A DNA stretch of 64,000 bases from Tubulanus polymorphus (lineage: Eukaryota > Nemertea > Palaeonemertea > Tubulaniformes > Tubulanidae): the NCBI RefSeq assembly GCF_964204645.1, contig NC_134028.1:23162153-23226152 (forward strand), read 5' to 3'. Position numbers and translations under genes: made by a program. Below are positions 1 to 64,000 of this stretch, piece by piece. Under the pieces are notes generated by a model. The model was given only the letters and a program-made list of their open reading frames with translations, was not told the DNA's origin and ran no database searches. The first letter of the stretch is position 1. Each line of letters starts with the position of its first letter.

Positions 1-250
1 ATGATTTATGTGGAACTAATGACGTAGTTAGTGAAAGATTCATCTGTATCAGTGTTGCTGCTGGTGTTGGTGCAAGTTACACAACTTTTTGCTGTCTGTC
101 TCTAAAAGATTAAACTTGATCCGAGTCGGAACTGATGAGAGTTCTAGTCAGACGACAAATAAGGAAAAGAAAGCCATATGAAAAGAAAAAATATAAAGCG
201 AATGCGTGAGCTTCGAACCACAAAATAAAACAGCATCAAATGCTGATAAA

Positions 251-334
251 GAGTGGAGTCCGAGAGCAATTCGAAGGTTTAGTGTCCTGCACGCTTAGAG
301 GGCGGGCAGGGGTCTATTCCTACCTCGACTCAAA
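251..334 (+). repeat. tRNA-like (SINE head-like) unit, copy 1
   Basis: An ~83-base unit whose ends can pair like an acceptor stem (GAGTGGA with TCGACTC, one mismatch) and which ends TCGACTCA. Near the 3' end GGGTCTATTCC matches the tRNA B-box consensus GGTTCGANTCC at 8 of the 10 specified positions or so; a degenerate A-box-like GTCCGAGAGC lies near the 5' end. The size fits a long-variable-arm tRNA (Leu/Ser class). I see no convincing anticodon arm, so a tRNA-derived SINE head or tRNA pseudogene is more likely than a working tRNA. Confidence 0.45.
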
Positions 335-352
335 AAAAGGATAGAATATAAA

Positions 353-436
353 GAGTGGGGTCTGAGAGCAATTCGAAGGTTTAGTGTCCTGCACGCTTAG
401 AGGGCGGGCAGGGGTCTATACCTACCTCGACTCAAA
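353..436 (+). repeat. tRNA-like (SINE head-like) unit, copy 2
   Basis: Direct repeat of the 251-334 unit, displaced by 102 bases and differing at only a few positions (for example GTCTGAGAGC for GTCCGAGAGC, and GGGTCTATACC for GGGTCTATTCC). Both copies are preceded by ATAAAGAGTGG. The near-identity points to a recent tandem duplication. Confidence 0.45.
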
Positions 437-1150
437 CGCTTAAAGTAAGCGAGAAAAAAGCGTAAAAACGAAAATGGCAAATGAAGGAAAATGGCTTGAG
501 TTTGATTGGTTCCACTGGGTTCAAGTGCAAACTGGAAGAGACAATCAAACAAATTATTAATGATGTGTATATTTTGTAAACATCAGCAGTTCATAATCAA
601 TTGATAAATCTTATGAATAAGAAAACATAAAACAACCTGCTTATATAAAACCTCTATAGTAGAGAGTATAGAAATATCTGATCTAACTATCAACTGTCAT
701 TGTTTCACATCGGTTTCATAATTAGAGTGATGATGTTGAATTTGTGAAGCAACATAAATAGCATTAATTGTTTTGATCTCAGCCATCATTCTGGTCCTTG
801 GTTTGTGTTTGCCCTTCCCACAACGTTTTGTGAGTGGAGGTTTGGTTCGGGCTTATTTTCTTGGTTCGGGTGAACCCTCCATATACCTCCCCCTCCCTTA
901 CTACATTATTAATTAGGTTCCTCGGTCATTTGATGAAGTGAAATCTGTTTATACTAGGCATATGATCATTTGAATGCCTCCAAAATTGTGGAAAAGTATC
1001 TGTGAGTCCCGTCAATGATGCAATTGATTAAGGATTTCGATATATATATATGAAATTGATATGATCGTGAAAAATGGCAAATCGTTTTGTAGTTATGGTA
1101 CAGATGAGTGGTGTCTGAGGAGGAGACAAGAGAGTTGAGGAAGCATGATG

Positions 1151-1291
1151 GGAGGGCATTGAGGGAGGGTTAGGTAGGAGGGCATTGAGGGAGGGTTAGG
1201 TGGGAGGGCATTGAGGGAGGGTTAGGTGGGAGGGCATTGAGGGAGGGTTAGGTGGGAGGGCATTGAGGGAGGGCTAGGTGGGAGGGCATTG
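1151..1291 (+). repeat. G-rich minisatellite, 26-base unit
   Basis: About five and a half near-identical 26-base units (core GGAGGGCATTGAGGGAGGGT then TAGGTG) begin at 1151, 1177, 1203, 1229, 1255 and 1281. The last unit runs into the next array. Purine-rich on the + strand with repeated GGG tracts. Confidence 0.9.
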
Positions 1292-1590
1292 AGGGAGGGA
1301 ATGGGTTGGGGGGTGGGAGGGAAGGGGCGAGGGAGGGCGGGAGGAAAGGGGTCCGGGAGGGTTGGAGGGAAGGGGCAAGGGAGGGTGGGAGGGAAGGGGC
1401 GAGGGAGGGCGGGAGGGAAGGGGCGAGGGAGGGCGGGAGGGAAGGGGCGAGGGAGGGCGGGAGGGAAGGGGTCCGGGAGGGCGGGAGGGAAGGGGGGCGA
1501 GGGAGGGCGGGAGGGAAGGGGCGAGGGAGGGCGGGAGGGAAGGGGTCCGGGAGGGCGGGAGGGATGGGTTCCGGGAGGGTCAGGATGGGG
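1292..1590 (+). repeat. G-rich minisatellite, 24-base unit in two variants
   Basis: About 11-12 units built on GGGAGGGAAGGGG followed by either CGAGGGAGGGC or TCCGGGAGGGC. Both variants are 24 bases, so they form an irregular higher-order pattern. Three overlapping frames stay open only because the unit length is a multiple of three and the sequence lacks T; these are not genes. Runs of GGG at short spacing give strong G-quadruplex potential on the + strand. Confidence 0.9.
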
Positions 1591-1828
1591 GTTAGGTGAG
1601 TTGAAATGTTCTGATGTTTTAGTTAAACGGATGGGAATCTAATGAAGATGAGAGAACATAAGTCAATGTTCAATCACAGGATGAAGTAATGCAGTGATCT
1701 GTACTCTGTATCTGTACACAATGTTTGTTACATGTATCTGTAACTGTTAAATCAGTATGAAATAAGTACAGCAGTTTAATCTACAGAAATCCTGTACTGT
1801 TTCTGTCTCATTGATTGATAAGTAAAAA

Positions 1829-4800
1829 AGAATTAATGAATTTCTCACAGTCTCTGTTATTGTTTTACTCTCATTTACAGGATGAGAGTACACACTGCAG
1901 CAGCAGACCAGCAACAACAGCACCTCCAGCAGCGGCGGCGGCAGCACCAGCAGGTTATATGTTTATGTTTCCAGCATTCAATCACTCAAAGATCACTGCT
2001 AAGTTTAAAGTGAGTTTGCAATTGTTAAAACTCATTTATGTCCTCATCATCATTGGAGTTATCAAGGTTTTTATGTTTTCCATTCAATTTTCAGTGAACT
2101 ATGGAGGTTTTGGCACCCAACAATCAACCTCAAATATCGCTGGTTTATAAACATTGACGAAAATGGTAAATCTTTGATTTGGTGTGAAATGAAAATGGTA
2201 TGTCTTTGATTAGGTGTAAAACAGCTCTTATTTCATAACAATTTTACTGACAATATCTAACATTTGTTTTAGGGGCTGAAATTGGAACCCTTGACAATCT
2301 GTGAACAGTAAACATTGGGAATTCACTTCACATTTGTCAAAGATGGATATCACTTTGGATTCTCAAAACAAATACGGTACCGGTAAATATCTCTACAGAT
2401 TCTAGTCTCTGTTCGACTAAATTAAAAAACTCATTTCCTGATTACATATAGAAGCTACATTAATCACTGAAGGCGAATATTTTCAATCACTTCTATTCTG
2501 GTTAAAGGTCTAATCATCAAAATTATACAACTTTTGTATTCTAGGGCCCAAAGTAAAGCTGAACTTGTATTAAACATTGCGCTCCAAAAATCAAACAAGT
2601 CAGAAGTGGTGAGTTTTACCAGTATATCGATTTATTGCAGTAATTTGTGGTGATCTTTAGATCAAATACTAAATCAAGTCCAGAAAATGATGTGTTTTTG
2701 ATTGGTCAATGTTGGCAGGTATCAACGCTTTACTAGAGGACGCAGTCTAAAGCTACCATCAACCCTCTCACAAATCTGCATATACTCGACACATTGTGAT
2801 AAAGTACTCATTAACCTGGTAGGTTTTCAGAATGAAATAAATGCAATAGAATTTACTATTTTAACAGGCTCATTTAAAAGTTAAGTAAAAAAGTATTAAT
2901 GAATTTCTCACAGTCTCTGTTATTGTTTTACTCTCATTTACAGGATGAGAGTACACACTGCAGCAGCAGACCAGCAACAACAGCACCTCCAGCAGCGGCG
3001 GCGGCAGCACCACCAGGCTATCTGTTTATGTTTTCATCATTCAATCACTCAAAGATCACTGCTTAGTTTAAAGTGAGTTTGCAATTGTTAAAACTCATTT
3101 ATGTCCTCATCATCATTGGAGTTATCAAGGTTTTTATGTTTTCCATTCAATTTTCAGTGAACTATGGAGGTTTTGGCACCCAACAATCAACCTCAAATAT
3201 CGCTGGTTTATAAACATTGACGAAAATGGTAAGTCTTTGATTTGGTGTGAAATGAAAATGGTATGTCTTTGATTTGGTGTGAAACTGCTCTTATTTCATA
3301 ACAATTTTACTGACAATTTCTAACATTTGTTTTAGGAGCTGAAATAAGTGGAACCCTTGACAATCTGTGAAAGATGGATATCACTTTGGATTCTCAAAAC
3401 AAATACGGTACCGGTAAATATCTCTACAGATTCTAGTCTCTGTTTGACTAAATTAAAAAACTCATTTCCTGATTACATATAGAAGCTACATTAATCACTG
3501 AAGGCGAATATTTTCAATCACTTCTATTCTGGTTAAAGGTCTAATCATCAAAATTATACAACTTTTGTATTCTAGGGCCCAAAGTAAAGCTGAACTTGTA
3601 GTAAAACATTGCGCTCTAAAAAGCAAACAAATCAGTAGTGGTGAGTTTTACCAGTATATCGATTTATTGCAGTAATTTGTTGTGATCTTTAGATCAAATA
3701 CTAAATCAAGTCCAGAAAATGATGTGTTTTTGATTGGTCAATTTTGGCAGGTATCAACGCTTTACTAGAGGACGCAGTCTAAAGCTATCATCAAACCTCT
3801 CACAAATCTGCATATACTCGACACATTGTGATAAAGTACTCATTAACCTGGTAGGTTTTCAGAATGAAATAAATGCAATAGAATTTACTATTTTAACAGG
3901 CTCATTTAAAAGTTAAGTAAAAAGTATTAATGAATTTCTCACAGTCTCTGTTATTGTATTTCTCACGGTCTCTGTTATTGTATTTCTCACAGTCTCTGTT
4001 ATTGTTTTACTCTCATTTACAGGATGAGAGTACACACTGCAGCAGCAGACCAGCAGCAACAGCACCTCCAGCAGCGGCGGCGGCGGCAGCACCAGCAGGT
4101 TATCTGTTTATGTTTTTAGCATTCAATCTCTCAAAGATCACTGCTTAGTTTAAAGTGAGTCTGCAATTGTTAAAACTCATTTATGTCCTGATCAACATTG
4201 GAGTTATCAAGACTTTTATGTTTTCCCATACAATTTTCAGTGAACTATGGAAGTTATGGCACACCCAACAATAAACCTCAAATAATGCTGGCTTAAAAAC
4301 ATTGACGAAAATGGTAAGTCTTTGATTTGGTGTGAAATGAAAATGGTATGTCTTTGATTTGGTGTGAAACTGCTCTTATTTCATAAAAATTTTACTGACA
4401 ATTTCTAACATTTGTTTTAGGAGCTGAAATAAGTGGAACCCTTGACAATCTGTGAAAGATGGATATCACTTTGGATTCTCAAAACAAATACGGTACCGGT
4501 AAATATCTCTACAGATTCTAGTCTCTGTTTGACTAAATTAAAAAACTCATTTCCTGATTACATATAGAAGCTACATTAATCAGTGAAGGCGAATATTTTC
4601 AATCACTTCTATTCTGGTTAAAGTTCAAATCATCAAATTATACAACTTTTGTATACTAGGGCCCAAAGTAAAGCTGAACTTGTAGTAAACATTGCGCTCT
4701 AAAAAGCAAACAAATCAGTAGTGGTGAGTTTTACCAGTATATCGATTTATTGCAGTAATTTGTGGTGATCTTTAGATCAAATACTAAATCAAGTCCAGAA

Positions 4801-6002
4801 AATGATGTGTTTTTGATTGGTCAATGTTGGCAGGTATCAACGCTTTACTAGAGGACGCAGTCTAAAGCTACCATCAAACCTCTCACAAATCTGCATATAC
4901 TCGACACATTGTGATAAAGTACTCATTAACCTGGTAGGTTTTCAGAATGAAATAAATGCAATAGAATTTACTATTTTAACAGGCTCATTTAAAAGTTAAG
5001 TAAAAAAGTATTAATGAATTTCTCACGGTCTCTGTTATTGTATTTCTCACAGTCTCTGTTATTGTTTTACTCTCATTTACAGGATGAGAGTACACACTGC
5101 AGCAGCAGACCAGCAACAACAGCACCTCCAGCAGCGGCGGCGGCAGCACCAGCAGGTTATATGTTTATGTTTCCAGCATTCAATCACTCAAAGATCACTG
5201 CTAAGTTTAAAGTGAGTTTGCAATTGTTAAAACTCATTTATGTCCTCATCATCATTGGAGTTATCAAGGTTTTTATGTTTTCCATTCAATTTTCAGTGAA
5301 CAGAGCTATGGAAGTTATGGCACCCAACAATCAACCTCAAATATCGCTGGTTTATAAACATTGACGAAAATGGTAAGTCTTTGATTTGGTGTGAAACTGC
5401 TCTTATTTCATAACAATTTTACTGACAATTTCTAACATTTGTTTTAGGAGCTGAAATGAACCCTTGACAATCTGTGAACAGTAAACATTGGGAATTCACT
5501 TGACAATCTGTGAAAGATGGATATCACTTTGGATTCTCAAAACAAATACGGTACCGGTAAATATCTCTACAGATTCTAGTCTCTGTTTGACTAAATTAAA
5601 AAACTCATTTCCTGATTACATATAGAAGCTACATTAATCAGTGAAGGCGAATATTTTCAATCACTTCTATTCTGGTTTAAGTTCAAAACATCAAAATATA
5701 CAACTTTTGTATTCTAGGGCCCAAAGTAAAGCTGAACTTGTAGTAAACATTTTGCTCCAAAAATCAAACATTTCAGAAGTGGTGAGTTTTACCAGTATAT
5801 CGATTTATTGCAGTAATTTGTGGTGATCTTTAGATCAAATCCTAAATCAAGTCCAGAAAATGATGTGTTTTTGATTGGTCAATGTTGGCAGGTATCAACG
5901 CTTTACTAGAGGACGCAGTCTAAAGCTACCATCAAACCTCTCACAAATCTGCATATACTCAACACATTGTGATAAAGTACTCATTAACCTGGTAGGTTTT
6001 CT
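1829..6002 (+). repeat. Tandem array, four ~1.05 kb units with exon-like cassettes
   Basis: The landmark GATGAGAGTACACACTGCAG recurs at 1881, 2944, 4023 and 5083, giving periods of 1063, 1079 and 1060. A second landmark, GGCAGGTATCAACGC, recurs near 2714, 3746, 4829 and 5887. Copies differ by point changes and small indels. The fourth copy diverges after ~6000, so the array ends within a unit. Each unit repeats the same series of splice-site-bounded segments (see the putative transcript entry). A trinucleotide stretch, CAG then GGCGGCGGC, varies by one repeat between copies. Confidence 0.9.
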
Positions 6003-6900
6003 GTCAATCAAACACAAACAAGTTGCAGTTTCTATTCATTTCATTGATTATTTTCTGGCATAATTTTCTCCTTCCAGAATGCAATACACCCAACACCAAT
6101 TGGAGCTGGAGAAATTAAAAATATTCACCTTCAAATAGTGAAGAAACTCTAGTTGTTGCTGAAGCTGCTATTGTTTGAATAAACTAAGTAATTTTCTCTA
6201 TACCTGGTTCTAGCTTGGTATAAAACTTAACAGTTCAATGATTTATATATATTTATTTTCTCAGAAAATTGTCAGTTCTCGTTTCGTAATGACTCTTGGA
6301 AGTGAAATCCTGCTAGATGGCACTGAACTAATATAATCCGATGCAACTTCAAGTTTAGAAATGGTGAGTTTTTCATCACTCCACTTTGCTCTAATTTGAT
6401 AATATTCGACCATTCTGTACAGAATTTTTATGTATGATTCTCCAGAAAGAAGTGTGGTTGCTGCTGATGATGCTGATGATGCTGCTGATGCCGATTTTCT
6501 AATAGAATTTAGCACCAATATCTGACTGCTATAATTTTCTAAATACGTTGCTAATTCTTTTCATATCGTAATGATTTATTGCAGCATGAAATTTGTCTGA
6601 TAGAACAATTGGAAAATGATCAAAGATTGAATAATGGTGTTAAATTATCTAGAATTATAAGGTAATTATAAATTCTAGATTACAAAATATTTCGTGAAAA
6701 CAATTCCCACTTGACTGTAAATTCAATCGAATTCAGTTTTCTCTCTTTTTCTAGGACGAAGTGGGGACCTGATATTCAATTTGACAAGGACAGGGACCAG
6801 CCATCTACCTGAAGATTGATATGCTGCTACTCATTTCTGGGATCTGCAATTGTAAAGTTTAAAGTCAAATATGTTACCGGTATTATATTGTGCTGGCCAG
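1881..6900 (+). ncRNA. Putative spliced transcript or decayed gene spanning the array
   Basis: In copy 1 the exon-like segments, each with a pyrimidine-AG acceptor and a GT donor, are 1881-1953, 2095-2165, 2273-2392, 2452-2500, 2545-2608 and 2719-2818; they recur in copies 2-4. After the array come 6078-6150 (approx.), 6265-6363, 6585-6661 and 6755 to about 6880. No copy keeps an uninterrupted frame through all segments, so a long non-coding RNA with amplified exons, or a tandemly duplicated and decayed coding gene, both fit. Several segments stay open in one conserved frame, which hints at coding ancestry. I do not recognise the encoded peptide. AATAAA near 7645 could serve as a poly(A) signal. 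The existence of a transcript is inference. Confidence 0.3.
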
Positions 6901-7694
6901 CATGGGCAGGTGACTGTTTGTGATAGTTTCATAGACTGCGTATCACAATCCATAAAACAATGGAGTCATCCCCTGATTCGTCTCTCAAAGCTGTTCTCAT
7001 TTTTGCTAATAGAATAATAGCCTGACTCGGGCGTAGAATATATGTGATTATAACCCCGCTATATGCAAATTTAAAAGATTAAAGGCGTAATTTATTTATC
7101 AAGAATCAGAATCAAGATAATAAAAGTAAATGAAGAAATAACTAGAACAACCTATGCACAAAATAACAAAACCTCTCAACCTAAGCACTTAACACCCTCT
7201 AGCTTTACTTTTCTCAATTAACTTGTTTTTCCCTCTCGATTTTTTAAATGTTCTAGTTATTTCTTCAAACTTGACGAGAGACCCTTTTAAATTTGTGTAA
7301 AGTGGGTTTTGATTTTTACTGAAAATTAATCTAATTTTAGATTAAATATAGCTGCAAAGCAGTGCTAATGGGTTTTCTGCCTCGCCAATTGAGGGAATTG
7401 AGAAAACCTTAATGATGGGCTTTCTGAGATGGATCAAGGGCATGAGATAATTTACGCAGTCCATGTAACTACATTAGTTAATTTGTATGATTTGTAACTT
7501 GTATGATATTGTAAATGGACATTTTTTGTATGACTGTATAGACCCACAATCAATGAAACCAAAATGTTGAAATATCGGCAGGTTTACTTTATTATGGGAC
7601 TACATGTATAATATTTCGTGCGAACTGACATTACTGTTCTATTTGAAATAAAGATGAATTTTCTGTGTTGTTCTAGTTATGATTACTGACGCCA
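6900..7694. other. Intergenic, no gene seen
   Basis: AT-rich sequence with stops in all frames. I see no repeat of note except a possible poly(A) signal AATAAA near 7645, which might belong to the putative upstream transcript. Confidence 0.5.
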
Positions 7695-7913
7695 GCAGTT
7701 TCACACACTCAGCGCGTCACATCTCATCATTGTTCAGTTTCATGAAGTTTTATGAAATTAAGCTGAGGGTCCATTCGACATGGAATTGTTGAATTGCAGT
7801 TGACCCTACGTTACGGTTATGTGAAACGGACCACGTAGACCCGGTTCATGAACATAGTTTAACTGAACTGAACTGAAGTTACCGTACTCGCCATTTAAAG
7901 TGTGTGAAACTGC
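7695..7913. mobile_element. MITE-like element with 15-base terminal inverted repeats
   Basis: GCAGTTTCACACACT at 7695-7709 is the exact reverse complement of AGTGTGTGAAACTGC at 7899-7913. The ~219-base interior has no coding capacity. No target-site duplication was confirmed. Confidence 0.6.
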
Positions 7914-7920
7914 AAAGGGG

Positions 7921-8072
7921 TCATTCATTTATTACGTACGCATTAGGGGAGGGGGTCAGTGCAATTGCGTACTGTAATGCTTAATGTATATGGAAAAAAA
8001 TGGCCCATTTTGCGTACAGAGGGGGAGGGGGTTGGAAATTTCAAATTTTATGCGTACGTAATAAATGAATGA
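7921..8072. mobile_element. MITE with 22-base perfect terminal inverted repeats
   Basis: The left terminus 7921-7942 (TCATTCATTTATTACGTACG then CA) is the perfect reverse complement of 8051-8072. The 152-base element holds two G-rich tracts (near 7946 and 8020) and no ORF. It lies 7 bases from the preceding MITE. Confidence 0.8.
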
Positions 8073-8544
8073 TCTCAAACCGATTGAACCCTTTGAAAAA
8101 CTGAGATAATGTAGAAATTAATATACGCCTTTTTTGAGACATGTAGATCAGGATTTATACCCTGGCATGCAGTTATCATTCTTACCCTGGCATGCGATGA
8201 TTCATTGATTCTCGCCCTCTTCAATACGATGCTTATAGTCAACCCCTGATTTATATAATAATATACCGCCAGGTTTTCTTAGTGTATATCTCGAGACATA
8301 CATGGTAAAACATCCCCCCCCCCACCCAAATATACAGCCACACTCTGGTACTAAAATCATTTGATCTTCATGGTGTTTGGTCTAATCATGGCTCCAACCA
8401 CCCCCAATAAAATTATCAAGCTGCTCCAGTCTAAAATGCATCTTTTATTCTTCGTCGTGGCTATTTCAAATCAACGACAGTAATTCCAACCCCAAATTAA
8501 GAACTTATAAACGCTTTGAACTAGAAAAATACATGTATATAGTT

Positions 8545-8720
8545 TCGAACTCTTTCCTTGAAAGACGCGAATTTTCCAAACTGCGTCTCGGTTCCCATAC
8601 GCTTAGAATCTAGACGGGGCGTCAGGCCATTTTTAATGGCCAATGAAAGATTTCGCCTCCACTGTACTGATAATAAAGTCGTTGAGGACGAATCTCACTT
8701 TTTACTGTTTTGTGTTTAAG
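8545..8720 (+). pseudogene. Decayed LINE reverse-transcriptase ORF tail
   Basis: Conceptual translation gives KLRLGSHTLRI, a stop, then TGR, and after a one-base frame change RFRLHC followed by VVEDESHFLLFC. The pattern of 'LRLGxHxLxIExGR ... C ... VEDExHFLxxC' is typical of the C-terminal end of ORF2 in non-LTR retrotransposons. It has at least one stop and one frameshift and no surrounding RT domain, so it is a dead fragment. Confidence 0.6.
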
Positions 8721-8913
8721 TTCGTCCTGCACCATTTTGGGCGGTATGGGTTGACTGTATATAAATACTTTCTCAAAAGGTGGTGCGTTACTTCTGAAAA
8801 CAACTATTAGACGTCATTTACGTTTTGAATTTAAATGTCTTCCTAAAATAAATGAGCAATTAACATTTTTTAATAGAATGCGGAATAAATAGACAAATCT
8901 TATTGGTCTTTCG

Positions 8914-9008
8914 TTCGTTATTTAAACATTTTTTCGAAAAAAGCTAGAATATGCGGGGATCGAAACCGAGGCACCCTGCTCTTCCTCTATTCTGCATCAG
9001 GACCACCA
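8914..9008 (-). mobile_element. SINE-like copy 1 (tRNA-like head, minus strand)
   Basis: Read on the minus strand, a tRNA-like head with B-box-like GGTTTCGATCCCC is followed by a tail matching TTTTTTCGAAAAAATG then TTTAAATAACG. The same arrangement recurs at 9409-9500, which makes a dispersed repeat likely. The internal promoter match is weaker here than in copy 2. Confidence 0.4.
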
Positions 9009-9060
9009 GTAGTTTTCTACGTTTGAACCTGGCACATCGCCTAGTTTATCAATGATGCTA

Positions 9061-9297
9061 TGATCGCCATCTATTGGAATTTGACCGAACCGACTAGATA
9101 GCTCTTATTTGTCTCACTGACGTTTCTTCACTGTGCTGAAATCACACTCGCCATCTGGTGGATATAGCCATCATTAAACTGTAGTAGCATAGAAATCCAC
9201 CAGATGGCGAGTGTGATTTCTGCACATTGAAGAAGAGTCAGTGAGACAAATAAGAGCTGTCTAGTCGGTTCAGCCATATTCCAATAGATGGCGATCA
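9061..9297. mobile_element. Foldback element with ~105-base inverted arms
   Basis: Arms 9061-9167 and 9190-9297 are near-complete inverted repeats: TGATCGCCATCTATTGGAAT at the left end matches the right end in reverse complement, and CACACTCGCCATCTGGTGGA matches near the centre. The central spacer is ~22 bases. The open frame on the minus strand here is a by-product of the palindrome. Confidence 0.8.
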
Positions 9298-9408
9298 CGT
9301 TAGAAATCTTGATATCCAAGCCGTCGGGCACCCCTCTATATCTTCAGGAAATGGAAGCATGACAACTAAGGTTATTTATGTTTTAAATTTTAATGTTGCT
9401 GTTTTGCG

Positions 9409-9500
9409 TGCGTTATTTAAACATTTTTCGAAAAACAAGCCAGAATAGGGATCGAACCCGGGCACCCCTGTTATCCTCTATTCACCGTTAGGGACACACT
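9409..9500 (-). mobile_element. SINE-like copy 2 (tRNA-like head, minus strand)
   Basis: On the minus strand a perfect B-box GGGTTCGATCCC (complement of 9448-9459) is followed by the tail shared with the 8914-9008 copy (TTTTTCGAAAAATG then TTTAAATAACG). The A-box is degenerate. Copies 1 and 2 flank the 9061-9297 foldback. Confidence 0.45.
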
Positions 9501-10108
9501 CTGAATCAGTGTCATTTATTACCGGGTTTGAGCAGCGTCGTCGTAGAGGGTATTTGGCTCGGATATTCATAGTCATCCATTAAAGTACTCTGGAATATTA
9601 TGTCTAAGTCGAAACTTGGTGAATCTAGGGGTTACACTTCCCCGGTGAAACAAACGCACAGTCGAAACGTGAAAAAGAGTCCCATTTTGATTCGATTTAA
9701 ATTTTAATAAACAGGGCCAGAAACTAAACGCAAATAAAAAAAATTGATATTGTATAATAAAAAGTAGTTTAAACAAATTACGTAATACGTGTAAACTTAC
9801 AGTAGTTTTATAGGAAAATATTACGATCTATGTCGTACTACAAGGTCTAGCTGGACTGAAGAAATTACCAGAATTTCTGTTATGAAATTCCGATGTATTT
9901 GTCTTATTTGTCATATTTTGTCTAATTCCTAGCACTCTTTAGTCATACGGACTTCGAATAATTGCCGTTAATGAATTGTGATCATTTATTCTGGATAGTC
10001 ACAGTTGGTTAGCTCCGGTTGGTTGCACCCACTATGCGGATAGTCAACCCAGGCAAGCGAGGACGAAAGTGAACACAATTTGGTCAATGTTCCAAACACT
10101 GCTGCGCG
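9500..10108 (+). promoter_or_regulatory. PRKDC: PRKDC upstream region and 5' leader
   Basis: Non-coding DNA up to the PRKDC start. No TATA box stands out. The start codon is embedded in GCGATGGCGGCG, which matches the core of the YY1 consensus (AANATGGCGGC); YY1-type sites overlapping the first AUG are known in housekeeping genes. An upstream ATG at ~10034 opens a short frame ending at TGA before the start (ATGCGGATAGTC onward); whether it is transcribed depends on the unknown TSS. The last ~150 bases are the likely promoter and leader. Confidence 0.4.
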
Positions 10109-13100
10109 ATGGCGGCGAATTTGCAAAATCAAATTCAGCAGCTCCACAGCGCCGTAACGAGTGGCAGCTTAGGCAACAATGCTGATGTCATTCATAGTAT
10201 CATCGGTGATCTGGGGCACACGTGTTTACAAGATATTAATCATAAAGAAATCGGTAAAACACCCGAGAAACCCCATCGATCAATTAAAATCCAAATTAAA
10301 ACTATATTCCTCCAAATAAACTGTCCCATGACGCCGGGTCACTATAAAAAAACGAACTACGCTCACGCTATTCCGATCAGATGTGGTTAAAACCTTAATA
10401 TCCTATAGAAAGACTCCCTGAACATAGACACTTTTATACGTCCAACCACAAATACTGACAATACTGTAGAGTTTCAAACAACTGTCCTGTCTACAATTCT
10501 AAATCTTATTATAGTAACGTTCCCCAACCATTTGAGATGTAATATCGCACGAAATGCAGGATTAATCATGGAAATATCCTGTTTTTGCAGATTTTGCCTG
10601 CTCCTTACTGTTTGCTAAAGACAATGGGCTGCTGTCCTCTATCAGAAAAGTTGCATTATTGGACCAGGTATCTTCGCCAAAGATGAAATTATTTGTCCCC
10701 GCCCATTCTTTCATGCCTGTGATGATAGAATGATTAGGGGTTATTTCAGTTTGTGTTTCATTAATCTAATCATCCATAATATCTACTGACAGAATTCCAT
10801 AAAATAGACCCTGTCCTCTATGTTTGTTTTTCAGTTTCTTGATGCCAAACATTTGACATTGGAAATATTGCATTCCTTTATAAACAAAGTGGAAAAGAAG
10901 ATTCTGCCATATGCAGTAGACATAAAGGTATACTTGCTTACTTACTGACTGACTCTACTCCTGTTGGAAAACGCCCTTTTTCTTTCGTGAGGTAGTCAAA
11001 ATTGGACTCTGGACCTGCCTCTCTTGACTCAGAGAAACCTTTTTCTTAACGTATCAATCATCTGTTAAGCTGGTTCTGTGAAATAATTGACGCTGAATTC
11101 ATACCATGTACAATGTTTCTAATGCAACAAGTATAATGTATTGTAGGATGCGTGTTTATCGCTATTCAGGGACCGCGCGTCTAAAGTGAAGAATGCTGTA
11201 TTTCCAGTCCTGATCAGGGTAATTTACGATCTCTTCATTCGGTGATATATTCATAGAAAACCAATTGAGATGATCATTAACTGAAGACAGAAGTATATTG
11301 AGGCGTGTTTGTCGTTGATTTTCTTAGCTTTTAGAATTGACCGCCGGATCAAATATCGGTAAAGAATTAGATATTGCGAAACTGGTTGAGAAGTTTTTCA
11401 TGGAGCTTAGTGGTAAGACCAAACATACATCAACAGGTAGGTATTGTAATGACGGTACATGTTGTCTAGTCCGGTAATATTATGATATTTCAATGTTTAG
11501 ATCACTCTTTATTTTCCAGTGAAAATGGGTATTTTCGCTTTGCTCGGAATGTTTGCTCAAGTCTTTCCAGAAGACATGATCAACTATCACGAAAAACTAT
11601 TAGAGATCTACATGAGAGCTCTTAAAACTGAGGTACCGCATGAACGACTACTTCTGAAAAATGTTATCAGTAGTGTTTATGTAGAATAAATCTATGAGAT
11701 GAAATCTACCTGATCCAATTTCAGATGACTTCATCCAAGAAACCGGACATGCCGATCATAACTGGTTGTTTTCGAGGTTTAACATCATTACTAGTAAACT
11801 TCACGCAGTCAGTCGATGAAGGTAAAGTCTTGATCAATCAGCGAATTATGTATCTCGATCTTTCGTAGTTCCCTAGTCCATCTTTTTAAATCCGTTTGTT
11901 TAGGGTCGAAATATTCGTATGATATTTTCAACTATACTCGTAAAGCTATCAACCCACAAATACAGATTACGAAATACGACGTCATACGAGCTGGTTTAAC
12001 ATTGTTTTCAATGCACGGAGCGCAGTTTAATACTTACATGATCGACAGTTACGAGGTACAGTTTACAGCATTCGAATCTGTATTGAAATATCTGTCCGGA
12101 TTCTTATTAATCTGACATTAAACGAATATTGGTTTCATTTTATAAGATGTTCAGGTTCTAGTTGCACAGCAGGGGTGGATTCAGAGCTATATATTAAGAA
12201 AGATTTGTCACATCCCAAAAGGGCACTTCGAGGACAATAGGCAATATCGTGTGTAAGGCTACTCCCACGCTGAGGGGCTGATTTTGAAGAACGTATCACA
12301 GCCTAAAAAGCACACTAAGGCAATATTAGGGACACTACCATACTGAAATACATCGATTATCTCTGTTGGCAAAATAGGAAAGGGCACTAAAATTTGATGG
12401 ACTTTTACAAGGTCTCAAGGCTCAAAATTGATTTGAAGGAAACAAATAATCTTAGGATATAGCTGTTGTGCAAGCGTTCTATGGTAGACGGTCGAATTTG
12501 AGGTGAATCTTTTTATTCTTAGGGTCTTTATGAACAGCTAACTTTCTGGGCGACTCACAATAACAGAGATGTGGCTCATGTAGGAATGAATGCGCTGGAC
12601 TCATTTCTCAGACAGGTCAGATTCATTATATATACTACATATTAGTCAATTTGTACAGTACGGAATTAATTCTGGTTATCGGCATTTACAGATATCTGAT
12701 ATGTTGGTTTCACAAGCCGAGGAAGGCAAAAAAGACGGCGCAACATTCCAAGTTAGTTCGAGAATTATAGCGTGTGGCATTATTTGAGCATTTTGCTTCA
12801 TAATCGTTTACTTCATTCGCGTAATTAATGATATTTCAGTTTTTCATTCAACAATTCTGTGATATAATGAAGAACAAAGATTCGAGCTCGAAAAAAGTAT
12901 CGTTAGCAATCCGTGGATACGGCTATTTCGCGGCTGTAAGTAAGCCGGACAAAGTATCAACCCTTTCGCCCATCATCCATCGATTTAAGGAATAACTATA
13001 TACTGTGATCTATTTTTGTTTTATTTCAGCCGTGCAAATTATTTCTCACAAACGACGACGTCAAATTCATGTTCACTGAGATGATTCAACGAAGTGAACA

Positions 13101-16100
13101 GTTGTTTTTTTCGCAGCCGGAAAATCTCGACGATAAAATCATAAATCTGCCCAGTTTTGTCGAAGCGCTCGCCTGTATCGTACGTCAACTAGATCAGGTA
13201 CGTTCAGCTGAAGTCAATATTTCTTTTTGTCTGGGATCGAATTTTTTAAAATATTTCTCTTAATCTGTTGAACCCAAAAACGATGGTTTATACAGACTGC
13301 AGTTTCTCTGGTCGTGTTGAGACCGAATTGAGGTATGTGTTCAAGAGATTAAGAGAACTATCCCAAAAAATCAATTCCAGACAAAAAGTAGACTTCTGAT
13401 TCTACATAAACACACAGCAAACTTGGCTCAAATTGAACCTGTTGAATATTTGTCTGACTTGAACATTTAGTTGGATGGTTATACTTAATGTATTGTATAG
13501 AGTCAGAAAAATATTTCAACGGGTAAGACAACTATTATTAAAACCTTGAAAGTTCCTTTTATACCGACTCGTGAATCTTGCCCTCTTTTGAGAAAAAATT
13601 AGCAGAGAAATCTCAGGGTATTCCGGAATAGAGGAAAGTGGTCCCCCATCCCTATTCAACAAATATTTTAGTTGAATGGTCATCGTAGTGGGGCGCTTTC
13701 AATTTGAACAGAATTTACTTTACCCGCAGAGGTTTTATTGCTAATTTTCTTTCACTTCAAGATTGAAACAAATGCTCGTTGTTGAATTGATTTTATTCAC
13801 GTTTCCATTTCAGATGACTGAAACATTTTTGGCTTCGTTGGAAAAACTTGTCGTCATGCTCATCGAGTATTATCCGAAGTTTGGACAAAAATTAGGCTTC
13901 ATATGCGTGAAAGCGATTCTCCAAGTAAGAAAATATTTTCTTAAGTGTAACATACAAATCATGTTTAATTTTTAGTGCCTTAGACTAGAGCATCACCCTG
14001 AAGTGAATACGGCCCTAAATCATTTATCTCAATGAAATTTACTCTTTTTTTTCAGGTACTGCTATCGTTATTTCCAAAGGGTGCGGCGTTTCGCAATCTG
14101 CTGAGTCGTGTCATCTACCAGGGTCTGATTCGTATATGCTCTCATCCGGTGGTGGCAAACACGGACAATCAACAAACTGAGGACGACGAACGCGAAAAGA
14201 AAATCTCGTACAAAGATTACGTGAATTTGTGGCTGAGTTTGCTCGATGTACAAAAACTGAAGGTACGTATGCCATGGCACACCAGATCCCGCGGAGCATT
14301 TTCCCAAAAGTTTGTTTCATGGGGTGAAACAGTGAATTACTAAAAAATTGGACAATTAACTGCATTATTAGCGCGGTATTCGTCTGATGGTTACTGTATG
14401 TAACTTATGAGCCAGATGCTCAGGATCCTTTTCCTCAACTAATTGGTTGAGCCTGGAGTCAAATTAGTTCATCTTCGATTAGTTAACTCTTGAGTCTCAA
14501 TTCTTGATTCACTGCTTTGGAACTGGAACCAGTTTTAGGCCTAGTAAACGTGACATTAAAGTAACATTTACACCATCATCTCTCAGGCCATTAGTATTAT
14601 TAGAATGTTTGAGTTTCACAATTGCTGGTAGAAAAAACTTAGCCATCACTAGGATTCAAACCCCTGATGAGACCTCTGGTTACCGGTAGATGTGTGTATG
14701 GTACCACTTACGAAAGTTGTTAAAATATGGGGTGCAAAATGTTATCTTGCAGGACAGCGGTCACGGACACGGAATGAACGCGACTTACAAGAAACAATTA
14801 GAGCAAGCCATTTACGACGAGACGATATCATCTGTTTCACGTATCTTGGACAAACTAGATTTGAATTCGAAGAAATCAGACCGAACTGCCACCGATGCTG
14901 AAAGCGATTCACCGGCCACATCGGACCCGATAAAAGATTTACAGGCGTCAAAACCGAAAGATTTTCAGATTTTCATCAATTTGGTGGATTTTTGCAGGTA
15001 AATTGATCTCATCAAGCTACTATTGAAACTGTAACTCATTTTCAATTAACTCATATAGACTCTAAATATGGATGGAAAGATTCTACTTGAAATGTAAGAA
15101 AAGACAATAGCAGTTGTTTAAATTATTGTTGTGGGTTTCTCTCTATGACCTACAGGAATAGATCAGCCAGAAAACTATGTATAAAAGAGTCACAATATGA
15201 AGTCTTAACAAGACAAAATCTGTTTCACTGAGATGTTTCGGACAGATTACTTCTATCCATCATCAGAGATTTATTTATTTTTGATCTTTATAGACTGCGA
15301 CTATAGTCTCAATCGTTTTCAGCCGCGAAGACCGTGCGTTTATAGCTATTTTTCTCTTGATATATTTTCTCGTTTCCGACAGAGATGTTTTGCCAGTGCG
15401 TCATTACTACCATTTCTCTGTGTGGGTTTATAAATTCGGTCACCAGCTCATCGTGCACTCGACCAAGTAAGCGAAGACATTTTTTTCGGCAAAAGAATAC
15501 TGACTGATGTTTGAAAAAGGGTGAAAAATTTTATATTGTTTTCACTGTTTCTAGATACCCGCTGGTTAGTGGCTTTTATAAATTGTTAGCCACTTGTCTG
15601 ACGATATGCACAAAAATGCATTACTTCAAGGTAATCGATCATCGAAATATTTCTATTTATTTTCAATGTTAAGTTCAGTGGTTTCTGATTGTGAATAATC
15701 GCTCTTATTACGTAAAAGGGAGTGAATAAAACGACTGAAGAAGAGCGTTCTAACCTGATGGATACAGATGACAATGAAGATTGCAAAACAGGGCCGTCGA
15801 ATTCAGCTGAAAAAGTCGCTGCTTTCGTTCTATTCAGTAAATTTGCGAAAGAGGTACGGCAAAATAGTTCTTTAAACAGACTTATCTATAGAAAGTTAGA
15901 AAATCTCAACAAGTTTATTGTGGCTTCATTAAGCTTATCAATTTTTGAATGTTAGTCTTTTCTCAATTAGTTATAGCTAGCTGTAACGTTGAAAAGTGAA
16001 CTGTTGAATGTAATGATAGAATATGCACGAATGTATTTTATAGGTTTTGGCGCGAATGAAACAATACAAAGACGACCTTTTGGCGGCGTGTCTGTTGTAC

Positions 16101-17388
16101 ATACTGGCTTTACCTGTTGAAATAGTCTCCGTCGAGATCAGTCAAATAGTACCAGCTTTGGAGGTTCGTAAATGTAAATGGTATTTCCATTGTTTAAACG
16201 TCAGTCATAATGTATAATTCTATGCATTTTCTCGTTTCCAGACTGCGTTCGAAATCGGTTTAAGTTACCTGCCATTGGCTGCTGCCGGTTTAGACGCTTT
16301 AGAACGATGGTCCAATCGTCTGCCGTCTGCCGTTATGAAGCCGTACTACAAGTCGATTCTACCGCGCCTCGATTGTTACCTTTCGTCGCCGATGGACGAC
16401 GATAAAGACGCCGTCACGATAATCGCCACGCCCATGTCGAAAAGAGGCAAGCGAAAAGTTCCGATTAAACTTCTAGAAAGCACCGTGAAGAAAAAAGGGC
16501 AAGCAACTCAACTAGTAAGTCTTCATTCACATTCAGAAATCAGTTCGAATGATTTTGTTGTAATCTTCTGATCGAGTTCAATGTTTCATCTTAGCAGACG
16601 TCATCAGAGATCCAGCTGATTCAAATCAAAAAGCGTATCGTCGTTCTACTCGGTTCAATTGGAGGTTGCAACAATAAATGGCTGATCGATACGAGTGCCG
16701 ACGACGTCGCCAGTCTAGCCGTCGCTTGGGATACGGAAAAACATTTACGTTTCGATGTGCCGTTTATGGACATGAAACCTACGATATATTTCGGTGAGCT
16801 ACTGGAGTAACTGAGTTACTGGTTTATCACTGTAAAGATAGTATCATTCTATTTCCAGTGGCTTCTTGATAATCGTCAGGTGCAGTTCTTTACTTTAACG
16901 GGGACCATGCCCTTATATACAGTACAAGAATAATCTGATTTATCTGATTGCAGTGATATGGAGTTCATTTACACTTATTCCAATTCAAAACGTGTGTCCT
17001 TCAAATTTCATTCATGAATCTAATAGTCTAATAGAATTTGTCTTAACTGGCATCTAGTAGTGACATTATTGAAATTGTTTTTTGGTCATTATTTAACAAG
17101 GTTCCATTGTATACTCATCAACTCCTGTTGTTTATTGCTGTTTCTTCCAACTTCTCTTTTCGATCTCCAGATGATTTCCTGCCACGTATTGTGAATTTAG
17201 CGACTCAATCGAGCGATCGGCAGACGAAAGTAGCCGCGTGCGAGTTGTTACATTCCCTCATACTCTACACGCTCGGTCGCAGTGTCCAACAACCGGGTCA
17301 AGGACACGGACCGGCGAAATACTCGATGGAGAAACTGTATCAACGTCTATTTCCAGTTGTGCTTAAGTTATCGTGTGATGTTGAATTG
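10109..17388 (+). other. PRKDC: PRKDC exons 1-22: N-terminal HEAT arm (aa 1-980)
   Basis: Exons: 10109-10253, 10591-10667, 10835-10927, 11147-11218, 11328-11436, 11520-11632, 11725-11821, 11904-12055, 12523-12615, 12692-12751, 12840-12935, 13030-13197, 13814-13924, 14056-14262, 14753-14997, 15383-15466, 15555-15630, 15719-15853, 16044-16163, 16242-16514, 16598-16793, 17171-17388. Recognisable family stretches include [29 protein letters not shown] and [15 protein letters not shown]. Each junction keeps phase. The acceptor of the exon at 16598 is a NAGNAG (CTTAGCAG), so one Gln may be included or skipped. This alpha-helical arm wraps DNA and contacts Ku in the known structures. Confidence 0.85.
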
Positions 17389-20300
17389 GTAAGTATGCAG
17401 AAGAATGCTTTATTTTAACCAATTCTTGGTTGCGATTTAGGGCTAATTCTCAAGTCGTATCTAATGAATACCGGGTATCGGTGGAACAGGGGCTTGTTGC
17501 ATATTCACAGCTTAGTGAAAAACGACCAGTCAAAGACTCTCTCGCCAATCTAACAACTTAACTAACGACGGGTCTTAAGTTGTTACAACCACTTTTGGAC
17601 TCAAGCCACGACTGTGCAACCTGGGTCCTCGAAGTGGAGTGCTTTATGAAAATCAGGCACTGAAAAGTTTCCCCTTTATTATCAGGTTGCGAAACAGCTG
17701 TTTGAACCCTTGATGATGCAGTTGATTCATTGGTTTACGAACAACAAAAAGTTTGAAAGTGACGACACCAACGCCTTGCTTAAGGCTATTCTGGTACGTA
17801 TAGTTCACAATTGCGTATGAAACTATGAATTACTGACATAATTTTACAATTGAAACTTCTATTTATTTGCAGGCTGGTGTTGTCCATCCTACCGATTCTG
17901 CTCTCCGGGATTTCAGCGCCAAATGTGTGAAAGAGTTTCTGAAATGGTCGATCAAACAGACTACTAAAAAGGTAAGAAAAACACATGAGCTCTTCCAGGG
18001 GGATTTGTCGGGCTTATAGTCCGTCAAATTTGAATAAAGTGCCCTTTGGTGCATTTAAGTGAAGAGTGAATCTTTTTTGACAAGTTCTTCAAAATAAGCC
18101 ATCCCATATTTTTGACTGTAAATCGATGCCACTAATACACTATTTTTTCTACATTCTGATTTTCCAGATGCAAGAAAAAAGTCCGATTAACACGAAATCT
18201 TTGCTAAAACAACTCTATAGCCTAGCGTTGCACCCTTCTCCTTTCAAAAGATACGGGGCTGCACTTGCATTCAATAATATCTACGATATATTCAGGTCAG
18301 TAAGAACTTTCGAGGTGTTCGCTTTTTGTGAGAGTTTTTTCGATTGAAGGTTCTTTTCATTTGTCTGTCTCGAGACAGAAGAGAGTTATTTTCGAACAGC
18401 AGCACACAAAGGAAAGAGATAGAATTCCAGAGATTTCGATCTTTTATTGCCTGTATCATATTTCAGAGAAGAGGAAGCTCTTTTGGATCAGTTTACATTT
18501 GAGATTCTCGCCAACTACGTCGATAGTCTGGCGATAGCTCATGCAGATGACAAATCCCTCGGAACTCAAGACCAATGTAAAGAAGCTCTGGACCATTTGG
18601 ATAAAATCCTACGCAAACGAGCAGCCATTTTTATGAAACCGTCGAGTCAAAGACGATTACCGAGGTATTTTGAGATTTTTTTCAGTCTTCAGGTTGCGAA
18701 ATTCTTTCGTAGATTTCCGAAAAATTGATGATCGAATATCGATATATTTTCAGAGAATGGAGCAAGGCTACCCTAGATGTGTGCATACGATGGCTTATGC
18801 GACAGTGTGGACGTCCACAGACTGAATGCAGACATTCGTGTATGAAACTAGTGTGTAATTTAGCCACATGTATTCCAGGTGAATGTTCTGTCTTTTCTAT
18901 ATACATTCCAAAGTTTCCTTCCTGCTAAATGATTTATTGATTCGACATTTTGACTATAACCTAATAGTCATCTTCAGAAGATGATGGGGTGATTCTCTCT
19001 CTATATATATACATATCCTCACAACACGGACATAGTGTTTCATTAATGGTTATCCTATCTTTTATGAACTCAATAAGATTATAATCAATCTTATTCCAAC
19101 TGTATTTCTCCTATTGTGCGTAGAGTGACTTCCACCTTTGTCCACCTTTTGGCTGAGTGCAGGTTAGAGCAATTTATTTTATATTGCTCATGTCACTATG
19201 ATAGATAAGTAGATGAATAATAGATATTATATCTAATCAAATCAATGACTTATTCTTTTTACGCGCAGGAATAAAAGATGTGCCGTCGCTGTTCAAGAAT
19301 CTACTGAACTCAGCAGACGGAGCCGATTACTTTCTGATTAGATTTGAAGCGGGGACGTACATGTCGAACGGCGAGCACGCAGGTTTAGCGAAATACCCGA
19401 CCATGACGGAAATCGATTCGGTTTTTAGCATCAAAATAGCCGTGCGATGGTTTGAATTGCTGCTCACGTGTTTAGACTGTTACACGTGGGTGTTCGGCGA
19501 AGGTCTTCTTAAACCGGCTGACATTTTTCTAGGTACTTGCTTATTCACCTACCTCATTCTATCCATCACCTGATTACAATGTGAAACTGGTTGAACTTTT
19601 CTTTGCTGATTTTAGCGAAAAATGGAAAGAAGTGCTCGATTTTGTTCAAGTCATTAGAGTATTTTTTGAATGAAATAGCTTGTCAAAATATCGAATATGT
19701 AGCTGGTTGTTTTTCGGTGAAGTCCGGAAGAGAGGTGTTTACTCCACGTGAAGTTGACCACTTTAATAGGTAAAAAACTGTAAAAGAAATGTGAAGGAAA
19801 TCAATATTTAATGAATACGATTACTATCAATTTCGTTTTATTCTTCAGGTCAAAGTGCACTGTTCTCGTGAGATTGATGAACTTTTTGACGATCGTATTC
19901 GGAAGATATCCTAGCGACGGTGTGAAAGTGTTGCCGCCATCTTTGCTGTCGAATGACAATCTCTGGCGGATATTGTGCTGTTGCGTTACCGATCCCGTGG
20001 CCATAGGATTCAATATGGCCGATGTGGAGGTTATCATGAGATTACCTCAAGAAGTAAGCGCAGTTACTGTCAATGGGTAACAAGAAAGATGAAATAGCAT
20101 CAATAATGTATTGTCAAAATATGTCCAGGTTCCAGTACCTTAAATCAAGAGTTATTGGCTTCTGATATATTAGGTCAGATTTATGGTTTCTGCTGTTTGT
20201 AGGTCGAGCAGTTGATGCTAGTTTTCAGAAAACGTCTGCCACAAAACGCGCTCCACCAATTGCAGGCACAGTTACGTGATAAATTACAACAACTCAGGTA

Positions 20301-23300
20301 AATACCTAGCACTCCCATGTTGTATTAAACTAGAATTCTATGCATTCTTATTGTGTTACATGACTGTAACTGTGGACTGATTGATGTCATTTGATTTTCT
20401 AGTCTTCCCGTGAAGTTGTCATCTGGTGAATCCTACGATCACGTACAGTTCATACATCTCGTGACTGGCTACGAAATCCTGTTCAAAACTGACTTTCTAA
20501 CTTCCCTCTTACCGGCGAGTCAGTCCGTGCCGAAACTCGCACTAGAACTACTAAATAACGTCTTCAAAGTAGGTTATCTTTTTAATCATCAGATTAATTG
20601 TCTCGATTTCATCAAGGGGCCACCACTTGGAAATCAGGGAAAAGTCAGGGAAATTTATTTTCTTTAAGAAAGTCAGGGAATTTTGTAAAAATGCTCAAAA
20701 TCAGGGAACAGTCAGGGAAATATGTTGAGAATGCTAGATTTATGCGTACAATCAAACAGTTTCTTTCTATATCTTATGTTTTTGACTGTTTTAATTGATT
20801 GAATTCTTAGCAGATCAGGGAAAATACAAATGCAAGTGCGATAAAAGTGGCCGCCCTGGGTTTCTATATGATCAAAGCGATTATAGAATATTTTCAGCGT
20901 TTAACTCGCGTCGAATCGGGTGATTATTACATCGCTGATCTGTCGCCGACGACGACTGACCTCGCCGACAAGTTGTTGAATCTGTCGTTGCTAATCGGCG
21001 TCGATGTCGATAGTCTGGTGAAATTGATCGTCGATCGCACGGTTTTGAAGAACGTCGAAGGCAACGTCGCGTGTTATTACGGTTCGTTGTTTTACACGAC
21101 GTTCAAAGCGACGATCAATTCGTTCGTCGTTTCTCGCGCCGATCGAGTTCTGACGCGTCTGCTCAAATGCGTCGATACCGACGCTAATCTCGTGGCCGCC
21201 GTCGTGACGAGCGTTCTCGACCAAATCGGAAAGGATCGTCAGTTGCGTAAAACGTAAGCTCATGTTTTCATTGGTTCAGGGTGGCACCACTGACCTGGAA
21301 AACTCGGGGAATCAGAAAAATCTAGAAAACAATCGGAGATAATTTGGGGAACTTGACAAATTATGCAAAAAGCCTGGGAAATTCAGGGAATTCGGATAAT
21401 GTTATTGACTATGCGTTTCTTAATCAATACGTGATTCAATGAAAAATGATAACATTTTAGTAAAAATAAGTAATATTTTAAGACTAGAAATTGTTCCTAT
21501 TCACGCAGGATATTTTGTGAAGTAATCACATGAAAAGTCGGGGCAATGAGCAGAAAGTTGCCACCACCCTGTCATATTTTGAAATGTTTCAGTTGGTATT
21601 TTGCAAAGATTTTTAGATGAGCCGTGTTTTAACTTGGGTCGAATCATTTAAATGTTGAGACAAATAGTTAACCTGATTTTGAGTTAAAAGGTTTCACTGC
21701 TAATGTATTGTAGCTTCATCAGGTGAATGGGCCATTTACGTGATAAAGCTACCATAAATTAGTAGTACCGCGCGGTAAAAGCTCATATCTTCGATGAAAC
21801 TAATTAACTCTTTCAGTGCTCTCTAACTCTCTTCAGTGCTCTTTAACTCTATACTGCGATGTGGTGTATAGTATAGATTGGTGATGGACTAACCTGTTAA
21901 GTACCGGTGTGTTATTTTGCCTGTATGTCGTTGCATAACCTAGACCTACGCGTTTCAGTGAAGGTGTTGCGCTTGTCGGCGCGTTGCTCGGAAGGTGGAA
22001 CGATCTGAAAAGCTGGTGGATGAATCCTAAAGACAATGAACTGCTTGTAGCTGTCATTAATATATTCAACAAAGTCTTACTCATTGACTCATCGGTAAAG
22101 AAGATATTCACGACAAACCCAGCACAAGATTTGAAGTGTTACGTTTTAGTCATAGAGAATATTTGATTGATTTGCAGGTTACCAAAGATGTCAATCATCC
22201 AGCACATGAATGCGTACTGAACATGTACTGCCATTTACTTAGTGATAATAAAACAACGCTAGTTTTCAAGGTCTGTTTCCTAACATCGTAGCTTCGTTTC
22301 TAAAAAAAACCTGATGATTTTGAGTCGTATGCTTCTGTTATCAAAAGGGTCAAGTCTTGGATCTTTTGTTTTTCTTCTCCGAGCTGCCAGACATCGAAAC
22401 AACTAAACTCAGGTAAAAAACGAACTTTCACCATCGATGAATGAATAATGTAGGGTTTTACGTGGTCTTGCGCTCATTCACATTCATTTCAGACAAAGTT
22501 TGGATTGTCTAGTTACCGATTGTTTTCCGTTGCGTAGTACAGAATTTGACGTTGGAAGTCCTAAACACGATGAATACGTAACAGCAATGAGAAAGGTATC
22601 AATTAATACTAATCGTTTGTTACTGTTTCTGTATTATACTTAGCTGAACCAACTGTGATAACATCAGATTCTGGGTGAAGATGTTAGGCAGTAGTCCTTG
22701 TCGCCCAGGGGCGGGCGCAGAAAAACCTTGTTAGACTAACCATGGTTAGTGGCTCATCCATTGTTATGCTAACCAGCTTGAAATAAGAGGCCACACGAAG
22801 ACAATGGTTAGCGCTAACAGCATTTTCCTGCGCCAATTTATGCCTAACCAGTCTACTAACCACGGTTAGCACTAACAGGGTTTTCCTGCGCCCGCCCGCT
22901 TATCAAATTCTTTTTGTTTGTCTGCAGCTTCTCTACGCGTTTAAATTGTCCGGTAGTTTGATGTTATTAGAACTACTGATCAGTGTCATGTGTCGAGAAC
23001 CGAAACACATCATGGAGGATGAAATTCAGTCTTCGTTGATCAAATTCATCACCAGGTTTAGTTTAATCGTCGGCTGCTATCGATCAACGATTCCGTCGGT
23101 TTGTAAACCGTTTTAAAGCGTGTCATGTTTGTGTGTGTTCTAGGATGCCATTGGCTCGACAAGTCGCGGCCGTCGATGTACCGTATGACGTATTCAAGAT
23201 GGTGGATCGTTACCCGGACGATATTCGACGTGCCGCATTAGAACGCGTTTGTATTCCGCTTCTACGCCAGGTTCACGTCGGTGCCATTACGCAATTCTTT

Positions 23301-26300
23301 CAAGGTCAGATTAAAGACATCGGGCAGACGATCATGCGAGTTAAATTGAGCAAGGTATTGATTGCTTTGATAAGCTGCGATATCCAACTGCAGCTTTAAA
23401 CAGGGTGACCACTTACCTGGCAATTGGGGAAAAATTTGGCAATTAACTTAAGAAATATCAGGAAATTTTGTAAAAAAGGTAAAAATCAGGGAATAGTCTT
23501 GGAAATTTGTTGAGAAGATCGCTAGATCATGCGTAAACTCAAACAGTTTCCGTCTATGTCTTCTGACTGAAAATTGATTGAATACCGGTAGTCAGGGAAA
23601 TGTCTGAGAAAAAGCAAGTCAAATAAAAGTGGCCACCCTAATCAGCTACGATATCCAACACTAGTAGCTTCAAATTGAACTTCAAATTCATCACTTGATT
23701 TTTACAGAGCAGTGAATCGACTCTGAAATCTCAGTTGATATCGAAGATCTGCTGTTTTCAATTGGTCGAAATATTGTATTCACGTTTGACGAAAGATGGC
23801 GTTAATTCGGCGAATTCAGTCGTCAATCAAGCGTACTGTGGACAGACGAACGTAGCCGGAAATGAACTCACTAAAGATTTGACGAAGTAAGCGATATTCA
23901 AGCCCCGCTTAATCTTTTGCGGGTTTAAACAGTTTGATTAATCAAATATTTCTTTCTTGAACAGGGCGTCGTTAGAGTCTCGTAGGGAAGATATAAGAGA
24001 TGAATCTATGTTACTGGAATTACGCCGCCAGTTTCACTGCGCGGCGCATAACGCTCTCATCGCTATTGTTTCTTGTACCCAGACGAACGAAAAATTCTTC
24101 AACGCGTTTCTCTTCACGGAGAATCTGGCGAAGGTAATGAATTATGAATCGGGCCAGGGTTTCTTAGATGTGGAAGCAAAATAATCCCTGGGAACGTTTT
24201 GAATGAAATTTGTCAGTTATTACCATGGTTTCTCATTGTTACTACGGTATTTGTCCCCCAGATAAAGGATTTACTCCTGGGGGTAACTTTGATACCTAGT
24301 CTTCAAAACCGGACCCAAGTCATTTGTGTGTAATTCAGTATATAGTTGTGACTGAATTTCGTATCTTTGCTTTTAGGGTGAATTTCTTCTGGACAATTTG
24401 GTCGACAAACAAAAGACCTATGTTTTTGAAACGGAGTTAAATGTGAGTTAATTGCGTAGATGGATTCAGGAGTAAAAATGTACTGAATATTCGAAACCTG
24501 TGTTAATTGTGTTTTTTTATCAGGCGCCTCTAGCGCGTAAGAAGAAATTTGTGTCGATTCGTCAAGAAGCACGTGAGAATAGGGCAGAAACTGATGAAGA
24601 TTCAGTCAGTTCTATTCATTACATGGCATCTCAATATCTGGCTGATAGTAGTCTTAGCGAGGAAGTCAGTCAGTTCGATCGACTTTCTAGTATGCAGGTA
24701 CAGTTTAGTGTCAACTTCCAGTTCTGGTTGATCAATTATGTATCTGTTACTAACTCAGTTTCATTAAAATATCTCCTTTTAGATATCGGCAGTTTTTGAT
24801 GATATTAATTGATTTTTTTAGTCGGTGTCAGAAGCGGATGTGTCCAGCAGACGGAAGGCATTGCAACAAAGAGAATCCAATCAAGTGAGTGCTAGAACGG
24901 GGTTCAGGGACACACAGTCATGACCTCCAAGAAGTCCAAAAGTGGTCTTAAATCTTAAGACTGGTTGTTGGATTGGCTATAGAACTAAGTAATCTTAAGC
25001 CGGTCTTAATTCGTAAGCCGAGACTTTGCAACAGGCCCCAGGTTATTTTGTTTTGCACATTATTTCGCAGGATGATCTACTCACGATTACTGATTACGTG
25101 GAAATGGAAATGGATGAATTGAATGCGCATGAATGCATGGCAACTTTATCAGCAGTAATTCAACACCTACATCGTTTATCCCCGATCGCAAAGGTAAACT
25201 GAATAATATAGGCTAAGATAAAATGATACCTTGTTTCTCCTGATTGGCCGGGTCATTTTGTAAACTGCAATAGAATTAGTTATCAGTTCATTTCTATAGC
25301 TGCCGGGTCCGTTTAGGTTAGCTTGATCATGATTTAAAAAAAGTGATGTACCAGTTAGATAAGCCGCCGGCCGGGTGGACTTTTTAGTGCAGCAGAAATG
25401 AGAAACAAGGTATCAATAGAACGATAACCACACTCAAACGTGGTGAACGGATAATAAGATAAAAACCCACTATCTACAGATTAAAAGAATTTAAAAGCAA
25501 GAATTTGTTTATTCAATCTAAAATATATAGAATACACGACGTTTCGATCTCACCCTAGAGATCATCGTCAGGTATCAAGTGAAGAGTTGTTCCAGAAACA
25601 AATTTCTCATGAACAAGTGTAGAATTTTGAAGAGAAACTATTATAACGATGGATATTTTAGGGTGAAGCCGTTAGTTCGTTGCCGCCGTGGATGAATTAT
25701 CTCAAATCGAAACTCACGAATTCGACGACGCATTTGAATATCAAACTATTCATCACTCGTTTGATGGTCAACTGTGAACAGGTATAAAGAACCATCGAAT
25801 AGAACAATTTGTTGAAAATATGTCGGCAAGATTTAGGATGTTACATGTACTTTTTTAAACAGGTGTTTCGGCCTTATGCGAAGTATTGGTTGGGTCCTCT
25901 CGTTCAGTTTATCGTCTGCGGTGATAACGGAGGTGAGGGAATTCACTATTTCATCGTTGATCTCGTCGTTATGATGCTGTCTTGGGTGACTGTGGCAATA
26001 CCGGAGGTACGTGTTATTTCGCTGTTTAACAAAATGTAGCTTTTATGGACTCATTTTTGATGAGGTAATTTAAACGACTTTCATTTCAAACAGGATACGA
26101 TTACCGATCGAGCAATGGCCACCTCGTTAGTCGAGTTCCTGATGCGTAATTGTCACCATCCGACGTTAGCCATCTTGAAAAACAACCTCGAAATGCTGAA
26201 AACGTTGGTCGAATGCTGGAAATCTAGAATCGATATTCCTGTCAAGTAAGCTCTGACTGTCGCCTGAATTTCATTCATATATTAGCGCAATTCATTGAAC

Positions 26301-29300
26301 GCGCTTTGAGTCTATGATTGAATTGTTTTAATTCAATACTCGGTATTTCAGGGTCATATTCGACAACTTCAGCGCGCCGGAACCTAAAAACAAATCCAAC
26401 GCAACAGGTATTCAAATTCTCGGTGTTGTTTTAGCGAACAAACTGCCTCCGTATCAACAAACATCAACCATCGACAGAGACAGGTAGGTGAAGTGAAAAC
26501 AGTGAAACTGTCAAAGTAGTCCAGAAGTTAGGTCAAGTTAGATTTACAGAATTACACAACTGCTTTCAATCTATATAAACCTAGTGGATGTTCTAGATCT
26601 GCAAATCAAGTTATTCTGTCTCATGTACAATTCAATACATTGTTCTATGCTTTGCCTCAGTTGCTGAATTTTGCTGTGAAAACTTACCTTTTTGGTCCGA
26701 AATCTTGTTGAAATATAGATTCACATAATGTATTCTATGTAAACTGCTTTTGATACGAAGTGGAGAGTGGTTTATGTGGTATAAACGTTATCGTTATAAT
26801 TGGCTGCCTTTCTTTGTAGGTATTTCTTCACTTTGGCGCAAAATATGATGAAAGATTACAAGTTGGTTTATGCAGCAGCCGCGGAAGTGGTCGGGATGGT
26901 TCTGCGTTATATGCAGGATGAAGAACAGTGCACTGAGAGTGATTTTCACGACCATGTCTATAAAGTATTGGGTACTTTACAGGGTGGTAAACTGGATGTG
27001 TTCATCACGTGCATTCACAAAATTCAGCTTCAGTTTCCGGCCATCATAGACAGGTATCGAATTGTTCTAAATTTTCGCGTATGGTCGGAATTCTCGTGAA
27101 TTTCTGAATGGTATCGAAGGTGATTTCGTTGTAGATTCGTGAACCAGTTGTTGTTCGTGCTTCCGAATCTTCACGGACAATTCAAATTACTGTGTTTGGA
27201 AATAATCCTGGCGCGAACTGAATTCATCGACGACATATTCATGGAAATGCGAAATAAAGGCATCGTTGACCTCCTGAACCATCGGTAAGCGTGATATTTT
27301 ACAAACTAATATATAGTTAGATAAAAAAATTTCTTATTGGATTACAGATGAAGGGAGGTTTAATTTTCAATGCAATTTTTGCTATATGAGAGAAATCCCA
27401 AAATAATTCAGCCAAAAGATGTAAAGTTCTATGATATGTAAGGTGAACAGTTTTTGACTGCATTATTGTGGGATATTTATCTTACACTGATGTGTATCTT
27501 CTCCACTATGCAATTCTTTCTGCAATATGTGTTTCAATTCTTGCTCATATTGCTTATAGTGATGAAGGCATTCAGCATGTTTCGTTGAAAATTGTACAAG
27601 CAATGCTGAAAAAACTTCCAGCTGCTGACCTTCTGTTCTTGTTGCCGTGTGTGACCGGTTTCTCTCGGAATCCGAGTCAATTGTGCCGTGCAACAATGTA
27701 CGAAATACTCATTTGGATCTATGACAATTACAGGTAAGATTGAAGAGTATCATTTATACAAAAAAGAAAAGATATTTCTTGCAATTTCTTCGATCTTGTA
27801 TCATCGTACATTGCAGAGAGGATGAAAGTGATTCCGCCGCAGACGTTATGAGTCAAGTGAAAGAATGTTTGCTTCATGGTTTATCAGATGATGACCTTCA
27901 CAATAAGTAAGCTGTCTGAAAATAGATTTTAGAATAGTTGTACATTGTAATTGTGTTTAATGTACATTGCGATGGGGTTTAATGCGTCGAAATGTCCCTT
28001 TATTTCAGGCTACTTGTTCAGAATTTCTGGAGCCACGAAACGCGTCTGCCGACCTCGACCTTCGACCGGATGGTCGCTATGTTAGAAGCGATGCATTCAC
28101 CGGCGACCGAAAGTCAATATTTGAGTTACGCGACGAATCTTCTGCTGGAAATGACGTCGAAGAGTCCCGATTACAATCGAGAAATTTTCGAACATCCCCT
28201 CTCTGAATGTCGATTTGAAGTACGGTTCAGGTATTTCACATTTCGGTCTTTCATTCGTGCCGCATCAGTATTTCAAATGGTACGTTTCCGTTACAGGATT
28301 ATAACGTACATTCTTCGTGGAGACAGCGTCACGCTACTATGACACCTCTGTTCGTAGAAACACAAGCATCCCAGCCGGGCAGTAGTCAAAGCAGTTTAGA
28401 TGACTCTATGGCTGAAGGAGGAGTACGTGCGACCCAAGATGTCAACCAATTCACACAGACACAAGCTGGTAATTTGATAAATGCATCCCGCATGTATCTG
28501 TTGTCTGATGAATATCCTACTTTTACCACTGAAACAACTTTTACAGTAAAACCTCATTACAGTGACCAGTAATTGTAATTGAATGTGAACTAGATAATTT
28601 TGGTTGGTTCTGAAAAAAAAGTGTTCATTATTGGAGGCGTTCACTTTAGAAAGGTGTTCACTAAGGGAGGTTTACTGTATTTTGTTTGAACTAATTTCAG
28701 CTGGCTCGAAAGCGCCGTATAATTGGTTAACGCAGAGCAGTCTGGACACATTCGCTGATCAGTCGTTATTCGCTGGAACGCAGCAGACGACAGAAACGCA
28801 ATCGGCATTAATGTTTCGCGTTGGAAAACCACCTAAAACACAGCAATCGAGGAAATATATGAAGCCAATTAGACCGAGTTTTGGCCGTATACAGGATCAG
28901 AATGGGCAAAATAAAGATGGTTCCGGTAGGTGATTGAACGTGGAGGAGGCTTATAGTTCAAAACCAAAAGCATGATTTGAGGAAATTCTGAATCCTCGAA
29001 CCTAAGCGCTCCATTCATTTTCTCAGGTTTACATTGTTCTGTGTTCCTGAAAGTTGCCGAATTATCTCTGGATGTTTTGAAATCGTTTTTGCAGGAGATG
29101 CCGGGGATGACGTAGAATTGTTGCGGCTAAGACGCAGATTTCTCAAAAACAAAGCTTCAGAGCAGAACTACTTCGCGCGGAAACAAGCTCGCCTGAAAGA
29201 GACGCGAGAGGTCAGTGATTCATATTCGGTGCCGGTTTTATTTCTGACTCGAGACGTGAGATTAATTCGCGCGAGTTTCTTTTTGTAGAAAATGATTCGG

Positions 29301-32300
29301 GAACGAAAGGTTCGTCGCGAAAACCAAGTAACGATGTATCGGAAGTATCGTATCGGGGATCTACCAGACGTTCAAATCAAACATTCATACATTATCGCAC
29401 CTCTTCAGGCATTAGCTCAGGTAATGTTTACACTTCCGGAACCGAGTTTAATGGTTCGGAGTTCAGATTTCACCCAGAGTTAAATCATTGAAAATTAAGT
29501 AATTTCAACTACGAGTTAACTCTTGAGTTAAGTTATAAACGAACGAACAAGGTCCTTTCTGATTGAATTGGAAACATGTCAAGCTGAACTAGACACAAGG
29601 ACCTTAATCTTAATTCACGAACATGGAGCTTGATCCTGATGAGCGAAATTTATGGCTAGAAATTTCAGAATTTTAGATAAGATATAATTAATTACTCACT
29701 GACAAGTTTATTCGTGAAGAATATTCGTGAGAATTCGTGAAGAAGATGATTATTATCATCAGTACTCGTTCAATCATCGGAAAACCTCGTCGAATCTTTG
29801 CAGAAAGATGGTGTTTTAGCTAAGATATTATTCAGCGCGATATTCAAGGGAATCTTCGCCGAGATAGAGAACGTGAAAACGGAACGAGAAGCTGCTGAAA
29901 CCGTGGAGTGTATTAATAAGTATCTGAACGACATGCTCGCCAACTCTACTCAGTATTCTCCGCATTTCATCGGCTGTATACAAGACATCGTTTATTCGTT
30001 ACCTCGAAAACTGAAACTCGATCTGATGATTGTGGAAACGGCGTCTGTCGCTAGCATGCAGCAACCTCTCGGTATGTTTGAAAGCGATATTAAATATTGC
30101 TTAATTCAGTAGTCTCGAACAGGGTGAGAACAATCCCACAATTTATGGTATCTAAAGTTTATTAATCTGGCATTTTCGAGATTTATCTACCGTGAATCCA
30201 TTCTTCAGAGAAGCAGTAATCAAATATAGTTAAGATATGTGATAGAATATGGATAAAGATGTATTTGAGAATCCCACACTAATATAACAAAAAGGATGAA
30301 GTCCGAAATATTTCCTTTGAGCTAATGATTTATTGGTTCAATTTATTGGTTCGATTGTTCGACTAAAAACTCAGGTCAAAATGTTGAATCAATAGATGAT
30401 TAGCATAAGGGAAAGTTTCCGGACTTCATCTTTCTCATTTTATGAGTGTGGGATCCGTCACAACACGGATATTGTGTTTCCTCAATTGTTCATTTTTATT
30501 TACACGGAGATAACATCTGTCACGGTGAATATATTTCGTTTCCGCAGGAATTCTACTGCTTGAAGAACAGATATTAGTCGGCGAAGATAATGAACCGTCT
30601 GCTCCTAAAAGTCGTAAATTAACCAGTAAAACTATATCACGAGAAACATCAGTTTGGATTGAGCTAGCCAGGTAGTATCATAGAAAAAAACTCAGAAAAA
30701 CTTACAATTAATCATCAGTTAGTTTTTAACAGCTTGAAGGTGTTACGTTTTGAATGAATAACTGGCTTCATATTCAGATTATATAAATCATTAGACGACT
30801 ACGATGCACTGCGCGGTATATTTGGAGGATTAATCGACACTAAACAGATTACTCATGACGCTCTGACCGCTGAAGCTAAAGGAGACTTTCTTCTCGCTAG
30901 CTCCCTATATGAAGAGGTAAGATCCTATCGAAATCTTTATTGGTACAAACTGAGTCTGTTGAATTAGATGTTGCACGCTCATGGCTTAGATTTAGACCAG
31001 TCTAAGACCATCTTAGTTCATAACCAAACTAACAACTTAAGAATAGTCTAAATATTTAAAACCACTCTTGGACTAGAGTTACAACTGTGGTACTGGGCCC
31101 TAATTTGTTACATGCTGGTTTTAGGCGATGAAATGTACCGCTTGGTCTGATGGTGAGCCATCCGTATTTGAGGTCGATTTTTGGGATGAAAGTCGTTTGG
31201 AGGTATGGAGTGTATTTTGAGCGATTGGTCATATTCACATTCAGCAGATGATAACGTGGAATATATGTGTTAATTTTCAGTGCCTCAATAATTTGACGAA
31301 ATGGACGAAAATAGAATATTTGTCGGTGAGCGCCGTCAATGAAGCTGATCCGAGTCTCCCTTCCAGTTTGAACAATATCTGGGAGGATCCATCTCTTCAG
31401 GTTCTGTATACAAAATCTCTTTTCTTTTGTCATATGTGTCACTGATCGCACACTGAAAATAACTAAATCAACTTGATTCAAATCCAGGAAAACTATCTGC
31501 CATATATAATGCGTGCTAAACAGAAACTATTGTTGAAAGGTGTCGATCAGGGAGGTTTACTGTCGTTCATCGATGATTCAATGAAAACAACTGAACGTAA
31601 AGCTATACTCGAGGTGAATTCTCAACTCAGCAATTACCGCTTTTAAACATTTTATGGTAAATAACTTTTATATGAGCGATGTTACCTGTATCGTATAGGC
31701 CCAGTACTCCGAGGAATTAGCATTGATCTACATGTGGCAAGGTGATCTGGATCGAGCTAAATACTACACTGACAATGCAGTTAAAGTGCTGTTACAGGTA
31801 ATGTCTCTTGTGACACACTCGTATTATAGCTCAAAAGATTAGTTTTGTTCGGAACTCGAAGTGAAACCTTTGTTTACCTTCAGGAATGGAGTAACATCGA
31901 TCAGTTGATGTTGATGAGCAGAACGAAGAAACTTCAAGGTGTTCAGCAACTGATCGAATTAGAGGAATTTCTAGAACTTGCCACCAATGAATGTAAGCGT
32001 AAAACCCGATCTATTCTTAAACTTACTAATTCAGGTTGGATGTATTGAAGACGTCTTTCGTATTCATGTATTTCAGCCGATAGAATATCCGTTGATAAAG
32101 GTCGTAATCTCGTCGAAAAATGGTTACCTCGTAAACCAGATGAAAGCAGTCCTTCCGGGATATGGGAAGACATAACAACAAATAGGTCTGATGTTTCGCT
32201 TACTTGATAATCTATTTTTGTAATGTACAAATTTTCTACTAGGGTTCTGCATTGGTTTTTCTAGGTTCTTCTATTGTGAACAGTTACGCGAGATTCATAG

Positions 32301-35300
32301 TTCAGCTCCGTCGTTGAACTGGCGAAAGGCGCAGGTTTTAATGAGCCTGTCGCAGGTTCACCACGCGCAACTTACCCGCAATTTCTCCGTTGGAAGAAAG
32401 ATTTTGAAATTGATCCAAGAGGTCAGACAAGTTTTATATTGCCGATATGCTTATATTGTATTTGCTAATGCATATTTTCTGATCTGTTACTACTATTTGA
32501 GAGCAGTTACTATTTTAAGAGCTTAATTACTACCAGAATAAGCAAAATACTCTCAAAATCATAATGATTTCTTGTTCATTTTCAATTAAACTACTGTTTT
32601 TGGTGTCAAATTGTGGTGAATACTGCTACAAAGGTCTGAATTTAATAATCAATGAAAACTTGTATATTTTCAGCAATCATACAGATGTGGCTTGAAAGTA
32701 GTTTGGCTTCATAGCAGTGCTGATTTATACACGAAGATAGCTATTGCGAAACAGACTTCACCTTTGAATGAAAAACTAGGAGGGCCTCTACAATTCTACC
32801 AGCAATTAGGTAACAGCAAGATATGATGGATAGTAAAAAAGGCATTGATTATTTGTTCAAGTTAGGATGTTAACCGATGATTTAAATATTTCAGTGAAGT
32901 GTGAAGAAGAAGAACTTTTAGAATCGAATCTCTGTCGACGGAATAATCATGCGTTGATCGGTGAAATAATCAGTTTAGTAACTCGTGAATATGTCGCGTC
33001 CGATGAAAGTTTACAACTCGATGATCAAATAGCGAAAAACATTATGCATATTTCAAACTGTACAACGACATTGGACAAGAATAAGGTATTTAGCCGACTA
33101 TCGATGACATCATATTCTTGTGTGTATTGTTTCAATATAGTACAGGTTGGAGCCACTGACCTGGAAAACTTAGGGAATCAGGCAAAAATCTGGCAATTTG
33201 ACAAATTTGACCAAAAACCTGGAAAAATTTGGGAATTCGGATAATGTTATTGACCGTGTGTTTCTGATAAGTGATTCAATGGAAAATGAATGGATTGTAA
33301 CATTTTAAACCTAGAAATTTCTCTGATTAACTCAGGGGGTTTAATGTACCCGGTAATCACATGGAAAAATCATGGAAACTCAGGGTATATTTAATCGGAA
33401 AGTGGCCACCCGCCTTGTATTATAATGTTTTTACTAATGATGTGAATGAATATTTAGATTGTAGCTGGTTTAATTGAGAAAGCATCTGATCATTATTCAA
33501 AAGCTTGTCAACAAGCAGACGAAGCAGTAGCAGATGATTATTCCAATATCAACAAGGCGCACATGGGCTTTGTGAAATTTATTGATTGGTATCTGCGTAT
33601 TAACGATGATGATAACGATGATGAAGGTAGAGTATCCTGCTAGGATATTCCTGAAAATTTCTTTGGCTCAGTTCAGCTCTTATCGTCTTCCTTTACAGAT
33701 GGAATCTCGAAACCGCTGAATGAGGATCAATCGCGGAATCTGGCCGAGAATATGGTCGTTTCTTTGTTGTCTGCGATGAAGCATAATTCACAAGAAGCGC
33801 GTCAATACTTTCCCCGTCTGCTACAAATAATCGCCGAATTTCCGCAATTGATCGAGTTGTTCATCGAAAAGGTAAGTGAACAACCGATAGTCGGCCAGAT
33901 ACTCGTGCGAACGATAGATTTAACTGTTTGTTTTTATGTTGGCAGTCTAAGAGCGTTCCACGTTGGATGTTTATTTCATGGATCAGTCAAATGGTCGCGT
34001 TACTGGATAAGAAGGAATCTTTAGCCGTTCACGACATATTGTTGACGGTATGCGAGGAATATCCTCAAGCTGTCATTTATCCTTTCAAGATTTGTAGCGA
34101 GAATTTCACATTCGAAGGCCATGAAAATGATAAAATGAGCCAAGCAACTATTAAAAAGTAAGATTTCTGATTGATCCAACTAGAGAAGGTGGAGGTTCTC
34201 TCCCACCTGCCATTTCCCACTGTCTCTGATAGGGTGACCAATGACCTGGAAACCCTAGAAAACACAGGAATCAGAAAAATTGAGAAAATATCAGGGAATT
34301 CGATGAATTTTACCAGAAACCTGGAAAACTCGGATAAATTTGGATAATGTTATTGTGGGGCGTATATTTCTTTATCAGTACGTGATTCAATGAAAAATGA
34401 ATGATTCGTAACATTCAAATCAGGTAAAATTCAGGAAATTTGTAAATGGCCAAAAAGTGCTAATTCTGTCTAAGGCTGAAATACTATGAATTTTTCATCA
34501 TCATTTGTTTTTCAGGTTGGAAGCAATGTTAGGTCAGGTTCCTCATGTAAATACTTTCATAAGTGCTTTAGAACAGTTTGGACAACCTGAAGCGCTGTTC
34601 AAGGTATTGTTGAAGAGTGTTTACTTAGAATGTACCCGGTATCTTGTTTTCTTCAGTTTTGACGAATAGCTCTGTTTTAAAAATAGGATTGGATCGACGA
34701 AATGATGAAACTGATGAGAGACCCGAGTTCAAAGAAGACGACCGGACGGCAGAAGATAATCGATGAATTCCGTGCAATGTACGGTCAACTGATGGATTAT
34801 AAACAGTCGTTGAGTACAGAGAGCAGTAGCCAATCACTGTACAGCAGTCAGTCTAACTACGTCGAGACTATGGGTCCATATCGCAAACGATTTGGTGCCA
34901 AATACGCTGAGGATATCGATAAACTATTTGGCAAGGATGGTTCGAAGTTGATGCAGTTATCACCTCAGGTAAATAAGATTCTGGATTGAGCTCGGGACAA
35001 ATTATACCCCTGTTAATTTCGACTCTTAAGATAAATCATTGGAAAACTACCAATTACGTCTTGAAGTCAAACTTAACCTAGATTTGTGAAACTGGAGCCT
35101 GAGTTTTACTGTAAATGTGTAACCGGTATATGTTTTGTATCGTAGGCTTTTCAAAAGAACATTTCTTCATTGTTCGCGTCAATGCGAGATGAACGTACTC
35201 TGAAGCCTCCCAGCACGCTGAAAGAATATTCACCGTGGATGGCCGAGTTTAAGGCTACGAATCTCGACAAAGATTTAGAAATTCCGGGTAAAATATTGTG

Positions 35301-38300
35301 TCAATTTTAACCCCTTTACAAGAAGTTTTTGAAAATTCAAACAACTAGTAACTAGGATAATTATTCTAGAGAATGGGAAAGGTCTGCTGAACTGAGACTA
35401 GATTAACAATGGGGGATGACTAGCATGAATGACTAGCAACTAATTGGTTTTACCTTTCGTTCCCTGGACAGGTCAATATGACGGCCGTTCAAAACCACTA
35501 CCAGAATATCACACAAAAATATCCGGATTTGATTCAGAGGTTAGTGATGAAATTCCAGAAATAGTAAACCCTCCTGTTGTTTCATTTTGAAATGAGTTAC
35601 CAACACCTTTCATTCGATGTATCGTTATACAGGTATTGGTGATGTCGTCTTTGAGGAAACCGAAGAGAATTCAAATCCGCGGTAATGATGAGAAGGATTA
35701 TCGGTTCCTGGTGAAAGGCGGGGAGGATCTGCGACAGGATCAACGAATCGAACAACTGTTCGAGATCATGAATGAAATATACAGTCGCGATTGGTTGTGT
35801 AGCAAACGTAAACTACAACTGAAAACGTATCAAGTTATACCGATGACTGCCAGGTATAACGCCTTGATATTCTGAAAATTTCATCAAGTTGAAAAAGTGC
35901 GGTAAATCATCGAAAAGATGTTCTTCTTGCAGAGTCGGTTTAATCGAGTGGGTGAAGAACACAAAGCCTCTGTTCGATTTCCTCCAAGGCGCGATGACTG
36001 AACAGGAAAAGAAATTCTACAAGAGTGGGTCAGTATTCAATTCTCACCACCTAGAAATTCTACACTTCATTGAATTGATGAGAAAATCTTTAACCAAAAA
36101 GACATCAATTGAATCTTTTTTATCGTGTAGCAATCAATTGATATTTTACAGGCAAGGTCCGAGTACTTGTTATGTTAACTGGATCTCGCGTTTCGCTGGA
36201 CCTAAAGCTTCGCAGAAAGACGCATACGAGGCCATGTACTACAAGGCGAACAAGAAGGAAACCGTGCGCAACTTTGAAGAACAGGCAAATAAAGTTCCGT
36301 GGGATTTACTGAGGTTAGTGTCGGAGGGTAGACATCGTGTTAATCTATACTGAAACGTGAGCCTGCGAATTTCTGCTGATAAATTTTCAGACGAGGATTC
36401 CGCAGAATGAGTTCGTCGCCGGAAGCATTCTTCACGTTGCGATCGCACTTCATCACGTCTCACGCGATGATCTGCGTCAGTCAGTACATCCTCGGCATCG
36501 GAGATCGTCATTTATCGAACTATATGATTGATGAAGCGACCGGTGGAATGGTTGGTATCGATTTTGGACATGCTTTTGGAACTGCAACTCAGGTTTGTAC
36601 ATAGAAGCAGTTAGTAGGGAAAAAAAAACGAGAATTACGAGCAGTACGTTTCTGGCAGAATAACTTCTATAGGGTGGTCACATAGCTGAAGATCAGGGTG
36701 AAGTTATTGCTAGATTGCGAGTAAAAACAAACAGTCTCTGTCTATGTTTTACATATTTGACTGTGTTATTTAAGTGGATTCTTAGCAGATCAAGTAGGGG
36801 AAAACAATGTACATGTCAGGGGAAAATACAGTGAAAAAGCAAGTCAAATAAAAGTGGCCACCGTCATCTTTTATTCATTTCAATGAATGTTTTACATACC
36901 CTGGTAGTTCTATTGTTTGAAATATCTTGATTATATGCTATTACAGTGTACCAGTACCACACAATCAACAAGAGCTAAAAGTTTTGTCATATCTTCTAGT
37001 GACAAAATCATACGCGAGCTAGTAGTCTTTGAGTAGATTATTTCTTCTCTTTGCTGTTACTAGAGCTCGGTGAGGATTCAGCATTTACTGCTCATTCATT
37101 TTCGATATTTCGGTTTTGATAGTTTCTGGAAATTCCCGAATTGATGCCGTTTCGACTGACGCGTCAAATTCTGAATCTGATGCTACCGATGAAGGAGAAA
37201 GGTTTGTTCGAATGTACGATGATACACAGTTTACAGGCGTTGAGAAATGATCACGACTTACTGCTTTCAACGATGGACATATTCATTAAGGACCAATCAC
37301 TTGACATGATCGTAAGTTTGACTTCTTACAACCGGAAAATTGATCGGTTGATTCATCAATGAAATGACCCTATGTTTAATTATAGCAATTCGCGGAGCGC
37401 CAGATGAACACTGGAGTACAAGGACTTGGTAGGTTTGGTTTGGTTATGTTAAGTTTAGGTTTCTTATGCAATTCTTCGTCATACATGTTACCGTGTTTCT
37501 CATTTAAATCTATAGATATTGATACCAGTGATTCAGCCTGGTACCCGAAACAGAAAGTGCTATTCGCGCGTAGGAAGTTAGAAGGTGCAAATCCAGGCTA
37601 TATTACAAGGTAAATAATCTTTCAAATGTATGGAAGTTCTCAGAGTTAAACTGTGGCTGTTAGGTGAACATTTTCTTGAAGAAAAACTTGGCTTTGGAAC
37701 TGAATTGAGTGGCCACTTAGCTGGAAGTCATGAAGAAAGTCGGGAATTTTCTTTTCTTTAGTAAAAGCCAGGGAATCGTCGGGGAATTAGGTTAAAAAGC
37801 TCAAAATCTGGGGAATGTCGAGGAAATTTGTTGAGGTTGCTAGATCACGTGTAAAACCAGACAGTTTTCGTCTGTCTTACGTAGATGACTGTGTTAATTG
37901 AATGTAATCTTAGCGGATCAAGTCAGGGAAAATGGCAAAAAGCGAGTCAAATAAGAGTGGCCATCCTGTTCGAATCTTTATATCACAGATAATCTCTTAA
38001 CATATTTCCTCCAAATCCTTATCAAAACTGTATTTAATTAACGATATTATTTTTTTATGCTGTGGAAATTGTGTGATCGCTTTTATCAACTGTCTTCATT
38101 TCATTTCAGGGACGAAATCAAACTCGGACACGCGCGAAAGAAAAAGAACATCGAAAAATTCTACAGCGTCGCGTTGGGCGACGAATCGAACGTACGTCGT
38201 AGATGTGAAGAGAGTAAATTGTCGGTAGAAGATCAGGTGGCGTGTTTAATCGATCAGGCTACTGACAGTAACATACTAGGACGTACCTACCGAGGCTGGG

Positions 38301-38314
38301 CACCGTTCATGTAA
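10109..38314 (+). CDS. PRKDC: DNA-dependent protein kinase catalytic subunit (DNA-PKcs)
   Basis: A complete multi-exon gene for the PI3K-like kinase that is recruited by Ku to DNA double-strand ends and drives non-homologous end joining in the nucleus. I traced 85 coding exons with GT-AG introns; their summed length is 12402 bases (4133 codons plus stop), close to the ~4128 aa of the human protein. Order: N-terminal HEAT arm, circular HEAT cradle, Thr-Gln cluster, FAT domain, kinase with GIGDRHLSN and IDFGHAFG motifs, and FATC ending [13 protein letters not shown]. The start MAANLQ is the first ATG giving an open exon 1 with a donor, and the next exons continue in phase. No frameshift or in-frame stop was found, so the gene looks functional. 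Introns are mostly 75-400 bases; the longer ones hold MITEs. Downstream, RBBP6 begins on the same strand. Identity is very secure; single splice boundaries may be off by a few bases. Confidence 0.96.
20616..20858 (+). mobile_element. hAT-like MITE in PRKDC intron 32
   Basis: Begins near AGGGGCCACCACTTGG and ends AAAAGTGGCCGCCCTG, diverged versions of CAGGGTGGCCACT termini. Interior repeats CAGGGAA many times and has the family landmark GCAGATCA near the right end. Its right end lies 39 bases before the next exon (20898), so it sits where the branch point should be. Confidence 0.65.
21277..21571 (+). mobile_element. hAT-like MITE, longer subfamily, PRKDC intron 33
   Basis: Termini CAGGGTGGCACCACT and GTTGCCACCACCCTG are inverted. 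Interior holds TGACCTGGAAAACTC and GTGATTCAATGAAAAATG, shared with the copies at 33143, 34231 and 54414. Confidence 0.7.
22708..22899. mobile_element. MITE with ~26-base termini, PRKDC intron 37
   Basis: Left end GGGCGGGCGCAG followed by AAAAACC and TGTTAG is mirrored at the right end (CTAACAGGGTTTTCC then TGCGCCCGCCC). Just inside each end lies a palindrome, ACTAACCATGGTTAGT on the left and ACTAACCACGGTTAGC on the right. Confidence 0.75.
23401..23640 (+). mobile_element. hAT-like MITE, PRKDC intron 39
   Basis: Starts CAGGGTGACCACTTACCTGG and ends AAAAGTGGCCACCCTA. It is flanked by imperfect direct repeats of ~28 bases (AGCTGCGATATCCAAC on the left and AGCTACGATATCCAAC on the right), longer than a usual hAT target duplication. 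Confidence 0.7.
25224..25415. mobile_element. MITE with 16-base perfect termini, PRKDC intron 45
   Basis: TGATACCTTGTTTCTC at 25224-25239 is the exact reverse complement of GAGAAACAAGGTATCA at 25400-25415. Interior 160 bases are non-coding, with GGCCGGGT motifs. Confidence 0.7.
25662..29420 (+). other. PRKDC: PRKDC exons 46-58: C-terminal HEAT and Thr-Gln phosphocluster (aa 2117-2800)
   Basis: Exons: 25662-25781, 25863-26006, 26094-26245, 26352-26483, 26820-27053, 27135-27284, 27560-27733, 27817-27906, 28009-28219, 28297-28468, 28701-28925, 29095-29210, 29289-29420. The exons at 28297 and 28701 (aa ~2586-2717) carry eight TQ and two SQ sites, in the place of the human T2609 (ABCDE) cluster. 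In the known protein, ATM and autophosphorylation there free the DNA ends for processing. Family signatures: NNGGEGIHY is represented by [21 protein letters not shown] by [11 protein letters not shown]; and HGDLPDIQIKHS by [12 protein letters not shown]. Confidence 0.85.
28544..28677. mobile_element. pogo-like MITE, PRKDC intron 55
   Basis: CAGTAAAACCTC and GAGGTTTACTG are inverted termini, each bounded by TA as in pogo/Tigger-type insertions. Related copies at 51354-51525 and 56040-56198. Confidence 0.6.
30271..30454. mobile_element. MITE with ~38-base termini, PRKDC intron 59
   Basis: ATCCCACACTAATATAACAA onward at the left end is mirrored by the right end reading TTATGAGTGTGGGAT; GGATGAAGTCCGAAA on the left pairs with TTTCCGGACTTCATC on the right. 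The arms are nearly complete inverted repeats. Confidence 0.75.
33143..33417 (+). mobile_element. hAT-like MITE, PRKDC intron 70
   Basis: Diverged copy of the 21277-21571 subfamily: starts CAGGTTGGAGCCACTGACCT and ends AAAGTGGCCACCCGCC. Shares GTGATTCAATGGAAAATG inside. Confidence 0.6.
34228..34468 (+). mobile_element. Degraded hAT-like MITE, PRKDC intron 73
   Basis: Starts AGGGTGACCAATGACCTGG and shares GTGATTCAATGAAAAATG with the long subfamily; the right terminus has decayed (TGGCCAAAAAGTG). Confidence 0.5.
36671..36864 (+). mobile_element. hAT-like MITE, PRKDC intron 81
   Basis: Starts AGGGTGGTCACATAGCTG and ends AAAAGTGGCCACCG, with AGCAAGTCAAATAAAAG before the right end, as in the other short-subfamily copies. 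It lies in the intron inside the kinase domain. Confidence 0.6.
37705..37968 (+). mobile_element. hAT-like MITE, PRKDC intron 84
   Basis: Starts GAGTGGCCACTTAGCTGG and ends AGAGTGGCCATCCTG. Interior CAGGGAA and GGGGAAT motifs are as in the 45996-46186 copy. Confidence 0.6.
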
Positions 38315-38990
38315 TTTGTTTATACGGTTTCCCCCGTTTCAATCAATATAGTTCCTCTATAGCAAATTAGTGTTGGGAATTAACTACGAGTTCAACAGTT
38401 TCGACCAACAGATACCATAAGCAGCAGTACACTTTGACTTGATCAATACCATACAAACTTATGTCTATTCTGTTGTAATTATCATCAACTGGTTTAAAAT
38501 GGAAATTTTCTAAATTGGAAGATTCTGTTTAAAGTGTAATAATAGATTTTATTTTTGTTACGATATAACTGTGCGTGCGTTTTATGCACTTATAAAGAAT
38601 GTCTACAATTTAGATAAATAGCATTTATTTATTCATTGCTTTCACACATTATGACATATGTTGATTATGCAGATCTTGTAATTTTGATTTTCAATTAATA
38701 CCAGGAAAATTTTGATTTGTGTACTGTAATTACTTCAACATTATCTAACTATTCACGCAATATAAATTGTAGTTTCCACAAATAAATCCGTTAAAATCTA
38801 TGAATTTTTGTTTTCTTTCTTTCAAGGTAATGTAGTCATTAAAACTGGTTTCGTCAAAAATTTTCTCTCCTTTTTACTTGAAACATATAGTTCATCTGAT
38901 TGGAATCTAGAAGACGCGAGAATGGTTGTATTTGTTTCGTTTGTAAATAATTCTTAAAACCATGCAAATGAAATAAATTGTATTTGAAAA
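38315..38990 (+). terminator. PRKDC: PRKDC 3' UTR and poly(A) signals
   Basis: AT-rich 3' region after the TAA stop. Canonical AATAAA hexamers occur at 38781-38786 and 38972-38977. The first, followed by T-rich sequence, is a good candidate for the main cleavage site. No other gene is seen before the RBBP6 promoter. Confidence 0.5.
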
Positions 38991-39214
38991 TTGGATACCC
39001 AAATAGGATACCCTGTTTTGGGTATTGTCGGAGCTACCCTAACTACCGTTTCAATCTCTGTTGCCTTTGATCGAGCATTCAACTGAACGAGAGAGGTCGA
39101 CGCCATTTTGCGTCGGATTTGCTGTATTTTTCATCGACCAACTTTGGCGCGTTGATTTTTCGGGAATAAACGCTATCATGACACTATCACTTGCTTAAAG
39201 CTATCTGGATCGTG
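38990..39214 (+). promoter_or_regulatory. RBBP6: RBBP6 promoter and 5' non-coding exon
   Basis: A donor CGTG/GTAAGTG at 39214 closes a likely 5' untranslated exon that starts somewhere after ~39040; the next exon starts at 40540 with acceptor CTATTTCAG. GACGCCATTTTGCGTC (near 39097) contains a YY1-like GCCATTTTG. An upstream ATG at 39178 would give a six-codon uORF (MTLSLA, stop at 39196-39198). No TATA box is evident. The TSS is not known. Confidence 0.5.
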
Positions 39215-39726
39215 GTAAGTGTTTAAAACATTGAATTTTTGTCTGGATAATACCAGGTATATTCTGTATAAAATCCTTCAACCGACATGCACTATTGTGT
39301 TCTTTGACTTACGATTTTTTGACTGGTTTTTGTTTGTTGAATGAATGAGAGGAACGACGAATGGCTGAAACTCGACTGACTTTATTACGGCCACTCGTTT
39401 TATAAAATGCACTTACTGCTGGAAGTGAGGTTTTTTGTAAAAAATGATGTTGAAATCTTGTCATAGAAAGAGAGGTGTCTAATGAGATTTTATGTCGAAC
39501 CAGGGCGAGTCTATAATTTTAATTGGATCTGATGATAGTTACCATCCTTTTGTTCTCATTGATGATAATGTAAATGGAGAATGACGATGATTTTCATTTA
39601 GTCTCTCTTCCTACTACAGATTCAAATACTGAGCAGCTTGCCTTTAAATCGATTGTTAAAGTATTGTTTATTTCTCAAATATATCTCCATATGGAACCCA
39701 AGATTACTGCTATTTGATAAGAATGA

Positions 39727-40039
39727 CATGGTTCCCACAGAAATTGGGAAAAACTTGGCAATTCTGAGATAATAATCCCCGGTTTGGAAATATTTGGGAA
39801 TTTGAAAAATTTTCCTCGAATCGGGGAAATATTTGGGAAATTCATTACATTTCACATAATTGCATTTGCCGAGGGTAACTTTTCTCGGCGATTTCTCTTG
39901 AAAAGTACCTTTCAACCAGTCACCACTAAAATGTTGACTAGCATGATGATATGTGTTCATTTGCATTTGGGAAAATTGAAAAATCACCCATACTTGGGAA
40001 AAACTTGAATTTTGAATTCTAATAACTGCGGGAACCATG
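39727..40039. mobile_element. MITE in RBBP6 5' intron
   Basis: Termini CATGGTTCCC and GGGAACCATG are inverted. Interior is rich in GGGAAA/TTTGGGAA. It lies in the intron between the 5' non-coding exon and the first coding exon. Confidence 0.65.
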
Positions 40040-40221
40040 AAATGATATATGTAAAATAGATAAGAATACTAGGTGCAGGATTAATAGTTATTGGTGTAAT
40101 ATGTATATTTTCATAATAACAATGCAATAAGATGAATTGAAAATTAAGGCCTAATTTAATTTTTTGCTGACTCTGCATTATCATAACAGTACCATACCAC
40201 TGTGCCTGCTAAATCATTCAT

Positions 40222-40353
40222 GGTTCAGTCGCTCAAAAGTTGGTTAGAGTAAACCAGTGGTGGATAAATGTCATATATTTTTCATTATTGTTACCAAGGA
40301 ATGGTAATTGTCCACACGCCAGTTAACTAACCAACTTTTGAGCAACTGGCCCC
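40222..40353. repeat. Imperfect foldback in RBBP6 5' intron
   Basis: GCTCAAAAGTTGGTTAG (near 40230) recurs in reverse complement as CTAACCAACTTTTGAGC (near 40327). The arms are ~40 bases with mismatches. Confidence 0.5.
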
Positions 40354-40407
40354 TGAATGGCTTATACATAATGCGCGACTTAGGAAAATATGGCTGATAA
40401 GAACAGT

Positions 40408-40455
40408 ATTTGAACCTGGCCCGACATATTGTCGGGCCACTAGACCACCGAGGCT
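40408..40455 (-). repeat. tRNA-like SINE head on minus strand with 21-base palindrome
   Basis: Reading the minus strand, GGTGGTCTAGTGG is a perfect tRNA-Glu/Asp-type A-box and CAGGTTCAAATAC a near B-box. Between them GGCCCGACATATTGTCGGGCC (40418-40438 on +) has perfect 9-base arms. The A-to-B spacing is short for a working tRNA, so this looks like a SINE head or tRNA relic. Confidence 0.4.
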
Positions 40456-40741
40456 CATTGCAAACCACTGAAAGTTTAAACTATAGCACTGAACCTAAAC
40501 AAATCCTTACTTTACCCTCTCGGCTATCTTCTATTTCAGGTTCAGAGTTGTTTTAGATTTGTGTCGTGTTTAATTGGTGCACATTGACTGCCGTTGAGTC
40601 CGCTGAGATAAGAACTGCAACTATCGAATCATCCGTGCGTGTTCCATTCGCTTGTTGACAATTGACAATATCGTAGTCGTACATCGGTGATAACGCTAAA
40701 ACTCAGTTCCGTTCACGAGTCCGTGGTCTCGTCGCGGTGCC

Positions 40742-41871
40742 ATGTCCTACATTTACTACAAATTCAAAAGCAGCATCGATTATGACACGATCACGTTCGA
40801 CGGAGTGAACATATCTCTCGCCGACTTCAAAAAGGCGATCATTCACAAGAAGCGGCTCGGTAAGAGTCAGGCCGAATTCGATCTACAAGTGAAAAATGCG
40901 CAAACCGGAATCGGTAAGATTTACATGTACTTCAATTCACCCTAGATCTGAAGATATTAGGGTTCTTACATAATCAGGGAAATCGTGGAATTCCTGATTC
41001 ATTTTTTTTCGGCAGAGAAAAATGGGGAATTCGGTCTTTCGTTGAGAATCGGGAAATATGAATTTTTGCGTGTCCTTTCATACTTGTTGGTGACGAGTGG
41101 CACAAAGGAACAGACCCTAGTGAAGATATCTTATAATAAAATTGGGGAATTTCTCAATGGTTCAGGGAAATATCTGACCTGTATGAACTTCGAAACAAGT
41201 TTTGTTTAAATGTTAATGTTTTTAAAATCATTTTTCAGAATACGCGAGTAATGACCTACTTCCGAAGAATGCTTCCGTTATCATATCCAGAGTTCCATTA
41301 AGTCTTAAGTCTTGGTGAGTTTTCAATTAAAAAAACTGCAACAGTATTCAGGCTAATGCTTGCGAAGGTGAATGAAAAATCCTGCACGGATTGGGAAAGT
41401 CAATTTACATCTTTTTTTGAGGCTCGTCATTTTAACGTCTGGATTGGTGGAGCACCTATTCATAGCCTTCAAAGTTGATCGAAAATTAACCAACTTGCTG
41501 CTAAGTGAATAGATTGAAACTAGAAATGTAGAGTAGATTTAATCTACTCTACATTTCTAATTTCAATGGTACTGGTACTGTTATATGTATCTAGGTTTTC
41601 GACGTGAAAAATGACCCTCAAATTTGGTGATCATACCCTTAAAAACCCCTCAAATACCCCTCAAATTTCATATCGATGGTTCTGTAGGAACCATGGATTA
41701 GAATTAGATTAGAAGTAATTTTGACTGTGGGTGCTACCATTTGACGCAAGAAAGCCGCATATTATTAGAATGTCGGGAGGTGCGCGATTAGGCTCAACTT
41801 GATGAATTTGTCGTTTCAGGGATCCGATCGTAGCTCCGATAAAAGAAGACGGCAACAGTCCACATAGCAGC
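40742..41871 (+). other. RBBP6: RBBP6 coding exons 1-3: DWNN domain
   Basis: Exons 40742-40913 (the exon itself starts at 40540), 41239-41314 and 41820-41871 encode aa 1-100. The DWNN ubiquitin-like fold is specific to RBBP6 proteins. Conserved features seen: YYKFKS, YDTITFDG, the Asp-Leu-Lys region as LADFKKAI, and a basic SVIISRVPL end. Confidence 0.9.
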
Positions 41872-41913
41872 GTATGTAGTTATAATATTAAATATTCGCG
41901 TGGTTGTAAGTAG
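40742..41913 (+). CDS. RBBP6: Possible DWNN-only short RBBP6 isoform
   Basis: If the donor at 41872 is not used, the frame reads through and adds VCSYNIKYSRGCK, then stops at TAG 41911-41913, giving a 113-aa DWNN-only protein. AATAAA at 42458-42463, followed by a GT-rich tract, could end this transcript inside the 4 kb intron. Vertebrate RBBP6 is known to give a short DWNN-only isoform of similar size with an alternative 3' end. The read-through is seen in the sequence; its use is inference. Confidence 0.45.
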
Positions 41914-44900
41914 CGATCGGTCGGAATGAGCTCATGTCGAGGACCGATGCTCCGTATAGTATCGTTGTTCTCCGTGTTGCTGTCGGTCACAACGACGTCT
42001 CCTCTAATTTTAAAAAATAATCGATCTCGATAATTGGTGATTTGAAAGTCTCTTTATTATTTGTCGGTTGTATTTGTAATCGAGTGATAAGAAATGATAA
42101 CGTGATTTTGATATATATATATATATATATATATAAGTATCTGTGATGATGGTGATGTTAGTTCTGGTGTGTGGTTTCTAGCTTCATGAAAACAACTGTT
42201 TTGAATATGTAGCGATAGGGATGGATGCTCCGTTGATTTGTTTCGATGGATCGTATTTTTATGCGATATTCGAAGCTCTTTTTCGGCGTAACTCGGCGTT
42301 CTTTTTCAGGCGTACATTTTTTCCTGCACTGCCATTTTTTAGGAAAATCGTTTTTCGCATTTTTAAACACTTTTTGTAGCGCTAGATTTTTGCTCTGTTA
42401 TGCATGTACATGTTTCTTGACATGTTTTGGAAAAATGTTTTTTTCGTTATTGAGAGAAATAAATGATTGTTGTGGAATTCCCGTCTTGTCCTTGGTTGTG
42501 GCGAGACCGCTGCTAGTCAAATGGTTTTGTGCGAACTGGTCAGAAGATTTGAACGCCTGTCCTACGCAGAGGCTGCTAGAAGGATTGATTACTTATTGAA
42601 TTGCTTCATTTCTTCTCTTTAAGATGTCGGAATTCTAAGCCTTTCCTACTAAAATCCCACTAGAAAAGCTCGGAAATATAATTGATTCATTACAACAGTG
42701 ATTCTTGAATTCCTACAAGGGCGTCGGGTAATACTGGCAATACGGTTTCGGTTCCTACATGCTAGGTTCCCCGCAAAACGACACGGAAATATCGGGCAGA
42801 ACAAATAACTGGGCTCCTTCAAGAAGTATTTTCGGGTTTATAGCGAGTCAACAAAGTAAAAAGAGCTTACTTATGAAAAAATTTCATAAGGTTCTTGGTA
42901 AGCGCTTACTTATGGCAAAAATTTGATAAGGAGCTTATAAAGTGCTTACTTATGCAATCAAAAAGCATTTACTTTGCCTCGGCCTTAAGTACTACTACAA
43001 ACCTTCATTTATTGATAAAATGAGCATTTTCATTTTGGAATGGCAGTTTGAAAAATTGATACAATTAAATTTTAAATGATTGGATATCTAAGACATAAAC
43101 AATGAACATTCAAACCGGTGACCCTAAAATACCCCTGTAATCCTATTGTCTGGCAATCAACCGATACACGGAATATTTGTTCAGAAGATTACGTTAATTT
43201 AGGTGAGATACGTTCTACCTGCATGGAGTATGAATACAACAGACTTCCTGCAACAGCTATTGGATTTACGTACACGAGAACTCACCATAAAAACACTCGA
43301 GAGGAAGGCGGGTAAGGGTGTACACTACGTGAAGATTCATCTACATTCATTGTAAAAGACTCAATATTATGTACACTTAGATACAACAAATCAATGGCAG
43401 TGCAGGGTTCATTTTAGAATCAACTGTGTTGATCCTTATAGAATGGTTCTGAGAGTAACTTTCTGTTAGCTCTTGGTGGCACAAATTGTAACCACAGGAT
43501 ATAAACAGCTGATATTTTGTCATTAGGAGGGAAATAGGTGGTGGAATTGATATGGCAAGTTTCAAGCCATTTGGATGTGCTGGGAGAGAATGTGCATAAT
43601 TTCAATAAATTTTTCCTTCATTCTACTAATCGATGCTTGCCCTAGTTTCATAACATCACAGGGAAAGCCCTTCACAAGGCATCACTTGGAAATCCCTCCA
43701 GAAGGGCTTTTCCAATGACATTATCAAGAACTGTTTTCTACCATGTACTTGTAACTCATAGGGAAAACACATGCCATGTATATCATCAAAGTTGAACATG
43801 CTTGGCTACAAAGTGCACCATGATTTCATCTTTATTGGCTGTTTATACGTTATTGCAAATCCTAGAACAAATCGATTTTGGTGCTCAATACTTGAATGTA
43901 CTCAGTTGATCCTACTGGACCCATGGTCCTTTATAGAATTGTCTCTTCGAAATTCATTTGAATGTGCAAAGCCTAGTGTATGTTTAAAGGTCATCCAAAA
44001 TATTAAATTTGATTGCCAATGAATTTTCTTATTTCATGCTATTATCATTTATTTAAAAAAATGCTGGGAACGTGTCTTTCGAAAAATGCTGAATTGTACT
44101 GACTGCTACAAGCCCTGAATCGCTGAACAATTTCCTCATTCTATGAGTAACTTTAGAGAAATCAATCAAGATCAGTAGAACTTTTTCTCTCTGGTTCAAT
44201 GATGAAATATGCGTAGCTTTATTTTTTTTTGAGTTGATGACTTTTGCCTAACTGTTGTGACATTAATAAAAAATGTATCAACTAGATATTACAATTCTCG
44301 CTAAGGTTGAATATAAAAGTAAATATTGTCTTGGGGGCAATTTGTACAACATAGTAAGCTTTTCATGCTTGACTGGTAGACTGATTATAATTAATGAGTT
44401 AATGAGCAAAACCCACAGTTGATGATTTAACAATTTAGTATCTAATGGTTTCAAAGGTACCACTAAACTTCATTAGAGAAATGAAAATAACATACTAATA
44501 ATGATGATATGTAAATATACCACTTAGAAGGTTTTCATGCTGTCTGTGACTTAATATGATCTTAGTATGTTATAGGTGATGTGATTAGCTAATTAACAGA
44601 AAAACATGTATTTGTGATAATATTGTTGGAAAATGTTTTTTATGCCCTATGCTTGACTTAATCTGCCGATTTCTTAAAATTCTTTCTTGAATTGTATAAA
44701 TGAAAACATGTGATTTTATGGGCTAAAATCCAATTGTTAAATTGTTTAGAATAATTAGAAATTGTCGTGTTATTTGTACATACAGTTAGTTAAGTCTATA
44801 TTTATTAATTTCAAGTATTTGATACTTTAAAGTGTATTTAAATCAACTTGATTACTGAGTCGTACAAACATTTGATTATGTAGTATTTTACATGTATTTT

Positions 44901-47900
44901 GATGATTCCTCGTCTGATCACTTGTTAGTGTAGAATTGTAGTTGACACTCGTAATAAACTATTTTATGATTAACGTAATCACAGAATGAAAAATACATGT
45001 ATTATTAATTTTTGGTTTTTTTAGAAACTTGTGAGATTGTAATTGATTTGGAATGATAACTCTTGGCGTAGGTCGGTCTTGCGGCTGCTAGTGACTCTAC
45101 AACGGAGTCGTAAAGACTTGTCCTGCATTCTCTAGCCCATTTTTGTATCATATAAGAAATTTTGCAGTTATTTTGTTAACTAATATCGAGATCCCCTCGG
45201 TGAATGCCTCTATCGAATATCTAGATATTTGCTGATTTATTAAAGATAATTTCGATGATTTTCGCATAGGAGTCAACTTAGAAATAGCTATTTTAGGCAC
45301 TCACTAGAGGAGGTCTGTAATTAGTCCAGTGATGAGGGATGTTATTATTGTGATATATGTATGTTTATGGACTGTGGACTCTGCATTGTTTACTACATGA
45401 ATTTGGGATGTGCAAAATTATACAAAAATGTTCAAAGTTTCTTTCAAAGAAAAAAGTTTGCCAGGTTAGAGCCAGTTTGTAGCACAGTTTTGGCTAAGTA
45501 ACCAGTTTCGAAACTCCTTCCTTCCAAATCCATAAACAAGTAAAGCTGGAAGATTTTAAGATTCTGAATTAATCACATTAACTGTTTTCGTGATATTGTG
45601 TTTAAAACTTGTATAAGTATAAGATAGTTATATATTTCATTTTTCCTGGCTTCGTGCCCCTGTCTACCAACTTGATTTAGCATGTAGTTACATATAATCA
45701 TGTTATGGCACTTTTATTCTCAACTTAATAAAATGTATGCCATGTTTCTAGGGTTTTTCAATTGTAATTCCATTGTTTCTAGAGAACTAGTGAATATTAT
45801 TGTATTCTACATACTGCCAGTCGTTGAAAGGGGTGTGTTTAATTTTTTGTTTCGTTTACATACTTTGATATAGATGGCTGCAGATCAACGATTGACTTTT
45901 GAACAACTGCGTAAGGTACATACAATTAAACATTTTTTGATTTTGTTCCCTGTGTGCACAATTACCGGTAGTTTAATAAATCGATCACATATTTGCAGGG
46001 TGGCCACTTGGAAAACCGAAAAGTCGGGGAATTTTCTTTTCTTTAAAAAAGTCTAGGAATAGTCAGGGAATTTTGAGATTGCTAGTTTCCGGCTATGTCT
46101 AATGTATTTAACCGTATTAATCGATCGGATAATTATATCAGGGAAAAGTCAGGAAAAAAGCAAGTCAAATAAAAGTGGCCACCCTGATCTGGTAGTGTGC
46201 CTTTTCATCATCCTTTTGTTCGTGGTTATTGTTCGAGGGTGGTTAAGATCTTGATGTCGAAATCGTGATGTCATTCTATTTCAGACTGCTGATCTCGCCG
46301 GAGCTAACGCGTCGGAGGATGATAAAATTCGCGCCATGATGTCCCAGTCGACTCGAGATTACGACCCGTCAAAGTAAGCGCTGCAGCTCGAATATCCCTC
46401 TACCCTCGATTATCTGCGCTCCGTTTATCCGCCACCCTCACCGTCTACCAAGAAAAGTAGTCGTACTGATTTATGCGACATCATTTGTGGTCGATTATCG
46501 GACCATCATGTGTCCCAAATCATGATAATTACCTGTTATTATCTGCATATTTTTGTGCGAAGTAAACGATGTGAGACTGTATGAAATAAATACGAAGTTT
46601 ATAAGGGTTCAGTTTGATAGAACTGAGTAATAACTGCATTGAATAGTTGTAGTGAAGTTTCGTTTATTAGTGAAAATGTTGAATTTCTGCCCCGAGTTTG
46701 ACAGATAGTCGAGGAGGGGGGTAGACCACGTTTCCATCCATTTCTAAACTAAATAAATGATAATTATTTATGATTACAGTTATCAGTACCGTCCACGGTT
46801 TCCGACCGGAACACCGGGTCCCACTTATACGTGTCACAGATGTGGAAAAGCTGGTCATTTCATCACGAATTGTCCGAACAAACTGAAGGTAACAAATCAA
46901 AAGCCTTTCAATGTCATTGAAATAGGAACCTGATAGTTCAACAAATGTCTCTGTCTAAAAACAGGCCCGACAACAACCGCTACTAATTGAGAGTAGTACC
47001 TTCTCTTAAAAGCACGATTACTCCTGATGATATCAAAATGTTTGCTCAAAACCAGAGAGGTTTCTAGTTCTAAACTATTTTTGATGTCAAATTGTGGTGA
47101 AAACTGCAACGATGGTAGATAGAAACCGAGGTAGTTCGGTCTTTCGATACTTAGATGTTGCACGGTACTGTGGATCAATGTTTATAGATGTAATAATTAT
47201 ATTAACGCAGGATGTTCCCGATACTCGAATACGACGAAGTACAGGAATACCGAATAGCTTCCTCACTCGCGTTGAAGACGTTAATGATCTCGCTTCCAGT
47301 AAAGGAGTCATGTTAACTGCCCACGGACATTTAGCCATCAGTTCATTTCAGCAGTAAGTTCGAGAACAAATTATCATCGTTTATCATCTGAAATACCCTT
47401 CGTACCGGGGAAACTTTTCATAAACAAGTGACAAATATCTTGTTTTCTAAGCTTAGGGTTTTCATAACAATTGAGTTGAAACGATATCAAGATAACGTTC
47501 ATAGTTTTTCTTGCGATTGCAGGTTTTTCTCAATCGACCATTCCGTATTATTCGTAAAGTTTTCGCTGGTTTTCTTCGACTTATCTTTTTCTGAATGAAA
47601 TTGTTTTATCTCGTAGAGAGGCGTACAAACAGGGCAAACAGGAGAAACGACCGTTCGTTCAACAGAACGTAGCCGTCGAAGTGATCGCGGAAAAACAGGA
47701 CATTCCGTCGGAGTTGAAATGCTCGCTGTGTAACGATCTATTGAGAGATGCCGTTGTGATTCCGTGTTGTGGAAACAGTTATTGCGATGATTGTGAGTAC
47801 AACAAAGAATGAGTCAATCATTACCGGGTCTATACGAATCCTTGATTACTTAAAAACTCCTTCTAAACGGGAAATGCTTTTAACAGTGTTTGAATCTCCT

Positions 47901-50900
47901 TTAAAACCCCCTTCAATTTTGAGAAGTAGGCAATTAGAAATTATTTGGGTAGTGTTTGCTTAAGCCCAACGCACACGGCACCGAAAAAACGTTTTTTACT
48001 CGTGAAAAAATGTTTTCGATGTTTTTTGTTATGGCATGTGCGGGGAGGCAAAACGAAAAGCACCCAACTTCTGAACATGTTTTCTGTTTCGGCGAAACAA
48101 ATGTTTTGCCGTGTGCGTTAGGCTTTACAAAACTGCCAAAGTTAGGGTTTTCCAAGATAAGAAGTACTGATTTAAGAGGAGTCTACAGTAATTGGGATAC
48201 GAAAATGATGCAGATGCTTCCCTGAAATCTTCTCCTTTGAAAAAATCCTTGAAAACTGCTCATATCCAGGAACGACTGATCTGTAGGAACCCTGCAGGAG
48301 AAAACCTCAGAAATTCTAGAATGCTTTGCGATATGCGTTATGGAAAGCATCGTTCTGTTTCAACGAGCTATTTGTTTCATATTTTGATTTTAGGTATCCG
48401 TAATGCTTTATTGGAAACGGAGGAACACGTGTGCCCGTTCTGTAAGAGTAACGGCGTCTCTCCGGACAGTTTGATCGCCAATCAATATCTACGTAAAGCC
48501 GTCATCAATTATCTAAATGAATCCGGCTACACGAAAGTACAGCCAACCCCTCTAGCACCTACCCAACCAGTGCAAATACAACAGGTTCGAATAGTTATTC
48601 ATTTTCGTCGTTAAATTCGATTACGGTAAGTCGCAGAAATGAATTACCGATGAAATTTTTCATTAAAGGCGCCGCCTGTTATGAATCATCCTCCGAACGC
48701 ACCGGTGATCAACAATCACCCGGCGCTCGACGTAGCCGGACCGCCGTCGTCGTCGACGATGATTCCGGTGAAGACGGCGGCGCCGGTGACCATCGCGGCG
48801 CCGTCGCAGATGCACACGACGCAATCGCTGCCGCCGAAACAAGGCGGCCATTCGTCGTACGAGCCGCCGGTGCCGGGATCGACTGGCGAGACCCCGGACG
48901 ACATATTCACAATCGGAACTATCGATAACAAAATAAGGTCAGAATCTCTGAATTTTATGTAGTGTTGAAGAATACGAAGTCCTGGTTGAGATTTTCATGT
49001 GAAAAATTGGTAGTTGTGAAAAAAATGTGAAAATTCTCAAAAGTCCGTGAAATTTCGCTAAATTGTATTTGCAGTAAATTTTGATATGGTTTTTCTGCAG
49101 AATGCTCTTTCTCTCTATTCACCTATAGAAGCTTATTTGCGAGTTTGGGAACTTGAATTTTATCGATCTCATTACCTTCGCTTCTTGGCAACTAGACGCA
49201 CTGTTGTTACTTTACGAGCCAACTCTATAGTTTTCCACTGTTTTCGTAATACTCAATGCAGAAAATACTCACATTTTGAAAATTTTCCAACGCGAAAAAT
49301 CCCGGTTTTAATCGTGTAAAATGTGGATAAAATGTAAAAACTGACTGAAAAAAATTCTGAGAACTCCACCGTACACGACTACGTATCTCACTCCTGTAAA
49401 TGTAATTTTATTGATTTGTTTACAGACATCGGCACGGATATACACATGATACAGTACCACCGGGTAATCTACCTGCTAATGCTCATGTTACCAATTCATC
49501 AAATGGCGGGGTAATTAATCATAGTCAACGATTCATATCTCTTGTTGTCGTCTTTGAAATGCGAGTTGTTTCTATATATCATTTGGGTTTTTTTTTTTTA
49601 GCCTCAAAGCGTACCTTCTATCGTAAAGGGCAGCTACCACTACAGCGACCCTAATGCCCCTCCTGGTAAGCATATGAAAGCCTTGAAATCAGGGAAAAGT
49701 CTAGAACATTTTTTTTCTCAAAAAGAGTTTTTTAAAATAAAATCCTAAAAATCAGGGAAATTTGTTAAGATAGTTAGATCCAGCATATAATCATACAGTT
49801 TCTGTCTGTTTCACGTATTTGACTGTGTTAATGAATTGAAGTCTTAGCAGATCAAGTCAGGGAAAACTATTTAGGCTAGGCCTATATGTCAGTGAAAAGT
49901 GAGGGATAAATGGCCGCCCTGTTATGGCTCGTCTTGTCTGGATGGTTACTGAACTGGTATTCATAAATTTGTTTTTCTATATATAGGTTTGCGACCGGGT
50001 TTACCCCCTGGAATAATACCCCCAGGAGCTCCTCTGTAAGTTCAAACATCAATATTAATTGATTTCCATAGACAAGTGGCTGTCCAATATCAATAGTAGA
50101 TAAAAACCCACAATAAAAAGAAAAACTATCTGGTAGCTTAACGTTTCAACTCAATTCTCTGAGCCATTTTCAAAAACAGTTTTTGAAAATGGCTATCGCG
50201 AGTTTTTCTTTTTATTGTGGGTTTTTATCTACTATCAATATTAATGGTTCACACGTTACGATAACAGATCCTGATTTCAGAAAACTGATTTCATACATTG
50301 TAGAAGGCCGTTTATGCCTCTTAGACCTCCGATTAGACCGGGATTCATGCCACCGCCGGGAATTCCTCCGGCTACGTTTCCTCCGCGACCGCCGCTGCGT
50401 CCGGGTTTCATTCCGCCGCCGATGACGAAGGAAGAATTTTATCGCGAGCAGAAACGCATGCAAACCATGATGCGCCAGGACAAGTGAGTGAAATAAACAT
50501 TCACTAGACTTTCCATGAAATTGTGTAAAACCCTGGGCCTAGTTGCACAGTCGTGACTTAAGTGCAAAAGTGGTCTTAAATCTTAAGACTGGTTGAGTAT
50601 AGAACTAAGTTGGTCTTAGACCAGTCTTAAATCTAAGCCATGACTATGCAACTGGCCCCTGGTCATATAGAGAAACCCACACTAACAGAGCTGCCAACTG
50701 TTCCTGATTTTCAGTATTTGTTACTATTCCATGACAAGAAATGCTGATTTGATTTGTTTGATGCATAAATATGAAAGATGTAAATGAGAGTCTAACTGTT
50801 GAATACGGCTGCTTTCATATTTCAATGAAATGTTACTGAAAAAACTCAGTACTGATAGCGCTTTGCAGAGGTTGGCAGCCCTGCGAGAAAGATGAAATCC

Positions 50901-53900
50901 GTAAGTTTTCCTTAAAGCTAAAGTTTATTTTATTTTATAAATTATTAGCTTAAAGGAAACTTTTCTCACTTCATATTTCTCGTTTAATCAGTGTGCAATT
51001 CTGTACATATTCCGCACAACGCGTTGTTAGTCTTTCCCCGATTGAGGATATATGTGTTTTGAATATCTCTTGCAGGAAGCCGGTCGATCCTATCGATTTA
51101 TTCGCCAAAGAACTGCTGGAAAAACGAAGACGATCGAAGAGTCGAAGTCGAAGGTAAATTTTGTAAAATCTCGAGCTGTTTTTAATGAGTCAACGGTTTA
51201 TTAAACACATCAATGATAATAATAATAATGATAATAATAATAATAATAATAATAATAATAGTGATAATGATTTAATTTCTTACTTAGTGCACTCCTACAC
51301 ATGTAATCAGTGCGCTTTATGTCAGTATTTAAACATGAGCCGATAGAATAATACAGTGGAACCTCCTTATAATGAACTTCACGGGACCAGAAAATCTGTT
51401 TGTTTAACCAATAGTTTGTTATATCCAGTGAAAAATTATTGAAATTTTTTCCTAGTTCGGATGAGATTTTAGTTTGTAAATAACCCATAGATCGTTATGA
51501 GGTCTTTGTTAATGAGGTTCCATTGTAATTAAAAATGCTTGTAGGATAATTATTAGCGTTTGTTATTGACATCGTTACCGTTTATTAATTACAGTCCGTA
51601 TTACCAATCGTCTAAAACACGCGTCCACTCGCGCTCACCTCGTCGATCGTCGAGGTCGCGTACGCGGTCACCGGCGACGCGACCTCGACCGGCTCGTTCG
51701 TACAGTCGATCGAGAACTAGGTCGCCGCGACCTCGTTCTAGAACGCGCTCGCCGAGACCGCGCTCGAGAACGAGGTCTCGTACGCGTTCCAGGACCAGAT
51801 CTCGGACGCCGGTCAAAAGAGTGAAAAGGTTTGTTATTTTAAATCTGTAAGATCAGTCATAAAATCCTACAATTGGGTACCAGCACCTACTGTGGCAATC
51901 GAGGATTCCACTTATGGCAGGCGAGGAACGACCAGGTTTGCTAGTGGTAACTCGGTTACCACACTCCAATTTCTTCTGCATTTCAACTTTTCTCATTGTG
52001 GAATCATTTTTAGTAAAACTTTACCATACACTCATTGGGGACGTCAATCCCATATCTATTTGATGATTTGTTTGGCTTAATTTCCATTTTGGAACCTAAA
52101 AATCACGTTCAAAGTTCATCGAAAATGAACTGATTTTCACTATCTATAACTGAGTGCATTGTTGCGCCATCTGGTGTGTGCCGGTATCCCATTGTTGAAA
52201 GACTTAAAAAGTTTATTTAGAATAGTAGAAATATTGCATGGAAAACTGTGCTATACGAATGAATATTTATTAAAGAAGAATTAACATATATTGCAGGTCA
52301 TACACGCCGAGATCAAGGTCGAGGAGTCCGAGAGCACGAAGTCCGAGGCCGCGTTCCCGAACGCGATCGCGCACGCCACCACCGCCGCTGAAAAAACGAT
52401 TACGAAGCCGTAGTAAATCGCGATCGAGAGTTCGTTCGAGGTCGCCGATCCGACGACGTTCGATATCGCCGTACGCGTCGCGACGACATCCGTTACGCAC
52501 GCCGGTACGTCGGCCTCCGATGCGGCGCCCTCGCTCGCGATCGCCCGGGTACATACACGACGGCTGGCCTCCGCCGCCGCCGCCGCCGCATCCGCAGGGT
52601 TATAGAGACAGAGACTGGCCGCCGCACGCTCGGTTCTCACGATCTCCGGAACGATATCCGTATTCTCCGTACGGCGCGCCTCCACCTCATCCACATCCTC
52701 CGCCTTCGTTTTATCCATCTCCGTAAGTACGACCGAAAACTGTCAACTTCAGTCAAACCCGCTTAATTCGGAGCGGCTTAATCCGGGTTTCAATCTAATC
52801 TGTATATTATTTACGGTCCATCTATACATGAATGTATGTAAATAAATGATGTTGAATCCAGATTTCTCATAAATCGGATGAATTTCATCGGTCAAAACTG
52901 ATTCGAATTAAGCGGGTTAAACTGATTTGGCTATGACTACTATGTTGAGAGTAGTTCCTTCTCTAATTAAGAGCTCAACTACGCGATCAAAACAATAACA
53001 AAACACTCTGAATAATTTCTACTTCATTATCAATTAGACTATTATTTCTGATGTCAAATTACTATCATTTTTGGTGAAAACTCTTGGTGAAACAATTTGA
53101 ATTAGAGTAATCAGGTCATCTGTTCTGGTTCGGTTGTATTTCAATTATTTGAAAATTCTCCTCAATCGTCTGATTTCAGGTACGGATACGAAGACTACTA
53201 CAGAGATCATTACAGTCGTGAAAATTACCCCCCTCCCCCGATGTATCCGCCGCACGTATCACCTCAGCGTAAACCTCAACCGCAGCCGTTACCGCCGGGA
53301 GCGAGTCCCGAGACGTACATCCTTCAACAACCGCCGCACGACGCGATGAGCGAGAAAAACGACGACAAAGAAGCGGCGCATAATCGTAGAGACGGCAGAC
53401 GTCGAAGGGACGAGAGGAAAGAGGCTACGAACAGCAGCACCGGCGGCAGTCGGGGTCGACACGGCGATAGTAAAACCGGCGATCGACACGACAGTCATCA
53501 TCGAGACTATCACGAGCGTAACCACGGCGATAAACACGACAACGACAACAAACGAAGCCACAATCGTAGTCGCCCGGACGGGGAACATCGCGGCGATCAT
53601 AAAAAAGACGATCGTAAGAATTCCGACGCGAAAGACGCCGCTTCGAAGGATCCTCAGAACGCGGATAAAGAAAGTAACGCGTCGAACGGCGACTCAGTTA
53701 AAAAGGAAAAGGCCATCGATGCGGCTGCGGGCGCGACTGCGAAAGAGGACACGGCGACTACGCCTTCGAAGAAGAAAATCAAGTTAACTCTGAATAAAAG
53801 AGCGTTCGATAAAACGCAACCTAAAGAAGAATCGAAATCCGAAGGTGCTAAGAATTCGGACTCCGAAAAAGCGCCCGTCGACGATCCTCCCGCGAGCGAA

Positions 53901-55953
53901 ACCGTCGCGAAGAAATCTAGTAAGAAACACAAGAAGAAAGACAAAGTTAAGAAGTCGAAGAAAGATAAAAGCAAGTCGTCGTCGTCGTCGGCGACGGAGA
54001 AGAAACGCTCGTCGAAAAGCGATTCGGCGAAGAAGAGAGAAAAACGCAAAACGTCGCAGCAAAGCGACGTCGCGAAGACGGACGACGATCGCGGGAAAGA
54101 GAGCGACGTTAAAACGACGACAAGCGAGAAGGAAATGGACACCGAGGAAGACGACACGAACGCCGAGTTGAAAGACGTCAGCGTCGACATCGCGGCCGAC
54201 GATATCGAACTCGCCGAGGCGACGCACTCGGAAACCGAGGAGATCGTCGAACGCAATAGTCAAAGCGCGGAAAAGGATCTGGAAGGATTACCGGAACTTT
54301 CCAAGTGGGAACGCGTCGGCGCGTCGGATTCGGCCAACGAGGACGACGGCCCGAAACATAAAACATCGCCTAAGAAACCTCTTCCGAGGTAAGTTCATAA
54401 TTTTGTAGATTATCAGGGTGGCACCTCTGATCTGGAGAACCTGGAAAACTCAAGAGAATCAGAAAAATCTAGAAAAAAAATTAGTGGAAAACTCGAAGAA
54501 AATGACAAATTTTACTGAAAACCTGGACAACTCATTCATTGAAAATAACACTATTGATCACGTGTTTCTTCATCAGTACGTGATTCAATGAAAAAAATGA
54601 ATGAATTTTAACATTTTAAACCTAGAAATTTCTGACTCACTCAGGGAATTTTGTATAATCACAAGATTCATGGGATTTGTAAATGGCTGGAAAGTGGCCA
54701 TTTCATTTTACCTGATAGTTCGTTTATATCCAGCATGTTAAAATTATCAAACTATTGTAATATTTGGCATGAAATTCTTTGTAATAACTGATAATTTCTC
54801 ATAGTACCTAAGGTCATTTTAACAAGGTTCCGCTGTACCAATCTTCATGTTTACTAATTTGACGCCACCTCAACAACTCTAAAGTGATAAAATTTGTGAA
54901 TTATTTTCCAGATCTGTGATAGACCGAGCTGAGAAAGCGATTACGAATAAACCATTCCGCGGATTACCGTCAGTCGTTCAGTCGTCGAGAGGACCGAGTC
55001 CGCCGAAAACGAAACCAGTGCGTCGCGTGTTCTTGGATACTGGAGTTGAAGACGGCAAGGTTCTAATCAAATCCAACTCCGATTTGCGTCATAAATTGGA
55101 GAGCGGTCGTAAAGATCGCGATCGCGGATGGAGCGGACGTAGTAGCGATAAATCGGATAGGGCCGATTCGGGACTCGTGGCGAAACCGTTGAAAATAAAA
55201 CGCGACCATCTCAGTAGCAGTTCAAGCGGTAAAGAGAAGAGCGCCGATAAGAGAAAAGTTGAGAAGGCGAGTGATAAAGACTCGAAAGAAGCTCGGAAAG
55301 ATTCTTCTTCTAAAAGTAAAAGTAGTAGTAGCCGCGATGGAGATAAAGATCAGAAATCTAGTTCTAAGGAGAAGAAAGAAGGCGACAGACGGAAGTCTTC
55401 ATCGGTTGAAACGGAACGGAAATCGGCTTCATCCGTTTCGACGTCAAAAACTAAACGCGAATCGGATAAATCTGAGAAAAGGAAAGACAGAGAAGATGAT
55501 AACGAAGATGAAGAGGGAGCGACGAAAAAGATGAAAACCGAGGAGTCTGCGGAGAAACCGCGTGAAAAGAGTAAGAGTAAAACTCCCGATTTGAAAGATA
55601 ACGTCGAAAATGCGGAAACGTCGGCAACAGCGGCGGATGACGATGACGATGACGAGGAGATAAAACGATTGGAGGAGCAGAAAAAAGCGCTCGATCGTAA
55701 AATATCGGTAATCGACGAGGCGAACTTCGAGCCGGATTATAACGAAAACACCGACGAAAGCGACGACGACGACGACGAGGACGGGAAAAGCGACGACAGC
55801 GATGACAGCTCGAACGACAGCGCGAAAGAAACGGCGGCGAAAAAGTCGGCGAAAAAAGTCAAACATAAAAAACACAAGAAACATAAGAAACACAAGAAGC
55901 ATAGCAGCAGTCATAAACACAAAAAACACAAGAAAACAACTAAAGAAGATTGA
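40742..55953 (+). CDS. RBBP6: E3 ubiquitin-protein ligase RBBP6
   Basis: A nuclear RING ligase known in vertebrates to bind p53 and Rb, promote ubiquitination, and join the pre-mRNA 3'-end cleavage machinery. I traced 19 coding exons with GT-AG introns; they sum to 4686 bases (1561 aa plus stop). Order: N-terminal DWNN ubiquitin-like domain (aa 1-~80), CCHC zinc knuckle (C162, C165, H170, C175), RING (C263 to C303), Pro-rich segment, EEFYREQKR motif, Arg/Ser region, and a Lys/Asp/Ser-rich tail with a KHKKHKK run near the end. ATG 40742 is the first ATG in its exon (from 40540), and MSYIYYKFKSSIDYDTITFD matches the family start. The protein is somewhat shorter than human (~1790 aa), the disordered tail being the shorter part. 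Downstream is a long 3' UTR. Identity is secure. Confidence 0.95.
41513..41567. repeat. 27-base near-perfect hairpin in RBBP6 intron
   Basis: The arms 41513-41539 and 41541-41567 are reverse complements apart from one or two positions, with almost no loop (AGAGTAGATT then AATCTACTCT at the centre). It lies between the second and third coding exons. Confidence 0.7.
41872..45873. other. RBBP6: RBBP6 large intron (4 kb)
   Basis: The longest intron in either main gene. It holds the candidate short-isoform 3' end (stop at 41911, AATAAA at 42458), an (AT)n run at ~42110-42135, a three-fold imperfect ~40-base repeat at 42861-42975 (GCTTACTTATG at the head of each unit), and a small inverted repeat near 43663-43713 (GGGAAAGCCCTTC with GAAGGGCTTTTCC). 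No further gene is seen. Confidence 0.6.
45996..46186 (+). mobile_element. hAT-like MITE, best-preserved copy
   Basis: Perfect 14-base termini CAGGGTGGCCACTT and AAGTGGCCACCCTG. Interior 160 bases carry GTCAGGGAA and AGCAAGTCAAATAAAAG. It lies in the RBBP6 intron after the 45874-45915 micro-exon. No clear 8-base target duplication seen. Confidence 0.8.
47963..48124. mobile_element. MITE with CAACGCACACGGCA termini
   Basis: AAGCCCAACGCACACGGCA on the left is mirrored by TGCCGTGTGCGTTAGGCTT on the right, with one or two mismatches. Interior is rich in TTTT/AAAA around GTTTT and CGAAA. It lies in the RBBP6 intron between the two RING exons. Confidence 0.75.
49690..49921 (+). mobile_element. Degraded hAT-like MITE, RBBP6 intron
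   Basis: Shares the short-subfamily interior (ATCAGGGAA, CATACAGTTTCTGTCTG, TAGCAGATCAAGTCAGG) and right end TGGCCGCCCTG; the left terminus is lost or abuts the exon donor at 49665. Confidence 0.55.
50093..50236. repeat. Foldback element with ~34-base perfect arms
   Basis: AGTAGATAAAAACCCACAAT onward at ~50095-50128 is the reverse complement of 50201-50233 (AGTTTTTCTTTTTATTGTGG onward). The centre holds a second palindrome around CCATTTTCAAAAACAG / TTTTTGAAAATGG. It lies in an RBBP6 intron. Confidence 0.75.
50532..50662. mobile_element. MITE with GGCC-AGTTGCACAGTC termini
   Basis: Left end GGGCCTAGTTGCACAGTC and right end GACTATGCAACTGGCCCC are inverted; the interior repeats CTTAAATCTTAAGAC as smaller palindromes. 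Related copies lie at ~17479-17640, ~24905-25042, ~30970-31100 and 56237-56374. Confidence 0.7.
51213..51268 (+). repeat. (AAT)n microsatellite
   Basis: About 18 AAT/GAT trinucleotides (AATAATAATGATAATAATAA onward) in an RBBP6 intron. Confidence 0.85.
51354..51525. mobile_element. pogo-like MITE with TA flanks
   Basis: CAGTGGAACCTC and GAGGTTCCATTG termini are inverted (one mismatch) and flanked by TA on both sides. Interior has TTATAATGAAC and TTGTTATATCC, typical of pogo/Tigger-related short elements. Confidence 0.7.
51595..54388 (+). other. RBBP6: RBBP6 coding exons 16-18: RS region and charged repeats
   Basis: Exons 51595-51828, 52297-52722 and 53180-54388. The first two are dense in Arg-Ser (for example RSRTRSPRPRSRTRSRTRS), followed by a Pro/His/Tyr-rich stretch (PPPPPPHPQGY). 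The third, 1209 bases, is Lys/Glu/Asp/Ser-rich and CpG-rich (TCGTCG and GACGAC runs). RS regions in this family link to splicing and 3'-processing factors. Long open frames on the other frames here are by-products of the codon bias. Confidence 0.88.
52750..52924. mobile_element. MITE with CAGTCAAACCCGCTTAATTC termini
   Basis: Left CAGTCAAACCCGCTTAATTC is mirrored by GAATTAAGCGGGTTAAACTG at the right end, with two mismatches. It lies in the RBBP6 intron before the 53180 exon. Ends in CAGT/ACTG as pogo/Tigger-type elements do. Confidence 0.75.
54414..54714 (+). mobile_element. hAT-like MITE, longer subfamily, RBBP6 intron
   Basis: Starts CAGGGTGGCACCTCTGATCT; right end AAAGTGGCCATTTCATTTTA then CCTG. 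Interior GTGATTCAATGAAAAAAATG matches the 21277 and 34228 copies. Confidence 0.65.
54912..55953 (+). other. RBBP6: RBBP6 last coding exon: Lys-rich tail
   Basis: Encodes the last ~347 aa: Ser/Lys/Asp-rich, with FEPDYNENTDESDDDD matching the family's conserved FEPDYNE block, and a terminal HKKHKKHKKHKKH run, seen also at the C-terminus of vertebrate RBBP6. Stop TGA at 55951-55953. Confidence 0.9.
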
Positions 55954-57790
55954 AATTGATAGTGATATATAACGGGGGCGTTTCACAACAGAATTAGGAA
56001 TATTCAACTTTTTTTTCGGTAAACCCTGTGAATAGTGTACGGTGGGACCTCGTTAAAAGCTTCCGAGGTCCAGAACATCTGCTGTTATAATCGAAAGTTT
56101 GTTCTATCCGGTATGATATGAAATGAGTTGTCTTACTGGGGATGAACTGGGATGTAAATCGTTATATAACAAGGTTGTTATTACATGGTACCACTGTGCG
56201 TAAGATTAGAAGATCAAATGAATCGGTATATTGAGATTCAAGGGCCAGTTCCATCGTCATGGCTTAGATATAAGACACATCTAAGACCATCTTAGTTCTA
56301 AAGCCAATCTAACCACAAGTCTTAAGATTTAAGATCACGTTTGCACATAAGTCTTGTCTGTGGAATCGGGGCCCCAGTGCTATAGAATCGAAAATCTTTA
56401 TCGGAAGTTTGTACCTGGAATTATGTACCGTTTCTGAATATACACGTAGCTTCTATCAGAATTAAACTCGATACTGACTTCAGTTTTGAAGAATGAAATG
56501 AGCAGCACGCATTGACGGTCCTGTTATATGTACTTAAAAAGAGTAAATGATTAATGATTAGTGAATACTTAGGGAGTGTTCAAATAGTACATACCGTTAA
56601 TATTGCCATTTTAGACCCCTCCCCGTACGAATTCGGTATGTATTTTATTGAACCCGCCTCCCCTTACCCGTACGTACATTATATACAAATTGTTGGCCTA
56701 CCTTTAATTGAAAAAGGCTAGCCGCTAGAATTTAATAGCGACTATGTACCTATCATATATAATCGCGTATATCTTAGAAGTGGGATGATATAAGGATACT
56801 GTCATTTGATACATGCATTATCTTCAAGATGTATATCTTATCTAATAGATATCTCTTGTCCAGTAAGTATGTACCGGTACATCTGCCTAATAAAAGACCC
56901 CATTCAGAAAAGTACGAACATTTTTCTTTAACCCTCCTCCCCTTGTACAAATTTAGTACATAATTTGTTTACCCCCAAACACTGTATGTACTATTTGAAC
57001 GCTCCCTTAACCATGTTTGTACGAAAGGCCGCATAAAGCGCAGTCGTACAGATATTTGGATACTGGTATTAACGTCATGCGCGCTGCTTCATGTAAACCG
57101 CATTTACCATGATCTCGAAATTAATTTTTCGTAAAGGGAAAACTGTTTCATAGTGATATTTGAGAAGTGATGGAAATGTTAAACTGCGAATACGCATGAA
57201 CAGTTTGTTCATAATCGATTTAAACGTACGTTCCTTGCGAGAGCAGACTAACAAATGTCTTTCTGCCTTAAACGTGATTTGGTACGTATGCATCGTAGGG
57301 TATTGTTGTTGAATAGTGAATATGGATTGAATTGTATGTAAAATAATAAATTAACTGTTTTGTAAATAGATATGTTCGTGTACACTATCAACAATTGATA
57401 TTGTGATAAAATCCTGGCAATTTGAATCCTGCGATTTGTTACCATAAAAGTGGGAGGAAAATTAGTCATGCGATGGCTAGATGTATAGATGTTTCATGAG
57501 AAATTATGTTTGAGAATACGATCGGTATAATGTAGATTCAATCATGATCAAATGTGATCGCTCTCTTTAAGTTGGAGGCTTTTTCAATGCAAAATGATTC
57601 GATTTGCTCACGATCTTGAGTGAAGAAATTGCGATTATTAATTTATTTTATCAAAATCAAACTGAAGGCAAGTTTGATTCCTGTTTGGTGGTATGTTTCA
57701 TCGTTCATTATTCCTGTAAATACATCGTGTATAATTTCAACTGTGTCTAGATGAAAATAAATTGGTAAATATTTTATAGATTGTGTTGAA
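55954..57790 (+). other. RBBP6: RBBP6 3' UTR
   Basis: AT-rich 3' region. AATAAA occurs at about 56889, 57346 and 57756-57761; the last, followed by a T/G-rich tract, would give a 1.8 kb UTR. Within it lie a pogo-like MITE (56040-56198), a GGCC-type MITE (56237-56374) and a larger MITE (56570-57008). No other gene is seen. Confidence 0.45.
56570..57008. mobile_element. MITE-like element, ~440 bases, in RBBP6 3' UTR
   Basis: TAGGGAGTGTTCAAATAGTA on the left is mirrored by TACTATTTGAACGCTCCCTTA on the right with one mismatch; both continue for ~25 bases. Interior is unusually long for the elements here, with GTACGAA and GTACATA motifs. Confidence 0.7.
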
Positions 57791-58222
57791 GATGATTTGA
57801 TTGGGATACAAGATGTCGCATGGATGAGAGGACTGATAAGAAATGACTCGAATAAGGATAGAAATAGGGATATGATATGACATGAGGGCTGGTGAGGACT
57901 TGTTGCTCAGTGAATTGGATATTGATGAATAAAGGATAGAAATAGGAATGTCCCAGGTTTGAACCCAGTCTATTGGCAGTGGTTTTGAGTGATTCTGATG
58001 CAGATACAGGTTGGCCAGGGATATTCCAGGTCCGAATCAATATTCCGAACTGATGCTGACAGACCACATGGATAATGAATTCAACAGCCGTGCCCTAATC
58101 TCGTTTACCACTGTCCTGAGGATAATTATTGATATCCTCAACCCAGGGAAAATGTATTTTTCAATAGTATCTAGTTTTATATGGAATTTGATGTGTAATT
58201 GTGCAAAGTGGCTTACACCATG
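57790..58222. other. Intergenic, no gene seen
   Basis: AT-rich DNA between the likely RBBP6 3' end and the inverted-repeat cluster. No exon or repeat is evident. Confidence 0.5.
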
Positions 58223-58619
58223 AGGTGCTGCCACTATGCTCATTGTTAGCGGATTTTTCATACACTAACACTAAGCGACTCTGGCAATTGAGTACTACCG
58301 CTCTATACCGTAAGGTGCTGCCGCTATGTACATTGGTAGCGGATTTTTCATGAACTATAAACTATACACTCATACACTCTCTCACTTATTCATTGCGATT
58401 ATCAAGTAGCTGATAAGTTGCATTAGATAGTAAAGAAGGTGCTATCCCTTCATTGCCAGAGTTGACTCAATGTTAGTGTATGAAAAACCGCTAACGATGA
58501 GCATAGCGGCAGCACCTCACGGTGGAGTGGCCAGCGTCGTAGATTGCCAGAGTATGTTCATAATAGTAATCTATTAGTGTATGAAAAATCCGCTAACGAC
58601 AAGCATAGCGGCAGCACCT
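58223..58619. repeat. Four-unit inverted-repeat cluster
   Basis: A ~45-base unit (AGGTGCTGCCGCTATG at one end, GCGGATTTTTCATACACTAA at the other) occurs forward at 58223-58267 and 58313-58356, and inverted at 58472-58517 and 58574-58619. Start-to-start spacing within each pair is 90 and 102 bases, with a 115-base middle. The pattern could fold in several alternative hairpins. Confidence 0.85.
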
Positions 58620-61600
58620 AATGGCCACTCAGACTCTATCTGTCGGGTGACATAATGGAGATAAACAGATGTAGTAGCAGTAATTAGTTTGACGAAATAA
58701 ATACAATTAATCATTATTTTTCAAACTGATAGAAATACCCTTAATTAGGTCAAATAAGGAATCAAGAACATTTTTGGTAAAGCAGTTTATTGAAAAATTG
58801 AATTTGCCATTGTGATTCAGACCTGGGGGATGCGGACGACACTTTCATCCTTTCTGAAGATAAGAATCTTTCCGGTAACATTTAGCGCGCCATCAACGGC
58901 CTCTCGGTGAATGTTGATACAACTAGTAAGATATATGTCTTCGCTCGAAAGTCGGATGAAACAAATTTCGAAATTTATGTTTGGTAATCACAAGCTAGAC
59001 TGTGAGTACGCCGCAAGATTATGTGCATCTCGGTGTAAAATTTGCTCGAAAATGATTGTTTCGCTAAGGTAAAAGAGTTTCTTTACGATAAAGCCTAGAC
59101 ACATTTAAATCCCTCCAATAGAAGCCTATGTATACTGTAAATAACATGTTGTAGATATCGTTTGATATGTCTTAAAATGGTTTAGGGTTCTGGTTTTTTT
59201 CTAATTGATTGTAGATACCCGGTACTCTTTTTTCCTCCATATGGAAATAGTTCAAGTGTGTTATAAATAATTGTATTCAGTACAAGTACCCTGTTTACAC
59301 CCAATGCCATTCCAAGCCCAAGGGTGACATGGAGACTGTGCAGCCTAAGGTGAGATGACGGTAATTCGGGCGCGGTAATCAAAAAGAAAATGGACAACAC
59401 AATATTTATCAGTAGATAGATATATTCTTATTTGGATACAAATATTAGATATGTACAAGTGCATGAAAGTGTAATACAAAGTGAATTGAAGCCACTATCA
59501 ACAGCAAACTTAGCTAGATTTCTGTATACAAAAATAACAAATTTACATAACAATTCTTTACAAAACCGCAAACTTTATCAGGACCAGATTTACATGACTT
59601 TTATATGATATTATTTACAAAGCAAGTTCTACACTCATTATTTTTTTTTGTACAGGCAACTTCATTACATCATCCGTCATAACTTTATCGAGAAAAATCT
59701 TTTTAATATGCAGGCAAGAAATACATCATGCATTGTACATGGATTGTATTATATGCTCAATATTCGGACAGACAGAAAGAAAACAAACGGATTATGTCGG
59801 CAAACTACCCTCCAGAAAATCATTTCAACCATGAACACTTTGATATATCTTGTTGTAAGTGAACTGGGTCAAGAAATGATGAAATTTGGAAACTGAGAAA
59901 TGCTTAAACAAAGACAAGACGGCGGAATTTAGAGGTTTTAGACCTTAATAAAGCCAACAGATAGAATCGAGGACTTCCTACCTATCTAAAGTGATACTAA
60001 AATGTTCTAAAAATCAAAGAAAACTAAAAATATAGTGACAAATCATAAATCTTATGTAAATACGTGAGATCACTCGGAATATATTAAAGTGAGAAATGCA
60101 ACAACGTGTATATTTAAAATGATAAAACATCCGTAGCAGCAGCCAACGCCTTCACAGCAGTGCAACTAGGCCTACTTCTAATATCTAGAATTATCTTCCC
60201 CGAAGAACAGTAGTAAACAGCTATCACATCAACTGAATGACAAGCATAGAAAGATCTGGGGTGAAATGTTAAGTTAGACCTACGTTCAATTAAATAGCAA
60301 GCTTGAGATAAAGCAAAACGCAATAATCATTAGAATTCGAATATTCATCAACATTTGGTGATAGGATTGTGGCAAGATTTGATTAATACCGTCGCATTTT
60401 CAACATCAATTTATACAAACTAAAGCAAAGAGGAATTGAAGGTATTATTATAGTATGAAAGAAGTGGATGTACCGGTCTTTTTTCCTAAACAATAACTCG
60501 GGATTCAAGACAATTATGAGAAGACATCGATTAAGATATGTACAAATCCCGAAATTTGTTTTTTATAGCGTGTTTTTTTCCTATCTAATACTGTTTTATT
60601 TCAGAGAACATCGTATCCACTATCGTAATAGATTTTAACGTACATGTATAGAATTTTTAAAACTCACCAAACGATATACAACTTTTTACAATAACTAACA
60701 ATAATTGAACAATAAAATATGAAGAAATCTAATATGGTAAGATTTTTTTGATTTATCTATATATTTGCATTGGCATTTTATTGCAAATTGTTCACAGGGG
60801 TTTGGCTTCGACTGAGAGTTCGTCACTGGATGTCTCTTTTGAGATTTGTAGACACCTCAAAACCGTTAAGAATCAAATTGCTAAAACATCGAACATATTT
60901 CACGAGTAAATAATTTCGAAAACATAAATGTTCACAATCATACAATTAGTACGCCGTCACTGCAGATTGTAGATCGGTAATCCGATAGTGAAATGAACAC
61001 GAAATCTTGCTTTGTAACCTATATATACAATTCGTCAAATTTGTGGTCATGATAATCATTATCAAAGACAGAATCCACTTCTCTTAAATAAATTAATAAT
61101 AATATATATATCACAGAAATAAACTGCTTATTACAGCAGTGGTTCCGGTAGACAACACAGAGATTCCTTACATAACTAAAATGAAATTAATTTAAACCTA
61201 AAACCGAACGATTTTTTTGTCAGTATCTAGAATCTAATTCAGTATCTATCCTTTTTCATCCCTATATAGCAACGAATGAATACATGTATATTTCACTGCT
61301 AATTTTGTAAGGATCGCACGTATTGTCTTCCAGATCACGTTAAACAATTGCACTTAAATCTCTTTAATTCGTTTTTATCACAAATAACAAATATCATAGT
61401 TGTTATCACATCTGTATATATTAAATGCCAGACCATCTGTTGCATACTCACATATTGTACTATACTCATGCTTTACTCTATTGAATTTTAGACTTTATTA
61501 TAAAATTCTTAATAATAATGACAACATTTTCTCCTAGTATATTAGAATTTCGTAAATGCACGTACTCGATAGAAGTGAAATCGATGCATAATATCTACTT

Positions 61601-61851
61601 TTCATAATCTTACAGCGGCATAATTTCAAATTAGAAAAACTAAGCTGATTAACCCTCTCAGCGCCAATCCCGTTTATAACTGGCATGGACCATCTATCGG
61701 CTATCAGTGGCTCTATGTTGTAATGCAAATAAAGCTATTACGGCAATAGAAATTCTCCAGTCACAATTAATAGTTCCAATCATGCAAAAACTCCGTATGC
61801 AACAGTAAACTGTTTTAGGAAGATGGTTATTTTGTTGAATGAGTTTTGTTG
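58620..61851 (-). other. 3' UTR of the minus-strand gene and intergenic DNA
   Basis: No coding exon is recognised. The AT-rich stretch from ~59400 to 61851 is likely the long 3' UTR of the minus-strand gene: TTTATT (AATAAA on the minus strand) occurs at about 58785, 60596 and 60775. The boundary is not defined by the sequence alone. Confidence 0.35.
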
Positions 61852-64000
61852 TCATACACCGCTGTCTGAAAGGGTAAAATTATCTTCCTTGAGCGGCAAC
61901 ATAGTTAACGAACTAACGCTGAGCGTATCAATACGTGTCACGTGATCACCGTCATCGTCGCTATCGATTAGATGATCGCGTTCGGTGACTTCTGATTGGT
62001 TGTTCCATTGTTCGGAAGAGTCACCGGTGGTGTCCTCTATTGTCAATAACGTGTCGGTACACCGAGGGTGCTCGACGTGCACATCAGGATAGGTACATGT
62101 TGGTATATGATCGTCGGTATCGTGTTCATCGTACGGCAACGATGACGAATATCGTCTGCTGTTCTTCTCGTCGTACGAGTCGCGATCGTGACTCGAGTCG
62201 CCGCGACGACCGTCGTTCGTTTCTTTGATTTCGTTATCACAAATTCGCGCGGATGACGACGGATGATAACCGTGCGCCGAACCGACTGATCCACCATCGC
62301 TTGCAATACTAGATTTATCGACGGACGGATGTTGATCGAGAAACGCACAGAGCGGGTCATCGTTGAACAAACTCGGGCTGACGCACAACGGAGACGGAAT
62401 AGTGCTATGACTCGGTGTGGAGCCATGTGATTCGATCGATAGGTTCATATTTGATCGTTGCGGGGTTGAAGCTGCGCTGGTGGGTTTAAGCGTCGGCGGT
62501 GGGAGAAACTGTAGTTCGATATCGTCCGGTATGGTCGGCTGCGACCGATGGCGTAAGTTGCTCAAATCGCTGCTCGGTGGGGGATTGAACATGAACGTGA
62601 AACTAGGATCACTGCCGTGTCGTCTGTGATCGTGCACCGGTTCCGGGGGTGATAACAAGTCCTGATCGGTAATCGAATCGCGACTGTGCGGCCGCGATTT
62701 CAATGCCGCGTTAGCCTGCAGTAGTTTCGGGGCTCGCACTTTCTCAGGTGTCGGCGGAGGTTTCACCGTTTCGGCTTCGTCGTCCGAATTATTGTCGCTT
62801 CCTTCGTTAGTTAAACTGACGTATTCTTTCATTGCGCTCGGAGTCATACTGCATTTATCTGAAAACAGATATCAACGTCGGATATTAAAGTTTTGCCCGA
62901 ACCTCGTCGCGAAGCCTTATATCATCGACGCTCTTGGAGTCAAAATGGCGCAAAAAGTATGTAATTGGCAAAATGTATTTATGCAATTTATTTGTTGTTG
63001 AACGTAGATTGTACCAAGTGCTCACAAATGTACAGACTTGTAAGTGATTAAACATATATTATATATATTGTGATGCAGGGATTGTCCTCTGTAGTGAGTA
63101 CGATACATGTAATGTGATACGTGATTGTGAATTCTATCGTGCAAATGTTTTAATCATTTAATCTTTGATAGGGAAATCATTCACAGCCTATATTTGATAT
63201 CTATACACTTGCAGTCACTAGTTTATTTCTTAGGAAATTGACTTCAACACTTTCCCTCTACCCTCGGATTGACGAAGAGATATGCGAACACCATATACCA
63301 CAAAATAGACACAACTGCGACAAGTTTAGGAATATATAGATATAGAATGGAAAAAAGGTAAAATACTCATGCCAATATAAAGCATTCAAAGTACCAAATA
63401 AATATTACAGAAAGATCGTTCATAAAACTGACAACATTTTAAAGGTTTGGAGGTAGCAAGACTGATTGGCTAAAGACTGACTCAAATGACTCGATGACTC
63501 TCAATATTAGCAATATATATATATGTTATTTTTGCATTAGATTCAGGGGATAATTGGTGGACCTTAAACGGTACTGACAATGTTCGGGAAATAAATGTGC
63601 AGGTTCTACGTTGTTTTTTTTCTTGTTGAATTAATGAATAGTTTGAATATGTCCACAGCTTGACCAAAATACACTGACAACAGAGATCACTTTATCCCGC
63701 GTGTTTGTGAGAGGTTGTAGTAATAATGTTCGACAATCAAATGAAAAAAAAAACACCAACGAAAACGAACCTAAGATGAAAGAATGGAATTTTATAGGTC
63801 TGAATTTACGGCGATTGCCTGAAAACAAATGCGCATGATTAGGTTAGAGATCCGTTTGAAAATGTAAATGAAATGAATACGTTTTAGAGATGAAGTAGAG
63901 AAAGAGTTGAAAAGATTGTCGACAGGTTTATTCATCCGGAGTTCATCAATTTACCTTGTGATTTCTGATCTTCGAGGTCGCCGTTGGACGCGGCGCCGTC
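61852..64000 (-). CDS. 3' end of an unrecognised gene: Ser/Pro/Asp-rich C-terminal tail, PDZ-ligand end
   Basis: Two coding exons on the minus strand: 64000-63955 (cut by the window edge) and 62858-61852 (stop TGA at 61854-61852). The donor at 63954 (CACAAG/GTAAATTG) and acceptor at 62859 (TGTTTTCAG) join exactly in phase, reading DQKSQ|DKCSMTPSAMKEYV; the 351 codons, stop included, are open throughout. The sequence is low-complexity, rich in Ser, Pro, Asp and His, with no membrane segment, and ends NFTLSDSGV, a class I PDZ-ligand pattern (Ser at -2, Val at 0). It looks like a cytosolic tail of a receptor, channel or adaptor. I do not recognise the family; upstream exons lie beyond the window. 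Confidence 0.8.

Follow-up and report, generated by a model that had tools for sequence, protein, structure and literature searches.

A tandem array of exon-like cassettes in one copy of a mainly subtelomeric repeat unit of Tubulanus polymorphus

In human, DDX11L is a multi-copy subtelomeric transcript family that comes from a rearranged gene fragment and has been spread by subtelomere exchange (PMC2705379). Human subtelomeric repeat elements, or segmental duplicons, are large, recent duplications in the distal ~500 kb of the chromosome arms (PMC7004388). In chicken and quail, large-unit subtelomeric tandem repeats with non-coding transcripts are described (PMC4301066).

The locus described here, which lies in a 64,000-nucleotide stretch of Tubulanus polymorphus DNA (the window), belongs to a family of subtelomeric duplicons and carries a local expansion of a cassette; loci of this kind are known. 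Among published systems, DDX11L comes closest to it in kind, though not in sequence, with copies of the present unit likewise found at many chromosome ends (PMC2705379); as far as can be told, the two are unrelated in sequence. The copies are also concentrated near chromosome ends in the manner of the human duplicons, whereas the present unit also occurs in head-to-tail ~11 kb arrays, with older copies at internal sites (PMC7004388). The bird repeats share with it a non-coding, subtelomeric tandem array (PMC4301066). For DDX11L a parent gene is known and transcripts have been detected (PMC2705379), and transcription is shown in the birds (PMC4301066), whereas the present family, with its splice-like structure, is known from sequence alone. 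Literature searches for repeated-exon lncRNAs or pseudogenes yielded nothing close.

The cassette array and its borders

Between window positions 1821 and 6003, a cassette of ~1.06 kb is repeated four times head to tail, and is followed by single-copy segments. The features, in window coordinates, are:

1821 to 2883, + strand: cassette copy 1 of the four-copy alignment, with the leading E0 segment missing
1881 to 1956, + strand: CAG-rich E1-like segment, which recurs at 2944, 4023 and 5083
2276 to 2382, + strand: E2-like segment, which recurs in the other cassettes; here it has a frameshift compared with subtelomeric relatives
2819 to 2830, + strand: junction 1, GTAGGTTTTCAG, a 5-bp TTTTC microhomology with the E5 donor side joined to the E0 acceptor side
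2884 to 3962, + strand: cassette copy 2 of the four-copy alignment, which pairs with copy 3 in the tree
3851 to 3862, + strand: junction 2, an identical join
3963 to 5022, + strand: cassette copy 3 of the four-copy alignment
4934 to 4945, + strand: junction 3, an identical join
5023 to ~6003, + strand: cassette copy 4, which continues into the single-copy 3′ part and is nearest to the sister copy (L005/L051)
6078 (approximate) to 6900, + strand: single-copy 3′ exon-like segments, equivalents of E6-E10

The copies are spaced 1031-1085 bp apart and are 92-97% identical in long gapped alignments. Since many sites and several indels distinguish them, assembly stutter is excluded. The earlier note had proposed a repeated multi-segment module of ~1.05 kb, in which a whole exon-intron-like module rather than a plain satellite is duplicated; the alignment of the four copies, with their splice-like borders in register, confirms this, and the single exon-like segments that were expected after the array are found at about 6078-6900.

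Every cassette has the borders TTTACAG/GATGAG, AAA/GTGAGT, ATG/GTAAGT, CCG/GTAAAT, GTG/GTGAGT and CTG/GTAGGT, with ATG/GTAAAT taking the place of ATG/GTAAGT in cassette 1. When scored with simple matrices, set by hand from textbook frequencies, donors of at least 6 bits occur at 5.3/kb on the + strand compared with 2.2 in a first-order Markov control, and at 0 compared with 1.9 on the - strand. Because a single cassette has six strong donors on the + strand and none on the - strand, the independent evidence in these densities is modest. In diverged copies, the GT of E2, E4, E5 and E9 and the AG of E0, E4, E6, E9 and E10 are retained in 91-100% of alignments, and no such retention is seen for the donors of E0 and E1 or for the acceptors of E1b, E3 and E8. 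Relative to local GT and AG controls, the retention gives p values of 0.012 (GT) and 0.043 (AG) with all alignments, and 0.07 for each with one alignment per locus. The pattern favours, but does not prove, an ancestor spliced on the + strand. There is doubt about the short intron that had been placed between main segments three and four (window 3539-3575), since many relatives have one frame open across both segments and the donor is not GTRAGT-like.

All three internal junctions have the form GTAGG-TTTTC-AG, whose TTTTC occurs both on the donor side of intron 5 and on the acceptor side of E0. The introns formed at these junctions are only 12 nt long and thus too short to splice, and the E0 donor is lost in the window copy. 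In the tree, the four window cassettes form one clade with the single cassette of the sister copy (C4:22.89 Mb), to which copy 4 is nearest. The leading E0 is deleted in both the window and the sister copy, with identical breakpoints, and E0 is still present at the internal junctions of the window. Based on this common deletion, the array may predate the split of the two copies and would then not have formed in the window copy alone; an array older than the split that later collapsed in the sister copy is the simplest reading, and gene conversion is an alternative.

Most subtelomeric copies examined have one cassette. The same region is amplified with other limits in L014 (four copies of ~1.8 kb), L016/L017, L036 and the copies on C8. 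Since at least three other loci have amplified the region with other junctions, the amplification is a recurrent local accident; that in the window belongs to its own branch of copies, and other branches amplified the region independently. We know of no counterpart to this internal amplification in DDX11L.

The repeat unit and its distribution

The array, which had been put forward as the best candidate in the window for an undescribed locus, lies inside one copy of a dispersed repeat unit of about 9.5-11 kb and belongs to a mostly subtelomeric family with roughly 90-100 copies in the 268-Mb genome. The bounds of 1829-6900 given in the earlier note are too narrow, as the duplicated unit spans at least window 1 to ~8080, with homology ~5 kb further left. 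The features outside the array are:

1 to 8080, + strand: in-window part of the repeat unit, which starts ~5 kb left of the window
1149 to 1568, + strand: G-rich minisatellite, upstream of the cassette in all unit copies aligned
9052 to 9297, no strand assigned: palindromic, MITE-like foldback element of ~250 bp, the right limit common to dispersed copies

Homology among dispersed copies continues to ~9.3-9.6 kb of the window. Four dispersed copies have similar left and right limits, with lengths of 9.5-14.7 kb, and the window copy is the longest owing to its array. The window copy has a segmental duplicate at C4:22.89 Mb, with 88-95% identity over most of its length. The foldback element is also seen at the right limit of this duplicate and of copies on C1 and C11.

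Tandem repeats make up 9-17% of unit copies and 0.9% of the remaining window, an approximately ten-fold enrichment, which marks the unit as prone to tandem duplication, whatever the scale. At window 246-436 lies a tandem duplication of 102 bp (96%), and its equivalent in dispersed copies on C11 and at C4:22.89 Mb is ~103 bp. In a unit read from L011/L012 (joined, reverse complement), positions 1679-1879 and 5103-5303 form a 200-bp inverted pair (95%). These arms flank two G-rich minisatellites externally, in an arrangement that resembles outward-facing promoters, and the right arm leads into the cassette. As terminal repeats of a transposable element the arms were rejected, being internal to the unit. 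Elsewhere in the window, at 17047-21254 on the + strand, lie exons of a homologue of DNA-PKcs (PRKDC; Pfam PF20502).

With one cassette as query, the assembly that contains the window yielded some 40 more long matches. A 33-aa stretch of one segment is found at 103 places and the adjoining 53-aa stretch at 99, and the 3′ part of the window copy has dozens of matches. The 33-aa stretch is 100% identical among copies on C1, C4, C5, C7, C10 and C11. Of 87 copies placed on numbered chromosomes, 57 are no more than 0.6 Mb from a chromosome end, where 5.3% would be expected, and 50 of these 57 are oriented inward, toward the chromosome interior; because copies inside one array are not independent, the significance of both counts is overstated. 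In subtelomeric clusters, the unit is repeated head to tail every ~10.9 kb, and neighbours are 96-98% identical over kilobases. Such ~11 kb arrays were seen at ends of C4, C10, C1, C7 and C11, with both orientations at the right end of C10.

TTAGGG tracts occur near ends of C1, C4 and C7. Within C4:25817-64566, blocks of TTAGGG on the minus strand lie 26, 48 and 65 kb from the contig start, and telomere-type repeats are thus interspersed in this subtelomere. Older copies of the unit are dispersed inside chromosomes. At C8:10.847-10.965 Mb, diverged units lie ~30 kb apart in a cluster, and those that were read have two cassettes ~1.55 kb apart.

Possible functions and rival readings

The array probably arose by local tandem expansion within a single internal copy of a repeat unit that has many copies, mainly subtelomeric ones. 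A functional family of spliced lncRNAs from subtelomeres, with repeated exons in some copies, is distinctly less probable, and the evidence on it is mixed. The strand bias of the strong donors, the well-retained donors of E2, E4, E5 and E9 in diverged alignments, the consistent inward orientation of near-end copies and a polyadenylation-like AATAAA retained near window 7648 would all be expected of such a family. Against it, the unit has no match in Rfam, the splice-constraint statistics are weak, and the window copy combines the lost E0 donor with the 12-nt junction introns. That the family is live, producing inward spliced transcripts with a number of exon cassettes that varies between loci, is improbable; if true, it would yield RNAs with a variable number of one exon series.

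Equally improbable is a fast-evolving protein family, in which the cassette would be a multi-exon domain repeated in frame and the window copy a pseudogene. Most copies have short open frames such as LEPLIESVNSKHWEFTSHLFKMDIALDPQNQYG, and in many a 53-codon frame runs across E3-E4. Synonymous, nonsynonymous and stop changes, indels and net frameshifts were counted for each exon-like part and frame, and no exon-like part showed a consistent frame constraint in any frame tested. Exon-like parts carry stops and net frameshifts as often as intron-like parts do, and when the whole unit was scanned against four dispersed copies, no open segment with low N/S in all copies was found. The E2 segment of the window is frameshifted, as listed above, and the CAG-rich exon-like part, which in relatives contains a 64-bp minisatellite, grows in steps of 64 bp, not a multiple of 3. 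Relative to the reference, exon-like parts are more diverged than intron-like parts at 16 of 16 loci, as the protein reading would expect, but the gap disappears in tree-aware parsimony (1.22 compared with 1.01 changes/site, p 0.13; 14% of circular shifts equal it), and faster evolution of exon-like parts was rejected. Six-frame and profile searches with reconstructed short frames gave no match in Pfam, PDB or viral contigs, and tRNA scans gave none. No intact coding ancestor of the unit was found. The C8 cluster was considered as an intact coding parent and rejected, as it is a more diverged copy of the unit and is also broken.

A transposable element with a long cargo would account for the similar limits of the dispersed copies and the foldback element at their right limit, but it too has little probability, as no terminal inverted repeats are present at the outer limits, the unit ORFs tested contain no transposase, reverse transcriptase or other transposable-element protein or Pfam domain, homology upstream of the left limit fades gradually, and the long collinear flanks shared by the window and L051/L054 speak for segmental duplication.

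Proposed origin and significance of the unit

Under the preferred reading, a local expansion in one copy of the repeat unit, the ancestor of the unit would have been a transcription unit spliced on the strand of the array. The first cassette duplication may have arisen through the TTTTC microhomology or replication slippage, which joined intron 5 to the E0 acceptor, and the array would then have expanded and contracted by unequal exchange. Whole units may have spread by exchange between chromosome ends, with occasional transfer to internal sites. Today the unit would be a family of non-coding transcripts or else no more than dead copies. The slightly better-kept splice dinucleotides (p 0.01-0.07), together with strong donors on one strand, make descent from a spliced, probably non-coding transcription unit plausible but unproven. 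A decayed gene or a lncRNA, as put forward in the earlier note, is still the best pair of candidates for the ancestor; neither is proven, and no coding signal was found in any frame. As far as the sequence can tell, the unit appears to be a repeat derived from a transcription unit that was spliced, and to be neutral or close to it.

An apparently unique locus thus becomes a member of a repeat family, and annotation of this genome requires care, as gene finders will call multi-exon genes here. If the family is transcribed, its roughly one hundred natural variants could be used to ask how spliced non-coding units originate and are propagated from chromosome ends.
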